DNA of 64,000 bases from Acidobacteriota bacterium (GTDB taxonomy: Bacteria; Acidobacteriota; Thermoanaerobaculia; UBA5066), in assembly GCA_029781975.1 (NCBI GenBank), contig JAKOVQ010000046.1, positions 157,389 to 221,388 on the forward strand, read 5' to 3'. Position 1 is the stretch's first letter, and every line of letters begins with the position of its first letter. The notes under the pieces were generated by a model. That model did not search any database. It worked only from the letters and a program-made list of their open reading frames with translations, and was not told the origin of the DNA. Below are positions 1 through 64,000 of this stretch, piece after piece. A program made the position numbers and the translations under genes.

Positions 1-1731
1 GAGGCGCGGGTTCGAGGTGGCGCCGGCCGCGCCGACGGAGAAGACGATCCGCCTACCGTCCGGCGTGAAGGCCGGCTCGCTGGAGGTCGTCCCCTCGAAC
101 GTCAGGCGGCGCGGCTCGCCGGCGGCCTTCAGGTCGTCCGTCAGCGAGAGGAGGTAGATCTCGCTGTTCGACCGCGTCATCGACCGCGCGAACGCCAGGG
201 TCCGGCCGTCCGGGGAGATCGCCGGCATCACGTCGCCGGCCCAGGCGCCGGCGGGCGGGGTGGTCAGCGTCCGCAGCTCACCCGATCCCACTGAGAGGAC
301 CCGGATCGCTTGCCCCGAGTCGGCCGCGCCCCGTTCCGAGGCGAAGAGAAACCGCGCGTCCCGCGACCAGGCGAGCCGGCCGTTGAATCTGCCCTCCGCG
401 ATCCTTCGCTCCGGCCCGCCCATCGCGGGGACGACCATCACCGCCGACCGGCCGACCTCGATTCGCCGCCGGAAGGCGATCTGGGTCCCGTCCGGCGACC
501 AGGCAGGCACGACGTCGTCCGCCGGGTCGCGCGTCAGCCTCAGCGGCACCCCGGGACCGACGAGCTTCACGTAGACGTCGAAGTTGTCCTGCTTCTCGCC
601 GTTCCACGAGAAGGCCACCTGCCTGCCGTCGGGCGAGAGGGCTGGCTCGCGGACCAGTCCCTCGTAGCTCGTCAGCGGGACGGGCTCTGTCGTCTCCCGG
701 CGAGCGGAGACGTAGCCGTGCCCGAACCACACCCCCACGGCCAGGAGCGCGAGCGCGACGAACGCCGCGATCGCCCAGAGGACCGAGCGGAGCCGGGAAG
801 GCGCCGCGCCCGTCGGGACGGGCGCGCCCCCTGCGTCACCCGCCCCTCCCGCGGCCCCCGCCGCCGGCGCCGGGGCGGCGGCCTCGTCCTCCTCGCGCAG
901 CTCCTCCAGGGACAGCCGTACGTCGGCCATGCTCTGCGTGCGCTTCGACGGGTCGCGCCTGAGGCAACGCGAGACGATCCTCGCCAGCTCCGGCGGGACC
1001 CCCTCGAGGCGGGGCGGCTCCTCGTGCAGGAGGGCCGCCAGCGTCGCGGCCGTGCTGTCGCGCCGGAAGGGGGACTGGCCGGAGAGCATCTCGTGGAGGA
1101 CGACGCCGAAGCTGAAGACGTCGGTCCGGGCGTCGACCTTCTTTCCCTGGGCCTGCTCAGGCGACATGTAGGCGGCGGTGCCGACGACCACCCCCTCGGC
1201 CGTCACCCCCTCGAACGTCTCCGTCTCCGCCCGGGTGAGCTCGGCGCCCGGCGTCTGGGGCTGTGCCAGCTTCGCCAGGCCGAAGTCGAGCACCTTGACC
1301 CGGCCGTCCTCCGTCACCATGACGTTCGCGGGCTTCAGGTCGCGGTGGACGATCCCGGCCGCGTGGGCGCGTGCCAGGGCGTCGGCGATCTGCTCGCCGA
1401 TCCGGACCGCCCTCTCCACCGGCATCGGCCCGCGCCGGAGGAGGTCGAGGAGCGTCTCCCCCTTCACCAGCTCCATCGCGATGAAGGTGACTCCGTCCGC
1501 CTCGTCGATGTCGTAGACGGAGACGATCCCCGGGTGCTCGAGCGAGCCGGCCGTCCGCGCCTCGAGGACGAACCGCCGCCTTCGCTCGGGGTCCTGCATC
1601 CGCTCCGGAGGCAGGACCTTCAGCGCCACGTCGCGCTCCAGGTGGAGGTCGCGAGCGCGGTAGACGGCCCCCATCCCCCCCTCGCCGATCTTCTCGAGGA
1701 CCCGGTAGTGCGAGACCGTCGTGCCGATCAT
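1..1731 (-). CDS. Serine/threonine protein kinase with C-terminal TolB/WD40-like beta-propeller (partial, runs off left edge)
   Basis: Reverse strand from ATG at 1731 reads MIGTTVSHYRVLEKIGEGGMGAVYRARDLHLERDVALKVLPPE..., with HRDLKPANVMV-type catalytic loop, a TM segment, then propeller-like repeats. Confidence 0.9.
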   Translation of the reverse strand, partial: MIGTTVSHYRVLEKIGEGGMGAVYRARDLHLERDVALKVLPPERMQDPERRRRFVLEARTAGSLEHPGIVSVYDIDEADGVTFIAMELVKGETLLDLLRRGPMPVERAVRIGEQIADALARAHAAGIVHRDLKPANVMVTEDGRVKVLDFGLAKLAQPQTPGAELTRAETETFEGVTAEGVVVGTAAYMSPEQAQGKKVDARTDVFSFGVVLHEMLSGQSPFRRDSTAATLAALLHEEPPRLEGVPPELARIVSRCLRRDPSKRTQSMADVRLSLEELREEDEAAAPAPAAGAAGGAGDAGGAPVPTGAAPSRLRSVLWAIAAFVALALLAVGVWFGHGYVSARRETTEPVPLTSYEGLVREPALSPDGRQVAFSWNGEKQDNFDVYVKLVGPGVPLRLTRDPADDVVPAWSPDGTQIAFRRRIEVGRSAVMVVPAMGGPERRIAEGRFNGRLAWSRDARFLFASERGAADSGQAIRVLSVGSGELRTLTTPPAGAWAGDVMPAISPDGRTLAFARSMTRSNSEIYLLSLTDDLKAAGEPRRLTFEGTTSSEPAFTPDGRRIVFSVGAAGATSNPRL

Positions 1732-1798
1732 TTCGCGGCCACCAGATTAGGCCCCGTCCCCGGCGGGAACAAGGTGGTCAGGATCGTCCTGGCCCCGC

Positions 1799-2782
1799 TC
1801 AGTTCACCGGCAGCTCGTCGTCCGGGGGAAAGAGCTTCTCCACCTTCCGGGCGGCCTCGGCGGCCGCCTCGGCCTCCTCGCGCGCCCGCGCCTCGGCCTC
1901 GGCCCGCGCCGCCTCCAGCGCCGCCAGCCGCTCGCGCTTCAGCCGCTCGCGCCGCCGCGCCACGCGGATCGCCCAGATGGCCAGGAGCGTCATCAGAGCC
2001 CAGACGGCGGCCGTGCTCGTGAGGGCCGGGATCCACGCCTCGAGCGAGCGCTGCCTCCGGAAGAAGCGCCAGACCTCGTCGTTCAGGTAGCCGCCGGTCG
2101 CCCGGTGGAACGCCTCGGAGAACTCGTACCCCTCGCCCACGGCCGCGAGCGTCCGCCGCGGGAAGGCGGGGCCGAACCGGTCGATGAAGTCGCGGACCAT
2201 CCCGCCAGCCAGGGCGTAGGCGCGCGAGACGTCGGCCGGCCCGCCGTCGAACAGCCTGTCCAGGTCCGACCCCTTCGTCCCCCGGGCGGCCAGGACGGCC
2301 ATCGCGAAGCGCGTCCTGTCCTCGAAGCCCCACTCCCGCCCCGCCGTCATCGCCAGCCCCTCGTCGAACCACCGCGGCACGGGCCGGTGGCGCGCCACCC
2401 GCCCCACCAGGACGTGCGTCGCCTCGTGCCGCAACAGCGGCAGGAGCCCGTCGTCGGGGTACGACGGCGCCCGGGCCGGGAAGAGGACGATCGTCCCTGT
2501 CGCCTCGTCGGCGAAGGCCGAGTACCAGGGCGGCACCTGCTTCGCCATGGGCGAGGACTCCTCCATCAGCACCACCCGGATCGGCTCCTGCGAGCCGGTG
2601 GCCCCCGTCAGGTCCACCGCGGGCTCGAGGAAGTACGGGGTGAGCGCGCGGATCCGCTGCGCCACCGGCTCGAGGGCCGGCGGGGCCTTCACCACGAACG
2701 GCGCGGCCTGGGCGGGAAGCGCCGCGGCCGCCGCCCCGAGCGGCACGGAGAAGAGAACGACGGCCCCGGCGAGCAGCAGCAC
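1799..2782 (-). CDS. Secreted/membrane gluzincin-type peptidase (peptidase MA-like) with C-terminal TM and basic coiled tail
   Basis: Signal peptide, HEATHVLVGRVARHRPVPRWFDEGLAM (HExxH...E motif), C-terminal TM then Glu/Arg-rich helix. Confidence 0.75.
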   Translation of the reverse strand: MLLLAGAVVLFSVPLGAAAAALPAQAAPFVVKAPPALEPVAQRIRALTPYFLEPAVDLTGATGSQEPIRVVLMEESSPMAKQVPPWYSAFADEATGTIVLFPARAPSYPDDGLLPLLRHEATHVLVGRVARHRPVPRWFDEGLAMTAGREWGFEDRTRFAMAVLAARGTKGSDLDRLFDGGPADVSRAYALAGGMVRDFIDRFGPAFPRRTLAAVGEGYEFSEAFHRATGGYLNDEVWRFFRRQRSLEAWIPALTSTAAVWALMTLLAIWAIRVARRRERLKRERLAALEAARAEAEARAREEAEAAAEAARKVEKLFPPDDELPVN

Positions 2783-2814
2783 GCCGGAAGGATGCCTGAA
2801 AAGCGGCTAGCCCC

Positions 2815-3690
2815 TCAGCGCTTCCACTTCCTCAGGATGTCGACCACGTTGTCGCCGATCCGGAGGAGGTTCTCCTTCGAGGAGCCGCCGATGTGGGGCG
2901 TCATGAAGACGTTCGGGGCGGAGAGGAGGGGCGAGGCCGCGTCCGGCGGGTCGGAGTAGAAGACGTCGGTCGCGTAGGCGCGGACCTTGCCGGACTTGAG
3001 CGCCTCGGCCATGTCCTCCTCCACGATGACCTTCCCCCGGGCCGTGTTGATGATGACCACGCCGTCCTTCATCTTGGCGATGTTGTGGCGGTCGATCATC
3101 CCCTTCGTCTCGTTCGTCAGCGGGAGGTGGATGGAGATGAAGTCCGACACGGCGAAGAGCTCGTCGTCGTCCTCCACCATCTCGGCCAGGGCGTGGTTGG
3201 CGATGTAGTGGTCGTGCGCCACCACCCGCATCCCGAAGGCCAGGGCGCGGCGGGCGACCTCCGTCCCGATGAGCCCCACGCCGAGGAGGCCGAGCGTCTT
3301 GTGGAAGAGCTCGGTCCGCTTCAGCTCCTTCTTCAGGAACTTCCCCTCCTTGATCCCGACGTGCCCCTCGATGACCCGGTTCGGGACGGCCAGCATCAGG
3401 GCCATCGTCAGCTCGGCCACCGCCACCGACGAGGCGCGCGGGGTGTTCCGGACCTCGATCTCCTTCGCCCGGCAGGCCTCCACGTCCACGTTGTCGAGCC
3501 CCACGCCCCCCCGGATGACGAGCTTGAGGTTCGGGGCGCCCTCGAGGAACTCCTTGGTCACCTTGGACTTGGAGCGGATCAGGAGGACCTCGGCCTCTCC
3601 CAGGCGCCCCATGTCCGAGAACACCTCGCCGAAGGGGGAGAGGCGTCCCGGGAGAGATTCGTCGAACGCGTCGGCAATCAGGATCTTCAT
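2815..3690 (-). CDS. D-2-hydroxyacid dehydrogenase / phosphoglycerate dehydrogenase-like, no ACT domain
   Basis: MKILIADAFDESL..., GLLGVGLIGTEVARRALAFGMRV Rossmann motif, INTARGKVIVEEDMAEAL, TPHIGGSS signature. Confidence 0.88.
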   Translation of the reverse strand: MKILIADAFDESLPGRLSPFGEVFSDMGRLGEAEVLLIRSKSKVTKEFLEGAPNLKLVIRGGVGLDNVDVEACRAKEIEVRNTPRASSVAVAELTMALMLAVPNRVIEGHVGIKEGKFLKKELKRTELFHKTLGLLGVGLIGTEVARRALAFGMRVVAHDHYIANHALAEMVEDDDELFAVSDFISIHLPLTNETKGMIDRHNIAKMKDGVVIINTARGKVIVEEDMAEALKSGKVRAYATDVFYSDPPDAASPLLSAPNVFMTPHIGGSSKENLLRIGDNVVDILRKWKR

Positions 3691-3784
3691 CGAACGTCCT
3701 CCGTCTGAAAGAGCGCCGCTCTTCGGCGGGCCGGTCGGACATTGTATCGCCGCGGGCGCGGAGGGCGGCGCTACGATCCCGCCG

Positions 3785-4969
3785 ATGCGCGAGCGCGAGA
3801 AGGCGGCCGAGGCGGCGTCCGAAACCCCGCGGGCCCGGGCGGCCGCCGCCCGGCGGATCGTCGTGAAGCTGGGGACCAACGTCGTCATGCGCGACGACGG
3901 CGCCATCGCCCTGGGGCGCGTCTACGGCCTGGTGGAGGCCATCGCCACCCTCGTCTCCCAGGGGCGCGAGGTCCTCGTCGTGTCGTCGGGCGCCGTCGGC
4001 CTCGGGGCCCAGCGCCTCGGGCTGCCGGGCAAGCCGAAGAGCCTGGAGCTGAAGCAGGCCTGCGCCGCGGTGGGGCAGAGCCGGCTGATGGCCGTCTACG
4101 AGGAGGGGTTCGAGAAGCTCGGGCTCCGCACGGCGCAGGTCCTCCTCACCGAGGACGACTTCGCGAGCCGCGCCCGCTACCTCGCCCTCCGCGCGACCCT
4201 CGCCTCGCTCCTCGAGCTGGGGGTCGTCCCCATCCTGAACGAGAACGACGCCGTCTCGACCCGCGAGCTCGAGAGCCGCGACGAGCGCGGCGCCCCCCCC
4301 GTCTTCGGCGACAACGACAAGCTCTCGGCCCTCGTGGCCGGCAAGGTCGAGGCCGACCTCCTCGTCATCCTCTCCGACGTGGACGCCCTCTACACCGGCA
4401 ACCCCCAGCGCGACAGGGACGCCCGGCGCGTCCCCGTCGTCTCCGCCGTCACCCCCGAGGTCCTCGCCTACGCCGAGGGGGGCGGCGCCCGCGGCCGGGG
4501 CGGCATGAAGACCAAGCTCGAGGCCGCCGCCGTCGCCACCGCCAGCGGCTGCCACGTCGTCATCGCCAGCGGCCGGACGCCCGGCATCCTCGAGGCCGTC
4601 GTCGCCGGCGAGGACGTGGGGACCCTCTTCCTCCCCCTCCGCACCCTCACCGGCAAGCGCCGCTGGATCGCCTGGGCCGCCCTCCCCGCCGGCGAGCTGA
4701 AGGTGAACGACGGCGCCCGCGCAGCCATCCGCGACCGCAAGGCCTCCCTCCTCCCCGCCGGCGTCCTCGGCCTGACCGGCTCCTTCGAGGCGGGCGACGT
4801 CGTCACCCTCGTCGGCGAGGACGGCCACGAGTTCGCCCGCGGCATCGTCAACTACGGCTCCGACGACGCGGCCCGCCTCGTCGGCCGCAGGTCCGAGGAG
4901 ATCGACGGCCTGGTCTCCAAGCGGAGCTACGACGCCCTGATCACGAGGAACAACGTCGTCTTGTTGTGA
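3785..4969 (+). CDS. proB: Glutamate 5-kinase with C-terminal PUA domain
   Basis: VVKLGTNVV, VSSGAVGLGAQRLGL, PILNENDAVS, FGDNDKLSALVAGKVEADLLVILSDVDALYTGNP, GRGGMKTKLEAA; PUA tail. Confidence 0.95.
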   Translation: MREREKAAEAASETPRARAAAARRIVVKLGTNVVMRDDGAIALGRVYGLVEAIATLVSQGREVLVVSSGAVGLGAQRLGLPGKPKSLELKQACAAVGQSRLMAVYEEGFEKLGLRTAQVLLTEDDFASRARYLALRATLASLLELGVVPILNENDAVSTRELESRDERGAPPVFGDNDKLSALVAGKVEADLLVILSDVDALYTGNPQRDRDARRVPVVSAVTPEVLAYAEGGGARGRGGMKTKLEAAAVATASGCHVVIASGRTPGILEAVVAGEDVGTLFLPLRTLTGKRRWIAWAALPAGELKVNDGARAAIRDRKASLLPAGVLGLTGSFEAGDVVTLVGEDGHEFARGIVNYGSDDAARLVGRRSEEIDGLVSKRSYDALITRNNVVLL

Positions 4970-5187
4970 CGGCGTCGCGGGACGGGGGCGGAAACCATCT
5001 CCGCTCGGGGTAACTGAGGACTGAGCCCCGCGTTCTTGTACGGCGTGCAGCGGAATTCGCTCCGCTCCGCTCGCTTCGCCACATGAATGCTGGACACGAC
5101 TGGGGGAGGGAGGATCCCCTCAGCAGTTGTCCGTCGCCGAGTCCCTCGGCCAATCGATCCCTATCCCGTTGTACGGTAGGGCGGTCG

Positions 5188-5406
5188 ATGGAGGTGTCGA
5201 TGTCGACGGTGACGGTCTCCCCGAAGTTCCAGGTCGTGATCCCACGCGAGGTCCGGGAGGAGATGAAGCTGAAGGCCGGCGACAAGGTCCAGGTCTTCCG
5301 CTTCCGGAACCGCCTGGAGCTCGTCCCGGTGCGGGGGATCGCCTCGATGCGCGGGTTCCTGAAGGGGATCGACACGACCGTCGAGCGGGAGCCCGACCGC
5401 GTATGA
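5188..5406 (+). CDS. AbrB/MazE/SpoVT-type antitoxin (VapB-like)
   Basis: MSTVTVSPKFQVVIPREVREEMKLKAGDKVQVFRFRNRLELVPV; stop overlaps the ATG of a PIN-toxin remnant (ATGA). Confidence 0.85.
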   Translation: MEVSMSTVTVSPKFQVVIPREVREEMKLKAGDKVQVFRFRNRLELVPVRGIASMRGFLKGIDTTVEREPDRV

Positions 5407-5541
5407 GCCTCGTCGACTCGTGCGGATGGCTCGAGTTCCTTGCCGACGGCGCGGGCCCACGGCGCGACGATCTGGACGCAGGACGCCCGCCTCGAGGGGC
5501 TGCCCGGGGTTCGCTCCAGGGCTGCGAAGCGAGCCCGGTGA
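5403..5541 (+). pseudogene. Internally deleted PIN-domain (VapC-like) toxin remnant
   Basis: 5403-5450 encodes MSLVDSCGWLEFLADG (PIN N-terminus); frame 5449-5541 encodes ARAHGATIWTQDARLEGLPGVRSRAAKRAR* (PIN C-terminus). Middle is missing and the two parts are in different frames. Confidence 0.75.
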
Positions 5542-5757
5542 GGAAATAGGGGGCGACCAACGGCTCCCGCGAGCCGCTCTACGGCCTTCGTTAGGTGGCG
5601 CTTCTCCCGCTTCGCTCGGTCCTGACGCCAGACGCCAGCGGGCGTAAGCCGCTCTGGTAGCATTTCTTCGGGATGGTTGGCCGCCGGTCTACATGGAGCA
5701 CAAAGCGTCCGCTTTGGCGCGCCCGTGACGGCATCCTCTTCCATCGTGGAGCAGCCG

Positions 5758-5946
5758 ATGAACCTCTACGGTCTCGTGCCTCTCTCAATCGGCGTCTATC
5801 TCTGGCTTTACGCCATCGGTAAGGTCGGCCCTCGCACCGACGACTCCTATGTCCTGGCGAGGAAGCAGCGACTCGTCCCCGTCCTCCGGTGGCTGTCCCC
5901 TCTGGTGGTTCTCTACGCCGTGCTCGTTCTAGCGCGAGTCATCTGA
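5758..5946 (+). CDS. Small membrane protein, 62 aa
   Basis: MNLYGLVPLSIGVYLWLYAIGKVGPRTDDSYVLARKQRLVPVLRWLSPLVVLYAVLVLARVI; two hydrophobic helices. Confidence 0.55.
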   Translation: MNLYGLVPLSIGVYLWLYAIGKVGPRTDDSYVLARKQRLVPVLRWLSPLVVLYAVLVLARVI

Positions 5947-6129
5947 CCGAAGTCCCCCCCTGTGGGTCTCCCTGCTTGCTCGCATGGGATGTGACCCGTC
6001 TCCCACGCGGGGATTCCGCGGGGACGGCGAGGCCTGCGATGGCGGCGCTCCCGGGGGGTAATCTCCCCCGATCCTCGACCACCGGGAGAGCGCGGGGCTC
6101 GACCCGAGCCTAGCGAGTTCCTAGACCCC

Positions 6130-6154
6130 ATTGGACGTCCGTTAGACGTCCAAT
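6130..6154. repeat. Perfect inverted repeat ATTGGACGTC-CGTTA-GACGTCCAAT
   Basis: 10-bp arms and 5-nt spacer read directly from sequence. Confidence 0.9.
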
Positions 6155-6196
6155 TAGTTGTTAGCCGTTTCGCGAACAAGGAAAATATTGGGCGAC

Positions 6197-6215
6197 GTTG
6201 CGAACGTGTCGCAAC
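6197..6215. promoter_or_regulatory. Operator-like inverted repeat GTTGCGA-ACGTG-TCGCAAC upstream of multiheme cytochrome gene
   Basis: Perfect 7-bp arms within AT-richer intergenic DNA about 90 bp upstream of the start codon. Confidence 0.5.
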
Positions 6216-6306
6216 ACTCATCTTTTCGGCGCGCTTGGATAGGCCTTGATCGGACGCGGCCTCCGTCCGGCAGGGCCTCTCGGGCACCAGACAGGAGGTC
6301 ATCGCC

Positions 6307-8814
6307 ATGAGTGAACCGAAACGGAGGGTCCTCGCAGCTCTCACCACGGCCGCGGTCGCCGCCTGCGCCGTCGTGGCCGCGCTCGCCGGCCTCTACGGGG
6401 CGCCCGCGAGCGCCCAGGCGACGACCCCGGGCTACCGGGTGGTCGGCTGGAACAACCTCGGCATGCACTGCGACGACGCGGACTTCTCGGTCTTCTCGAT
6501 CCTCCCCCCCTACAACGTCCTCGTGGCGCAGGTCATCGACCCGAACGGCGCGCTGGTGACGAACCCGTCCGGAATCACGGTCACCTACCAGGCCGTCGCC
6601 GACCCGAGCGGGTCGATCAACACGACCTCCGCGGGCAAGACGAACTTCTGGGACCACATCTTTGCCCTCTTCGGCGTGTCGCTCCCGGTGGACTTCGGGC
6701 TGGCGGGCGCGAACATGCCGGGGATCTCGAACACGCCGCAGACCATGACCTTCGACGCGGCGCGCCACTGGTTCATCGCCGACGGCGTCCCCATCGTTCC
6801 GCGCGACGACGCCGGGAACCGGAACTTCTACCCGCTCATGCGGGTCTCGGTTCGGAACTCGTCGGGCACCGTCCTGGCCTCCAGCGACGTGGTCCTCCCG
6901 GTCTCGGACGAGATGTCGTGCAAGTCGTGCCACGCGTCCGGCTCCTCGGCGGCCGCCAAGCCGGCCGCGGGGTGGGTCTACGACTCCGACCCGGAGCGCG
7001 ACTACCGCCTCAACGTCCTCCGCCTCCACGACGACCGGCAGCTCTCCGACCCCACCTTCACGGCTGCCCTCCGGACCCTCGGCTACGACGCGGCCGGCCT
7101 GTACGCCACCGCCACGACCGGCGGACGCGCGGTGCTCTGCGCGGCCTGCCACGGCTCGAACGCGCTCCCCGGCACCGGCATCTCCGGCATCGCGCCGCTG
7201 ACCAACGCGGTCCACTCCCTCCACGCCGGGGTGATCGACCCGACCAACGGCCAGACGCTCGACGCGAGCACGAACCGCTCCGCCTGCTACCGCTGCCACC
7301 CCGGCTCGACCACCCGGTGCCTCCGGGGCGTCATGGGCAACTCGGTCGCGGTCGACGGCACGATGGACATCCAGTGCCAGAACTGCCACGGCCCGATGAG
7401 CGCCGTCGGCGCCTCCACGCGGCAGGGCTGGTTCCAGGAGCCCGCCTGCCAGAGCTGCCACACGGGAACCGCGGTCACGAACTCGGGCTCGATCCGGTTC
7501 ACCTCGGTCTTCTCCTCGCCCGGCGTGGTCCGGACGGCGGCCGACCAGACCTTCGCCACGAACCCGGACACGCCCCTTCCGGGCACCTCCCTCTACCGCT
7601 TCTCGGTCGGCCACGGGGGCCTCCAGTGCGAGGCCTGCCACGGCGCCACGCACGCCGAGTACCCGTCGTCGCACGTCAACGACAACATCATGGCCACGTC
7701 GCTCCAGGGGCACGCCGGGACGCTCGCCGAGTGCGGGGCCTGCCACAACCCGGTCCCCTCGACCCGGAACGGGGGGCCCCACGGGATGCACCCGGTCGGA
7801 CAGGCCTGGGTGAGCGCTCACGAGAGCGCGGCCGAGAGCGGAAGGTCCGCGTGTCAGGCGTGCCACGGCACGGACTACCGCGGCACCGTCCTCTCCCGCT
7901 CGTTCGCCGACCGGACCATCTCCGCCTTCGGGACGAAGAGGTTCTGGCGCGGCTTCCAGATCGGCTGCTACACCTGCCACAACGGCCCGTCGAGCGAGAG
8001 CGGCAGCTCGAACACGCCGGCGGTCGTCCAGGACCTGACGGCCGCCACCGGAGCCGGGGTGCCGGTCGCGATCCAGCTCCTGGCCACCGACGCGAACGGG
8101 AACCCGCTCACCCTCCGCGTCGTCTCGCAGCCGGCCAACGGGACGGTCGGTCTCTCCGGGACGACCGCGACGTACTTCCCCTTCGACGGCTTCTCCGGCT
8201 CCGACACCTTCACCTACGCGGCGTGGGACGGCTCGACCGACTCGAACCTGGGTCACGTCTCCATCGCGGTCGCGGGCGCCGGGTGCACCCTCGCCTGCAG
8301 CGCGGCCGCGCCCGCCACGGGGACGACCGGGACCGCCGTCCAATTCAGCGGCTCGGCCACCCCGTCGAACTGCACCGGCCCGATCGGCTACCTCTGGGAC
8401 TTCGGCGACGGGAGCCCGACCTCGACCTTCCAGAACCCGACCCACACCTACGCCTCCGCCGGGACGTTCACCTGGACGTTGACCACCTCGGTCGGCGGCG
8501 CCACCTGCACGCGGACCGGGACCATCACCGTCTCCGCCCCCCAGGGTTGCTCCCTCTCCTGCACCGCTAAGGTCCCGACCGGCGGACGGCGCGGGAGGTC
8601 GGTCACGTTCGCGGCCACGTCGACGCGATCGGGCTGTCCCGAGGGCCAGACCCTCCGCTACCGGTGGACGTTCGGGGACGGCGGGACCGCGACGGGGAGC
8701 ACGACGCAGCACACCTACAAGCGCACCGGCACGTACAGCTGGACGCTGACGGTCACCTACGCCTCGGCGACCTGCACCCGCTCGGGCACGATTACCATTC
8801 GCTCGGGGGACTGA
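6307..8814 (+). CDS. Secreted multiheme c-type cytochrome with Ig-like and two PKD domains
   Basis: Signal peptide; nine CxxCH motifs (CKSCH, CAACH, CYRCH, CQNCH, CQSCH, CEACH, CGACH, CQACH, CYTCH); cadherin/Ig-like segment; two WDFGDGS/WTFGDGG PKD repeats. Confidence 0.92.
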   Translation: MSEPKRRVLAALTTAAVAACAVVAALAGLYGAPASAQATTPGYRVVGWNNLGMHCDDADFSVFSILPPYNVLVAQVIDPNGALVTNPSGITVTYQAVADPSGSINTTSAGKTNFWDHIFALFGVSLPVDFGLAGANMPGISNTPQTMTFDAARHWFIADGVPIVPRDDAGNRNFYPLMRVSVRNSSGTVLASSDVVLPVSDEMSCKSCHASGSSAAAKPAAGWVYDSDPERDYRLNVLRLHDDRQLSDPTFTAALRTLGYDAAGLYATATTGGRAVLCAACHGSNALPGTGISGIAPLTNAVHSLHAGVIDPTNGQTLDASTNRSACYRCHPGSTTRCLRGVMGNSVAVDGTMDIQCQNCHGPMSAVGASTRQGWFQEPACQSCHTGTAVTNSGSIRFTSVFSSPGVVRTAADQTFATNPDTPLPGTSLYRFSVGHGGLQCEACHGATHAEYPSSHVNDNIMATSLQGHAGTLAECGACHNPVPSTRNGGPHGMHPVGQAWVSAHESAAESGRSACQACHGTDYRGTVLSRSFADRTISAFGTKRFWRGFQIGCYTCHNGPSSESGSSNTPAVVQDLTAATGAGVPVAIQLLATDANGNPLTLRVVSQPANGTVGLSGTTATYFPFDGFSGSDTFTYAAWDGSTDSNLGHVSIAVAGAGCTLACSAAAPATGTTGTAVQFSGSATPSNCTGPIGYLWDFGDGSPTSTFQNPTHTYASAGTFTWTLTTSVGGATCTRTGTITVSAPQGCSLSCTAKVPTGGRRGRSVTFAATSTRSGCPEGQTLRYRWTFGDGGTATGSTTQHTYKRTGTYSWTLTVTYASATCTRSGTITIRSGD

Positions 8815-8827
8815 CCGGTCCCCGCCC

Positions 8828-8870
8828 GGCTCGCGGGGGCCCGTCGCTGGAGACGGGGCCCCCGCGAGCC
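8828..8870. terminator. Strong bidirectional stem-loop between convergent genes
   Basis: GGCTCGCGGGGGCCCGTC-GCTGGA-GACGGGGCCCCCGCGAGCC, about 18-bp stem with one bulged G. Confidence 0.75.
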
Positions 8871-8877
8871 TCGCCCG

Positions 8878-9282
8878 TCAGTACGAGACCTTGCGCGGGA
8901 GCTTCTTCGCCTGCGCGATCCAGTCCTGGACCTTCGAGAGCGCGGGGAGCTGGCGCACGAGCTTCTTCTCGGCGTTCACCTGGGCCATTTTCTCGACGAG
9001 GTTCTCCGCCTTCCGGTTCGCGAGCTCGACGACGGTGTCGACGCCGGCGTTCTCGAGGAGGTCGGCGTACTGCGTGCCGACGCCCTTGACCCGGAAGAGG
9101 TCGGCCCGGTTGACCCAGCCGAGGATCAGCTTCTCGCTGAGCCCCGCCTTCGCCGCCAGCGCCGCGCGCCCCTTCTTCGTCGCGCCCGCCTCGAGCAGCG
9201 CCGCCTTCGAACGAAGGCCGAGGGCCTTCAGCTTCTCTCCGTAGACCTCGCCGATCCCCTCGATCGCCTTGATGCCTGCCAT
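8878..9282 (-). CDS. DUF4332 / helix-hairpin-helix-like protein
   Basis: IEGIGEVYGEKLKALGLRSKAALLEAGATKKGRAALA...VKGVGTQYADLLENAGVDTVVELANR. Confidence 0.85.
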   Translation of the reverse strand: MAGIKAIEGIGEVYGEKLKALGLRSKAALLEAGATKKGRAALAAKAGLSEKLILGWVNRADLFRVKGVGTQYADLLENAGVDTVVELANRKAENLVEKMAQVNAEKKLVRQLPALSKVQDWIAQAKKLPRKVSY

Positions 9283-9396
9283 GTCGCGCCTCCTTCTCGT
9301 GTCGACGGGGAAGAGTCTAGGCCCGTTTGCGCGGCCCGCGCGGTCGGCGGTCCTCGTCGCCGGAGCGGGAGCAGCCGGTCTCGCCTCGGACCGGCG

Positions 9397-10191
9397 CTAC
9401 GCCCGCGGTCTCCGGGGGACGAACGCCGAGGTCCGCCGGACGTACTCCGCGTACTCCGGCCGGGTCGCCGCCATGTGCGCGTCGAGCAGGGCGACGCCGG
9501 AGACCTTCACGAGGAGGAACGTCATCAGGGCCGGGGCGAAGACGGTCGCCCACCCCATCGCGGTGTCGAGGGACGCGACCCAGAACCCCCACCAGAGGAG
9601 CGCCTCGCCGAAGTAGTTCGGGTGGCGGCTGTACCGCCAGAGGCCGCGGTCGAGGACGCTCCTCGGCTCCGCCGGGACGGCCTTCGCGCGCTCGCGGCGG
9701 AACGCGGCGAGCTGGGCGTCGGCGGTGGCCTCGATCGCGAGGCCCGCGGCGAAGAGGCCGAGGCCGAGGAGGTCGGCGGGGGAGACGGCGTCGGGCGCCG
9801 AGGCGGCCGCCGCCAGCTGGAGCGGCGCCGAGATCAGGACGACCAGGAAGCCCTGGAGGAGGAAGACCTGGAAGAAGCTGACCCACCAGTACCGCTCGGG
9901 GCCGTAGCGGCGGCGGAAGGCGGCGTACCGCGGGTCCTCGGGCTTCCCGAGGCTCCGCAGGAGGAGGTAGAGGAAGAGGCGGATCGCCCAGACGCCGACC
10001 ATGACGAGGAGCAGCGTCTTGCCCGGCGTGAAGCCGGTCCGGGCGACGGTGTGCGCCGTGACGAGGAGGAAGCCAGCCGACCAGAACGGGTCGACGATGC
10101 TCGCGTCGCGCAGGAGGACGCTCGCCCCCCAGAGGACGGTCATCAGGGCGAGGACGAGCGCCGCGTTCCAGGCCAGGAGCTCGAACGTCAC
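9397..10191 (-). CDS. DUF1295 family membrane protein (steroid 5-alpha-reductase-like fold)
   Basis: VTFELLAWNAALVLALMTVLWGASVLLRDASIVDPFW..., GLWRYSRHPNYFGEALLWWGFW motif; GTG overlaps upstream stop. Confidence 0.85.
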   Translation of the reverse strand: MTFELLAWNAALVLALMTVLWGASVLLRDASIVDPFWSAGFLLVTAHTVARTGFTPGKTLLLVMVGVWAIRLFLYLLLRSLGKPEDPRYAAFRRRYGPERYWWVSFFQVFLLQGFLVVLISAPLQLAAAASAPDAVSPADLLGLGLFAAGLAIEATADAQLAAFRRERAKAVPAEPRSVLDRGLWRYSRHPNYFGEALLWWGFWVASLDTAMGWATVFAPALMTFLLVKVSGVALLDAHMAATRPEYAEYVRRTSAFVPRRPRA

Positions 10192-11228
10192 CGGGGTCTC
10201 TCCGCGGACGGCTCCGGCACGCTCGCCCCCGAGATCCAGCGGTCCATCTCCGCCCACCGCTCGAAGAGCCATCGGTCGCGGCCCTCGGCCGGGATCGTCG
10301 ACGCCCGAAAGCGGCGGAGCCGGACGCGAAGGGTCCCGCCGACGAGGGCTCCGTGCCAGAACCGCGGGAAGGTCGAGGCCCCCTCGAAGCCGGTGTGCTC
10401 GAGAAGGACGACGTCGAGCCCCTTCGCCTCCTCGAGGAGGGCGAGCGGACCGCGGAGCTTCGGGGGGAGGACGTTCCGGAACGAGGCCGCGATCGCGGCC
10501 AGGGCGTCTTCCCCCTTCTCCGCGAGCGCCGCGACGGCCGCCGCGCGCCGCGGGTCGCTGAAGCGCTTCCCCTCGGGGTAGATGAGGACGGCCGAGCGGG
10601 CGTCGAGCCCGCGGGCGAGGGCCGCGACGGCGGCGACCTCCGCCTCGAGGCCGGGTCCCCGCCGCCTCACGAAGGCGTTCGGAAGGCGGCGGCCGACGAT
10701 GTCGAGGCAGGGGTCCCAGAGGAGCTCGCGCTTCAGGACGTAGCGCAGGAGGAGGCGCCGGGGGTTCGCGACGAACGCCGCCGCGAGGACCGTGTCGGCC
10801 ACGCTGGCGTGGCGCGCGAAGAGGAGGAACGGGGCCTCGTCCGCGAGGGCGAGACCCTCGGTGGAGACCCTCATCGAGAAGAGGCGCCGGCTCCCGAAGA
10901 AGAGGGCATCGCTCCAGCGCCGCTGGAGCGCGGCGTTCCGCTCGAGCCAGCGCCGGGGCCCGCCGACGCGGCCGCCGAGCGTGACGACCCAGAGCGCCGC
11001 GGCGGCGACGACGCCGCCCGCCTCGCACGCGAGGTAGAGCGCGAAGAACCCGAGCGCCCGGGTCCGGGGGAGGGTCCTGGCCGCGCCGGCGAGGGTGTCC
11101 CAGGCGATGCCAATGGCGGCCCAGAGCGGGGCCGCGACCACCGCCGTCACCCCCAGCAGGAGGGCGACCGGTACGGTCACCGCCCGGCGGGACCAGATCG
11201 CCAGGAGCGGCTCGGACCGCGGCGTCAC
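10188..11228 (-). CDS. 1-acyl-sn-glycerol-3-phosphate acyltransferase-like (PlsC superfamily) membrane protein
   Basis: FLLFARHASVADTVLAA (HxxxxD), LIYPEGKRFS (EG motif), N-terminal TM helices; GTG start overlaps upstream stop. Confidence 0.78.
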   Translation of the reverse strand: MTPRSEPLLAIWSRRAVTVPVALLLGVTAVVAAPLWAAIGIAWDTLAGAARTLPRTRALGFFALYLACEAGGVVAAAALWVVTLGGRVGGPRRWLERNAALQRRWSDALFFGSRRLFSMRVSTEGLALADEAPFLLFARHASVADTVLAAAFVANPRRLLLRYVLKRELLWDPCLDIVGRRLPNAFVRRRGPGLEAEVAAVAALARGLDARSAVLIYPEGKRFSDPRRAAAVAALAEKGEDALAAIAASFRNVLPPKLRGPLALLEEAKGLDVVLLEHTGFEGASTFPRFWHGALVGGTLRVRLRRFRASTIPAEGRDRWLFERWAEMDRWISGASVPEPSAERPR

Positions 11229-11674
11229 CGGCGGGCGCCCTCCACGCCCCGCTGCGCGACCTTCCCCGCCAGGGCGGCGGCGGCCGTGAGGGCCACGCCC
11301 CAGGCGATGTCGATCGGCACGATCCAGGCCGGCCAGTCGCGGAGCACCGCCCAGTTCGTCAGCTCGTAGGTCGCGTAGGCCACGAGCCCGAGCCCGGCGC
11401 CCCGCCGGGCCGCGTGGAGGGGACCCTCGCTGCGGAGGACGGCCCACGCGACCGTGACCGCCACGTAGAACGCGTAGAAGAGGAGGGCGGCCGGCCAGAG
11501 GACCTCCGGGCGCCGGAGAGGACCGAGGGCGGAGTCGTAGAGACCGCGCGCTACGAAGCCGAGCCATGCGAGGTCGAGGACGAGCGTCGTCGCGGCCGTC
11601 GCCAGAGTCGCCAGCGTCGCCGCGGCCGTCGCCGCGGCCCCGGGTCCGGGTCCCTTCTCAGGCCGAGACTTCAA
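11225..11674 (-). CDS. DUF2177 family membrane protein
   Basis: LVLDLAWLGFVARGLYDSALGPL...LLFYAFYVAVTVAWAV...GLGLVAYATYELTNWAVLRDWPAWIVPIDIAWGVALTA. Confidence 0.85.
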   Translation of the reverse strand: MKSRPEKGPGPGAAATAAATLATLATAATTLVLDLAWLGFVARGLYDSALGPLRRPEVLWPAALLFYAFYVAVTVAWAVLRSEGPLHAARRGAGLGLVAYATYELTNWAVLRDWPAWIVPIDIAWGVALTAAAALAGKVAQRGVEGARR

Positions 11675-11795
11675 CGATCACCTCCGCCCGATCTCTACGA
11701 CATCATGACCCGCCCGGACTCATCGGTCCTCCCGGACCTCCTGGACGCGTCCTTCGCGAGCTTCGGGCGGGACGAGGCGACCCGGCCGCGCCCTG

Positions 11796-12347
11796 TCAGG
11801 CGGTGTGCGCCTTCACCCAGGCGACGTACCGGTCCATCCAGCCCTGAAGGAAACCTTTGGGGCCCGCCGCCAGGTCGCCCGCCTCGTCGAAGAGCCCGTC
11901 CTTCGCCTGGATGAAGGCCTCGGGCTGGCCGAGGGTCGGCACGTCCAGGTAGGCGAGGATGTTGCGCAGGTGCTGCTGCGCCATCGCCGTGCCGAAAGCC
12001 CCGGGCGAGGCGCCCAGGATGCCTGCGGGCTTGCCCGCCCAGGCGCTCTGGCCGTAGGGCCGCGAGGCCTGGTCGATGGCGTTCTTGAGGACGCCCGGGA
12101 TGGACCGGTTGTATTCGGGGGTGACGAAGAGGAGGCCCTGTGCGGCCGCGAGCTCCCCCTTCAGCCTCTTGACGGGCGCGGCCGGGCTCGCGTCGTCGTC
12201 CTGGTTGTAGAGGGGCAGGTCGCCGATCTGGGACTGCCTGAAAGAGAACTCCGCCGGCGCCAGCTTCGCGACGGCGCTGGCCAGCTTGCGATTAAAGGAG
12301 TCACGGCGAAGGCTGCCGACGACGACGGCGATCCGATAGCTGCTCAC
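11796..12347 (-). CDS. NADPH-dependent FMN reductase
   Basis: YRIAVVVGSLRRDSFNRKLA, LFVTPEYNRSIPGVLKNAIDQASRP signature. Confidence 0.92.
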   Translation of the reverse strand: MSSYRIAVVVGSLRRDSFNRKLASAVAKLAPAEFSFRQSQIGDLPLYNQDDDASPAAPVKRLKGELAAAQGLLFVTPEYNRSIPGVLKNAIDQASRPYGQSAWAGKPAGILGASPGAFGTAMAQQHLRNILAYLDVPTLGQPEAFIQAKDGLFDEAGDLAAGPKGFLQGWMDRYVAWVKAHTA

Positions 12348-12554
12348 GGGGACCTCCCTGCTGCAAGCCCGTGGCCTGCGAGCTCGTCCCGCACGCTACC
12401 ACGGCCGGTTTCGCCGCCGGCAATGCTCGGGTTCCCAAACGGTTCGTTGACTATCGGCCCACCCGCCCGTACCGTGGACGTCCTGGTCGGTGGCGACGCC
12501 TCTCTGTAATCAGGCAGTGTCGCGCCGTCGCCCGAATCGACAAAGGAGAGCACC

Positions 12555-12965
12555 ATGGGCTTTTTCGGAAAGATCCTCGCGAAGCTCGGCATCGGCAAGG
12601 AGGACGCGGCCCCGGCGCCCGTGCCGGTCCCGGTCCCGGCTCCCGTCCCGTCCGCGGTCACGCCCGTCGTGGCGCCGATCGCAGCGGCGCCGGCTCCGAT
12701 CGCGGTCGTCGACGTCGTCGCGCACCTGGAGCAGCTCGCGGCGGCGAACCCTCAGAAGCTGAACTGGCGGACCTCCATCGTCGACCTCCTGAAGCTCCTC
12801 GACATCGACAGCAGCTTCGCGGCCCGCAAGGAGCTGGCCACGGAGCTGGGCTGCCCCGCGGAGCTGATGGGGGATTCTGCGAAAATGAACGTCTGGCTGC
12901 ACAAGACGGTCCTCGCGCGGATCGCCGCCAACGGCGGAAACGTCCCGGCGGACCTCCTGGACTGA
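12555..12965 (+). CDS. DUF3597 domain protein
   Basis: MGFFGKILAKLGIG..., VDVVAHLEQLAAANPQKLNWRTSIVDLLKLLDIDSSFAARKELATELGC; AAAGGAGAG RBS. Confidence 0.88.
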   Translation: MGFFGKILAKLGIGKEDAAPAPVPVPVPAPVPSAVTPVVAPIAAAPAPIAVVDVVAHLEQLAAANPQKLNWRTSIVDLLKLLDIDSSFAARKELATELGCPAELMGDSAKMNVWLHKTVLARIAANGGNVPADLLD

Positions 12966-12999
12966 CGCGCGGGACGAGAGCGCCCGAGGAGGAAGAGAC

Positions 13000-13608
13000 A
13001 TGCAGATCACCGACATCCTCGCCCAGATGGGGGGCCTCCAGTCGATGGCACGGGAGCTGGGGATCAGCGAGTCGGAGGCGGCGAGCGGCGCCGCGGCGCT
13101 CGCCCCGGCCATTCTCGGCGGGTTCAAGAAGCAGGCGCAGGCGCAGCCCGCGGGTCTCGAAGGGCTCGGCGGCCTCCTCGGGCAGCTCGGCGGCGGGGGT
13201 CTGCTCGACAACGTCCTGTCGCCGGAGCCGACGGACGTGAATCGCGGCAACGACGTCCTCGGGCAGATCTTCGGCGGGAAGGACGTGAGCCGCGCGGTCG
13301 CGCAGAACGCGTCGTCGCAGTCGGGGCTCGACTCGGGCGTGCTGAGGAAGATGCTGCCGATGCTGGCGATGCTCGTCGCCGGCTACATGGCGAAGCAGGG
13401 AGGCGGCGCCGCCGCGACGCAGCCCGAGCCGGGCGGCGGGGGGCTCGGCGGCCTCCTGGGCGGCCTCTTCGGCGGCGGGAGCCCGGCGGCGGGTAACGCG
13501 GTACCGGGAGCCGCCGCGCCGGGGGGGCTCGCCTCGATGCTCGACCTCGACGGGGACGGCAACCCGCTGGACGACATCCTGAAGATGGCCGGCAAGGCCC
13601 TGGGCTAG
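13000..13608 (+). CDS. DUF937 domain protein
   Basis: MQITDILAQMGGLQSMARELGISESEAASGAAALAPAILGGFKKQ; Gly-rich C-terminus. Confidence 0.85.
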   Translation: MQITDILAQMGGLQSMARELGISESEAASGAAALAPAILGGFKKQAQAQPAGLEGLGGLLGQLGGGGLLDNVLSPEPTDVNRGNDVLGQIFGGKDVSRAVAQNASSQSGLDSGVLRKMLPMLAMLVAGYMAKQGGGAAATQPEPGGGGLGGLLGGLFGGGSPAAGNAVPGAAAPGGLASMLDLDGDGNPLDDILKMAGKALG

Positions 13609-13801
13609 CCTCGCCGGGGCTGGTGAGGTCGCAGGAGGCGCGTCCGGTGGCGCGCTGGCAGCGGAGCTCCGGTCGTCAGGCGCTGCCCGGCGGGGGAGGA
13701 GGCTCGCCTTCCCCGCGCCTCGCGTAGGATCGCGCCCTCGGAGGTGACCGACGGGGACGCGCGGCGACGATGGCCTCCTCAGCTCGCCGTTCCGGCGGCT
13801 C

Positions 13802-15124
13802 GTGAAGCTCGGCGGGCTCGTCGGGAGGGTCGGGGCGTCGGTGGCGGGGAGCCGCCTCGTCTCGCTCGCCCTCCCCGGGGCGTCGAAGGGGGCGAAGCGG
13901 GCGGAGAACCTCGTCCGGAACGCCGAGCGGATCGTGGAGACGCTGGGGCAGCTGAAGGGGGCGGCGATGAAGGCCGGCCAGATGCTGAGCCTTCAGGACA
14001 CGCTCCTGCCGCCCGAGGTGGCCGCGGTCCTGAGGTCGCTCCAGAAGCAGGCCCCCCGGATCCCGTTCGAGGTGGTCCTCGGGGAGCTGAGGGCCGAGAT
14101 CCCCGACTTCGAGCGCGTCTTCGCGCACATCGAGCCCGAGGCGTTCGCCGCGGCCTCCATCGGCCAGGTCCACCGCGCCACCCTGGCCGACGGGAGGGAG
14201 GTGGCCGTCAAGATCCAGTACCCCGGGATCGACCGGGTGGTGGAGGCCGACCTCGGGAACCTCCGCCGCGTCCTCAAGACGCTCCTCGGGCTCGTCTCCT
14301 CCGTCGACTTCGACCCGGTCTGGCGCGAGCTCCGCGCGCGGCTGCGCGAGGAGCTGGACTACCTCCACGAGGCCGAGAGCCTGCGCCGGATGGCGGCGCT
14401 CCACGCCGACGTGCCGGACGTGGTGATCCCGCGGGTCGTGGACGAGGCGACGACGCGGAGCGTCCTGACGATGGACTACGTGCCGGGCCTCTCGCCCGAC
14501 GAGGCGTGCTCGGACCGCTACCGGCAGGAGCTGAAGGACCAGTGGGGCCTCGTCCTCTTCGACCTCCTCCTGCGCGGCCTCTTCACCCACCGGTTCCTCC
14601 ACGCCGACCCCAACCTCGCCAACTTCGCGTTCCTGCCCGACGGGAGGGTCGTCGTCTACGACCTCGGCTGCACGAAGGAGGTGCCGGCGCGGCTGGCGCG
14701 CGGGTACGCCGAGCTCTGCTTCGCCGTCCTCGAGGAGCGGGTGGACGACGTCCCGCGGGTCCTCGCCCGGATGGGGGTGCGCCGCGGCGACGGCGAGCCC
14801 CTCTCGGACGAGCTGGTCGCGCCGTACGTCGAGTCGGTCCTGAAGGTCGTCCACGACGCGAGGCCGTACCGCTTCGGCGAGGACGGCCGCGTCCACCGCC
14901 GCATCTTCGACGCCGTCTCGTCGAACCTCGGCGACACGGCGGGGATCCGGTTCCCGCGCGACATCGTCTTCGTCAACCGGACGGTCGTCGGGCTGTTCGG
15001 GAACCTCTCGCGCCTGAAGGCGACGGGGCCGTGGCGCGAGCACGTGGAGCGGTTCGCGGCGACGGCCGTGGGCGGGCGCGGGCGGGGAGGCGGGGGGGCG
15101 TTCGCTCCTCCCGCTCGCCGCTGA
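13802..15124 (+). CDS. ABC1/AarF/UbiB-family protein kinase-like
   Basis: [16 protein letters not shown] (KxGQ), [53 protein letters not shown]. Confidence 0.93.
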
Positions 15125-15449
15125 GCGCTGCCGTTCGTCGGCGACGGCGCACCGGCCGGCTCTGTCTCGCGCCTCATGTCCGTAGCTGACGACGCGGGTG
15201 GCACCTGCCACGACTCCCCGATCTTCTACTGCAGTTGCAGGAGCCGGCAAACCCGCCGGATGCCATCGTTCGTCGCGAAGAGGCTCGGTGCGGGAGGTCC
15301 ACGCCGGCAGCGCGGTCGTGGGACGGGCCAGCAGGATTGCGGGCGAACAGTCCCACGTGCTGACGCGGGTCGTGGGGCGCTATCGGGTCCCGGGCGGGTG
15401 ACGGGGCGCTCGGACGTCGAAGGGAGCCAGCACCGCCCCTGCCCCGCGG

Positions 15450-15995
15450 TCACTTCGGCTCGGGAGCGGGGGAGTAGATGACCCCTTTCGCGTCGTCCCA
15501 GGGGTGGACGGGGGCGCTGAAGGTGACGTCGTACTCGAAGACGTCGCCGGTCTCGCCGAACTTCAGCGGCTTCTCGGTGTGCGCCCGCCCGGCGATCTTC
15601 TTCTCGTCGAGGGCGGTCAGCTCGATCTTGTCCTTTCCCCTGATCGACGGCGTCCAGCCGTCCTTGAACCCCCCGTGCTCGATGTCGGTGTCGCCGAAAT
15701 CGAGCCCCCCCTTGTCGTCGATCGCGATGAAGAGCCGGAGCGCGTGGACCTTCCCGGCCTTCCGGCGCGCGCTGATGGCGTCCGGGAAGAGGACGACATC
15801 CCGGAAGGCGAGGGGGACGTCGCTCAGGACGACCCGGACGCCGCTCGAGTCGACGTACGAGTACGCGTACTTCAGGGAGACGGCCTTGCCGTTGACGCTC
15901 ATGCTCCCCTCGGCCTTGCCGTCGTCGGCGGCCCGGGCGGGGCGGAGCACGAGGACGGACGCGAGGAGGAGGAGGGCGGCGAGCGGACGCTTCAT
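15450..15995 (-). CDS. Secreted hypothetical protein
   Basis: MKRPLAALLLLASVLVLRPARA signal peptide; ORF to TGA at 15450; no family recognised. Confidence 0.7.
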   Translation of the reverse strand: MKRPLAALLLLASVLVLRPARAADDGKAEGSMSVNGKAVSLKYAYSYVDSSGVRVVLSDVPLAFRDVVLFPDAISARRKAGKVHALRLFIAIDDKGGLDFGDTDIEHGGFKDGWTPSIRGKDKIELTALDEKKIAGRAHTEKPLKFGETGDVFEYDVTFSAPVHPWDDAKGVIYSPAPEPK

Positions 15996-16243
15996 GTCGA
16001 GGCTCCTCTTGGCGCTGCGGATCGATCGAGAGACCGCCGGCGCGGGCCGGCCGCGATGGGCGTCGGGACGAGGGCACCGTGATGATACGGGGAGCCGGAA
16101 GGTTTGAGCACCGCCGGCCGGGGGGAGGGCGAGCCCCTGCCGCGCCGCGTCGCCGGCCGTGCCGCCGGGTGACATGATTCGCGGCGCATCCGTCGGGAGG
16201 AGAGGTGAGGCGCGGCCTGGACGCGCCTCGAGGAGGGCTGGTG

Positions 16244-16849
16244 ATGAAGAAGGTCCCGAGGCTCGCCGGAGATCTGCTCGTCGGGCTCGCTGCCGTCCTG
16301 CTCACGCCGGCGCCCGCGCGGGCGCAGGCGCCCGCTCCGGCCCCGTCGCCCGCGTCGCCCGCTGCCACGGCTCCGGTCGTCGTCCCCGACGTCGCGCCGC
16401 GCCCGGAGGACGTGGCGACGATCGACGGGATCATGAAGGCGTTCTACGAGGTGATCTCCGGCCCGCCCGGCAAGCCGCGCGAGTGGGGGAGGGACCGGTC
16501 GCTCTACATCCCGGGGATCCGCTTCGTGGCGATGAAGGTCGACAAGGACGGCAAGCCCCGGGCCGTGGTCTCCACGCACCAGGAGTACGTCGAGCGGACC
16601 GACGCCTGGATGGTGAAGGAGGGGTTCCACGAGGTGGAGATCCACCGCGTGACGGAGCGTTTCGGGAACATCGCCCACGTCTTCTCCACCTACGAGACGC
16701 GCCACGCGAAGGGCGGCCCGCTCCTGGGCCGCGGCGTCAACTCGGTGGAGCTCTTCTGGGACGGCGCTCGCTGGTGGATCGCCTCCGCCATCTGGGACGA
16801 CGAGCGCCCCGACAGCCCGCTGCCGAAGGACCTGCTGCCCGGGCGCTGA
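16244..16849 (+). CDS. Secreted NTF2/SnoaL-like protein
   Basis: MKKVPRLAGDLLVGLAAVLLTPAPARAQ signal; IDGIMKAFYEVISG...YVERTDAWMVKEGFHEVEIHRVTERFGNIAHVFSTYETRH...GVNSVELFWDGARWWIASAIWDDE. Confidence 0.72.
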   Translation: MKKVPRLAGDLLVGLAAVLLTPAPARAQAPAPAPSPASPAATAPVVVPDVAPRPEDVATIDGIMKAFYEVISGPPGKPREWGRDRSLYIPGIRFVAMKVDKDGKPRAVVSTHQEYVERTDAWMVKEGFHEVEIHRVTERFGNIAHVFSTYETRHAKGGPLLGRGVNSVELFWDGARWWIASAIWDDERPDSPLPKDLLPGR

Positions 16850-16875
16850 CGGAGGGGCGCGTAAGATTCGCTTCC

Positions 16876-17778
16876 ATGTCCAAGCAGCCGTCGTTCGACA
16901 CGGTTCGACCGCTGGTGATCCTGGCCGTCGTCGTTGGCTTCGCCGTCGTGTCGTGGAAGCACATCCGGCTTCCCGGTTCCCCGGGAGGGGCGGCCGAGGT
17001 CGCGCCCACGGCGATCCCGCCCGAGCCGACTCCGGCTCTTCCTCGAGACGTCCCGGGCCTCGTCGCCGCGCTGCGCGACCCGAGCCCCGACGTCCGGCGG
17101 CAGGCCGCGGAGGCGCTCGGGAAGACCAAGGACCCGACGGCAGCCCTCCCGCTCCTGCAGGAGCTTGCGGACCAGGACGTCTACGCGAAGAGGGCAGCCG
17201 CGGAGGCCCTGGGGCTCGTCCTGCACAACGCTCCGATGGAGACGCCGGCCCGCCGGCAGGCTGTCGACGGGCTCGTCGGGCTCCTCTCGCATCCCGACTC
17301 CGCGGTGCGGTGCTCGGCCATGGAGGGTCTCGCCCACCTCCCCGACCGCCGCGCCGTTCCCGCCCTGATCGAGGTCCTCCGGAAGGACGTCGACATGATG
17401 GCGCGCGGCTACGCCGCGTGGGCTCTCGGCCAGGTCCGGGACCCGCAGGCGGTGGGCCCGCTGATCGACGCCCTCGGCCAGAAGGACGCCGAGACCTGGA
17501 AGATCTCCTACGCCCTGGGCGAGATCGACGACCCGAGGGGACACGACGTCCTGCTGCAGGCGCTGAGGAAGAAGAAGTTCGACGAGGTCTCGGGCGCTGC
17601 GGACTTCTTCGTGAGGCTGAACGACCCGGAGGTCAACCGGCTCCTCGTCGAGATGCTCGACAAGACGCGGGACGGGGCCGTGGCGCTGGCGCTTGCCAAG
17701 TCCCCCGATCCCGTCGTCTCGAAGCGGGCACGGGAGTTCATGGGGGACGCGGGCCTCTCCCGGACCGACGACGACTAG
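16876..17778 (+). CDS. Membrane-anchored HEAT-repeat protein
   Basis: N-terminal TM then repeated DPSPDVRRQAAEALGKTKDPTAALPLLQEL-type HEAT units. Confidence 0.85.
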   Translation: MSKQPSFDTVRPLVILAVVVGFAVVSWKHIRLPGSPGGAAEVAPTAIPPEPTPALPRDVPGLVAALRDPSPDVRRQAAEALGKTKDPTAALPLLQELADQDVYAKRAAAEALGLVLHNAPMETPARRQAVDGLVGLLSHPDSAVRCSAMEGLAHLPDRRAVPALIEVLRKDVDMMARGYAAWALGQVRDPQAVGPLIDALGQKDAETWKISYALGEIDDPRGHDVLLQALRKKKFDEVSGAADFFVRLNDPEVNRLLVEMLDKTRDGAVALALAKSPDPVVSKRAREFMGDAGLSRTDDD

Positions 17779-17916
17779 CCGCCGGCCGCCCGAGTCGATT
17801 CGCGGGCAAGAGAAGACGGGCGAAGGCCGGGAGATCGGGATCGGGGTTCGGCAGGATCTCGGGAACTTCGTTCCGTCATTCGAGGTCCCGGGGGCCGAAA
17901 TCACGGATCACAGACC

Positions 17917-18013
17917 TGACCCCACCGGCCTCCACCGGCCATGACCCCACCGGCCATGACCCCACCGGCCACCGGCGTGCGACCCCGCGGGTGTGACCCC
18001 ACGGGTGTGGGTC
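17917..18013. repeat. Short tandem repeat array based on TGACCCCACCGGCCA, ending in hairpin GACCCCACgggtGTGGGTC
   Basis: Repeated GACCCCACCGGCC units, then GACCCCGCGGGTGTGACCCCACGGGTGTGGGTCCC. Confidence 0.8.
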
Positions 18014-18016
18014 CCG

Positions 18017-18442
18017 TCACTTGAAGATCGAGACCGTCCCCGAGACGACGCTGCAGCAGGCGCCCGTCCCGGTCTGGGAGCCGGCGAAGGCTGCGTCGAT
18101 CCGGCCGCTCGAGATCGTGGCGGTCCCCGTGGCCTCTCCCGTGCACGGCGTCGCGAACTCCAGCGTGACGTCGGCCTTCCCGTCCGCCATCGTCCCCGTG
18201 AGGGTCCCGAGCCCGGTGACGGTGACCGTGACGTCGCAGCTCGTCTGCGTGACGGTGACCGGGATGGTCGTCCCGCTCTGCCCGCACGACGTGCTGAAGG
18301 TGGCGCGGTAGGCGCCGGACACGTCGTCGCATTTCGCCGTCGGCTCGGTCGGCGTCGGCTTCTCGAAGAACTTCTTGCACCCGCCGGGAAGACCGGCGCA
18401 GCAGACTCCCGCCAGCAGCAAGGCACGCGCCTCACGCTTCAT
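18017..18442 (-). CDS. Secreted/lipoprotein hypothetical protein
   Basis: MKREARALLLAGVCCAGLPGGCKKFFEKP lipobox-like; Thr/Val beta-rich body with paired Cys. Confidence 0.7.
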   Translation of the reverse strand: MKREARALLLAGVCCAGLPGGCKKFFEKPTPTEPTAKCDDVSGAYRATFSTSCGQSGTTIPVTVTQTSCDVTVTVTGLGTLTGTMADGKADVTLEFATPCTGEATGTATISSGRIDAAFAGSQTGTGACCSVVSGTVSIFK

Positions 18443-18556
18443 GCTCACCTCCTGGAACGGTTCCCGAAGTGTTCCTACGGAGGCCGAAGGCGGGGCGTCT
18501 AAAAGGGCCACGGCGCGGCTTGCGCCCCTGGCGGGACCCGGGTGCACACTTGGGCC

Positions 18557-18904
18557 ATGATCGTGCCGGCCCTCTACGTCCACTGCGGCTTCGGCCTCGT
18601 CCTCGCCGTCGGCTCCCTCCCCCTCGCGCTCCGCCTCGTCCCGGCGAACCGCTTCTACGGCATCCGGATCCCGGAGGCCTTTTCCTCGGACGCGAGGTGG
18701 TACGACATCAACGCGTACGGGGGCCGCCTCTTCCTCGTCTACGGCGTGCTCCTGACCACCTTCGGGTACCTGGCGCGCGACCTGGCCCCGCCCGCCACGA
18801 GCATCTGGTCGGCCGTGTTCATCACGGGCCCGCTCCTCCTGGCGCTGGCCCTCCTCTCCCCCATCCGGGCGTACGCCCGCCGGCGGGTCGAGGAGGGGCC
18901 GTGA
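18557..18904 (+). CDS. SdpI-family membrane protein
   Basis: NRFYGIRIPEAFSSDARWYDINAYGGRLFLVYG...LLSPIRAYARRR. Confidence 0.78.
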   Translation: MIVPALYVHCGFGLVLAVGSLPLALRLVPANRFYGIRIPEAFSSDARWYDINAYGGRLFLVYGVLLTTFGYLARDLAPPATSIWSAVFITGPLLLALALLSPIRAYARRRVEEGP

Positions 18905-18966
18905 GGCGGTTCGCCGCCGAAGGCCGCGCCGCCCTCGCGACGACGCGGCGGCGTAGCATCGTGACC

Positions 18967-19377
18967 ATGGCCATCTCCTCGACACGCAAGGCCGCCCCGA
19001 AACGCAAGAGTCCCGCAAGGACCTCTCCCGGACCGTCGGATTCCCCGTCCAGGCCCTTCCTCCGCTTCTACCACTCCGACGCCCTGCGGAAGAGGACGCT
19101 CTCGGTCCTCGCGGCGGTCGAGAAGGCAGGGGACGCCGCCGATCACCGCGAGGAGCTCGCGGACCTCGTCGTGGAGCTGACGAAGTGCGGCCTGGAGGCC
19201 TACTTCATGGAGCCGCTCAAGGCCTCCGGCGCAGGCTTCATCGTCCAGCAGTCCGCGAGCCTCGGCCTGGCCGGCTCGATGCAGGTCATGGGGTCGGCCA
19301 TTCGGAGCATCGTCGGCCGCATGGACGCTCCGCAGGTCCTGTCGGTCTCCCGCTCCATCCGGGGCTTCATGCGGTGA
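18967..19377 (+). CDS. Hypothetical protein
   Basis: MAISSTRKAAPKRKS...FLRFYHSDALRKRTLSVLAAVEKAGDAADHREELADLVVELTKCGLEAYFMEPLK; uninterrupted ORF. Confidence 0.65.
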   Translation: MAISSTRKAAPKRKSPARTSPGPSDSPSRPFLRFYHSDALRKRTLSVLAAVEKAGDAADHREELADLVVELTKCGLEAYFMEPLKASGAGFIVQQSASLGLAGSMQVMGSAIRSIVGRMDAPQVLSVSRSIRGFMR

Positions 19378-19442
19378 GCCCCAGTCCCGACGGGACGCCG
19401 CCGACGCCGCGCCCTCCGGCAGGAGTAGAGTCCTCCCGGGCC

Positions 19443-19817
19443 ATGTCCACGTCCGACCCTCGGTTCTTCTTCGCCGCGGAGCGCACCCTCCTCGCCTGGG
19501 TTCGGACGGGCCTCACCGTCATGGGCTTCGGCTTCGTCGTGGCGCGCTTCGGCCTCTTCCTCCGCCTCCTGGCCGTCCAGCACTCGGCGGCCGCCGTTTC
19601 GCGCTTCGGCGCCACCTTCTTCTCCACGGCGGTCGGCGTCGCCCTCGTGCTGCTCGGATCGAGCATCCTCTTCTTCGCCGCCCGCCAGCACCGTTCCTTC
19701 GTCCGCGCGCTTCCCCCGGCGGACGTCCCTCCGCCCCGCAGGGCGGATCTCCCGAGCGCCGTGGCCCTCGTGCTCGGCGTCCTCGGCCTCGCCCTGGCGT
19801 TCTACCTCGTCGTCTGA
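19443..19817 (+). CDS. DUF202 family membrane protein
   Basis: FFFAAERTLLAWVRTGLTVMGFGFVVARFGLFL signature, three TM. Confidence 0.9.
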   Translation: MSTSDPRFFFAAERTLLAWVRTGLTVMGFGFVVARFGLFLRLLAVQHSAAAVSRFGATFFSTAVGVALVLLGSSILFFAARQHRSFVRALPPADVPPPRRADLPSAVALVLGVLGLALAFYLVV

Positions 19818-19903
19818 GCCTCCGCGGGCCGCCGTCCCGCCCCTCCCCGGCAGGTAGCCTGCCGAAGCCCCGGCCCCTACACTCCGGCCGAGGAGAGCTC
19901 GGC

Positions 19904-20377
19904 ATGCAGCGGATCAGCACGTGCCTCTGGTTCGACGACCAGGCCCTGGACGCGGCGAGGTTCTACGTGAGCGTCTTCCCGAACTCCCGCATCCTCGACG
20001 TCAAGTACTACCTGGAGGGCGCCCCGAAGCCTGCCGGCTCCGTCCTGACCGTCTCGTTCGTCCTCGACGGGGTCGAGCTCCTGGCCCTGAACGGAAGCCC
20101 CGACTTCCGGTTTTCTCCCGCCGTGTCTCTCGTGGCGAGCTGCGAGACGCAGGCGGAGGTCGACACGCTCTGGGAGAAGCTCTGCGCGGGCGGCCAGCCG
20201 GGAGCCTGCGGCTGGCTGACGGACCGGTTCGGCGTGTCGTGGCAGGTGGTGCCGCGGCCGATGCTCGAGCTGATCAACGCGTCGGACGGCGATCGGGCGC
20301 AGCGCGCGTTCGACGCGCTGATGAAGATGACGAAGGTCGACCTCGCCGCGATGAAGCGGGCGTACGACGGGCGCTGA
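19904..20377 (+). CDS. VOC superfamily protein (PhnB/3-demethylubiquinone methyltransferase-like)
   Basis: MQRISTCLWFDDQALDAARFYVSVFPNSRI...GWLTDRFGVSWQVVPRPMLELI...AFDALMKMTKVDLAAMKRAYDG. Confidence 0.9.
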   Translation: MQRISTCLWFDDQALDAARFYVSVFPNSRILDVKYYLEGAPKPAGSVLTVSFVLDGVELLALNGSPDFRFSPAVSLVASCETQAEVDTLWEKLCAGGQPGACGWLTDRFGVSWQVVPRPMLELINASDGDRAQRAFDALMKMTKVDLAAMKRAYDGR

Positions 20378-20379
20378 GC

Positions 20380-20396
20380 GCGCGGCGAGGCCGCGC
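20380..20396. terminator. Short GC hairpin between convergent genes
   Basis: GCGCGGC-GAG-GCCGCGC, 7-bp perfect stem just after the stop at 20377. Confidence 0.45.
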
Positions 20397-20408
20397 ACGC
20401 AAGCGGCG

Positions 20409-21026
20409 TCAGGCCGTCTGGACGTACTCCTCTCCGGAAAGGAGGTGGCCGACGTACATCAGGCGGCTGCGGCTGTAGGCGTTCACGATGGTCTGGGGCG
20501 TCGAGGTGTTCGGGTTGTCGGTGATGAAGCTGGCGCCGGCCCTCCGGAACGCCTCGAGGACGAGCTGCGAGCAGTAGAACTTGTCCGAGCTCTTGAAGCC
20601 GCCCATCGAGGCGGTCGCGCACGGGACGATCCCGAAGACGAGGACGCAGACGACCGGCCGGTTGGCCAGCCCGGCCCCGGCCGCCCCCGCGGTGTCGTAC
20701 GCGCCGCGGAAGCCGGCGGCGGCGTTGACGACGGCCTGGGCCTGTCGCGGCGTGATCCCGGCGACCCGGTACGCCACCGCGAGGTAGTGCTCGGAGAGGG
20801 AGGCCCCCAGGGAACGCCGGACGACCCCTTCGCCGACCGCCTCGACGACCGTCTCGCCGCCGACGTAGAGCGCGGCGTGGCTGACCTCGGATCCCGTGCC
20901 GGCGCGGATGACGGCGGAGACGGTCCCCGTCCCGGCGGAGACGATGATGTCGGCGGGCTGCAGGGCGGCGGGGGCGATGCACATCCCCCCTCCGCCGGCG
21001 GGGGTCAGCGGGACGTCGTTGCTCAT
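20409..21026 (-). CDS. YiiX/NlpC-P60-like permuted cysteine peptidase family protein
   Basis: LQPADIIVSAGTGTVSAVIRAGTGSEVSHAALYVGGETVVEAVGEGV...KSSDKFYCSQLVLEAFRRAG. Confidence 0.75.
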   Translation of the reverse strand: MSNDVPLTPAGGGGMCIAPAALQPADIIVSAGTGTVSAVIRAGTGSEVSHAALYVGGETVVEAVGEGVVRRSLGASLSEHYLAVAYRVAGITPRQAQAVVNAAAGFRGAYDTAGAAGAGLANRPVVCVLVFGIVPCATASMGGFKSSDKFYCSQLVLEAFRRAGASFITDNPNTSTPQTIVNAYSRSRLMYVGHLLSGEEYVQTA

Positions 21027-21163
21027 GGCGGCTCTCCTCTCCGGCACCGTCTCGGACGGGCCGTCTCCGGCTCCTGCGCCTGGAGGACGGGCAAGGCGTC
21101 CGCCCGGCGCCGGAGGACCTCGACGATGATCGGGTCGTGCACGACGCGTAGATACCACAAGGA

Positions 21164-21313
21164 AAACGTGGGGCGCCAACCGGCGCGCTCCGCGCCGTGG
21201 ACCTCGATGGGGTGCGTGCCGGGGGAGAAGGCGCAGGGGTGGGCGGCGGCGCCGAACGAGACGAGGAGCCGGCCGTCCAGGCGGAAGCCCGGGACGTCGT
21301 AGCTGATGCACTC
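21164..21313 (-). pseudogene. DUF1801/YdhG-like fragment
   Basis: ECISYDVPGFRLDGRLLVSFGAAAHPCAFSPGTHPIEV matches the (E)xISYxxPxFxxxGxxLVxFAAxxxHCxFYPG core; no start or N-terminus. Confidence 0.6.
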
Positions 21314-21342
21314 CTCGGCCCCCGGCGCCGCCGCCCCGGGGC

Positions 21343-22116
21343 TCAGCGCTTCGGGCCGACCACGGCGAACACCGCCCCCTGCGGGTCGAGGAGCTGGGCG
21401 ATGAAGCTCCCGCCGGGGACCTGCTCCGGTCCGAAGAGGAGCCGGGCCCCCTTCTCCTTCGCGCGCGCGATCGTCGCGTCCACGGCCTCGACGTTGAAGT
21501 AGTAGAGCCAGAAGCAGCCGGGGGCCTCCGGCGGCTTCGTCATCATCCCGCCGAAGGCGGGCCCGCCGGCGCCGAAGGTCTGGTAGACGCCCATCGGCCC
21601 CATGTCGATCGCCTCGGCCTTCTTCCAGCCGAAGAGGCCGGAGTAGAAGTCGAACGCGGCCGTGCCGTCGCCCGCGAGGAGCTCGTGCCAGCCGACGTGG
21701 CCGGGGGTCCCGGCCGGGACGGCGGGCCGTTTCTCGTCGGAGAGGCCGGTGAAGAGCGTGAAGGCCGCGCCCCACGGGTCGGCGACGACGCTGAACCGGA
21801 CGACGCCGGGGATCTCCTTCGTGGGGAGGAGGACGCTCCCGCCCGCGGCCTTCACGCGGGCCGCGTAACCCTCGACGTCGTCGACCGCCACGTAGCCCAT
21901 CCAGCCGGGGCGGGCGCCGGCCGCGCACGCTTCGTCCGGCAGCTTCATCATCCCGCCCACGTCGGCGGGGCCGGCGGCGAGGATCGTGTAGTCCGGGGTG
22001 CCGGGGCCCGAGGCCTTCGCCTCGAGGCCGAGGACGTGCCGGTAGAACGCCGCAGCGGCCTTCGTGTCGGTGGTCTGCAGCTCGTACCAGAGGAACGGCG
22101 CGGGCTTCGCGGTCAT
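21343..22116 (-). CDS. VOC family protein, two glyoxalase-like domains
   Basis: FLWYELQTTDTKAAAAFYRHVLG and GHVGWHELLAGDGTAAFDFYSGLFGW; tandem domain architecture. Confidence 0.9.
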   Translation of the reverse strand: MTAKPAPFLWYELQTTDTKAAAAFYRHVLGLEAKASGPGTPDYTILAAGPADVGGMMKLPDEACAAGARPGWMGYVAVDDVEGYAARVKAAGGSVLLPTKEIPGVVRFSVVADPWGAAFTLFTGLSDEKRPAVPAGTPGHVGWHELLAGDGTAAFDFYSGLFGWKKAEAIDMGPMGVYQTFGAGGPAFGGMMTKPPEAPGCFWLYYFNVEAVDATIARAKEKGARLLFGPEQVPGGSFIAQLLDPQGAVFAVVGPKR

Positions 22117-22736
22117 GGTCGCCTCCTTCTCTTCTGCTCCCTCGGGAGCAGCAGCTCCAGGTATCGCCGGAGATGGTCGAGGCACTCCTCCGCGACCCGG
22201 GGCCCGCCCCTGGCCTTGGCCAGGATGAAGGCGCCCTGGATGACCGCCTGGGTGTAGAGGGCGAGGCTCTCGGCGCTCCACGAAGCGCCGGGCGCGTACA
22301 GGCGCCTGGCCTCGGCGACGTCCTTGGCCACCTCGGCCGCGTGCGCGGTGATGCTCCTCTCGCACGCGTCGCGGATGGCGGGGTTCGTGTCGTAGGTCTC
22401 CTGCACCATCGTGCCGACGAGGCAGGTGAACTCCGGGAGCGCGCCCCGGAGGATCGACTTGCGGAAGTCGACGTAGCCGAGGAGGCGGTCGAGCGGGTCG
22501 GCCAGGCTCCGGTAGCCCGCCCCCGAGAAGAACGCGCCGGTCTTCGACGACCAGTAGTCGGCGGCGGCGATGGCCAGCTCCTCCTTGCCGGTGAAGTGGT
22601 GGAAGAAGCTCCCCTTCGTGACGCCCGCCCGCTCGCAGACGTCCTCGATCCGGGCGGCGGGGTAGCCCCTGGCCCGGATCACGTGGAGCGCCGCCTCCAG
22701 CAGCCTGGTCCTCGAGTCGGGCCTTCCCTCGGTCAT
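22113..22736 (-). CDS. TetR/AcrR family transcriptional regulator
   Basis: SRTRLLEAALHVIRARGYPAARIEDVCERAGVTKGSFFHHFTGKEELAIAA; stop overlaps VOC start (ATGA). Confidence 0.93.
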   Translation of the reverse strand: MTEGRPDSRTRLLEAALHVIRARGYPAARIEDVCERAGVTKGSFFHHFTGKEELAIAAADYWSSKTGAFFSGAGYRSLADPLDRLLGYVDFRKSILRGALPEFTCLVGTMVQETYDTNPAIRDACERSITAHAAEVAKDVAEARRLYAPGASWSAESLALYTQAVIQGAFILAKARGGPRVAEECLDHLRRYLELLLPREQKRRRRP

Positions 22737-22765
22737 CTCTCGCCGCATCCTGCCGCCGGGGCGGA

Positions 22766-22787
22766 CCATACCCACCAGTTGGTATGG
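22766..22787. promoter_or_regulatory. Putative TetR operator CCATACC-N8-GGTATGG
   Basis: Inverted repeat CCATACCcaccagttGGTATGG about 30 bp upstream of the TetR start. Confidence 0.65.
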
Positions 22788-22931
22788 AGTCAAGGCCTTC
22801 CCTCGCGGACGTCGCGCCCGGCGGCCCGGACGGCCGCGCCGTGGGTCGTGGGCGGCGCCGGTCCGAATGGCGCCCCGGGGGTGGGGGGCGGTATCGTGAC
22901 TCTCGACCGGGCCACCGGTCCGGAGGCCTGG

Positions 22932-25247
22932 ATGACGAATCGTTCCCTCGCCCTCGCGGTCGCTCTCGTCGTCGTACCCTGCCTGTCGCTCGCCCCCCGC
23001 CGGGGCGAGGCAGCGGGGGAGACCGCGGGGGTTGCGGCGCACGGGGTCCGAATCCTCGACCCGACGGTCTCGTCGACCGGCCTCATCGCGAACTTCCCGT
23101 TCGTGGGCGACTACCGCGACGCCAGCGGGACCGTGGCCGACGCCGTGCCGTCCGGCGCCTCGCTCACGGCGGACCGGTTCGGCCGGCCGTCGAGCGCGGT
23201 GGACCTGCCGGTCGGGGCGAGCGTCGCGTTCCATCGGGGCGGGACGATCGGGACCCAGGCGACCTTCGCGGCGTGGCTCTACCTGCGGCAGGGGGCCGCG
23301 ACCTGGCGCCCCCTCTTCACGACCACTCCGACGACCGGCTTCCTCGGCGTCCTCTACGGCGCCGACAGCGGGCAGCTCCGCGTCTACAACGGGCCGTCGA
23401 TCATCCGGACGGTGACGCACGCCCTCCCGGCGGAGCGGTGGTTCCACTACGCCCTCGTCTTCGACGGGACCAACTGCACGACGTACGTCGACGGCGCGGC
23501 CGTGGACGCGTTCGCCTACGGAGGCGGCCTCGCCGGGGGGGCGGACTTCTTCCTGGGGCTGCTGACGACCGACGCGCGCTACTCGTGGGACGGGAAGATG
23601 GACGACGTCCGCGTCTACACGCGCGGCCTGACGGCGGCCGAGGTGGCGCAGCTGGCCTCGGAGGAGCTCTGCCCGGCGCAGCGTTCGCTCCCGCGGTACA
23701 CGCCGGGGCAGAAGGCGCGGGTCCTCGTCGCGGTCTCGCTCCCCGGCGGCACGGCGACGTGGTCGGCGGAGGAGACCCCTCCGGCCGGGTGGCCCGTCTC
23801 CGAGGTCGACAACGGCGGCTCCTTCGACGCGGCCTCGGGAAAGGTCAGGTGGGGACCCTTCTCCGACCCGGCCCCGCGGACGCTCGCCTACACCGTCACG
23901 CCGCCGCTCGACGCGTCGGGGAAGAAGACGGTCTCGGGCTCGGTGACGTACGGCGGGTCGACGGTGGCGACGTGCGGCGACACCGACCTCTCCCTGGCGC
24001 AGGTCCACCCCGCCGACACGAACGAGGACCTCGTCCTCTCCGAGGCGGAGGCGCTCGCTTACGTGACGGCGTGGCAGAAGGGGGCTCCGTGGCCGTCGCC
24101 GCCGAGCCCGATCCCGGCCACGTGGATGACGAACGCGGGGCTCATCTACCAGCGGGGCGGGGCGTACGTCTTCGCCTCGGGCAAGACCCCGCCCTTCGCG
24201 CCGGCCTCCGGGGGAGGGGCGGGGACGGCCGGCAGCGCGACCGGCACGTTCGACCCGTGCAGCTACGCCGCCGGGGGGACGGTGAGGGTGGCCCTCTCGG
24301 CGACGCCGCCCGCGGGCGCGAAGGCGTGGGTCGTGGAGGACCAGCTCCCCCCGGGGTGGACGGCCTCGGCCATCGACGGCTCGGGCACGTGGGACGCGGC
24401 GGCCCGCAAGGTGCGGTGGGGGCCGTTCACCGACGAGACGCCCCGGACGCTGGGCTACACGGCGACGGCCGGGGGCTCGGACTCGGGGCCGAAGACGTTC
24501 TCGGGGACGATCTCGACCGACGGGCTCGCCGCCGCGGTGGGCGGGTCGCGCGCCATCGACTCGACCGGGTGCGGCGGGGAAGGCACGACCTACTGGGTCG
24601 CCGCCGTGGTCCACGCGCCGGGCCTCAAGGAGAGCCGGTGGCGGACCGACGTGACGATCCTGAACACGGGGGCGGCCGCGGCGAACGTCGAGCTGAAGCT
24701 CTACACGGGGAGCGGCGTGAAGAGCAGCACGCAGACGGTCGCCGGGGCGACGCAGGTCGTCCTCTCCGACCTCTGGGCCACGCTGGCGACGGGCGACGGC
24801 GCGGGCCCGCTGGAGGTGGCGAGCGACCAGCCGCTCCTCGTCGCGGCGCGGACGTACAACAGCTCGGACACCGGGACCTACGGCTCGCCCTATCAGGCGC
24901 TGACGCCGAGCCAGGGGCTGAAGGCGACCGACGCGGCCTACCTCGTGGGGCTGCGCGAGGACGGCTCGTTCCGGACGAACATCGGGCTCGCCAACGCGGG
25001 GACCGACCAGGCGGTCGTGACGGTGACCCTCTTCGACGGCTCCGGGGTCGTGGTGACGCAGCTGCAGGAGACGATCCCGCCGGCCAGCTACATCCAGGAG
25101 GTCCAGCCCTTCTACACCACCGGCGGGACGGTCGTGGTGAACGGCTACGCGCGGGTCAACGTGGTGAGCGGCTCGGGCGTGATGGCCTTCGCGTCGGTCA
25201 TCGACAACCAGACGAACGACCCGACCTCGGTCTACCCGCAGAGGTGA
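22932..25247 (+). CDS. Secreted LamG/concanavalin-like domain protein with repeated DUF11-like segments and C-terminal TDVTILNTG...VIDNQTND module
   Basis: Signal peptide; QATFAAWLYLRQG...WFHYALVFDGTNCTTYVDGA (LamG); C-terminal WRTDVTILNTG, FRTNIGLANAGTD, VMAFASVIDNQTNDPTSVYPQR. Confidence 0.87.
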   Translation: MTNRSLALAVALVVVPCLSLAPRRGEAAGETAGVAAHGVRILDPTVSSTGLIANFPFVGDYRDASGTVADAVPSGASLTADRFGRPSSAVDLPVGASVAFHRGGTIGTQATFAAWLYLRQGAATWRPLFTTTPTTGFLGVLYGADSGQLRVYNGPSIIRTVTHALPAERWFHYALVFDGTNCTTYVDGAAVDAFAYGGGLAGGADFFLGLLTTDARYSWDGKMDDVRVYTRGLTAAEVAQLASEELCPAQRSLPRYTPGQKARVLVAVSLPGGTATWSAEETPPAGWPVSEVDNGGSFDAASGKVRWGPFSDPAPRTLAYTVTPPLDASGKKTVSGSVTYGGSTVATCGDTDLSLAQVHPADTNEDLVLSEAEALAYVTAWQKGAPWPSPPSPIPATWMTNAGLIYQRGGAYVFASGKTPPFAPASGGGAGTAGSATGTFDPCSYAAGGTVRVALSATPPAGAKAWVVEDQLPPGWTASAIDGSGTWDAAARKVRWGPFTDETPRTLGYTATAGGSDSGPKTFSGTISTDGLAAAVGGSRAIDSTGCGGEGTTYWVAAVVHAPGLKESRWRTDVTILNTGAAAANVELKLYTGSGVKSSTQTVAGATQVVLSDLWATLATGDGAGPLEVASDQPLLVAARTYNSSDTGTYGSPYQALTPSQGLKATDAAYLVGLREDGSFRTNIGLANAGTDQAVVTVTLFDGSGVVVTQLQETIPPASYIQEVQPFYTTGGTVVVNGYARVNVVSGSGVMAFASVIDNQTNDPTSVYPQR

Positions 25248-25260
25248 GAGAGGCGAGGCG

Positions 25261-26571
25261 ATGAGCGACGACGCCGTCAGGACCCTGGCGCTCGAGTCCC
25301 GCCGCGCCGCCCGCCGGCTGGCGACGCTCCCGGCGGCGGCCCGCGACGGGGCGCTGGACGCGGTGGCGAGCCGCCTCCTCGCCGACGCGGCGGTGATCCT
25401 GGAGGCCAACGGAGAGGACGTGGCCGACGCGGAGCGGAGGGTGGAGGCCGGGGAGATGGCCCCGCCGCTCCTCGCGCGGCTGAGGCTCGACGCCCGGAAG
25501 CTCTCGTCGATGGCGGCCGCGGTCCGCGCGGTGAGGACGCTCCCCGACCCATCGGGCCAGGTCCTGGGGAGGACGCTCCTGGACGACGGCCTCCTCCTCG
25601 AGAAGGTCTCGTGCCCGCTCGGCGTCCTGGCGGTGATCTTCGAGTCGCGCCCCGACGCGGTGACGCAGATCTCGGCGCTCGCGCTGAGATCGGGGAACGC
25701 CGTGATCCTGAAGGGGGGAAGCGAGGCGGCGCGGACGACGGCCGCGCTGGTGGCGTCGATCCACGCGGCGCTCGCCGAGGGCCCGGTGCCGGAGGCGGCC
25801 GTGGCCTCGGTGGCGGGGCGGGCCGAGGTCGACGCCCTCCTCGCGCTCCACGACCTCGTCGACCTCGTCGTCCCGAGGGGCTCGAACGAGCTGGTCGCCT
25901 ACATCCAGGCGCACACGCGGATCCCGGTCCTCGGTCACGCCGAAGGGGTCTGCCACGTCTACGTCGACGCGGCGGCCGACCCGCAGATGGCGGTGGAGAT
26001 CGTCCTCGACGCCAAGCTCGACTACCCGGCCGCCTGCAACGCGGCCGAGACCGTCCTCCTCCACCGCGCGGCGCTCCCGGACGTCCTCTTCCCGCTCGTC
26101 GGGTCGCTCCTCGAGAAGGGGGTCGAGGTCCGCGGGTGCGCCGAGGTGAGGGCGGCGGCCGGGGCGTTCCCCGTCGTCGCGGCGACGGAGGACGACTGGC
26201 GGGCGGAGTACCTCGGCCCCGTCCTCGCGCTGAAGGTCGTGGAGAGCCTGGACGAGGCGATCGACCACGTGAACCGCTACGGCTCGAGGCACACGGAGGC
26301 GATCGTCACCCGGGACCGCGCGGCGGCGGCCCGCTTCCTCTCCGAGGTGGACGCGGCCGGCGTCTACCACAACGCCTCCACCCGCTTCGCCGACGGCTAC
26401 CGCTACGGCCTCGGCGCCGAGGTCGGGATCTCGACCAGCAAGATCCACGCGCGCGGACCGGTGGGGCTCGAGGGCCTCGTCACCTACAAGTGGCTCCTCC
26501 ACGGCTCGGGGCAGGTCGTGGCGACCTACACCGGGGAGGGCGCGCGGCCGTTCAGGCACGAGAAGGGGTGA
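25261..26571 (+). CDS. proA: Glutamate-5-semialdehyde dehydrogenase
   Basis: CPLGVLAVIFESRPDAVTQISALALRSGNAVILKGGSEA, DYPAACNAAETVLLHR, VYHNASTRFADGYRYGLGAEVGISTSKIHARGPVGLEGL. Confidence 0.96.
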   Translation: MSDDAVRTLALESRRAARRLATLPAAARDGALDAVASRLLADAAVILEANGEDVADAERRVEAGEMAPPLLARLRLDARKLSSMAAAVRAVRTLPDPSGQVLGRTLLDDGLLLEKVSCPLGVLAVIFESRPDAVTQISALALRSGNAVILKGGSEAARTTAALVASIHAALAEGPVPEAAVASVAGRAEVDALLALHDLVDLVVPRGSNELVAYIQAHTRIPVLGHAEGVCHVYVDAAADPQMAVEIVLDAKLDYPAACNAAETVLLHRAALPDVLFPLVGSLLEKGVEVRGCAEVRAAAGAFPVVAATEDDWRAEYLGPVLALKVVESLDEAIDHVNRYGSRHTEAIVTRDRAAAARFLSEVDAAGVYHNASTRFADGYRYGLGAEVGISTSKIHARGPVGLEGLVTYKWLLHGSGQVVATYTGEGARPFRHEKG

Positions 26572-26629
26572 CGGGGAGCCGCGAGTCGAGGGCCGGTGAC
26601 GCGCCGCGGTCCCGACCTCGCTGCGGCCC

Positions 26630-28018
26630 TCACCCCTCGGTCCGGATCGCGGTTCCCGGGCCGGCTCCCAGGTCCTCGACGGCCTCCTCGTCGAGGTTCC
26701 CTTCCCAGAGGTACTTCCGGGTCTCGGCGACGAGGACGCCGCTGAGGGCCAGGAGGGAGACGAGGTTCGGGACGGCCATCAGGCCGTTGGCGATGTCGGC
26801 GAACGACCAGACGGCGGAGAGGGTCGCCACCGACCCGACGAAGACCGCCACGACCCAGAGCCACCGGTAGGGGAGGACGGCCCTCGGGCCGAAGAGGTAC
26901 TCGGCCGCCTTCTCGCCGTAGTAGCTCCAGCCGAGGATCGTCGAGAAGACGAAGGTGAGGAGGCCCACGGTCAGGACGACCGGGCCGACGACGGGGATGT
27001 GGGAGAAGGCGGTGTTCGTCAGGGCGGCTCCCTTGAGCCCCGCCTGCCAGTCGCCCGAGTTGACGAGGACGAGGCCGGTCATGGCGCAGACGACGACGGT
27101 GTCCCAGAAGGTCCCCGTGGACGAGACGAGGGCCTGGCGGACCGGGTTCTTCGTCTGCGCGGCGGCGGCGACGATGGGCGCGCTGCCGAGCCCCGACTCG
27201 TTCGAGAAGAGGCCGCGCGCCACGCCGAACCGGATCGCCTCCTTCATCCCGGCCCCGAGGAAGCCTCCGACCGCCGCGTGGCCCGTGAACGCGCTCCCGA
27301 GGATGAGGCGGAAGGAGTCGGGAAGGGTCTCGCGGTGCATGAAGAGGAGGGCCGCGCACCCCAGGACGTAGAAGATCGCCATGAAGGGGACGAGCCGCTC
27401 GCAGACGCGGGCGATCGACTGGATCCCGCCGAGGATGACGACGGCCGTCAGGACCGTGAGGACCGCGCCGGTGATCCAGGGGGAGACGCCGAAGTGGTCC
27501 TGGACGAGGGCGGCGATGGAGTTCGCCTGGACGGTGCAGCCGATCCCGAAGGCGGCGACGGCGGTGAGGGCCGCGAAGACCACGCCGAGCCACTTCGCCT
27601 TCAGCCCGCGCTCGAGGACGTACATGGGGCCGCCCGCCATCGTCCCGGCCTCCGTCCGGACCCGGTAGCGGACGGAGAGGAGCGCCTCGGCGTACTTGGT
27701 CGAGATCCCGAAGACGCCGGTGAGCCACATCCAGAGGACGGCGCCGGGGCCGCCCGCGGCGATCGCCGTCGCGACGCCGACGATGTTCCCGGTGCCGATC
27801 GTCGCCGCCAGGGCGGTCGTCAGCGCGCCGAACTGGCTGATGTCGCCCGTTCCCTCCTTCGACCTCTGGAGCGAGAGCCGGATCGCCTTGCCGACGTAGC
27901 GCTGGATGAACCGGAGGCGGACCGTCAGGAAGAGGTGGGTCCCGAGGAGGAGGATCAGGAGGGGCGGCCCCCACACCAGGTCGCTGACCTTCGACAGGAG
28001 CTGCTCGAGAGCCTGCAT
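26630..28018 (-). CDS. Alanine/glycine:cation (sodium) symporter, AGCS family
   Basis: ATIGTGNIVGVATAIAAGGPGAVLWMW, GTMAGGPMYVLERGL, ILGWSYYGEKAAEYLFG. Confidence 0.95.
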   Translation of the reverse strand: MQALEQLLSKVSDLVWGPPLLILLLGTHLFLTVRLRFIQRYVGKAIRLSLQRSKEGTGDISQFGALTTALAATIGTGNIVGVATAIAAGGPGAVLWMWLTGVFGISTKYAEALLSVRYRVRTEAGTMAGGPMYVLERGLKAKWLGVVFAALTAVAAFGIGCTVQANSIAALVQDHFGVSPWITGAVLTVLTAVVILGGIQSIARVCERLVPFMAIFYVLGCAALLFMHRETLPDSFRLILGSAFTGHAAVGGFLGAGMKEAIRFGVARGLFSNESGLGSAPIVAAAAQTKNPVRQALVSSTGTFWDTVVVCAMTGLVLVNSGDWQAGLKGAALTNTAFSHIPVVGPVVLTVGLLTFVFSTILGWSYYGEKAAEYLFGPRAVLPYRWLWVVAVFVGSVATLSAVWSFADIANGLMAVPNLVSLLALSGVLVAETRKYLWEGNLDEEAVEDLGAGPGTAIRTEG

Positions 28019-28106
28019 CCTCACCCTCCTTCACCCACCCCGCCCGGGAAGCCCGTCCTTCGGCCGCCTAGGATAGACGAGGGGGGAAGCGTCCGCGGGG
28101 GCCGCC

Positions 28107-29537
28107 TCAGGGGGCGGCGCGCCTGGCCAGCGCGTTCGCGGCGGCGAGCGCGGCGTGGCGGTAGAGGTCGGAGAGGGTCGGGTAGTTGTAGAGCGACTCG
28201 GCGATCTCGGAGGCCGTGGCCTGCATCTTCAGGTAGGCCTGCCCGATGTGGACGAGCTCGCTCGCCGAGTGGCCGACGATGTGGACGCCGAGGAGCTTCC
28301 CGGTCCCGCCGTCGAAGAGGAGCTTGAGGAGCCCCTCCGTGTCGCCGACGATCTGCCCCCGCGGGTTCATCGCGTACTGGGCGCGGCCGGCCACGTAGTC
28401 GACCCCCTGCTCCTTCAGCTTCTCCTCGGTCGCCCCGACGTAGCTCACCTCCGGGATCGAGTAGACGGCGAAGGGGAGGTTCTCGGTGGAGGCCTTGGGC
28501 GTCGGCAGCCCGAGGGCGTGGCGCATGGCGCGCCGTCCCTGCTCCATCGCCGTCGAGGCGAGGGCGGGGTAGCCGACGACGTCGCCGATGGCGTAGATGT
28601 GGGGGTGGTCGGTCTGGAGGTCCTCGTTCACCTTGAGGAGGCCGTACTTGTCCGGGACGAGGCCGATCGTCTCGAGGCCGAGGTCCTTCGTGTTGCCGTC
28701 GCGCCCGACGCAGTAGAGGAGGACGTCGGTCGAGAAGGTCCGTCCCTTCCTGGTCGTGCACGTCACGCGCGGCGGCGTGCCGGGGATCCGCTCGATCCGC
28801 TCGTGGCGGTCGTCGTGGAGGACCTCGACGTGGAGGTTCGCGAACGCCTTCTCGAGGATGCCGACGATCTCCCGATCGAGGTAGGGGAGGAGCCGGTCGC
28901 GCGTGTCGATCAGGGTGACGTAGATCCCCAGCGCCGCGAAGATGCTGGCGTACTCGATGCCGATCACCCCGGCGCCCAGGACGACCATCGTCTTGGGGAT
29001 CCGCGGGAGCTTGAGGATGGTGTCGCTGTCGAAGACGCACTCGCCGTCGAACGGGACGTCGGCGGGGTGGTTCGGCCTCGAGCCGGTGGCGATGACGACG
29101 ACGTCGCCCCGGAGGGTCCCCTTCCGCCGCCGGTCCTTCCCCTCGACGGCGACCGTGTGGGGGTCGAGGAAGCGCGCCTGCCCGCGGAAGATCTCGACCC
29201 GGTAGCGGCCGAGGGAGGCGTTGATCAGCTCCAGCTCGCGCTGGACGACGAGCCTCTCGCGCCACATCAGGTCGCCCACGGTGAGGTCGTCGGTCAGCTC
29301 GGTCTGGAACCCGTGGAGCCGGTGGCGGGTCATCCCGTAGAAGAAGAGGGCGCTCTCGCGGAGCGTCTTGGACGGGATCGTCCCCCAGTTGACCCGGGTC
29401 CCGCCCACCATCGGGGCCTTCTCGACGAGGGCGACGTGGCGGTGCGCCTTGGCGGCCTGGATGGCGGCGCGCTCCCCGGCGGGGCCGCCCCCGATGATGA
29501 CGACGTCGAACGAGGCGCTGGTGGGGATCGCGATCAC
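28107..29537 (-). CDS. sthA: Soluble (Si-specific) NAD(P)+ transhydrogenase
   Basis: FDVVIIGGGPAGERAAIQAAK, GGTRVNWGTIPSKTLRESALF, VVLGAGVIGIEYASIFAALG; flavoprotein disulfide reductase fold without the CxxxxC pair. Confidence 0.92.
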   Translation of the reverse strand: MIAIPTSASFDVVIIGGGPAGERAAIQAAKAHRHVALVEKAPMVGGTRVNWGTIPSKTLRESALFFYGMTRHRLHGFQTELTDDLTVGDLMWRERLVVQRELELINASLGRYRVEIFRGQARFLDPHTVAVEGKDRRRKGTLRGDVVVIATGSRPNHPADVPFDGECVFDSDTILKLPRIPKTMVVLGAGVIGIEYASIFAALGIYVTLIDTRDRLLPYLDREIVGILEKAFANLHVEVLHDDRHERIERIPGTPPRVTCTTRKGRTFSTDVLLYCVGRDGNTKDLGLETIGLVPDKYGLLKVNEDLQTDHPHIYAIGDVVGYPALASTAMEQGRRAMRHALGLPTPKASTENLPFAVYSIPEVSYVGATEEKLKEQGVDYVAGRAQYAMNPRGQIVGDTEGLLKLLFDGGTGKLLGVHIVGHSASELVHIGQAYLKMQATASEIAESLYNYPTLSDLYRHAALAAANALARRAAP

Positions 29538-29592
29538 TCCCCGATGCTAGCAAGCCGGCGGGCCCGGGGGGTGGCGGGGGCCCCGGGAGGCG

Positions 29593-30156
29593 TCAGCTCT
29601 TCTTCTTCTCCTCGTCGGGAGGGGGGAGCACCTTCAGGTAGCGCGACGCGTTCGGGATGACGTACTGGATCGCCCCGCCCCGGGCGAGGTACCCCTTGGT
29701 GTTCGGCTTGCCCCGCGGCGCCACGACGAGCTTCTGGCCCGGGAGGGGCCGCGTCCAGGTGTCGATCGCCCCGGTGGTGTACGACTCGAGCGCGGCGGCC
29801 GTGTGGACCACCTCGAACCTCACGAAGTGCCGATCCGAGGGGTTGATCCCCAGGTCGTGCATGTCGGAGCCGACCTTCGAGTAGAAGAGCTTGTAGAGCG
29901 GCTCGTCGGGGAGCCGGAAGGCGGCGACCTTCGTCTCCTCGGCGAGGAGGACGATCCGGACGCGGCGGGAGAGGTCCATCGCCAGGAGGAAGGAGAGCGC
30001 CTCGTGGGCGGGGAGCGTCGGCATCTGCGCCGCGAAGAACTGCAGGGCCGTCTTGACCCCCTCCCGGCGGGTGGGCGCCCCCGGGATCCCGAGCGCGGCC
30101 AGCCAGGCGTCGAGGCGGTGCGGGTCGAGGTAGTCGCTCAGGCTCAGGGTGCTCAC
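29593..30156 (-). CDS. Hypothetical protein
   Basis: GTG start, VSTLSLSDYLDPHRLDAWLAALGIPG...; intact ORF, family not recognised. Confidence 0.7.
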   Translation of the reverse strand: MSTLSLSDYLDPHRLDAWLAALGIPGAPTRREGVKTALQFFAAQMPTLPAHEALSFLLAMDLSRRVRIVLLAEETKVAAFRLPDEPLYKLFYSKVGSDMHDLGINPSDRHFVRFEVVHTAAALESYTTGAIDTWTRPLPGQKLVVAPRGKPNTKGYLARGGAIQYVIPNASRYLKVLPPPDEEKKKS

Positions 30157-30307
30157 GGGTCCTCCCGTCGTCCTCGGGCCGGGTTGCCGGGGAGATGGTA
30201 GCGCGCGGCGGTCCCGAAGGGGGTGACCGGCCTCACGGAGGAGGGCGCCGGCCGTCCGGGCTAGACTCCGCCGTCGATCGACCGCGGCGGCCCCGAAAGG
30301 AGACGAG

Positions 30308-31642
30308 ATGACAGAGGCGACCCTCCCCGACACCTCGACCCCCGCCGGACCGTTCCACCCCTCGCGGGCCTTCTACCGGACGGTGGTGCTCGTCGTCGTG
30401 GGCCTCCTGACCTACGGGAGCTACTTCGCCTACGACAGCATCGGGGCGATCGCGCCGACCCTCATCAAGGCGTGGCACACGGGCCAGGACGGGATCGGGA
30501 TGATGTACACGATCTACAGCATCGCGGCGATCCTCTCGGTCTTCGTCGGGGGAGTGCTGAGCGACCGGATCGGGACCCGGGCCGCGACGATCCTCTTCGC
30601 GTCGTTGATCGTCGTCGGGGCGGCCATCGTCGCCGGCGCCACGAGCGTGTCGATGGCGCTCGTCGGCCGCTTCCTGTTCGGGGCCGGCTCCGAGTCGCTC
30701 GTCGTCGTCCAGAGCGCCATCCTCGCGCGCTGGTTCCACGGGAAGGCCCTCGCCCTGGCGTTCGGGGTGACGCTCGCCCTGTCGCGCCTCGGGACCCTCT
30801 TCAGCTTCAACACGATGTCGCTCCTCTCCGGCCGGTTCGGCTGGCGGTCGGCCCTCTGGTGGGCGGCCGCGCTCTGCGCCGCCAGCCTCGCCTGCGGCGT
30901 CGTCTACTTCCTCCTCGACCGGAAGGGGGAGAAGGCGCTCGGGCTGGCCGAGGCGGGGGCGGGGGACAAGATCGTCCTTTCGGACGTCCGGAAGTTCGGG
31001 GCGTCGTACTGGTACGTGGTGGCCCTCTGCGTCACGTTCTACTCGGCGATCTTCCCCTTCACGGCGCTCTCGACCGACTTCTTCCACGAGAAGTGGGGGC
31101 TCCCGATGACGGTCGACGAGGGGTCGACGGGCTTCCTCTACGCGGCGGTGAAGGACTTCCTCCACATGTTCTCGACCGCGCCGGGGACGACGTCGATCAT
31201 CATCTTCGCGTCGATGTGCTTCGCCCCGTTCGCGGGCGGGCTCGTCGACAAGGTCGGCCGCCGGGGGAGCCTGATGCTCGCCGGCGCCCTCCTGATGATC
31301 CCCTGCTACCTGGTGATGGGGTTCACGACGTTCCCGCCCCGCTTCCCGATGATCCTCCTCGGCGCGGCGTTCGTCCTCGTCCCGGCGGCCATGTGGCCGG
31401 CGGTCCCCCTCATCGTCGACAAGGCGCGCGTCGGGACCGCCTTCGGCCTGATGACGACGATCCAGAACGTCGGCCTGGCCCTCTTCCCGTGGCTGAACGG
31501 GAAGCTCCGGGTGATGACCCACTCCTACGAGTCGAGCATGGTGATGTTCGCGTCGCTCGGCGCGGCGGGGTTCGTCTTCGCCCTCCTCCTCCTCCGGGCC
31601 GACGCGAGGTCCGGGCACGTCCTGGAGAGGGCGGGCGGGTAG
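30308..31642 (+). CDS. MFS transporter
   Basis: 12 hydrophobic segments, GGVLSDRIGTRAATILFA, strong AAAGGAGA RBS. Confidence 0.93.
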   Translation: MTEATLPDTSTPAGPFHPSRAFYRTVVLVVVGLLTYGSYFAYDSIGAIAPTLIKAWHTGQDGIGMMYTIYSIAAILSVFVGGVLSDRIGTRAATILFASLIVVGAAIVAGATSVSMALVGRFLFGAGSESLVVVQSAILARWFHGKALALAFGVTLALSRLGTLFSFNTMSLLSGRFGWRSALWWAAALCAASLACGVVYFLLDRKGEKALGLAEAGAGDKIVLSDVRKFGASYWYVVALCVTFYSAIFPFTALSTDFFHEKWGLPMTVDEGSTGFLYAAVKDFLHMFSTAPGTTSIIIFASMCFAPFAGGLVDKVGRRGSLMLAGALLMIPCYLVMGFTTFPPRFPMILLGAAFVLVPAAMWPAVPLIVDKARVGTAFGLMTTIQNVGLALFPWLNGKLRVMTHSYESSMVMFASLGAAGFVFALLLLRADARSGHVLERAGG

Positions 31643-31879
31643 CGCGGGCCCCGTCCGGGCGCCCCGTTCCGAAACGTGCTACCGTGGACGCATCCGGTCG
31701 GTGAGGCCGGCCCCGGTTCTCTCCCACGGCCTCGCCCGCTCCGGTCCCTCAGTTCGCCCCCCTCTCTTCGGACGAAGCGGACCACGAACTGACCCGGTCC
31801 CCGTTCGACCTTCCCGTATCCAGCAAGCCTCAACCAGCCCAGCGCGTCCTCCGGACGGGCTCACTCGCAAGGATTCCAG

Positions 31880-32167
31880 ATGAAGATCTACGTCGGCAAC
31901 CTCGGCTATTCCGTCAACGACTCCACTCTCCGCGACCTCTTCGCCGCCTACGGGACGGTCGAGTCGGCGCGCGTCATCACCGACCGCGACTCGGGCAGCT
32001 CCAAGGGCTTCGGCTTCGTCGAGATGGCCAGCGCGGACGCCCAGAAGGCGATGGGCGCCCTCAACGGCCGCGAGGTCGAGGGGCGTGCCCTCCGCGTCAA
32101 CGAGGCCAAGCCGCAGGAGAACCGCGGCGGCGGCGGCGGGTACGGCGGCGGCCGCGGCCGCTACTGA
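31880..32167 (+). CDS. RRM-domain RNA-binding protein with Gly/Arg-rich tail
   Basis: MKIYVGNLGYSVNDSTLRDLFAAYGTVESARVITDRDSGSSKGFGFVEM (RNP2/RNP1), GGGGGYGGGRGRY. Confidence 0.96.
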   Translation: MKIYVGNLGYSVNDSTLRDLFAAYGTVESARVITDRDSGSSKGFGFVEMASADAQKAMGALNGREVEGRALRVNEAKPQENRGGGGGYGGGRGRY

Positions 32168-32195
32168 CCCGGCCGTCTCGCGAGCCTCGAAACCC

Positions 32196-32230
32196 GGACC
32201 TCCGGAGCGTCGCTCCGGGGGTCCTTTCTC
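32196..32230 (+). terminator. Rho-independent terminator after RRM gene
   Basis: GGACCTCCGGAGC-GTC-GCTCCGGGGGTCC-TTTCTC, 13-bp stem with one wobble. Confidence 0.85.
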
Positions 32231-32263
32231 CATCCGGAGCCGCGGAGCTCACCGGAGAAGACC

Positions 32264-32437
32264 ATGGAAGTCGTCCTTCTTGTTTTCGTCGTCGTCGCCC
32301 TGGGCTTCGGCGCGCTCATGCTGGTGAAGTCCCGCGCGAAGAAGCGGGCGGAGCACCACGCCCGCGCCGAGAAGAGGGCGAAGGCAGCCCGCGCCGACCG
32401 GCAGGCCATCCAGCGGTCGATCGACGGCAGGCGCTGA
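32264..32437 (+). CDS. Small single-TM protein, 57 aa
   Basis: MEVVLLVFVVVALGFGALMLVKSRAKKRAEHHARAEKRAKAARADRQAIQRSIDGRR; upstream GGAGAAG RBS; absent from supplied ORF track (<60 aa). Confidence 0.6.
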   Translation: MEVVLLVFVVVALGFGALMLVKSRAKKRAEHHARAEKRAKAARADRQAIQRSIDGRR

Positions 32438-32494
32438 GGGGCGACGAAGCCGCCGACGCGACCGCTCGGTGACCCCGCGGCGCGGCGGGGCCGG

Positions 32495-32516
32495 TTGACA
32501 AAGTAAACATTTACTT
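32495..32516 (+). promoter_or_regulatory. -35-like TTGACA plus palindrome AAGTAAA-CA-TTTACTT (putative TetR operator)
   Basis: Perfect 7-bp inverted repeat at 32501-32516, 14 bp before the TetR start; AT-rich island in GC-rich DNA. Confidence 0.7.
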
Positions 32517-32529
32517 ACAACCTTCGCGG

Positions 32530-33138
32530 GTGGGCCGCGCGCGGGGACCGGACCGCCGGCAGGAGATCGCCGACGCCATCCTCGAGGTGATGGCGAGGGA
32601 AGGGATCGGCGCGCTGACGATGGAGCGCGTGAGCGGCGCGCTCGGCGTGACGCCCGGCGCGCTCTTCCGGCACTTCCCGTCCCGCGCGACCATGCTGAAC
32701 GAGGCCGCCCTTCGGGCGGTCGCCCTCCTCGACGCGACGGTCCCGCCGGCCGGCCCCCCCCCGCTCGAGCGGCTGCAGGGGTTCGTGGAGGCCCGCTTCC
32801 GCCTGGCGTCGCGACGGCTGGGGCTGCCGCAGCTCGTCTTCTCCGAGCAGTTCGGCAAGGCGCTCCCGCCCGAGGGGGCCCGCGCCGTCCGCGGAGCGGT
32901 CCTGAGGACCCGCGACTTCCTCGCCTCGGCCCTCGGGGACGCGGCGGCCCGCGGGGAGGTCCGGACCGACGTCCCTCCCTCCGAGCTCGCGATCACGGTG
33001 ATGGGGGTCCTCTTCGTCCGCGCGCTCCTCGTGACACTCGCGGTGCGCGGCACGGGAGGGGGAGGGCGCGAGCCCGGCGCGACCTGGAGCCACGTCCTCC
33101 GCCTGATCGGGCCGCGACCCGGGGAGGCCGTGCGGTGA
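32530..33138 (+). CDS. TetR family transcriptional regulator
   Basis: RRQEIADAILEVMAREGIGALTMERVSGALGVTPGALFRHFPSRATML; GTG start. Confidence 0.92.
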   Translation: MGRARGPDRRQEIADAILEVMAREGIGALTMERVSGALGVTPGALFRHFPSRATMLNEAALRAVALLDATVPPAGPPPLERLQGFVEARFRLASRRLGLPQLVFSEQFGKALPPEGARAVRGAVLRTRDFLASALGDAAARGEVRTDVPPSELAITVMGVLFVRALLVTLAVRGTGGGGREPGATWSHVLRLIGPRPGEAVR

Positions 33139-33818
33139 GGGGCGCCTCGCGATGGGAGAGCCCCTCGGTGGTGGGGGGCTTCTCGACCGCGGCCCCGAAC
33201 GAGGTCCTCCTGGAGCTCGTCCGGAACGAGCTCGGCCGCCGTCCCGGGCTGCGCGTCCTCGACCTGGGGTGCGGGGCGGCCCGGAACGCCTCCCCGATGG
33301 CCGCCCTCGGCGCCTCCGTCGTCGGGATGGACCTTTCGCCCGCCATGCTCGGCGCGGCCCGCCGCCGGGTCGCGGCGGAGGGGGCCGCCGGCCGCGTGTC
33401 GCTCGCGTGCGCCCCGATGGACCGCCTTCCCCTTCCCGCACGGAGCATCGACCTCGTCGTCGCGCACGGCGTCTTCAACCTGGCGCGCTCCGGCGCGGAG
33501 CTCCGGCGGGCGCTCGACGAGGCGGCGCGGGTGGCGCGGCCGGGGGCGGCGCTCTTCGTCTTCACGTTCTCGAGGTCCACCCTGCGCCCCGACGACCGGC
33601 CGCTCCCGGGCGAGCCGTTCGTCTTCACCCAGTTCTCCGGGGAGCCTCAGTGCTTCCTGACGGAGGACGAGCTCGAGGAGGAGCTCCTCCGGGCCGGGTT
33701 CGAGAAGGCCTCTCCCGGGCCCCTCACCGAGTACGGACGGCCGAGCCTCGGCCCGTCGCTCGCGCGGGGCGGCCCGGCCATCTGGGAGGGGACGTTCCGG
33801 AGGAAGCGGACGGGCTAG
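33135..33818 (+). CDS. Class I SAM-dependent methyltransferase
   Basis: LRVLDLGCGAARNASPMAALGASVVGMDLSPAMLGAARRR; GTGA overlap with TetR stop. Confidence 0.9.
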   Translation: MRGASRWESPSVVGGFSTAAPNEVLLELVRNELGRRPGLRVLDLGCGAARNASPMAALGASVVGMDLSPAMLGAARRRVAAEGAAGRVSLACAPMDRLPLPARSIDLVVAHGVFNLARSGAELRRALDEAARVARPGAALFVFTFSRSTLRPDDRPLPGEPFVFTQFSGEPQCFLTEDELEEELLRAGFEKASPGPLTEYGRPSLGPSLARGGPAIWEGTFRRKRTG

Positions 33819-33850
33819 ATGCCGCCGAGGCGGCGGCGAGGAGGAAAGGG

Positions 33851-36172
33851 ATGGAGTCCAGGGGATCGTCCGGGATCGAGCGCGCCGAGCGGGAGGCGCC
33901 CCTGTCGCCGTGGTGGCGCCACGCCGTCGTCCTCGTCATGGCCTTCGGCTTCACCCTCCTCGCCGTGGTGACCGCCCTGACCTACTCCAACGCCCCGCCG
34001 ATCCCGTCGCGGGTGGTCGACGAGGCGGGACGGACGCTCTTCACGGGCGAGGACGTCCTGCGGGGGCAGGAAGTCTTCCTCGAGTACGGCCTGATGGAGC
34101 ACGGGACGCTCTGGGGCCACGGCGCCTACCTCGGCCCGGACTACAGCGCGGAGTACCTGCACCGGCTGGCGGAGGTCTCCCGGGACGTCCTCGCCCGCGG
34201 GCGCCACGCGCGGCCGTACGCGGCGCTCGACCCCGACGCGGCGGCGAGCGTCGACGGCGAGGTCGCCCGGACGCTGAAGCGGAACCGCTACGACCCGGGC
34301 ACGGGGGTCCTTCGCTTCACGCCCGGCGAGGCGGCCTCGTGGACCGTGCAGCAGGCGGAGTGGGCCGCGTACTTCTCGGGCCGGACGCCCGCTCCGGGGC
34401 TCCCCGCGGGCTACATCGGCGACGCTGCGAAGCTGCGGGAGCTCACCGCGTACTTCGCGTGGGCGGCGTGGGCGACGGTCGCCGACCGTCCGGGCAAGGA
34501 CTACTCCTACACCAACAACTGGCCCTACGAGCCCGCCGTCGGCAACCGGCCGAGCGCCTCGACCTACCTCTGGAGCGCGCTCAGCCTGGTGACCCTCCTG
34601 GCAGGCCTCGGCGCCGTCCTCTTCGCCGTGGGCCGGTTCGACTACCTGGGCTGGCACGGCTCGCCGGAAGCCGGGCACGCCCACGACAGCGTCCTGGCCC
34701 GGTGGACGCCGACGCCGAGCCAGAAGGCGGTCGGCCTCTACCTCGCGGTCGTGGCGCTCCTCTTCCTCCTCCAGACGCTCGCCGGCGGGGCCCTCGCGCA
34801 CTACCGCGTGGAGTCGGGGGGCTTCTACGGCATCGACCTGGCGCGGCTCCTCCCCTACAACCTCCTCCGGACGTACCACCTGCAGCTCGCCATCTTCTGG
34901 ATCGCCACCTCCTGGGTGGCGGGCGGCCTCCTCCTCGCGCCCATCGTCGGAGGCGCCGAGCCCCGCGGCCAGCGCGCCGGCGTCCTCGCGCTCCTCGCGG
35001 CGCTCGCGGTGGTGGTCTTCGGGAGCCTCGCGGGCGAGTGGCTGGGGATCAACGGCCTCCTGGGGAAGCTCTGGTTCTGGCTGGGACACCAGGGCTCGGA
35101 GTACCTCGACCTCGGCCGCTTCTGGCAGCTGCTCCTTGCGGCCGGGCTCGTCGGCTGGCTCGTCCTGATGTCCCGCGCGCTGAGGCCCGCGATCCGCGAC
35201 GGGCGGCGCTCCGAGCTGGCCTCCCTCTTCCTCTACGCGGCGGCGGCGATCCCGCTCTTCTACCTCCCCGCGCTCTTCTTCGGCCCCCGGACGAACTTCG
35301 CCGTGATCGACAACTGGCGCTTCTGGATCATCCACCTCTGGGTCGAGGGCTTCTTCGAGCTCTTCGCCACCGTCCTCGTGGCCGTGATCTTCGTCCTCCT
35401 CGGGCTGGTCTCGGCCCGCACCGCCACCCGGGTCATCTACCTCGACGCCATCCTCTATCTCTCGGGCGGGATCGTGGGGATCGGCCACCACTGGTACTTC
35501 ACGGGGCAGGGGACGCTGAACATGGGGCTCGCCGCGTGCTTCTCCGCGCTGGAGGTGGTGCCGCTCACGCTCCTCACCCTCGACGCGTGGGACTTCATCC
35601 GGCTCCGAGACCGCCGGTGCGCGGACTGCAAGGCGGCCTTCGCCGACCGCCACCGCTGGACGATCAACTTCCTGATGGCGGTCGGCTTCTGGAACTTCGT
35701 CGGCGCGGGGATCTTCGGCTTCCTGATCAACCTGCCGATCGTGTCGTACTTCGAGGTCGGCACCGCGCTGACCAGCAACCACGGCCACTCGGCGCTCTTC
35801 GGGGTCTTCGGGATGCTGGCGCTGGCCGTCGTGGTCTTCTGCCTCCGGTCGCTCTCGAGCGACGAGTCCTTCTCCCGCGCGGAGCGGCTGATCCGCGTCG
35901 GCTTCTGGGGGCTCAACGGCGGGCTCGCCCTGATGATGGCGATCGACCTCTTCCCCGGCGGGGTGCTCCAGCTGTGGGACGTCCTTCAGAACGGGTACTG
36001 GCACGCGCGCCGCCTCTCCTTCCTGATGGGCGGGACGTTCCACCGCCTCGAGTGGATGCGCGCCGCGGCAGACACCGTCTTCCTCGTCGTCGGCGTCGTG
36101 CCGTTCGTCGCCGCGGTGCTCGTCGCCCTCCTCGGCCCGCGGCGGCGCGCGGCAGGGGAGCCGACCGCCTAG
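33851..36172 (+). CDS. norZ: Quinol-dependent nitric oxide reductase (qNOR, large subunit with fused N-terminal domain)
   Basis: TLWGHGAYLGPDYSAEYLHRL, AYFAWAAWATVADRPGKDYSYTNNWPYEP, RTYHLQLAIFWIATSWVAGGLLLAP, IIHLWVEGFFELFATV, GIGHHWYFTGQG, NHGHSALFGVFGM. Confidence 0.93.
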   Translation: MESRGSSGIERAEREAPLSPWWRHAVVLVMAFGFTLLAVVTALTYSNAPPIPSRVVDEAGRTLFTGEDVLRGQEVFLEYGLMEHGTLWGHGAYLGPDYSAEYLHRLAEVSRDVLARGRHARPYAALDPDAAASVDGEVARTLKRNRYDPGTGVLRFTPGEAASWTVQQAEWAAYFSGRTPAPGLPAGYIGDAAKLRELTAYFAWAAWATVADRPGKDYSYTNNWPYEPAVGNRPSASTYLWSALSLVTLLAGLGAVLFAVGRFDYLGWHGSPEAGHAHDSVLARWTPTPSQKAVGLYLAVVALLFLLQTLAGGALAHYRVESGGFYGIDLARLLPYNLLRTYHLQLAIFWIATSWVAGGLLLAPIVGGAEPRGQRAGVLALLAALAVVVFGSLAGEWLGINGLLGKLWFWLGHQGSEYLDLGRFWQLLLAAGLVGWLVLMSRALRPAIRDGRRSELASLFLYAAAAIPLFYLPALFFGPRTNFAVIDNWRFWIIHLWVEGFFELFATVLVAVIFVLLGLVSARTATRVIYLDAILYLSGGIVGIGHHWYFTGQGTLNMGLAACFSALEVVPLTLLTLDAWDFIRLRDRRCADCKAAFADRHRWTINFLMAVGFWNFVGAGIFGFLINLPIVSYFEVGTALTSNHGHSALFGVFGMLALAVVVFCLRSLSSDESFSRAERLIRVGFWGLNGGLALMMAIDLFPGGVLQLWDVLQNGYWHARRLSFLMGGTFHRLEWMRAAADTVFLVVGVVPFVAAVLVALLGPRRRAAGEPTA

Positions 36173-36242
36173 CGCTCGACGGGGAGACCGCGGTCGAGGA
36201 CGGCGCGGCCGGCGCCAGGGGCCGGGCGCGCCGTCGCCCGCG

Positions 36243-36871
36243 TCAGCGGCGCGCGAGGAGCGCCGCCACCTCGGCGTCGTGCCGCGGGTTGGTCCAGACG
36301 GTCGAGCCCGGAGGCGGGGTGAGGGCGCTCCGTGCCGCCGAGCGGGACGGGCTCGAGGGGGGCGCCGGAGGCGCCGCCGGTGCCGACGAAGGCGCGGGAG
36401 ACGGCTCGGGCGGCAGGACGACGACCTCCTTGACGACGGCCCCGAGGGCGGCGGCGTCGGCGACCCCGGAGAGGAAGGAGCCGCGCCAGGTGCGGCCGGG
36501 CGGGATCGGGTCGTGCGGGCGGTTCCACCCGACCTCCTGGACGCCGCCGGGAAGCGGCTTGCCGTCGGGGCCGAAGAAGACGACGGTGTAGATCACGCGT
36601 GCGACGCGCCGGTCGCAGAGGTTGCGCAGGAAGCTGCCGTAGGTCGGGATCGCCGTCTTTCCCTCGACCGTCCCGACCGCGACGGCGACGGGCGCCTTCC
36701 CGGCGGCGACGAGCTCCTCGAAGCGCGCGGGGCCGCGGGAGGGACCGGCGGGCGACGGGCCGCACCCCGCGACGTGGAGGAGCGCGACGGCGAGCGCCGC
36801 CCGGAGCGCCGTCCCGGGCCACGACGGCCGGGCGCCGCCCGGGGACGAGACGCCGTCTCCATTTCGTTCAT
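36243..36871 (-). CDS. Probable lipoprotein; start codon/frame ambiguous
   Basis: Frame ending 36243 has lipobox-like LAVALLHVAGCGPSPAG and a conserved-looking body; the nearest ATGs (36871, 36862) are in a different frame. Confidence 0.55.
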
Positions 36872-37083
36872 TCTGAAAACGACGGAAAACAAAAAGCGGG
36901 AGCGCGCCCTGGCAGGCAACGCTCCCGGCATCCCGGTCCACGCGAAGGAAGGGGGCGGCGGAGAGTGGTTCCTTCGCCGGTCCGGGTTTTCTCGATCGGA
37001 AAGAGAGGCGGAGGGGCTCCGCAGCCAGCCCTCCGTAGGTCAATGTGGGTCCGCGCGGGGTGAAAAGCAAGGACGGAACGGGA

Positions 37084-38322
37084 TCAGTCGAGTCGGCGAG
37101 CCTTCCGGTACGCGGGAAGGGCCGCCGAAAGGACGCGAACCGACTCGCGGAGGTCTCCCTCCTCGAGGACGTACGCGATCCGGACCTCGTCGTGGCCGAG
37201 CCCGGACGTGGCGTAAAAGCCGGGCGCCGGGGCGACCATGACCGTCTTCCCGTCGAGGGAGAAGTCGGTCAGGAGCCACTGCGCGAAGTCCTCCGCGTCG
37301 TCGACGGGGAGGCGGGCGACGAAGTAGAACGCCCCTTCCGGCTTGCGGAGGAAGACGCCCGGGATCCTCGTCAGCCCCTCGAAGAGGACGTCGCGCCGCT
37401 TCTGGTACTCGGTCACGACCCCCTGGACGTACTCGGGGCCGAGGGCCGCCGCCGCGGGGGCGATGGCCTGCGCCAGGCCCGGCGGGGAGAGCCGCCCCTG
37501 GGCCATGTGGAGGCACGCCTGGTAGACCCCGGGGTTCCGCGTGGCGAGGCAGCCCAGGCGGATCCCGCAGGCGCTGTACCGCTTCGAGAGGCTGTCGACG
37601 ACGACGACGAGCTCCGAGAACCCCTCGAGCGAGAGGGCGCTCGTCACCGTCCGGCCGTCGTAGACGAACTCGCGGTAGACCTCGTCCGACACCAGGAAGA
37701 GACCGTGGTCGCGGCAGAACTCGGCGACGGCCAGCAGCTCCTCGCGGCGGTAGACGGTGCCCGTCGGGTTGTTCGGGTTGCAGAGGACGACCATCCTCGT
37801 CCGCTCGGTCCGGGCCTTCTCCCACGCGTCGCGCGGCGGCAGGTGGAACCCGTCCTCCCCGCGCGTGACGAGGGGGACCAGCTCCACCCCGGCGATCGTC
37901 GCGAAGGAGCGGTAGTTCGTGTAGAACGGCTCGACGAGGAGCGCGTGGTCCCCCGCCTCGGCGCAGGCGAGGAAGGCGAACTGGATCGCCTCGCTCCCGC
38001 CCGTCGTCGCGAGGAGCTGGTCGGCGCTCAGCTCCACGCCGAGGCGCCGGTAGTAGAGCTTCAGGAAGTCGACGTAGGCGGCCGTCCCCGCCGACGGCGT
38101 GTAGGCGTAGGTGACGTCGCGGATCTCGGCGAGCCGCCGGCGCATCGGCTCCGGGGTCGGGAGGTCCGGCTGGCCGATGTTGAGGTGGTAGACGTGGACG
38201 CCGCGCGCCTTCGCGGCCTCCGCGAAGGGGGCGAGCTTGCGGATGGGGGAGGGGGGCATCCGTTGGCCCCGGCTGGAGACCATCGGAGGCCTCTTGAGGC
38301 GGATCGTCGGGACGGAGCTCAC
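37084..38322 (-). CDS. PLP-dependent class I/II aminotransferase
   Basis: HVYHLNIGQPDLPTPEPM, VVLCNPNNPTGTVYRREEL, SDEVYREFVYDG, SLSKRYSACGIRLGCL. Confidence 0.95.
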   Translation of the reverse strand: MSSVPTIRLKRPPMVSSRGQRMPPSPIRKLAPFAEAAKARGVHVYHLNIGQPDLPTPEPMRRRLAEIRDVTYAYTPSAGTAAYVDFLKLYYRRLGVELSADQLLATTGGSEAIQFAFLACAEAGDHALLVEPFYTNYRSFATIAGVELVPLVTRGEDGFHLPPRDAWEKARTERTRMVVLCNPNNPTGTVYRREELLAVAEFCRDHGLFLVSDEVYREFVYDGRTVTSALSLEGFSELVVVVDSLSKRYSACGIRLGCLATRNPGVYQACLHMAQGRLSPPGLAQAIAPAAAALGPEYVQGVVTEYQKRRDVLFEGLTRIPGVFLRKPEGAFYFVARLPVDDAEDFAQWLLTDFSLDGKTVMVAPAPGFYATSGLGHDEVRIAYVLEEGDLRESVRVLSAALPAYRKARRLD

Positions 38323-38351
38323 GGCTCGGCAGCTTACACCCGGGGGCCCGG

Positions 38352-40061
38352 TCAGTAGCCCTGGGCGCACCCGTCCTTGCGCCTCTCCGTCGCCCCGGCG
38401 TAGAGGCCCGTGACCGGGTCGCGCGCGATCGCCTGGTAGCCGCCGAACGCGCCGACGCTCTCGCGCCCGAGGTGGTGCCCGCGGCGGATCAGCTCCTCGA
38501 GGACGCTCCCGGGAAGCCCTTCCTCGAGGTTCAGGACGCCGCCGTCCTTCATCACGGTCCCGGTCGGCTCGCTCGAGCCGGTGTGGTGGTAGCGGGGGAC
38601 GTCGCCGGCCTCCTGCAGGTTCATCCCGAAGTCGACCAGGTTGACGACGACCTGGACGTGCCCCTGCGGCTGCATGTCGCCCCCCATGACGCCGAAGGCC
38701 ATGAGGGGGACGCCGTCCTTCGTGAGGAAGGCGGGGATGATCGTCTGGAAGGGGCGCTTGCCCGGCTCGAGGTAGTTGGGGTGCCCCTTCTTCAGCGAGA
38801 AGAGGCCGCCGCGGTCCTGCAGCCCGAAGCCGACGGCGGGGACGGCGTAGCCGGAGCCGAAGCCGGTGTAGTTGCTCTGGATGAAGGAGACCATCAGCCC
38901 GCTCTCGTCGGCCGTGCAGAGGTAGGTCGTCTCCTTCCGGTTCAGCACCTTCTCCTCGTCCGGCGGGTCGGTCCGCGAGGCCCGCTGCATGTCGATGAGC
39001 TTCGCCCGCTCGCGGGCGTACTCCTTGGAGAGGAGCCTCTCGAGCGGGACCTTCACGAAGGCCGGGTCGGCGTAGAACCGGGCCCGGTCGGCGTAGGCGA
39101 GCTTCTTCGCCTCGACCATGACGTGCCAGAAGTCGGCGCTCGAGCGCCCCATCTTCGCGAGGTCGAACCCCTCGAGGATGTTGAGCATCTGGAGGGCCGC
39201 GATCCCCTGCGTGTTCGGAGGGAGCTCCCAGACGTCGTAGCCGCGGTAGCTCGTCGAGACGGGGGCGTCCCACGTGGAGCGGTGGCGGGCGAAGTCCTCC
39301 ATCGAGAAGAAGCCGCCGTTCGCCTTCGAGTAGGCGACGAGCGCCTCGGCGACGGGGCCCTTGTAGTAGGCGTCCCTCCCTTTCTCTGCGAGGAGGCGAA
39401 GGGTCTTCGCGAGGGCGGGGTTGCGGAAGATCTCCCCCTCCCGCGGGGGGCGGCCGCCCGGGAGGAAGACCTCGGCGAAGCCGGGCTTGTCCTTGAAGCG
39501 GCGCGAGCCGGCCTCCCAGTTGGCGGCGATGACGGGCGACAGCGGGAACCCCTCCTCGGCGTAGCGGATCGCGGCCGCGAGGACCTTCGCCATGGGGAGC
39601 TTGCCGTACCGCGCGTGCAGCTCGAACCAGCCGTCCGCGCAGCCGGGGACGGTCCAGGAGTAGGGGGAGTACAGGGGGATCGTCCCGTCCGGCAGGGGCG
39701 GGACCTTGTCCGCCGTCAGCGCCAGCGGGGCCCGCCCGGAGCCGTTCAGGCCGACGACCTCCTTCTTCGCCGGGTCCCAGAGGATCGCGAAGAGGTCGCC
39801 GCCGAGGCCGGCGGAGGTCGGCTCCATCAGGCCGAGGCAGGCGTCGGCGGCGATGGCCGCGTCGGCCGCGCTCCCTCCCTCCTTCAGGACGTCGAGCGCG
39901 GCCTGGACGGCGAGCGGCTGGGCCGCGCAGACCATTCCGTGCCTGGCCCAGACGACGGAGCGGGTGGCGTCGCCGCGGCCGCGGGGAGGCCACGGGGCCG
40001 CGGGGGGCAGGGCGGCGGCGAGGAGGGGGAGCGCGAGGGCGAGGAGGGCGGCGGCTCTCAC
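38352..40061 (-). CDS. ggt: Gamma-glutamyltransferase family protein
   Basis: GGSAADAAIAADACLGLMEPTSAGLGGDLFAILW, ELPPNTQGIAALQMLNILEGFD, KETTYLCTADESGLMVSFIQSNYTGFGSG. Confidence 0.93.
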   Translation of the reverse strand: MRAAALLALALPLLAAALPPAAPWPPRGRGDATRSVVWARHGMVCAAQPLAVQAALDVLKEGGSAADAAIAADACLGLMEPTSAGLGGDLFAILWDPAKKEVVGLNGSGRAPLALTADKVPPLPDGTIPLYSPYSWTVPGCADGWFELHARYGKLPMAKVLAAAIRYAEEGFPLSPVIAANWEAGSRRFKDKPGFAEVFLPGGRPPREGEIFRNPALAKTLRLLAEKGRDAYYKGPVAEALVAYSKANGGFFSMEDFARHRSTWDAPVSTSYRGYDVWELPPNTQGIAALQMLNILEGFDLAKMGRSSADFWHVMVEAKKLAYADRARFYADPAFVKVPLERLLSKEYARERAKLIDMQRASRTDPPDEEKVLNRKETTYLCTADESGLMVSFIQSNYTGFGSGYAVPAVGFGLQDRGGLFSLKKGHPNYLEPGKRPFQTIIPAFLTKDGVPLMAFGVMGGDMQPQGHVQVVVNLVDFGMNLQEAGDVPRYHHTGSSEPTGTVMKDGGVLNLEEGLPGSVLEELIRRGHHLGRESVGAFGGYQAIARDPVTGLYAGATERRKDGCAQGY

Positions 40062-40125
40062 GCGGGGATCTTCGCGCAGGACGGGCCGGGCGGGGGAGCC
40101 GTTCCGCGGATAAACTGCCCGATCG

Positions 40126-42696
40126 ATGGCAGCGAGGCCCCGCCCCACGCCGGCGATCCAGGTGGCGCTGGCGCTGGCGCTCCTCGCGACGTTCCTCTGG
40201 ACCGGCTTCCTCGCCTCCCGCGGGCTCGCGAACGAGTGGATCGGGGCTGGCGGCCTCCTCCTCGTCCTCCTGGTCCTCGGCACCTACGTCGCGGCGGCCG
40301 TGGTCGTCCTCCTGAGACGGCCCGCCGACCCGGTCAACAGGGCCCTCTTCCCCTTCCTGACGCTCCTCGGCGCCGTCACCGCCGGGCGGATCGCCGACCG
40401 GACGACCGAGACCCGCGACCTCGCGGACCGGGTGGCGTTCGCCGGGTCGTTCGCGCTCTACGCGGTCCTGATGGGCTGGGTCGTCGTGACGGTCCTGGCG
40501 TTCTTCCCCGTCCGGCGGGTCCCGAGCCCGGGCCGGGCGTTCGTCGTCGCCACGCTCGTCTGCCTGGTCCCGGCCGGCGCCTACCTCGCGGAGTGGATCC
40601 GCGCCGGGGCCCTCCGTCCGCTCGGAGGCGGCTGGCCCCGGGCGCTCGCCATCGCGACCCTGGCCGTCGACCTCTTCGTCTTCGTCTACTACCTCTCCCT
40701 GACGTTCCTGGCGCGCCGCGAGGACGTGAGGCGCCGGGCGCGGGTCGTCCTCGTCGGGGTCCTCGTCGACATCGGGGGCTACATCTTCCTCCGCGACATC
40801 CCGATGGTCGCCGGCCTCCCGCCGACGGCGTCCGTCGAGGTGACGAGCGCCCTCTCGCTCGTCTTCCCGGTGGCGATGCTCGTGGCGGCCACCCGCTTCC
40901 GCCTCTTCGAGGTGGACCGGCTCATCCGGCGGAGCGCGGCGTACGCCCTCACCTCGCTGGTCCTCGTCGCCCTCCTCCTCGCCGCCGTCCCGCTCCTGAC
41001 CGCGACGCTCTTCGCCGTGATGCCGGCGGAGCAGGGGACCCTCACGACCGCGGTCGTCACCGTCGTCCTCTTCCTCCTCTTCGACCCGCTCCGCCGCCGG
41101 GCGCAGCGCGCCCTCGACCGGCGGCTCTCCGTGGGGCCCGCCGACCCCGGCCGCCTCGTGGCCGAGATCGTCTCGGACCTGAAGGACGCGGGGGACGCCG
41201 TCTCCGCCGAGGTCGTCCACCGCCTCTCCGGGGCGCTCCACCCCGCCCGGCAGGCCTTCTGGACCTTTGCCGGAGAGCCGGGCGCCCGCGCCCGTCCGGT
41301 CACCGGGGGCTCGCTCTTCGAGCTCCCCGCGATCGACCGGGCGATGCTGATGCCGCACGCGGCGCCGCCGGGCGAGGAGGAGCCGGTCTGGACCCTGACG
41401 GCGGACGGGGGCGACCCGCCGTTCGAGGAGGGCCCGCTCGCCGACTCCCTGCGCGGAGCGGGCTTCGCGGTGGCGGCGCCGCTCTTCTCGAAGGCCGGCG
41501 AGCCGGTGGGCCTGCTGGCCCTCGGCCGGAAGCGGAACGGCGAGCCGTACCTGCCGGAGGAGCTGACCCTCGTCGAGGCGGTGGCGGGCCATGCCGCGCT
41601 CGCGCTGGAGCGCGAGGACCTCGCGCGCCAGCTGGAGGAGGATCGACGCGTGAGGGACAAGGTCCTCGGCCACCTGACGGCGGGAGGCGGCGGCACGCTC
41701 TACGAGTGCGACCTCTGCGGGCGCGTGGCGGGCGAGGACGAGGTCCTCTGCCCGAACGACGGGCACGCGCTCCAGATGACGCAGGCGGTGCCGCGGCTCC
41801 TGGCCGGGCGCTACCGCCTCGACCGGCGGCTCGGGGAGGGGGGGATGGGGACGGTCTACGCGGCCACCGACGTCCCCGGCGCCCGCGACGTGGCGGTGAA
41901 GCTGATCCGGGCGGACCAGCTGAAGGACGGGTCGGCCATCGCCCGATTCCGCCGGGAGGCCCGCCTGACGGGACGCCTCGGCCACCCGAACGCCATCGGC
42001 GTCTTCGACTACGGGGAGCTGCCGGGGGGCGGGGCCTTCCTGGTGATGGAGCTCCTGACCGGCGGCTCGCTCCGGGCCGAGCTGGGGCGCCGCGCGCCGC
42101 TGCCGTTCCCGGAGGCGGCGTGGGTCCTCGACAAGACGCTCGACGTCCTCGCCGCGGCGCACGCGGCCGGGCTCGTCCACCGCGACGTCAAGCCCGACAA
42201 CCTGTTCGTCACCCGCGGCCCGGCGGGGCGTCCGGTCCTGAAGCTCCTCGACTTCGGCCTGGCGCGCGAGACGCGCGTCGAGCACCCGAGCGACCCGGGG
42301 ACGAGCATCTCGTCGGTCGACGTCCTCGTCGGGACGCCCGGGTACATCGCCCCCGAGGTGGTCCGCGGCGAGACGGCGACGCACGCCTCCGACCTCTGGT
42401 CCGTCGCGGCGACGGGGTTCGAGCTCCTGACGGGCGTCCGGGTCCGGATCGAGAACGAGTCGATCCCGGTCAAGCGCCTCGCCGACGAGATCGCCGACGT
42501 GATCACCGGCGCCTCTCCCGACGTGCCGCTCGCGTACGCCCGCGCCCTCGGGACGGCGCTGGCGGTCGACCCCGACGACCGGCCGGTGTCGGCGATCGCG
42601 CTCCGCCGGATCCTGACCCGCGCCGCGCGGGGGAGGGTCCAGCCCGAGGCGGAGCTCTCGTTCGAGGTCCTGGGGGAGGCGGCGCGGCCCTACTGA
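40126..42696 (+). CDS. Multi-TM sensor + GAF-like + zinc-ribbon-like + serine/threonine kinase fusion
   Basis: N-terminal about 8 TM ending [21 protein letters not shown]...[61 protein letters not shown]...[11 protein letters not shown]...LLDFGLARE. Confidence 0.93.
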
Positions 42697-43766
42697 GCCC
42701 GGGGGGGGACGGGGGTCTCGAGGAAGACGCGGAGGTTCCGCGGGACCACCCAGAGCCGCTCGCCCGGGACGGGCCGAAGCGCCTCGAACCTCTCCCTCGT
42801 CAGCTCGACCTTCAGGGGAGCGGCGCCGTCGGGGAGGAGCTCGAGCCTGAGGAGCGCCCCCGCGATGCCGACCCGCGTCAGCGACGCCCAGAATCCGGTG
42901 TCGCCCGCCTCGCGGCTCAGGTCGATCTCGTACGAGCGCGCGTAGCCGGCCGCGGGGGCCGGCTCGGCGTGCGGGTGGTCCGGGTACGCGACGGAGAGCG
43001 GGCCGAGGAGCGCCCGTCCGTTCTCGACGCGGCCGTGGAAGATGTTGACGTTCCCGAGGAAGTCGAGGACGAAGGGGCTCGTGGGCCTCTCGAACAGCTC
43101 CTCGGGCGGGCCGTCCTGGACCACGCGCCCCTGGTTCAGGAGGACGATCCGGTCGGCGACCTCGAGAGCCTCCTCCTGGTCGTGCGTGACGAAGAGGCTC
43201 GTCAGGCGGATCTCGTCGTGGAGACGCCGGAGCCAGCGCCGGAGCTCCTGCCTCACCCGCGCGTCGAGCGACCCGAACGGCTCGTCGAGGAGGAGGACGC
43301 GGGGCTCGACGGCGAGCGCCCGCGCGAGGGCGACGCGCTGGCGCTGCCCGCCCGACAGCTCCCCGGGGAGGCGGTCGCCGAGCCAGTCGAGCTGGACGAG
43401 CTTCAGGAGGTCGCCGACGCGCCGCCGGACCTCCTCCTCGGAGGGGCGCTCGCCCCGGGGCTTCACCCTCATGCCGAACGCGACGTTCTCGAAGACGGTC
43501 ATCCGCCGGAAGAGGGCGTAGTGCTGGAAGACGAAGCCGATCCGCCGCTCGCGCGGGTCGCGCGGCCCGACGTCGGTCCCGTGGAAGAGGACGGACCCGC
43601 GGTCGGCGCGCTCGAGCCCCGCGATGATCCGGAGGAGGCTCGTCTTCCCGGACCCGGAAGGCCCGAGGAGCGCGACCAGCTCGCCGTCCGCCACCGTCAG
43701 GCTCACGTCGCGGAGCGCGGTGAAGCTCCCGAAGCTCTTCGTGACCCCCAGGACCTCGATGCTCAC
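42690..43766 (-). CDS. cysA: Sulfate/thiosulfate ABC transporter ATP-binding protein
   Basis: [74 protein letters not shown]-like C-terminus. Confidence 0.95.
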
Positions 43767-44599
43767 CGCCTCTCCTCCCTGCGCCGGCGGCCGAGGAGCG
43801 CCTGGAGGACGAGCGTCACCAGCGCGACGCCGGTCAGGAGCGTCGCCACGGCGAACGCCCCCTGGAAGTCGTACTCGTCGTAGAGGACCTCGACGTGGAG
43901 CGGGAGGGTGTTCGTCCGCCCGCGGATGTGGCCGGAGACGACGGAGACCGCGCCGAACTCGCCCACCGCGCGTGCCGTGCAGAGGATCGTCCCGTAGAGG
44001 AGCGCCCACTTCACGTTCGGGAGGGTGACCCTGAGGAAGGTCGTCAGGAAGCCGGCCCCGAGGACGCGCGCCGCCTCCTCCTCCTCGGAGCCCGTCGCCT
44101 GCATGAGGGGGACGAGCTCGCGCGCGACGAAGGGGAAGGTGACGAAGACCGTGGCCAGGACGATCCCCGGGACGGCGAAGACGACCGGGAAGGCGTGGGC
44201 GGCGAGCCAGGGCCCGAGGAGCCCGGTCCGGCCGAAGACGAGGACGAGGACCATCCCCGCGACGACGGGGGAGACCGCGAAGGGGAGGTCGACGAGGGCG
44301 AGGAGGACGCTCCGCCCCGGGAAGCGGAACTTCCCGAGCGCCCAGCCCGCCGCGAGCCCGAAGGCCACGTTGAGGGGGACGGCGATCGCGGCGACGAGGA
44401 GCGTGAGCCGGAGGGCGGCGAGGGCGTCCGGGTGACGGACGGAGGCGAGGTAGGCGGCGGCCCCGTTGCGGAAGGCCTCGGCGAAGACGGCCGCCAGCGG
44501 GACGACGAGGAAGAGCCCGAGGACGGCGAGCGCCGCGGCGCCGAGCAGGAGCCGGACGGCGCGGGAGCCGGATCGGGGAGAGAGGGCGTAGGCGTCCAC
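43763..44599 (-). CDS. cysW: Sulfate ABC transporter permease
   Basis: [98 protein letters not shown]. Confidence 0.95.
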
Positions 44600-44611
44600 G
44601 GAGCGGCCCCC

Positions 44612-45448
44612 TCAGCCCCGCGCGGCGGGACCGACGCCCCACGCCTGCAGGCGGTTGACGGCCAGGAGGAGGAGGAACGAGGCGACGAGGAGGACGGCGG
44701 CGAGCGCCGTCGCCCCCGCGTAGTCGTACTGCTCGAGCCTGGTCATGATCAGGAGCGGAGCGACCTCCGTCCGCATCGGCATGTTCCCGGAGATGAAGAC
44801 CACCGATCCGTACTCGCCCAGGCCGCGCGCGAAGGCGAGCGAGAAGCCGGTGGCGAGCGCCGGGAGGAGCTCCGGGAAGAGGACGCGGCGGAACGTCTGT
44901 CCCGCCGTCGCCCCGAGGCTCGTCGCGGCGTCCTCGACCTCGGGGTCGAGGCTCTCGAGGACCGGCTCGAGGGTCCTCACCGCGAAGGGGATCCCGAGGA
45001 AGACGAGGGCGACGCCGATCCCGAGCGGGGTGAACGCGACCGGGACGCCGAGCGCGGCGAGGGGGCGCCCGAGCCAGCCGTTCGGGGCGTAGAGCGTCGT
45101 CAGGGCGATCCCGGCCACGGCGGTCGGGAGGGCGAACGGGAGGTCGATCAGCGCGTCGAGGAGGCGCCGCCCCGGCAGGCGGTGCCGGACGAGGACCCAG
45201 GCGAGGAGGAGCCCGAGGAGGGCGGCGACCGCCGCGCTCGCCAGCGCGAGGCCGAAGGTGAGGCGAATCGAGGCGGCCACGCGGGGGGCCGCCACGATCC
45301 GGGCGATCTCGGCCGGCGGCATCCTCAGGGCGGAAAGGACGAGCGCCGCCAGCGGCGCCAGGACGACGACCGAGAGCCACAGGAGCGTGAACCCGAGCGC
45401 CGGCCCGAAGCCGGGGAGGATCCGGGGCTCGACGGCGGGGCGCTTCAC
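44612..45448 (-). CDS. cysT: Sulfate ABC transporter permease
   Basis: [84 protein letters not shown] start. Confidence 0.95.
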
Positions 45449-46473
45449 GGCTGGAGCATCCGGTCGAAGAGGCCCCCCTCGTCGAAGTGGGCTCTCTGGG
45501 CCGTCTCCCAGCCGCCGAAGAGGGCGTCGACGGTGAAGAGCCTCAGCGGAGGGAAGGGAACGCGCGCCGCGCGGAGGGCCGCGGGCGAGCGGGGCCGGTA
45601 GCCGTGTCGAGCGACGATCGCCTGGGCCTCGTCCGAGTAGAGGAACTCGAGGTAGGCCTGAGCGACGGCTCGCGTCCCCCGCCGGTCGACGACCGCGTCG
45701 ACGAGGGCGACCGGCGGCTCGGCGAGGATCGAGTCGGGCGGGACCACGATCTCGACGCGGCCGGCATCCCCCTGCCGGAGGGCGAGGAGCGCCTCGTTCT
45801 CCCAGGCGAGGAGGACGTCGCCGATCCCCCGCTGGACGAAGGTGGTCGTGGAGCCGCGGGCGCCGGTGTCGAGGACCGGCACGTTCCGGACGATCCCTCT
45901 CACGAGCGCCTCGGCCGCCCGGGCGTCCTTCCCCCTCACGAGCGCCGAGCCCCACGCGGCGAGGTAGTTCCACCGGGCGCCTCCCGACGTCTTGGGGTTC
46001 GGGGTGACGACGGAGACCCCCGGGCGGGCGAGGTCGGGCCAGTCGCGGATCCCCTTCGGGTTCCCCTTCCTCACGAGGAAGACGACCGTCGACGTGTAGG
46101 GGCAGCTGTTGTGGGGGAGCCGCTTCTGCCATCCCGGCCGGACGAGGCCGGTCATCCGGCTGATCGCCTCCACGTCGTAGGCGAGGGCGAGCGTGACGAC
46201 GTCGGCCGGGAGGCCGTCGATGACCGACCGCGCCTGCTTGCCGGAGCCGCCGTGCGACTGCTGGATCGTCACCCTCTGCCCGGTCCTCTCCAGCCAGCGG
46301 CGGGCGAAGGCCGCGTTCACCTCCTGGTAGAGCTCGCGGGTCGGGTCGTAGGAGACGTTGAGGAGGGTGACCTCCGGGGCCGGGCCCGAGGCTCCCTCGC
46401 GCGCGAGGAGGAAGGCTGCGGCCGCCGCCCCCACGGCGACGGCGAGGAGCGCGGCCCGGCGAGTCTGTCGCAT
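45445..46473 (-). CDS. sbp: Sulfate-binding periplasmic protein
   Basis: [72 protein letters not shown]. Confidence 0.95.
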
Positions 46474-46502
46474 AATTCCTTCTATTTGAGTAGACATTTG
46501 TC

Positions 46503-46973
46503 TCACGAGCCGATAGCCCCGCCCGCCGCCCCGTCGCGGCGCGCGCGAGCGGCGAGGATCCGCCGGTCCCGGGCCAGGAGGTCCGAGAGGGTGGTGTGGT
46601 CGAGGATCGCCGCGGCGGCGTTGCGGACGTCGAGGAAGAGCTCGAACAGACCCGCGTGCCGGGCCTCGTGGCGGACGCGGTGCTCGAGCTCGGCCGCGTC
46701 GCCGAAGGGGGCGAGAGGCCCGTCCACGAGCCGGATCACGTCGCCCAGGACCACCTCCGCCGGGGGGCGCCGCAGGCGGTAGCCGCCGACGCGGCCCCGC
46801 TGGCTGGTGACGATCCGGGCGTTCCTCAGGGAGAGGAGGATCGCCTCGAGGAACTTCTCGGGGATCCCCTCCCGCTCGGCGATCTCGCGGGCGGTGACGA
46901 GGCCGGTCCCCCACGCCTCGGCGAGGTGGAGGAGAGCCTGGAGGGCGTAGAGGCCGCGCTGCGAGACCTTCAA
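46503..46973 (-). CDS. Rrf2 family transcriptional regulator, cysteine-free (CymR/IscR superfamily)
   Basis: [74 protein letters not shown] start; no Cys in the protein. Confidence 0.92.
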
Positions 46974-47048
46974 GACATCAAATTCCCATGCGAATGATAG
47001 GGTTTATTTTTCCGGCGTCAACCGTTGCTCCGGGCGGCCACCGGGGGG

Positions 47049-47069
47049 ACACCCGAACGGGTGTTGACA
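47049..47069 (+). promoter_or_regulatory. Palindrome ACACCCG-AA-CGGGTGT fused to a TTGACA -35-like box, upstream of PilZ gene
   Basis: Perfect 7-bp arms at 47049-47064; TTGACA at 47064-47069. Confidence 0.6.
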
Positions 47070-47107
47070 TCCCGCGACCCGGCCGCCGATCCTTCGCGAA
47101 ACAGCAG

Positions 47108-47143
47108 GGGCGAAACGCCCGGGTGCCGGCGAACGATGCCGGC
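47108..47143 (+). other. Two consecutive leader hairpins GGGCG-AAA-CGCCC and GCCGGC-GAACGAT-GCCGGC before PilZ RBS
   Basis: Perfect stems read directly; SD GGAGG follows at about 47147. Confidence 0.55.
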
Positions 47144-47160
47144 TCTGGAGGTGAAGGCCC

Positions 47161-47481
47161 GTGATCGAAAGGCGCAACTTCCCGAGGAAGCGGAGGCGGC
47201 TGATCGTCGAGTACGTCCTGGACGGGAAGCCCTTCTCCGGCTTCACCTGGGACATGTCGTACACCGGCCTCTACATCGCGGGGACTGCGACCCCCCGGAT
47301 CGGAGAGCGGATGAGCGCCTCGATCCACCTCCCGGACGGGAAGCGGGTCGCCTGCGAGGGGAAGGTCATCCGTTCCCGCAAGGTCCCGGCCAGCCTCGCG
47401 CTCGAGTACCCGAACGGGTTCTCCGTGGCGCTGACGGGGTACTTCGAGGACTACTGCCGGTTCGTCGGCGGCCTGCAGTAG
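47161..47481 (+). CDS. PilZ domain protein (putative c-di-GMP receptor)
   Basis: IERRNFPRKRRRLIVEY...SGFTWDMSYTGLYI (RxxxR...D/NxSxxG motif). Confidence 0.88.
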   Translation: MIERRNFPRKRRRLIVEYVLDGKPFSGFTWDMSYTGLYIAGTATPRIGERMSASIHLPDGKRVACEGKVIRSRKVPASLALEYPNGFSVALTGYFEDYCRFVGGLQ

Positions 47482-47544
47482 TCCGCGCGAACGGCCCGCG
47501 CCGGGGGCGCGGGCCGCGCGAGGGTCGGGGGAGAGGCGGGCCGG

Positions 47545-48396
47545 TCAGCGGACGACGCCGGGCTCGGGGCAGAAGGAGCCGTCGAATCCGGTGGCGCGCT
47601 CGCGGCGCGAGAGCGGCCAGGGGCGAGGCTCGGTCGGGAGGACGCCGAGCTTCACGAGCTGGGGGCGGAACTCGTAGCGGATCCTGACGGTCGCCGCGGG
47701 CCGGCTCTCGAGCTCGAGGTCGATCCGCCGCACCTGGTGGTCCGTCCGGTCCCCCATCCCCGTGGCGGCGTACTCGTCGGAGAGGGACGGCTCGTTCCGG
47801 GGCTGGGCGACCGAGCCCTCCGCGGCGGCGCCGGAGGGGGCCGGCCGGGCCGACCGGGACTTCTCCTCGGGCCGCGTGTCGCGCCTTCCGAACGGCCAGA
47901 TCGAGACCGGCGGCGGCTCGCAGCTCTTCTCCCGGTAGTAGACGGCCTCGATCACGCCGAGGTCGTTCGTCTGGCCGAGAAGGGCGCCGTACGAGTCGCG
48001 CTCGCCCGTGAACGTGAACCGGCGCGCGGTCGCCGACGAGACCTGCCAGCCGGAGAGGACGATCGTCTGGTACGGCTCGAGGACCCACTTGGTCGCGCTC
48101 TTCGCGTCGGTGCGCCGCGCGTCGACCGTGTTCAGCCCGTCGACCGAGAGCGCGACGGCGACGCGGACGCCGAGGGGGTTCGTCAGCCGGAGCTCGTAGT
48201 CGCTCCCGCGGAGCGCCTCGACGTAGACGGTCCCGCGCGCGCGGTACTCGGGGCGCGTCGCCCCTGCCTCGGGGCCGGAGAGGCCGATGCCGCGCGCGGG
48301 GGCGGCGGCGGCCGGGCCCGCGAGGCGCGCCGGGACGCGCGCGGCGGGGAGGGCGACGAGGGCGGGACGGGCGGGTGAGCGGCGGGGCGGGTTCAT
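47545..48396 (-). CDS. Hypothetical protein, probably secreted or N-terminally anchored
   Basis: Intact ORF, Ala/Pro-rich N-terminus then beta-rich YVEALRGSDYELRLTNPLGVRVAVALSVDGLNTVDARRTDAKSATKWVLEPYQTIVLSGWQ. Confidence 0.78.
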   Translation of the reverse strand: MNPPRRSPARPALVALPAARVPARLAGPAAAAPARGIGLSGPEAGATRPEYRARGTVYVEALRGSDYELRLTNPLGVRVAVALSVDGLNTVDARRTDAKSATKWVLEPYQTIVLSGWQVSSATARRFTFTGERDSYGALLGQTNDLGVIEAVYYREKSCEPPPVSIWPFGRRDTRPEEKSRSARPAPSGAAAEGSVAQPRNEPSLSDEYAATGMGDRTDHQVRRIDLELESRPAATVRIRYEFRPQLVKLGVLPTEPRPWPLSRRERATGFDGSFCPEPGVVR

Positions 48397-48480
48397 GTCG
48401 GTCCTCCTGCCCCCTCGGACCCCGGGGCAGCCGCGAAGTTCCCGCGGGGCCCGCGGCGCTCCCTCGGCGCCCCCTCGATG

Positions 48481-48684
48481 CTAGAGGACGCCGAGCCGCG
48501 CCAGGAGCATCGCGAGGAGGCCGGCGAGGAGCGTCGCGAGGAAGAGAGGGATTCCGGGGACGCGGCGGCCGCCCGGCGCGCGGGACGGCGGCGCCTCCCG
48601 GAGGGTCCCGTGGTAGGGGGGCGCGCCCGCCTGGACGTCCCTGAGGAGCCGCTTCACCTCGTCGCGGACGGCGTCGCCGGTCAT
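48481..48684 (-). CDS. Small tail-anchored membrane protein, 67 aa
   Basis: MTGDAVRDEVKRLLRDVQAGAPPYHGTLREAPPSRAPGGRRVPGIPLFLATLLAGLLAMLLARLGVL; ATGA overlap with sigma-like gene stop. Confidence 0.65.
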   Translation of the reverse strand: MTGDAVRDEVKRLLRDVQAGAPPYHGTLREAPPSRAPGGRRVPGIPLFLATLLAGLLAMLLARLGVL

Positions 48685-49232
48685 CGCCGCCCCCCGTGCC
48701 GTCTCCCGGCGTCCCCCGTGGGGGCGGACGGGGCCCCGAGCCCCTCCTCGAGCCTCGCAGCCCCGCGCGCCAGGAGCCGCGCGGCGCGTCCCTCGCCGAT
48801 GCCCAGGGCCCGCGCGGCGTCCGCGAGGGAAAGCTCTTCCCCGAAGACGAGGACCGCGACCTCGCGTTCCCGGTCGGGGAGGCCGAGGAGGAGGCTCGCG
48901 AGGGCGCGGGCCCGGGCATCCCAGACGAGCCCGACGTCGGGCTCCCGGTCGGCCTTCGCGGGGACGATCCCGTGGAGGAGGAGCCCTCCGGCGGAGGCGA
49001 GGAAGGCGGCCCGCCGTCGGCGGCGGGCGACGCTCCGGATCTCGCCCAGGAGCGAGACGAGGAACGACGCGCCGTCCGGCCCGGCCTTGCCGAAGAGGAG
49101 CCGGCGATAGGTCTCCTGAAGGACCGCGGCGGCTTCCTCCCCTTCGAACCGGGCGCAGACGACCGCCCATGCCCAGGCCCGCCCGTGGAGGGTGGCGAGC
49201 CGTCGCTCTTCCGCGCCCGGGACCGGCCGCAT
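48681..49232 (-). CDS. ECF-like RNA polymerase sigma factor
   Basis: AAVLQETYRRLLFGKAGPDGASFLVSLLGEIRSVARRRRR (region-2-like), LLLGLPDREREVAVLVFGEELSLADAARALGIGEGRAARLLARGAARLEE (region 4). Confidence 0.75.
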   Translation of the reverse strand: MRPVPGAEERRLATLHGRAWAWAVVCARFEGEEAAAVLQETYRRLLFGKAGPDGASFLVSLLGEIRSVARRRRRAAFLASAGGLLLHGIVPAKADREPDVGLVWDARARALASLLLGLPDREREVAVLVFGEELSLADAARALGIGEGRAARLLARGAARLEEGLGAPSAPTGDAGRRHGGRR

Positions 49233-49297
49233 CGCATCCTCCTGTCCTCTTGGACGCACCGGGGCGCCGTTCGGTTCCCGCCCCGGGAGCCGAATCC

Positions 49298-52200
49298 TCA
49301 GAACCCGATCGAGCCTCCTCCCCCGGACGCCGGGACCCCGCCCGAGGGGGCGAGGGAGGAGTTGCGGGTGTCGCCGGTCTGGTTGTCGATCGTGGTCACG
49401 ATCGCCGAGACGAGCCCGGTCCCCGACTTGTACGTGACGACGCACTCCACGTTCGTCCGGTCCTTCCTCCGGTCCGCGGTCTCCAGTCCGAGGCCGGTGA
49501 AGACGCTCGAGAGCTGGACCTTCTCGAGCGCCTTGAGCGGGATGTCCGTCTCGGCGATGGGGCGGCTCCGGTTGCCGGCCTCGTAGAGGCGGACGGTCAC
49601 CGTGACGGGCTGGCCGAGCACCTCGTTCAGGATCAGGTTCGAGCGGGTGCCGCGCGACTTGTCGACCGACTGCTCGAGGCCGTCCACCGCCAGGGGCTTC
49701 TGGCTCGGCCCCCCCGTCAGGCCGTCGGAGGGGATCGAGACGACCGGGAAGCCGTCGCCGAGCGTCCCCGCCTCGAGGTCGGAGTAGACCTTGGCGTAGA
49801 CGGTCCCGTTCCCCGTCACCTCGACGAAGAGCGGCCCCTGAGATTTCGCGCCCGCAGGGACGCCGAACAGCTCCTCGAGGACGTTCTGGTATTCCCGGGT
49901 CTTCCGCGCGTCGACGACGACGGTCTTCGCGGTGGAGCCGCCCCGCTCGAGGTCGTAGTAGGTGAGGGTGAAGGTGGCCGGGCTGGCCGACCCCGCCGCC
50001 AGGCCCATGAGGGAGCGGAAGCTGTACGGCTTGGCGGTTCCCGGGAAGGTGGGGAAGCCGTTGACGAGGGCCGGGACGACGATCTTCTGGGAGCCGGCGG
50101 CCTGCTGCGCCCAGAGCGGGCGCCTCACCGCGGGACCGGAGGAGGGGGTCGTCGCCGGACGGCTGACGTAGGTGACCGAGTCGTCGTTGTTGTTGTCGAT
50201 GACCGTCACGATCCCCATGACGGCCCCCGCCCCGGACGTCGCCTCGATCTCGATCCGCGCCGCCGTCCGGTCGCTCCCCCCCCCGAGCGCCGAGACGACC
50301 CGGCCGATCTGCTGCCACCCGTAGGCGGGGAGGTCGAAGGGGGCGGTCCCGAGCTGGTTCCCGTCGGCGTCGCGCAGGACGAGCTGCCCGGCGACCCGGT
50401 CGAGCCCGGTCGTCTCGGCCAGGATGAGGTTCGAACGGAGCTTCGCGTTCTCCGGCACCCCCGCGACGAGGTGGGGCGACCCCAGGCGCGCCCCCTCGCC
50501 CCGGAGGACGGTCGGCATCTGGAAGCCGAAGACCCCGCCCGACGGCGACGGCGCGTCGACCCCCGACGAGACCGAGAGGAGGCCGACGTCCTCGGGGGCC
50601 GCGGTCCTCACCTCGATCGGCCCGTAGACCGGCGGCGCGAGGCCGAAGAGCTGGACGAGCGGGTCGGTGAGAGAGACGACGTCGCCGGCCGGGACGACGA
50701 CGGTCGCCCGCCGGACGTCGCCGGTCGTGGCCGACGTGAAGAGGAGCTGGGCGGGGACGGCGCGCGTCCCCGCGTTCGAGATCCGGAGCCTCGAGACGAA
50801 GGTCCGGCCGATCGCCGAGGTGGCGTGGACGACGGAGGGGACGAGGTACGACCTGACGCCGAGCGGCAGCTGCGACGGGCGGCCCGAAGCGACGGGCACG
50901 GCGTCGTTGTCCTGGACGAGGAGGCGCGCGGTGGCGCCGTCCTTCGTCCTCACCGTCAGGTAGGTGGCGCGTGGGAGGGCCGAGCCGTTCGGCGCGCGCG
51001 CCCGGCTGGTGGAGAGGCGGATCGTCCGCGAGGCCCCGGCCGGGATCGGCGTGGCGTTCCACCCCGCCTCGGGCTGGAGCCAGACCTCGGGGCCGATCTC
51101 CAGCCCGAGCTCCATCGGGGACGATCCCGGGTTGCGGACGTCGACGGAGATCGACGGGCGGTCGGTGTCGTCGTCGGCCCAGCCCGGGAAGAAGGCGTAC
51201 TCGGTCCTGGCGCCGTTCACGCGGAACTCGGGGACGGCCGCCGTCGCGCCGCCGACCTTCAGGTTGACGAAGGCGTAGGGGGTGACGGAGAGCCCCTGTC
51301 CGGTCGAGGAGAGGACGACGAGTCCCTGGTAGGTCCCGGCCGTCGCGCTCGGCGGGCCCGAGTAGCGGATCTGGAACGTCTTCGGCTGCCGCGGCTGGAG
51401 GGTGACGAAGGCGGCGTCGCCACCGTCGGGGTCGACCACCTGGAAGAAGGGGACGGACGCGAGCTCCTGGCGCGCGACGATCACCTGGATCGGCGCGTCG
51501 GAGATGTTCTCCACGGTGAAGGTGCTCCGCTGGTCCTCCAGCGCGTCGCCGAGGGAAGTGACGACCGCGGAGGGGGCCACCGTGAAGACCACGTTCGGGG
51601 AGCCCGACACAACCGTCGTGGAGGCGGCCCCGGACGGCGGCCCGTCCTTCGGCGGGGCGCAGGCGGCGACGGCGTGAACGCGGTGGTAGACCGTCCCCGG
51701 CCCGGTCGCGACGAAGGAGGCGGAGGTCGAGGCGGTGGTCTGCGAGTCGAGGAGCGTCGCGAACCCCGCGTCGCGCGAGCGCTCGACGACGTACCAGCCC
51801 GAGGCGTCGAGGCCGGTCGCCGCGTTCCAGGCGATGACGTAGGTCTGGCCGGCGGAGACCCCCGGGGGGACGAAGCTGAACGACGGGGCCGACGGCGTGG
51901 CGCACGTCCCCGCCGTGGTGAAGCTGCGCGGCCCGGCGGAGGAGGTGAGGGCCGTGCTGCAGGCCGCGCGCGCGACGACCCGCCAGGTGTAGGCGGCGCC
52001 GGGGACGAGGCCCGAGAGCTGGAGCGACGTGGCGGTCAGCCCCGCGAGATAGAGGGGCGGGTCCGCCTGCGTCCCGAGGTAGAGGTCGTAGCGCGCGGCG
52101 TTCGCCGCGGCCTGCCAGGAGAGGAACGCGCTCGTGGAGACGCCGGTGGCTCCCGCGGCCGGGGCGGTCTGTGCGAAGGCAGCGGGCGCCTGGCAGCCGC

Positions 52201-54955
52201 CGGCGACCTGGAACGAGCGGACCGGGGAGGAGGCGGTGCGGGCCGCGTCGCACGAGGCGTGCGCGGTGACGCTCCAGTAGTCGGTGGTCCCGGCGACGAG
52301 GTTCGAGAGGGCGAGCGACGTCGTCGTCAGCCCCCTGGCCGCGGCCGGCGGGGGGGACGTCGTCCCGAAGTTCACGTCGTACGAGCCCGCCCCGGAGGAG
52401 GCCTGCCACGTGAGGGTCGGGGCGGCGGCGATCCCCGTCGCCCCGTCGGCCGGAGCCGTGGGGGCCGGGGCCGGCGGCGCCGTGCAGCTCGCGACGGTCG
52501 TGAAGGTGATGGCCGTCGCCTTCCCGATCGACTGGGGCTGGCAGTAGGGGTCCCCCTTGGCCCAGACGGTCCAGAGGTACTGGGTCCCGGGCTGCAGGTT
52601 CGAGGCGGTGAAGGACGTCGACGTCAGGTCCTGCGCGACGAGGCGGAGGGTGGGCGTGACCCCCGAGAGCCCGAGGTAGACGTCGTAGCGGAAGGCGCCC
52701 GGAACCGCGGTCCAGCTGAAGGTCGGAGCGGTGGAGACCCCCTGCGCCGCCTTCGCCGGCGCGAGGAGGGTCGGCTCGGAGACCCCCCGGCAGCGCGAGA
52801 TGAGGCGGACCTTCCGGTTGAAGGTGTCGGCGAGGTAGAGGTTCCCGGAGCCGTCGAGACGGAGGCCGACGGGCGAGGAGAGGCCGGCCGCCGTGGCGGG
52901 GCCGCCGTCGCCGATCGCGCTCCTCGTGCCGTTCCCCGCGATCGTCGTGATGATCCCCGTCGCCCCGTCGACCCGGCGGACCCGGTCCACCGAACCCGAG
53001 GCGAAGAAGAAGGTCCCGTCCGAGTCGACCGCGATCCCCGTCGGGGCGTCGACGATCGCCTGCGTGGCGGGGCCGCCGTCGCCGGAGAACCCGCCGAGGC
53101 CGTTCCCGGCGACGGTCCGGATCGTGCCGTTCTGCGACGAGACCCGCCGGACCCGCGCCTGGCAGGTGTCGGATATGTAGAGGTCGCCCGAGGGGCCGAG
53201 CGCGACGCCGTTGGGGCAGCCGAGGGTGGCCTGGGTGGCCGGCCCCCCGTCGCCGAGCGCGCCGCTCCCCCCGCCCGCGACCGTGGTGATGAGGCCCCCG
53301 CCGGGCGAGATCTTGCGGACGCGGTTCGCGTCGGCGTCGGCGACGTAGAGGTTTCCGGAGGAGTCGAGGGCGAGGGCGAACGGGTGCATGAAGGTCGCCG
53401 CCGCCGCCGGGCCGCCGTCGCCGGCCGAGCCCGAGCCGCCGGAGCCGGCGTAGAGACGGATCGCCCCGGTCGCGCGCTCGATCTTCCGGATCCTGCGGTT
53501 CGAGCCGTCGGCGACGTAGACGTCCCCGTTGGCGGCCACCGCGACGTCGCAGGGAGCCCAGAGGTACGCCTGCGTCGCCGGGCCGCCGTCTCCCGCGTAG
53601 CCCGCGGTCCCCGTGCCGGCGATCGTGGTGATCGTCCCCGTGACGGGGTCGACCCGCCGGATGCGGTGGGCGTAGGTGTCGGCGATGACGATCCCGCCGC
53701 CCGGCTCGACCCACGCGCCGTAGGGGTAGGTGAGCGTCGCCGCGGTGGCCGGGCCGCCGTCCCCGACCCGGGTGTAATTCCCGTTGCCGGCGACCGTCTC
53801 GATCACCCCGTTCGAGGCCCGGATCCGCCGGACGCGGCTCCCGAAGTACTCGGCGACGTAGACGTTTCCGGCCGAGTCGACCGCGACCCCGAACGGGTCC
53901 GAGAGGGACGCCTGCGTCGCCGGCATCCCGTCGCCGCCGTAGCCGAAGACTCCGGTCCCGGCCAGCGTCGAGATCACCCCTCCCGCGGTGACGCGGCGGA
54001 TCCGCTGGTGCGCCCGGTCCGCGACGACGAGCCCTCCCGACGCGTCGACGACGACGCCCTCGGGAGCGTCGATCCCGGCGAGCGTCGCGGCTCCCCCGTC
54101 GCCGAGCGGCGCGGTCGCGCCGCTCCCCACGACGGTCGTGATCGTCCCCGCGGCCGAGACCTTCCGGACCCGGTCGTTGGTCCGGTCGGTGACGTAGACG
54201 TTCCCGGAGGAGTCGACGGCGACCCCGAACGGGCCGTTCAGCCTGGCCTGCGTCGCGGGCCCGCCGTCTCCCGAGAAGCCGCTGACGCCGTTCCCCGCGA
54301 TCGTCGCGATCGTCCCCGTCGCGGCCGCGACCCTCCGGACCACGTTGTTCCCGAAGTCGGCGATGAAGACGTTCCCCAAACCGTCCACGGCGACGCCGGA
54401 CGGAGAGGCGAGGCGGGCCTGCGTCGCCGGGCCCCCGTCGCCGGTGTAGCCGGCCGACCCGGCCCCTGCCACCGTCGTGATGACCCCCGTCGCGGCCGAG
54501 ACCCTCCGGACCCGGTTGTTGGAGGTGTCGGCGACGAAGACGTTCCCGGATCGGTCGAGGGCGATGCCGATCGGGTAGGCGAGGTCCGCGGCCGTCGCGG
54601 GGCCTCCGTCTCCCGAGAAGCCGTAGCCGCCGCGCCCGGCGAACGTGGAGATCGTCCCGTCCGCGGCCGAGACCTTCCGGATTCGGTTGTTCAGGTTGTC
54701 GACGACGTAGATGTTCCCCGAGCCGTCCACGGCGACGCCGATGGCGTTCACCGCGGCCTGCGTCGCCGGCTTTCCGTCGTCGGTCCCGCCGCCGGCCACC
54801 GTCAGGATCGACTGGGCCGGAGCGGAGGGCGCGACGGCCGCGAGGAGGGCGGCGAGGGTGCCGGTCGCGAGGGCGAGGAGGGACCTCGGAGCCCGGGGCC
54901 GCGACGCGGGGCCCCTGCTGCGGCTGGAGGAGGGAGACGAGAGGGCTCGTTCCAT
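49298..54955 (-). CDS. Very large secreted NHL-repeat protein with FN3/Ig-like repeats and C-terminal VIDNxxxD modules
   Basis: Signal peptide; about 12 repeats of LxxPxGVAVDxSGNVYVADxxNxRVRRVSAATGxITTVAGxGxxGxxGDGGPATQA; four A.P...GATG...L.W.A..GA..YD...G units; two RSNLIL-type modules. Confidence 0.93.
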   Translation of the reverse strand: MERALSSPSSSRSRGPASRPRAPRSLLALATGTLAALLAAVAPSAPAQSILTVAGGGTDDGKPATQAAVNAIGVAVDGSGNIYVVDNLNNRIRKVSAADGTISTFAGRGGYGFSGDGGPATAADLAYPIGIALDRSGNVFVADTSNNRVRRVSAATGVITTVAGAGSAGYTGDGGPATQARLASPSGVAVDGLGNVFIADFGNNVVRRVAAATGTIATIAGNGVSGFSGDGGPATQARLNGPFGVAVDSSGNVYVTDRTNDRVRKVSAAGTITTVVGSGATAPLGDGGAATLAGIDAPEGVVVDASGGLVVADRAHQRIRRVTAGGVISTLAGTGVFGYGGDGMPATQASLSDPFGVAVDSAGNVYVAEYFGSRVRRIRASNGVIETVAGNGNYTRVGDGGPATAATLTYPYGAWVEPGGGIVIADTYAHRIRRVDPVTGTITTIAGTGTAGYAGDGGPATQAYLWAPCDVAVAANGDVYVADGSNRRIRKIERATGAIRLYAGSGGSGSAGDGGPAAAATFMHPFALALDSSGNLYVADADANRVRKISPGGGLITTVAGGGSGALGDGGPATQATLGCPNGVALGPSGDLYISDTCQARVRRVSSQNGTIRTVAGNGLGGFSGDGGPATQAIVDAPTGIAVDSDGTFFFASGSVDRVRRVDGATGIITTIAGNGTRSAIGDGGPATAAGLSSPVGLRLDGSGNLYLADTFNRKVRLISRCRGVSEPTLLAPAKAAQGVSTAPTFSWTAVPGAFRYDVYLGLSGVTPTLRLVAQDLTSTSFTASNLQPGTQYLWTVWAKGDPYCQPQSIGKATAITFTTVASCTAPPAPAPTAPADGATGIAAAPTLTWQASSGAGSYDVNFGTTSPPPAAARGLTTTSLALSNLVAGTTDYWSVTAHASCDAARTASSPVRSFQVAGGCQAPAAFAQTAPAAGATGVSTSAFLSWQAAANAARYDLYLGTQADPPLYLAGLTATSLQLSGLVPGAAYTWRVVARAACSTALTSSAGPRSFTTAGTCATPSAPSFSFVPPGVSAGQTYVIAWNAATGLDASGWYVVERSRDAGFATLLDSQTTASTSASFVATGPGTVYHRVHAVAACAPPKDGPPSGAASTTVVSGSPNVVFTVAPSAVVTSLGDALEDQRSTFTVENISDAPIQVIVARQELASVPFFQVVDPDGGDAAFVTLQPRQPKTFQIRYSGPPSATAGTYQGLVVLSSTGQGLSVTPYAFVNLKVGGATAAVPEFRVNGARTEYAFFPGWADDDTDRPSISVDVRNPGSSPMELGLEIGPEVWLQPEAGWNATPIPAGASRTIRLSTSRARAPNGSALPRATYLTVRTKDGATARLLVQDNDAVPVASGRPSQLPLGVRSYLVPSVVHATSAIGRTFVSRLRISNAGTRAVPAQLLFTSATTGDVRRATVVVPAGDVVSLTDPLVQLFGLAPPVYGPIEVRTAAPEDVGLLSVSSGVDAPSPSGGVFGFQMPTVLRGEGARLGSPHLVAGVPENAKLRSNLILAETTGLDRVAGQLVLRDADGNQLGTAPFDLPAYGWQQIGRVVSALGGGSDRTAARIEIEATSGAGAVMGIVTVIDNNNDDSVTYVSRPATTPSSGPAVRRPLWAQQAAGSQKIVVPALVNGFPTFPGTAKPYSFRSLMGLAAGSASPATFTLTYYDLERGGSTAKTVVVDARKTREYQNVLEELFGVPAGAKSQGPLFVEVTGNGTVYAKVYSDLEAGTLGDGFPVVSIPSDGLTGGPSQKPLAVDGLEQSVDKSRGTRSNLILNEVLGQPVTVTVRLYEAGNRSRPIAETDIPLKALEKVQLSSVFTGLGLETADRRKDRTNVECVVTYKSGTGLVSAIVTTIDNQTGDTRNSSLAPSGGVPASGGGGSIGF
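52785..54790 (-). repeat. About 12 tandem NHL repeats (about 56 aa, about 170 bp each)
   Basis: Repeated GDGGPATQA-xxxxPxGVAVDxxGN cores counted in the translation; visible at DNA level as recurring GCCGGGCCGCCGTCTCCC. Confidence 0.9.
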
Positions 54956-55107
54956 GAGCTGCTCCTGCGCGACGCGCGCCAGGTCACGCTGTTTGTCCTG
55001 AACGTCGGCCTCAGCGTAGCACTCCGGCCGCAAAACGGGCGTGACCGCCCGCACGCCCCCGGCTCCCTCGTTCCGTGGGCTGACCGGTCGCCGCCCGCCC
55101 CGGCCCG

Positions 55108-56922
55108 TCAGCGGCCGAGGAGCCTCAGGAGCCCCGTCGACATCGCGGGGACGTAGGTGATGAGCAGGACCCCCGTCCCGAGGATGAGGAGGAACGGCAC
55201 GACGTGCCGGTAGAGCGAGGGGAGCGGCTTGCCGAAGCGCGACGAGGAGAGGAAGAGGTTGAGCCCGACGGGGGGGAAGAGGAAGCCGAGCTCCAGGTTC
55301 GCGAGGAAGACGACGCCGAGGTGGATCGGGTCGATCCCGAACGCGGCTCCCATCGGCGCGACGAGCGGCGCCAGGATGACGATGGCCGAGTAGATCTCGA
55401 GGACGCTCCCGAGGACGAGGAGGAAGACGTTGAGGATGAGGAGGAAGGCGAACGGGGAGTGGACGTGCGTCCGCACGCCGTCGAGGAGCTGGCTCGGGAT
55501 CTGCGCGTCGACGAGGTAGCTCGTGAGGCCCATCGCGACGCTCAGGAGGAGGAGGACGGCCCCCATCAGCGCTCCGGCCTTCACGAGGACGCCCGGCAGC
55601 TGGCGGAACGGGTGGATGTCGCGCATCACGAGGCACTCGACGACGACGGCGTAGGCGCAGGCGGCGGCGGAGACCTCGACCATCGAGGCGAAGCCGGTGA
55701 CGAAGAGGGCGACGACGAGGACGGGAAGCGCGAGCTCCCACTTGGCGGCCCAGAACGACGCCCCTGCCTCCCTCCAGGAGAAGGGCTGCCTCTTCTTCCC
55801 CTGCGCGTCGAGCTTCCGGCCGTTCCAGATCCCCCAGGCGCCGACGAGGACGACGAGGAGGAGCCCGGGGAGGAGCCCGGCGAGGTAGAGCTGGTCGGCT
55901 GGCACCGACGCGACGACGGAGTAGAGGATGACCGGGAGGCTCGGCGGGAAGAGGAGGCCGAGGCTCCCGGAGGCCGTCACGAGGCCGAGAGAGAAGCCCT
56001 CTGGGTAGCCGTCCTCGAGGAGCATCGGCAGGACGAGGCCCCCGAGGGCGATGATGGTCACCCCCGAGCCGCCGGTGAACGTCGTGAAGACGGCGCAGAC
56101 GGCCGCCACCATCACCGCGATCCCGCCCGGCATCCAGCCGAAGACCGCCCGGAAGAAGCGGACGAGGCGCGTCGAGGCGCCCCCTTCCGCCAGGACGTAC
56201 CCAGCGGCCGTCAGGAGCGGGATCGCCGGGAGGGTGGGCGAGCCGATCAGGCGGTAGACCTCGGCGGAGACGGCCGCCACCGGGGTCCCGTCCTTGAAGA
56301 AGAGGAGGAGCGCGACCCCGGCCATCGCGACGAAGACCGGCGCCCCGAGGAGCGTCGCGCCGAGGATGAGGACGAGGCCCGGCAGGACGATCTTCGGGAG
56401 GGCGGCCTCGGGGAGGAGGCCGAGCGCGAACGCCGCGCCGATCGCCGCGAAGGCGAGGGCGCGGAGCGCGGGCCTCTCGGAGGCCCGCCAGGCGAAGAGG
56501 AAGGCGATCCCCGCGAGGGCGAGCGGCATGACGCACTCGCTCGCCCACTCCGGGAGCCCCCCCGGCAGCCGGTTCCCCTGCATCCGGTCGGCCTTCACCA
56601 GGCCCCAGCTCGCCCAGGCGAGGACGGCGGTGACCCCCGCCGCCACCGCGTAGGCGCCGAGCCGCGCGAGGCGGCGGGGCCGTCCCTCGGGGAGGAGCTC
56701 GGCCGTCGAGAGGGTGAGGTGGGTCCCCTCGCGCGCCGCGAGGAGGCCGCCGACGAACGCCATCCAGAGGGTGACCTGGCGGAGCCACGCCTCGGCGCCC
56801 GGGACGTGGAAGCCGCCGAAGGGCCGCCCGAACGCGTCGATCAGGGGCAGGGCGGTGGCGAAGAAAAGGGCTCCGACGAGGAGCCCCTTCTCGAGCCGGC
56901 GGATGAGGGCTACGCCCTTCAA
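55108..56922 (-). CDS. TRAP transporter fused small+large permease (DctQM type)
   Basis: N-terminal DctQ-like WLRQVTLWMAFVGGLLAAREGTHLTLST then DctM-like GGSGVTIIALGGLVLPMLLEDGYPEGFSLGLVTASGSLGLLFPPSLP; probable TTG start overlapping dctP stop. Confidence 0.92.
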   Translation of the reverse strand: MKGVALIRRLEKGLLVGALFFATALPLIDAFGRPFGGFHVPGAEAWLRQVTLWMAFVGGLLAAREGTHLTLSTAELLPEGRPRRLARLGAYAVAAGVTAVLAWASWGLVKADRMQGNRLPGGLPEWASECVMPLALAGIAFLFAWRASERPALRALAFAAIGAAFALGLLPEAALPKIVLPGLVLILGATLLGAPVFVAMAGVALLLFFKDGTPVAAVSAEVYRLIGSPTLPAIPLLTAAGYVLAEGGASTRLVRFFRAVFGWMPGGIAVMVAAVCAVFTTFTGGSGVTIIALGGLVLPMLLEDGYPEGFSLGLVTASGSLGLLFPPSLPVILYSVVASVPADQLYLAGLLPGLLLVVLVGAWGIWNGRKLDAQGKKRQPFSWREAGASFWAAKWELALPVLVVALFVTGFASMVEVSAAACAYAVVVECLVMRDIHPFRQLPGVLVKAGALMGAVLLLLSVAMGLTSYLVDAQIPSQLLDGVRTHVHSPFAFLLILNVFLLVLGSVLEIYSAIVILAPLVAPMGAAFGIDPIHLGVVFLANLELGFLFPPVGLNLFLSSSRFGKPLPSLYRHVVPFLLILGTGVLLITYVPAMSTGLLRLLGR

Positions 56923-57980
56923 CGCCTGGCCGCCGCCGCCTTCTTCGCCCGGTAGTCGGCGAGGAGCCGCTTCGCCTCGTCGAAGGCGTCTTCGGGGACG
57001 ATCTTCCCGCGGATCCTGGGGTACGCGGCCTCGGCCGCGGTCCGCCAGAGCGCCTCGGTCTTCGGGTCGACGGCGACGACGGTGAGCCCGCGCTTCCTCA
57101 TCGCCTCGACGTCCCGGGCCCCCGCGGCCTTGCTCTCGGCGCGCAGCCGCGCTCCCGCCTCGCGCGAGGCGTCGCGGATCGCCTTCTGGTCGGCGGGGGA
57201 GATCTTGTCCCACGTCGCCTTCGAGATGACCGTGGCCCCGAGGAGGAGCGCCCACCTCACGTCGGTCATGTTGGGGGCGTGCGTGTACCACTGGAGGATG
57301 ACGGCCGCCTGCGGCGTCGTCGGGAGGGCGGTGACGAGCCCGGTCTGCAGCGCCGTCGAGATCTCGGTCGACGGGAGGGGAACCGGGTTGAACCCGGCCC
57401 CCTTCCAGATCTCGATGGCGTCCGTGTCGCCCGCCCAGGCGAAGAGCTTCAGCGGCTTGAGATCGTCGGGCGTCTTCACTGGCGTCTTCGTGAAGAAGCG
57501 GACCCACCCGGCGTCGGCCCAGTTCAGGACGACGAACCCCTTCGCGGCGAGGGCCGCCTCGATCCGGGGCTCCATCTTCCCGAGGACGTAGTCCACCTCG
57601 TCGTCGGAGGCGTACATCATCGGGACCTCGAGCGCGAAGACGGTCCGGTCGACGTTGGAGAGGCCGACGCTGGTCAGGAGCGCGGCGTTCAGCGAGCCGA
57701 GCCGCATCTTCCTCACGACGTCGGCGTCGTCCCCCGCGACGCTCCCGGGGTACATCCTGACGACGACCCGCCCGTTCGTCGCCGTCTTCCACCTCTCCGC
57801 CATCTCCTTGAGGATGAGGTGGTAGGAGGAGCCCTCCGGGGCGAGCGTCGCCATCTTGACGATCGTCTGCGCAGCGGCGGCTCGGGGGACGAGCGCCCAT
57901 CCGGCAGCCGAGAGGAACGCGAGGGAGAGGACGCAGGCGCGGGAGGGGACGAATCGGAGGCGAAGGTTCACTCGTTTCAC
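56919..57980 (-). CDS. dctP: TRAP transporter substrate-binding protein (DctP family)
   Basis: VKMATLAPEGSSYHLILKEMAERWKTATNGRVVVRMYPGSVAGDDADVVRKMRLGSLNAALLTSVGL. Confidence 0.95.
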   Translation of the reverse strand: MKRVNLRLRFVPSRACVLSLAFLSAAGWALVPRAAAAQTIVKMATLAPEGSSYHLILKEMAERWKTATNGRVVVRMYPGSVAGDDADVVRKMRLGSLNAALLTSVGLSNVDRTVFALEVPMMYASDDEVDYVLGKMEPRIEAALAAKGFVVLNWADAGWVRFFTKTPVKTPDDLKPLKLFAWAGDTDAIEIWKGAGFNPVPLPSTEISTALQTGLVTALPTTPQAAVILQWYTHAPNMTDVRWALLLGATVISKATWDKISPADQKAIRDASREAGARLRAESKAAGARDVEAMRKRGLTVVAVDPKTEALWRTAAEAAYPRIRGKIVPEDAFDEAKRLLADYRAKKAAAARR

Positions 57981-58897
57981 TCCAGGAAGAGCTCGTCCGC
58001 GCGTCCCAGCAACCAGCGGGCGCGCTTCTGGGCGATCAGGTTGGCGAGGCGCATCGGCCTCGACCCGTCGGGGTTCACGGCGAGGGCCTTCCCGAGCATC
58101 GTCTCGAACTCCTTGCGGTCCTGCCGGGCGACGCAGACCGTCTCGGCGTACGAGACGTAGGGGGCGGCGCGCAGGCCGTCGGAGATGGCGACGGCGCGGT
58201 CGAGGTGCTCGAGCGCCCGCTCGGCGGAGCCCCCCGCGGAGGGGGGGCGGCCCCCCTCGAAGGCGATGAAGAAGTCGTGGATCGTCCCTTCGCCGAACGT
58301 CTCGTCGAGCTCGAGGGCCCTCCGCATGATCGCCTCGACGAGCCCCTGGTCGGCGGTCAGCTCGGAGTCCTCCTTGGAGAGAGCGATCGAGGCGCCCCAC
58401 GAGGCGCCGGTCCAGTAGAGGAGCGGGACGTCGGCCCTGGTCAGCTCGGCGAGGAGCGGGGCGCGGTCGGTCCGGAGCCGCCGGCGGAAGTCCCGGTGCT
58501 TCACCTCCAGCCCGCGAAGCGCGTATCCCAGCGCCCGCGCGTAGAGCTTCTTGGCCCGGGCCCTCAGCTCGGTCGCGCGGGCGAGGTCCTTCGCCTCGAC
58601 GTAGTCGGCCTCGCACTGGACGTAGGCGTAGGCGTACTGGGTGAAGCCGCTCGAGGCGGCGAGGAGGAGGTCGGCGTTCGCCGGCGTCTCCGCCAGCAGG
58701 GCCTCCATGGTCTTCAGCCCGAACGGGAGCGCCTGGCCGATCAGCTCCGGGTCGTCGTCGCTGGCGTAGGTGTCGCCCGCGCCCGCGAGGGCGCCGCCCA
58801 GCGTGTTCACGGCGAGCTTTCGCACCGAGCAGCCGGGAAGGAGGGCTGTGAGGAGGAGGGCCAGGGGGAGCGTCCAGGAACGCGGTGGGTTCCGCAT
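57977..58897 (-). CDS. TatT-like TRAP-transporter-associated lipoprotein
   Basis: Lipobox LLPGCS; VNTLGGALAGAGDTYASDDDPELIGQALPFGLKTMEALLAETPANADLLLAASSGFTQYAYAYVQ, WGASIALSKEDSELTADQGLVEAIMRRALELDETFGEGTIHDFFIAFEG. Confidence 0.9.
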   Translation of the reverse strand: MRNPPRSWTLPLALLLTALLPGCSVRKLAVNTLGGALAGAGDTYASDDDPELIGQALPFGLKTMEALLAETPANADLLLAASSGFTQYAYAYVQCEADYVEAKDLARATELRARAKKLYARALGYALRGLEVKHRDFRRRLRTDRAPLLAELTRADVPLLYWTGASWGASIALSKEDSELTADQGLVEAIMRRALELDETFGEGTIHDFFIAFEGGRPPSAGGSAERALEHLDRAVAISDGLRAAPYVSYAETVCVARQDRKEFETMLGKALAVNPDGSRPMRLANLIAQKRARWLLGRADELFLE

Positions 58898-58976
58898 CGG
58901 CGTCGGGAGGATAGGCCAGGGAGGGGAAGAGCGGTAGCCGGCACGGGACGGCGCTGGCGCCGTCCGAGCCGGCGGC

Positions 58977-59582
58977 TCAGCGGCGGATTCCCGATCCGAC
59001 GAAGCGGGGAGGGGTCAGGACCGTGGCGACCTCCCGGTCGTCGAGCCCCTCGAGGAGCACCTGCTCCACCGCCTCCCGCGAGAAGCGGTAGTGGTCCGAG
59101 GGGAATCGGTGGACGACCAGGGTCGGCGTGGAGGCCGCGAGCCCGTCGGCCTCCTCGCGGCCCGTCCGCCCGAGCGAAGGGAGCCCGGCCAGGAGGCGCG
59201 AGAGGCGGCGGTAGGACGGGGGCGGGGCGTCGAAGCCGGGGACGCCGAGGACGACGAGGGCCCCGGGGCGCGCCACCCTCCGGATCTCGGCGAGCGTCGT
59301 CCAGAAGAACGCGTCGTGCTCGAGGACGGAGTTGCAGAGGACGGTGTCGAACCGGGCGCCGTCGAAGAGGTCGAGGCGGTTGGCGTTCGCCCGGAGGATC
59401 TCGAAGCCCCCGAAGCGGGCCGGCCCGTCGAGGCTGACGCCGATCCGCGACGTGGCCCGCGCGAGCGCGGGGAGCGTCAGGAGCGTGTCGTTCGCCGGGA
59501 CGGCGCCGATCTCCAGCACCGCCCCTCCGGCCCGGCGCCTCTCGCAGACGCGGTCGAACTCGCTGTAGATTCTCGGGTGCAC
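58977..59582 (-). CDS. SAM-dependent methyltransferase (methyltransferase type 11-like)
   Basis: GGAVLEIGAVPANDTLL...RFDTVLCNSVLEHDAFFWTTLAEIRRVARPGALVVLGVPGF; GTG start. Confidence 0.85.
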   Translation of the reverse strand: MHPRIYSEFDRVCERRRAGGAVLEIGAVPANDTLLTLPALARATSRIGVSLDGPARFGGFEILRANANRLDLFDGARFDTVLCNSVLEHDAFFWTTLAEIRRVARPGALVVLGVPGFDAPPPSYRRLSRLLAGLPSLGRTGREEADGLAASTPTLVVHRFPSDHYRFSREAVEQVLLEGLDDREVATVLTPPRFVGSGIRR

Positions 59583-59620
59583 GGACGTCCCGCGAGGGAT
59601 CGTACGTCGGAAGGAGACCG

Positions 59621-60508
59621 ATGGCCGCGCGTCCCGCGGACGGCGCGGACCCGCTCGAGGAGCTGCGCGAGCGGCTCCGCCCGTTCGGGCCGCCCCTCGT
59701 CCTCTTCAACAAGTCGCACTCGGGGAGCCGCCTCCTGGCGCGCGCGTTCGGGGAAGCCGGCGTCTTCCTGGGCGCTCGGGTCAACGAGTCCGAGGACGCG
59801 CTCCCGCTGCTGGACCTCGTCCGCCACGCCGTCGAACGGTACTACCCGGACTACGGGCCGCTCTGGCGGGACGCGGGGGCGCGCGGGGAGCTCGCACGCG
59901 TGGCGGCGGACGTCTTCCGCCGGCACCTCGAGGGGCTGGAGCCGGGGAGCGGCCGCCCCTGGGGGTGGAAGCTCTGCGAGACGGGCTACGCCCTCCCGGT
60001 CGTCGACGCGCTCTTCCCCGCAGCGCGCTACGTTCACCTGATCCGGGACGGGCGCGACGTCGCCTTCTGCGACCACGTGGCGCCGAAGCACCCGTTCTGG
60101 CGGAAGGTCTACTTCGACACGGCGGGAATCACGTCATGGGGGCGGCTGTCGACGACGCAGTGGGGCTATCGCCTGCGCGGTCCCCTCCACAACGCCGTCC
60201 ACTGGTGCAACGCCGTCCGGGTCGGCCGGACCTACGGGCAGATGCTGAGGGAGCGCTACCACGAGGTCCGCTACGAGGAGCTGTGCGGGGCCTTCGAGGC
60301 GACCGTCGGCCGGCTCTTCGCGGACGTCGGCCTCCCGGCCGGGGCCGCCGCCCGCGCCGTCGAGCGCCTGGGCGGCCAGGTCCGCCGGGACTCGGTCGGC
60401 CGGCACGCGAGGGAGCCGGGGTGGCGGGTGAGGCGCGTGGTCGAGGTGGAGAAGCCGCTCCTCGTCGCGCTCGGCTACCTGCCGCCGGAGCCCGGGGCGC
60501 CCGTCTAG
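59621..60508 (+). CDS. Sulfotransferase family protein
   Basis: PPLVLFNKSHSGSRLLARAFGEAGVFLG, WGWKLCETGYALPVVDALFPAARYVHLIRDGRDVAFCD, RYEELCGAFEATVGRLFADVGLP. Confidence 0.9.
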   Translation: MAARPADGADPLEELRERLRPFGPPLVLFNKSHSGSRLLARAFGEAGVFLGARVNESEDALPLLDLVRHAVERYYPDYGPLWRDAGARGELARVAADVFRRHLEGLEPGSGRPWGWKLCETGYALPVVDALFPAARYVHLIRDGRDVAFCDHVAPKHPFWRKVYFDTAGITSWGRLSTTQWGYRLRGPLHNAVHWCNAVRVGRTYGQMLRERYHEVRYEELCGAFEATVGRLFADVGLPAGAAARAVERLGGQVRRDSVGRHAREPGWRVRRVVEVEKPLLVALGYLPPEPGAPV

Positions 60509-60540
60509 CGCCGGTCGCCGCCGCGCCAGGCCCGGCCGCC

Positions 60541-61458
60541 TCAGGGCCTCCCGACGAACGCTTCGAGCGCCGCCTCCCAGGTGTCGCGGACCGTCTCCAC
60601 GAGCGTCCGTCGCGGCCGCCAGCCGCAGAGGGCCTGGGCCTTGTGCCGGCTCCCGCGCTGGAAGAGGAGCGCGGGGGGGCGCATCGAGGTCTCGAGGAGC
60701 GGGAGCTCCCGCTCCGAGACGGAGAGGAAGAGGGCCGCGAGCCGCCGGACCGTCGTCGCCTCCCCCGAGCAGACGTTCACGCGCTCCCCGGCCGCGATCG
60801 GACACCTGAGGAGCGCGACGATCGCCTCGGCTGCGTCGCGGACGTCGACGAAGTCGCGGGCGGCGGCGAGGTTCCCGAGGCGGATCGCGGCAGCGTCGGG
60901 GTCGAGGAGCTGGGCGACGAGGGCGGGGACGAGGAAGGGCCCCTCCTGGCCCGGGCCGATCGTGTTGAAGAGCCGGACGAAGACCGGCTCCACGGCGCCC
61001 GTCCGGGCCGCCGCGCGGACGAGCCCTTCCTGCAGCAGCTTCGACCGCGCGTAGTCCGTCACGGGCCGGTCGGGTTCGCCCTCGCCGAGCGGCGCCTCGC
61101 GCGCGGCGTCCTGCGGCGCGTAGACCGCCGAGCTCCCGACGTTGAGCCAGCGGACGGGCCTCCCCGACTCGGCCACGGCGCGCAGGAGGTTCTCGGTCGT
61201 CGTCCCGTGGAGCGCCTCGAGCTCGGCCGGGCGCGCCGCGGGACCTCCCCCGCAGGCGTGGACGACGTGGGTGGGCCGGGCGCGCGACACGAGGTTCCGG
61301 GCGACGGCGGGGTCGGTGAGGCTCCCGGGAGCGAGCAGGCTGCGCCGCCCGTGCGCGACGACCTCGGCCTCGGGCCAGAGCTCCCGGAGCGCCTCGACGA
61401 CCTGCCGGCCGACGAACCCGGTGGCGCCGGTCACGAGGACCCGGGGGACGTCGCTCAC
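60541..61458 (-). CDS. NAD-dependent epimerase/dehydratase
   Basis: RVLVTGATGFVGRQVVEAL, LNVGSSAVYAPQD, DYARSKLLQEGLV (YxxxK), VRLFNTIGPGQ. Confidence 0.93.
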   Translation of the reverse strand: MSDVPRVLVTGATGFVGRQVVEALRELWPEAEVVAHGRRSLLAPGSLTDPAVARNLVSRARPTHVVHACGGGPAARPAELEALHGTTTENLLRAVAESGRPVRWLNVGSSAVYAPQDAAREAPLGEGEPDRPVTDYARSKLLQEGLVRAAARTGAVEPVFVRLFNTIGPGQEGPFLVPALVAQLLDPDAAAIRLGNLAAARDFVDVRDAAEAIVALLRCPIAAGERVNVCSGEATTVRRLAALFLSVSERELPLLETSMRPPALLFQRGSRHKAQALCGWRPRRTLVETVRDTWEAALEAFVGRP

Positions 61459-62642
61459 GCGGCGCCCCTCTCGGCCGCGGCCCGCCGCTCGACCGCCTCG
61501 GCGTGGACCTCGGCGACGCGCCGGAAGTTGGACTCGAGCGAGAGGGCTCGCGCGAGGTCGCGCGCCGCGCTCGCGGCCGGGCTCCGGAAGCGCGCGTCCG
61601 CGACCTCCGCGAGCGCCGCCGCGAGCCGCGCCGCGTCGGCGGGGTCGTCGACGACGCGGCCGTGCACCCTGTCGGTCATCAGCTCGGAGGCTCCGTCGGA
61701 CCGCGTCGTGACGACCGGGAGGGCGCTCGCCAGCGCCTCGAGGACGACGAGGCTGCAGGGGTCGTAGTAGGTCGGGTGGAGGAAGAGGTCGGCCGCCGCG
61801 AAGAACGGGACGACGTCCGGGACGAAGCCGGGGAAAGAGCAGCGGCCTGCGACGCCGAGGGCGGCGGCCCGCTCCCGGAGCGGGGCCGGGTCGCCGCGGC
61901 CCAGGAGGACGAAGCGGGCGCCCGGCCGGCCGGCGGCGGAGGGGAGGCCGGTCGCGAACGCCCCGAGCGCCTCGGAGGCTCCCTTGAGAGTCCGGTTGTG
62001 CCCGGCCGCGAGGACCACGACGTCGCCCGGCCGGGCCCCCAGCCGCTCGCGCGCCGCGCCCCGCTCCGCCGCCAGGCGCTCCGGCGAGAACCGGTCGACG
62101 TCGGCCCCGTTCGGGACGATGCGGATCCTCGCCGCGTCGACGCCGTGGAGGTCGCGGAAGTGCGCCGCCGTCATCCGCGACACCGCGACGACGAGCGCCC
62201 CGCGCACCGCGAGCTGCCGGCGCTCGAGGAGGCGGCGCATCAGGTAGGAGCCGCGGTCCCGGACGGAGCGGGCGGCCCCCGGAGCGGAGCCCGCCGCCCT
62301 CCGGGACTGCCGGAAGTCCGCGACGCGCGATCCGAACTGCGGCTGGAAGACGTCGAACGCCGTTCCGGTCCCGAGGTCGTGGACGACGTCGGCGCCCAGG
62401 CGCCCGACGAGCCGGGCCGCGGCCGCCGCCCTGCCGAGGCGCGACGGGGCGGGAGGGATCCGGTGGAAGGCCGCTCCGGCCAGAGGGGTCGAGCCATCGC
62501 CTGCACCCGACCGCCGGCCCTCGGCGGCGACGACGTGGAGCTCTTCCCCGTTCCGGACGAGCCAGCGGGCGAGCTCCCGGGCCCACCTCTCGAGCCCCCC
62601 GGCGTCGGGGTCGAAACGGTCGAGGACCAGGGCGACCTTCAC
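61455..62642 (-). CDS. Glycosyltransferase family 4-type
   Basis: DRFDPDAGGLERWARELARWLV, IRIVPNGADVDRFSPERL, FFAAADLFLHPTYYDPCSLVVLEALASALPVVTTRSDGASELM. Confidence 0.93.
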   Translation of the reverse strand: MKVALVLDRFDPDAGGLERWARELARWLVRNGEELHVVAAEGRRSGAGDGSTPLAGAAFHRIPPAPSRLGRAAAAARLVGRLGADVVHDLGTGTAFDVFQPQFGSRVADFRQSRRAAGSAPGAARSVRDRGSYLMRRLLERRQLAVRGALVVAVSRMTAAHFRDLHGVDAARIRIVPNGADVDRFSPERLAAERGAARERLGARPGDVVVLAAGHNRTLKGASEALGAFATGLPSAAGRPGARFVLLGRGDPAPLRERAAALGVAGRCSFPGFVPDVVPFFAAADLFLHPTYYDPCSLVVLEALASALPVVTTRSDGASELMTDRVHGRVVDDPADAARLAAALAEVADARFRSPAASAARDLARALSLESNFRRVAEVHAEAVERRAAAERGAA

Positions 62643-63901
62643 GTCACGGCCGGGGGAGCGGCGGAATACTTCTCGTGACGCCGTTCGGCGAGGACGCGCC
62701 GGAGCCGATCGACCGCCTCCCAGACGTCGACGAACGAGTTGTAGAGCGGCGCGATCCCGAACCGGATGTTGTCGGGCGCGCGGAAGTCGGGGATCACCCC
62801 CATCTCCTCGATGAGGGCCCGGTCGACCCGGAGGCCGTCGGGGTGCCCCAGCGAGACGTGCGAGCCGCGCCGGGCCGGGTCGCGCGGGGACTTCAGCGAA
62901 ACGCCCAGCGGCGCGAGGCGCTCCTCCCAGAGGGCGACGAGGTACTCCGTCTGCCGGACGGACTTCTCGCGGACGGCCTCGATCCCGGCCTCGAGGAGGA
63001 GGTCGACCCCCCCCTCGACGCCGAGGAGCGAGAGGACCGGCGGCGTCCCGGCGAGGAAGCGCCGGAGGCCGGGGGCCGGCGCGTACGCGAGGTCGAAGTC
63101 GAAGGGACGGTCGTGCCCGAACCAGCCCGTGAGGGGGTTGCCGAGCCGCTCCTGGAGACCGCGACGGACGAAGAGGAACGCGGGGGAGCCGGGGCCGCCG
63201 TTCAGGTACTTGTAGGTGCAGCCGACGGCGAGGTCCGCCCCCGCCCCGTCGAGGTCGATCGGCACCGCCCCGGCCGAGTGGGAGAGGTCCCACAGGACGA
63301 GGGCGCCGGCCTCGTGGGCGAGCGCCGTCACCGCGGCGAGGTCGTGGAGGAAGCCGCTCCTGAAGGCGGTCTGGGTCAGCGCGACGACGGCGACGTCGCC
63401 GTCGACGGCGGCCGCCAGGTCCCCCGCGTCGATCCCGATCCCGTCTCGCGACCGGACGAGCCGGACGGAGCGCCCTCCGCCCAGGAGCCTCACGGCTCCG
63501 TCGATCAGGTAGAGGTCCGAGGGGAAGTTCAGGTCGTCGGTGACGACGACCCTCCGGTCGGGCCGGTCGAGGAGGGCGGCGACGAGGAGCTTCCAGAGGT
63601 TCACCGAGGTGGAGTCGGAGACGATCACCTCGTCCGGGGACGCGCCGACGAGCCGTGCGATCTTGGCGCCGATCCGGCGCGGCGCCTCGTACCACCCCTC
63701 GCCCCAGCCCCGGACGAGCCGCGCGCCCCACTCCTCGCGGACGGCGGCGGCGAGGCGCCTCTCGGTGGCCGCGGGGAGCCGGCCGAGCGAGTTGCCGTCG
63801 AGGTAGACGAGCCCCGGGTCGGCGACGACGAACGCCTCGCGGAAGCGGGCGAGCGGGTCGGCCGCGTCGAGGGAGAGGGCGTGGTCGCGATCGGTGCGCA
63901 T
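62639..63901 (-). CDS. kynU: Kynureninase
   Basis: [79 protein letters not shown]. Confidence 0.95.
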   Translation of the reverse strand: MRTDRDHALSLDAADPLARFREAFVVADPGLVYLDGNSLGRLPAATERRLAAAVREEWGARLVRGWGEGWYEAPRRIGAKIARLVGASPDEVIVSDSTSVNLWKLLVAALLDRPDRRVVVTDDLNFPSDLYLIDGAVRLLGGGRSVRLVRSRDGIGIDAGDLAAAVDGDVAVVALTQTAFRSGFLHDLAAVTALAHEAGALVLWDLSHSAGAVPIDLDGAGADLAVGCTYKYLNGGPGSPAFLFVRRGLQERLGNPLTGWFGHDRPFDFDLAYAPAPGLRRFLAGTPPVLSLLGVEGGVDLLLEAGIEAVREKSVRQTEYLVALWEERLAPLGVSLKSPRDPARRGSHVSLGHPDGLRVDRALIEEMGVIPDFRAPDNIRFGIAPLYNSFVDVWEAVDRLRRVLAERRHEKYSAAPPAVT

Positions 63902-64000
63902 GCCGGTGGCCTCTACCCTGGGACCCGGGACGGGGGAGAGGCTCCCGGAGGATAGCGAAGGAGCGCAGGGACTGGGCAGAAAAGGAAACGGCCGCCGCCC

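Follow-up and report, generated by a model that had tools for sequence, protein, structure and literature searches.

The DNA analyzed here is a 64,000-nucleotide stretch from an Acidobacteriota bacterium, to which we refer as the window. Our analysis centered on three minus-strand genes, which run in the order DUF2177, PlsC, DUF1295 and comprise the following features:

11675..11689, minus strand: Shine-Dalgarno region of the first gene (DUF2177), GGAGGTGATCG, read directly
11225..11674, minus strand: DUF2177 (PF09945) small membrane protein, 149 aa, with a TTG start behind GGAGGTGATCG
11225..11228, minus strand: 4-nt GTGA overlap between the DUF2177 stop and the PlsC start
10188..11228, minus strand: PlsC/LPLAT-type acyltransferase (PF01553), 346 aa, with a GTG start and an N-terminal hydrophobic stretch
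10188..10191, minus strand: 4-nt GTGA overlap between the PlsC stop and the DUF1295 start
9397..10191, minus strand: DUF1295 (PF06966) membrane protein, 264 aa, steroid/sterol-reductase-like, with a GTG start

The three open reading frames, their coordinates and both 4-nt GTGA overlaps agree with those given in the initial annotation. Direct reading of the sequence revealed a strong, near-perfect Shine-Dalgarno element, GGAGG, 6 nt upstream of the DUF2177 TTG (GGAGGTGATCG-TTG), and a GGAG-type site inside the preceding gene for each of the two overlapped starts, those of PlsC and DUF1295. Together the genes make up a single membrane-lipid module that is translationally coupled, real and conserved. 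They are flanked on the same strand by genes for an FMN reductase (12347-11796) and a DUF4332 protein (9282-8878), neither of which is common to the loci of relatives. Neither a sigma-70-like promoter nor a terminator is conspicuous at the operon, and a light or ECF regulator was not observed at the locus. No Rfam matches were obtained in the window. Also in the window, on the plus strand, are a large multiheme c-type cytochrome gene with PKD and Ig-like domains and an MtrC/MtrF-like match (6307-8814) and a small gene with a MazE/AbrB-like antitoxin domain (5083-5406).

Pfam searches, with scores above the curated cut-offs in every case, matched DUF2177 to PF09945 (E=1.6e-31), the acyltransferase to PF01553 (E=2.8e-9; 37.3 bits versus a cut-off of 23) and DUF1295 to PF06966 across the full domain (E=1.7e-62; 1-235 of 235). 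The 5.37-Mb genome that contains the window has one DUF1295 and ten PF01553 matches; of the nine besides the operon's PlsC, two are far stronger. Judged by these sequence matches, the operon's PlsC is most likely a specialized paralogue, and a housekeeping role is unlikely given the two much stronger candidates elsewhere in the genome. The protein falls below the NCBIfam equivalog cut-offs for AGPAT, YihG and OlsA. Its active-site motifs are RHASVAD (HX4D) and PEGKR and, as the initial annotation had supposed, such catalytic motifs are intact in the homologues: HX4D is present in 34/34 sequences, and PEGxR is missing only from one that is truncated. In one homologue (L045) the HX4D motif, RHVSLGD, was read from the alignment, the automated scan having picked an earlier chance match. 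With the motifs intact, a dead PlsC was ruled out. Two further motifs, KxxLxWDPCLDIVGxRLPNxFVxR and LPPxxxG, are conserved in this PlsC clade.

The triad extends beyond the window genome, as the initial annotation would require, and across phyla: it recurs in a second genome of the Thermoanaerobaculia and at five loci in Myxococcota. Specifically, the full triad in the same order is present in the window, L043 (genome G013), L040, L042, L093 and L094, and L110 carries the same genes rearranged as DUF1295-DUF2177-PlsC. The occurrence of this PlsC is patchy: 2/19 genomes of the same order encode it, strong matches are found in 7/396 genomes of the phylum, six of the seven with an adjoining DUF1295, and the clade is represented in 26/195 Myxococcota genomes, with DUF1295 no more than 1.5 kb away in 16. 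When the PlsC-clade loci were pooled (n=34), DUF1295 lay alongside in 24 and DUF2177 in only 7. Thus, of the three-gene unit originally described, the PlsC-DUF1295 core stands, but the unit as a whole is not tightly fixed. GTGA/ATGA overlaps recur at both junctions in L043 and L040 and at the PlsC-DUF1295 junction in L041 and L047. Across the 24 linked loci the divergence of PlsC is correlated with that of DUF1295 (Mantel r=0.80, with 0/2000 permutations as high; r=0.87 without two outliers), and the same main clades appear in both trees.

A simple account of these loci would be happenstance co-transcription of genes with separate functions. One genome of the same family (G014) indeed retains DUF2177-DUF1295 without PlsC, and 10/34 PlsC-clade loci, some of them at contig ends, have no adjacent DUF1295. 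However, the conserved overlaps, the rearranged locus with the same three genes, the several separate pairings and the correlated divergence make this account rather improbable. Given a single DUF1295 and ten PF01553 matches in 5.37 Mb, together with overlaps that recur in relatives, linkage in 24 loci and correlated divergence, the pairing reflects more than chance. In G014, PlsC is cleanly absent and DUF2177 directly overlaps DUF1295 by GTGA (L184:7622-8839, plus strand). The DUF1295 of this genome is placed among triad sequences (support 81/90, with the fork open), which suggests that PlsC was lost; its DUF2177 carries a one-base frameshift that, in a draft genome, may be a sequencing error.

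In the trees the window groups with Myxococcota loci and not with the other Acidobacteriota pairs. This grouping and the patchy occurrence suggest that the module may have spread by horizontal transfer. The search used returned no relatives on viral contigs. At L042 the triad shares an overlap with a photolyase gene. On a Myxococcota contig (L164), DUF2177-DUF1295 (242-1435) and a triad-type PlsC (10973-12019, plus strand) lie ∼10 kb apart, and between them is a MerR-type regulator with a weak B12-binding match. DUF1295 is also paired with other acyltransferases. On a Qipengyuania citrea plasmid (NZ_CP098495.1), a short, 208-aa LPLAT gene overlaps DUF1295 in the same order as in the triad, and in L049 an acyltransferase-DUF1295 pair occurs in reversed order. 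That different acyltransferases have been paired with DUF1295 more than once favors the view that reduction and acylation are functionally linked. In L170 (2576-5140), an ordinary 241-aa PlsC follows DUF2177, and the two run divergently from a DUF1295 gene.

DUF2177 and DUF1295 genes had been said to occur near cyclopropane-type modification genes, and they do adjoin cfa/DUF1365 genes in other genomes. That neighborhood is not anonymous, however, but is the furan/methyl fatty-acid (ufa) operon UfaM/UfaD/UfaO, where DUF1365 corresponds to UfaO and the FAD protein to UfaD of the published Rhodobacter sphaeroides pathway (PMC7380195). In the same order as the window genome, G003 has the arrangement UfaD - DUF1365 (UfaO) - CFA - DUF1295 - CFA2 - DUF2177 - SOUL, located downstream of a B12-binding MerR regulator, and variant ufa clusters with both DUF1295 and DUF2177 are found in L161, L185, L186 and L189. 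Among Burkholderiales, Caballeronia and Burkholderia plasmids carry ECF sigma - anti-sigma - DUF1295 - CFA - lipocalin - FAD oxidoreductase (UfaD) - DUF1365 - CFA, and a Rhodococcus plasmid harbors a related set.

The triad was found without cfa or DUF1365 in the operon, as the initial annotation anticipated. The window genome has no match to DUF1365 (UfaO, PF07103), which is likewise missing from 30/33 PlsC-clade genomes. A search for the UfaD FAD desaturase at E<=1e-20 gave no match in the window genome or G013, and positives in G003, G288, G459, G598 and G352. Neither the triad nor the genes that flank it encode a CFA-like SAM methylase (UfaM); CFA-type genes are present elsewhere in the window genome. 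With DUF1365 and UfaD both missing from the genome, we rejected a reading of the triad as a furan fatty-acid operon in its own right, and the original ufa substrate is probably absent. Because DUF1295 and DUF2177 occur in ufa clusters and DUF1365 is missing from the window genome and most genomes of the clade, the triad resembles the accessory half of a ufa operon that has been separated from the rest and reassembled around its own dedicated acyltransferase.

The DUF1365, DUF2177 and DUF1295 genes of Chlamydomonas are induced together under singlet oxygen (PMC4067076), and ufaM/phrB clusters of Pseudomonas are light-induced (PMC9758184). In R. sphaeroides, deletion of the remaining ufa operon genes, RSP1087-1089, left the fatty-acid profile unchanged (PMC7380195). 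Accessory genes thus do not necessarily modify chains, with the proviso that RSP1087-1089 may not include DUF1295/DUF2177. The few papers that name the DUF1295 or DUF2177 families carry no function for them.

In many Myxococcota, the place of DUF2177 is taken by a ∼200-aa multi-span membrane protein without a Pfam family. This protein precedes PlsC in nine Myxococcota loci, in eight of which DUF1295 then follows, and it also occurs in a ufa cluster (L162). Examples are:

L098:8303-8893, minus strand: ∼200-aa membrane protein
L108:7320-7928, plus strand: ∼200-aa membrane protein
L162:5773-6453, minus strand: ∼200-aa membrane protein

Remote kinship between this protein and DUF2177 was rejected (hhalign probability 0.2%). 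The ∼200-aa protein is a candidate new component that bridges the triad and ufa contexts. The DUF2177 model, built from four sequences, had a pLDDT of 64.5, too poor for structure comparison.

Pfam, PDB profiles and a fold search all relate DUF1295 to the steroid 5-alpha-reductase/sterol-reductase/ICMT fold, in agreement with the initial annotation. PDB searches with single sequences returned nothing for DUF1295 or DUF2177. With profiles, DUF1295 matched the steroid 5-alpha-reductases 7c83 (2.7e-7) and 7bw1 (1.2e-6) and the delta(14)-sterol reductase 4quv (2.5e-4), compared to 0.38 for ICMT. Its AlphaFold model (pLDDT 79.5) had 4quv as the best fold match, with a probability of 1.00 and a TM of 0.61 at a modest E of 0.0076. 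The second fold match was 8xku chain G of the chloroplast Ycf2-FtsHi complex (probability 0.82, TM 0.51), which, going by the model, is possibly a plant member of the DUF1295 fold. The profile-aligned part of DUF1295 is the NADPH-side half, which includes the invariant D158 and the RHPNYFG motif (SRHPNYFGE in the window protein). In SRD5A2 the corresponding part binds NADPH.

DUF1295 could instead be an ICMT/PEMT-type methyltransferase, in which case the trio would methylate and re-acylate a lipid or lipidated protein. DUF1295 has sub-threshold Pfam matches to PEMT (2.4e-4) and ICMT (2.1e-3), and its RHPNY-type motif is partly common to ICMT. However, the only above-threshold Pfam match besides DUF1295 is to Steroid_dh, and the PDB profiles prefer reductases over ICMT by several orders of magnitude, which leaves methylation a distinctly improbable activity. 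A second possibility is that the substrate of DUF1295 is a polyprenol, a carotenoid or a sterol-like lipid and that PlsC esterifies the alcohol formed by its reduction, as might be expected from the closest solved relatives of DUF1295 being steroid and sterol reductases. Against this, the recurrent partners of DUF1295/DUF2177 are fatty-acid methylases, a desaturase and DUF1365, not isoprenoid genes, and PlsC retains ordinary HX4D and PEGxR motifs; we consider such an isoprenoid route fairly unlikely. Thus, of the acyl-chain or polyprenol pathway named in the initial annotation, a dedicated acyl-chain pathway is still the best reading and nothing points to polyprenol. PlsC could instead be the sole phospholipid enzyme, engaged in Lands-cycle type remodeling of acyl chains, with DUF1295 and DUF2177 as non-catalytic membrane partners or stabilizers. 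PlsC paralogues that differ in chain selectivity are known from bacteria (PMC9541089), and an unrelated membrane protein can replace DUF2177. The steroid-reductase-type D...RHPNYFG core of DUF1295, however, is invariant or nearly so among relatives at 35-80% identity, and pure remodeling therefore appears unlikely.

The reading that we favor, with confidence just short of even, is that of a ufa-derived coupled module with a stress-related role, in which DUF1295 would reduce a lipid chain, PlsC would install it and DUF2177 would help. The anatomy and the origin of the operon are shown, and its chemistry is inferred. DUF1295 would most likely use NADPH to reduce a C=C bond in an acyl chain of a membrane lipid, since in sequence and fold it is closest to NADPH-dependent steroid and sterol reductases. 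The PlsC-like enzyme would be a dedicated lyso-lipid acyltransferase that installs or replaces this chain, and DUF2177 a small helper. The module would thus work around its own acyltransferase in place of UfaM/UfaD/UfaO, and its likely purpose, to go by its relatives, would be to change the make-up of the chains during light or oxidative stress. The trio probably alters membrane fatty-acid chains and, by analogy, is probably stress-related. A further proposal, which we put forward as possible but doubtful, is an undescribed lipid pathway of Acidobacteriota and Myxococcota that does not involve furan fatty acids and serves in oxidative or light defense; in it, the DUF1295 reductase and its partner acyltransferase would make an unusual reduced chain or place it in membrane lipids.

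Genes for DUF1295 and DUF2177 occur widely, also in algae, in which singlet oxygen induces both, and neither protein has a known activity. The triad ties them to an assayable enzyme class, apart from the furan fatty-acid enzymes, and offers a small system for testing their function without interference from UfaM/D/O. What is new here is the relation of the triad to the furan fatty-acid operons and its separation from them. The triad has in common with clusters of the kind of the ufa operon and its sigmaE-ChrR- or LitR/CarH-controlled relatives that homologues of DUF1295 and DUF2177 belong to such clusters, both in the same order and in other bacteria, but the triad lacks the methylase, UfaD and DUF1365 and has PlsC added. 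The Qipengyuania pair differs from the triad in that its LPLAT has no detectable similarity to the window PlsC, a TetR-type regulator lies downstream and DUF2177 is missing. Compared with TmPlsC (5kym), the window PlsC shares HX4D and PEGxR and gives a weak profile match (E=3.5e-4); within the PF01553 family, the triad PlsCs form a distinct clade with a long N-terminal hydrophobic part and are operonic with DUF1295. Finally, DUF1295 resembles the steroid 5-alpha- and sterol C14-reductases on the NADPH side and in its fold match to 4quv, but belongs to a separate Pfam family, and its N-terminal substrate half does not align with theirs, so that the same substrate is not indicated.
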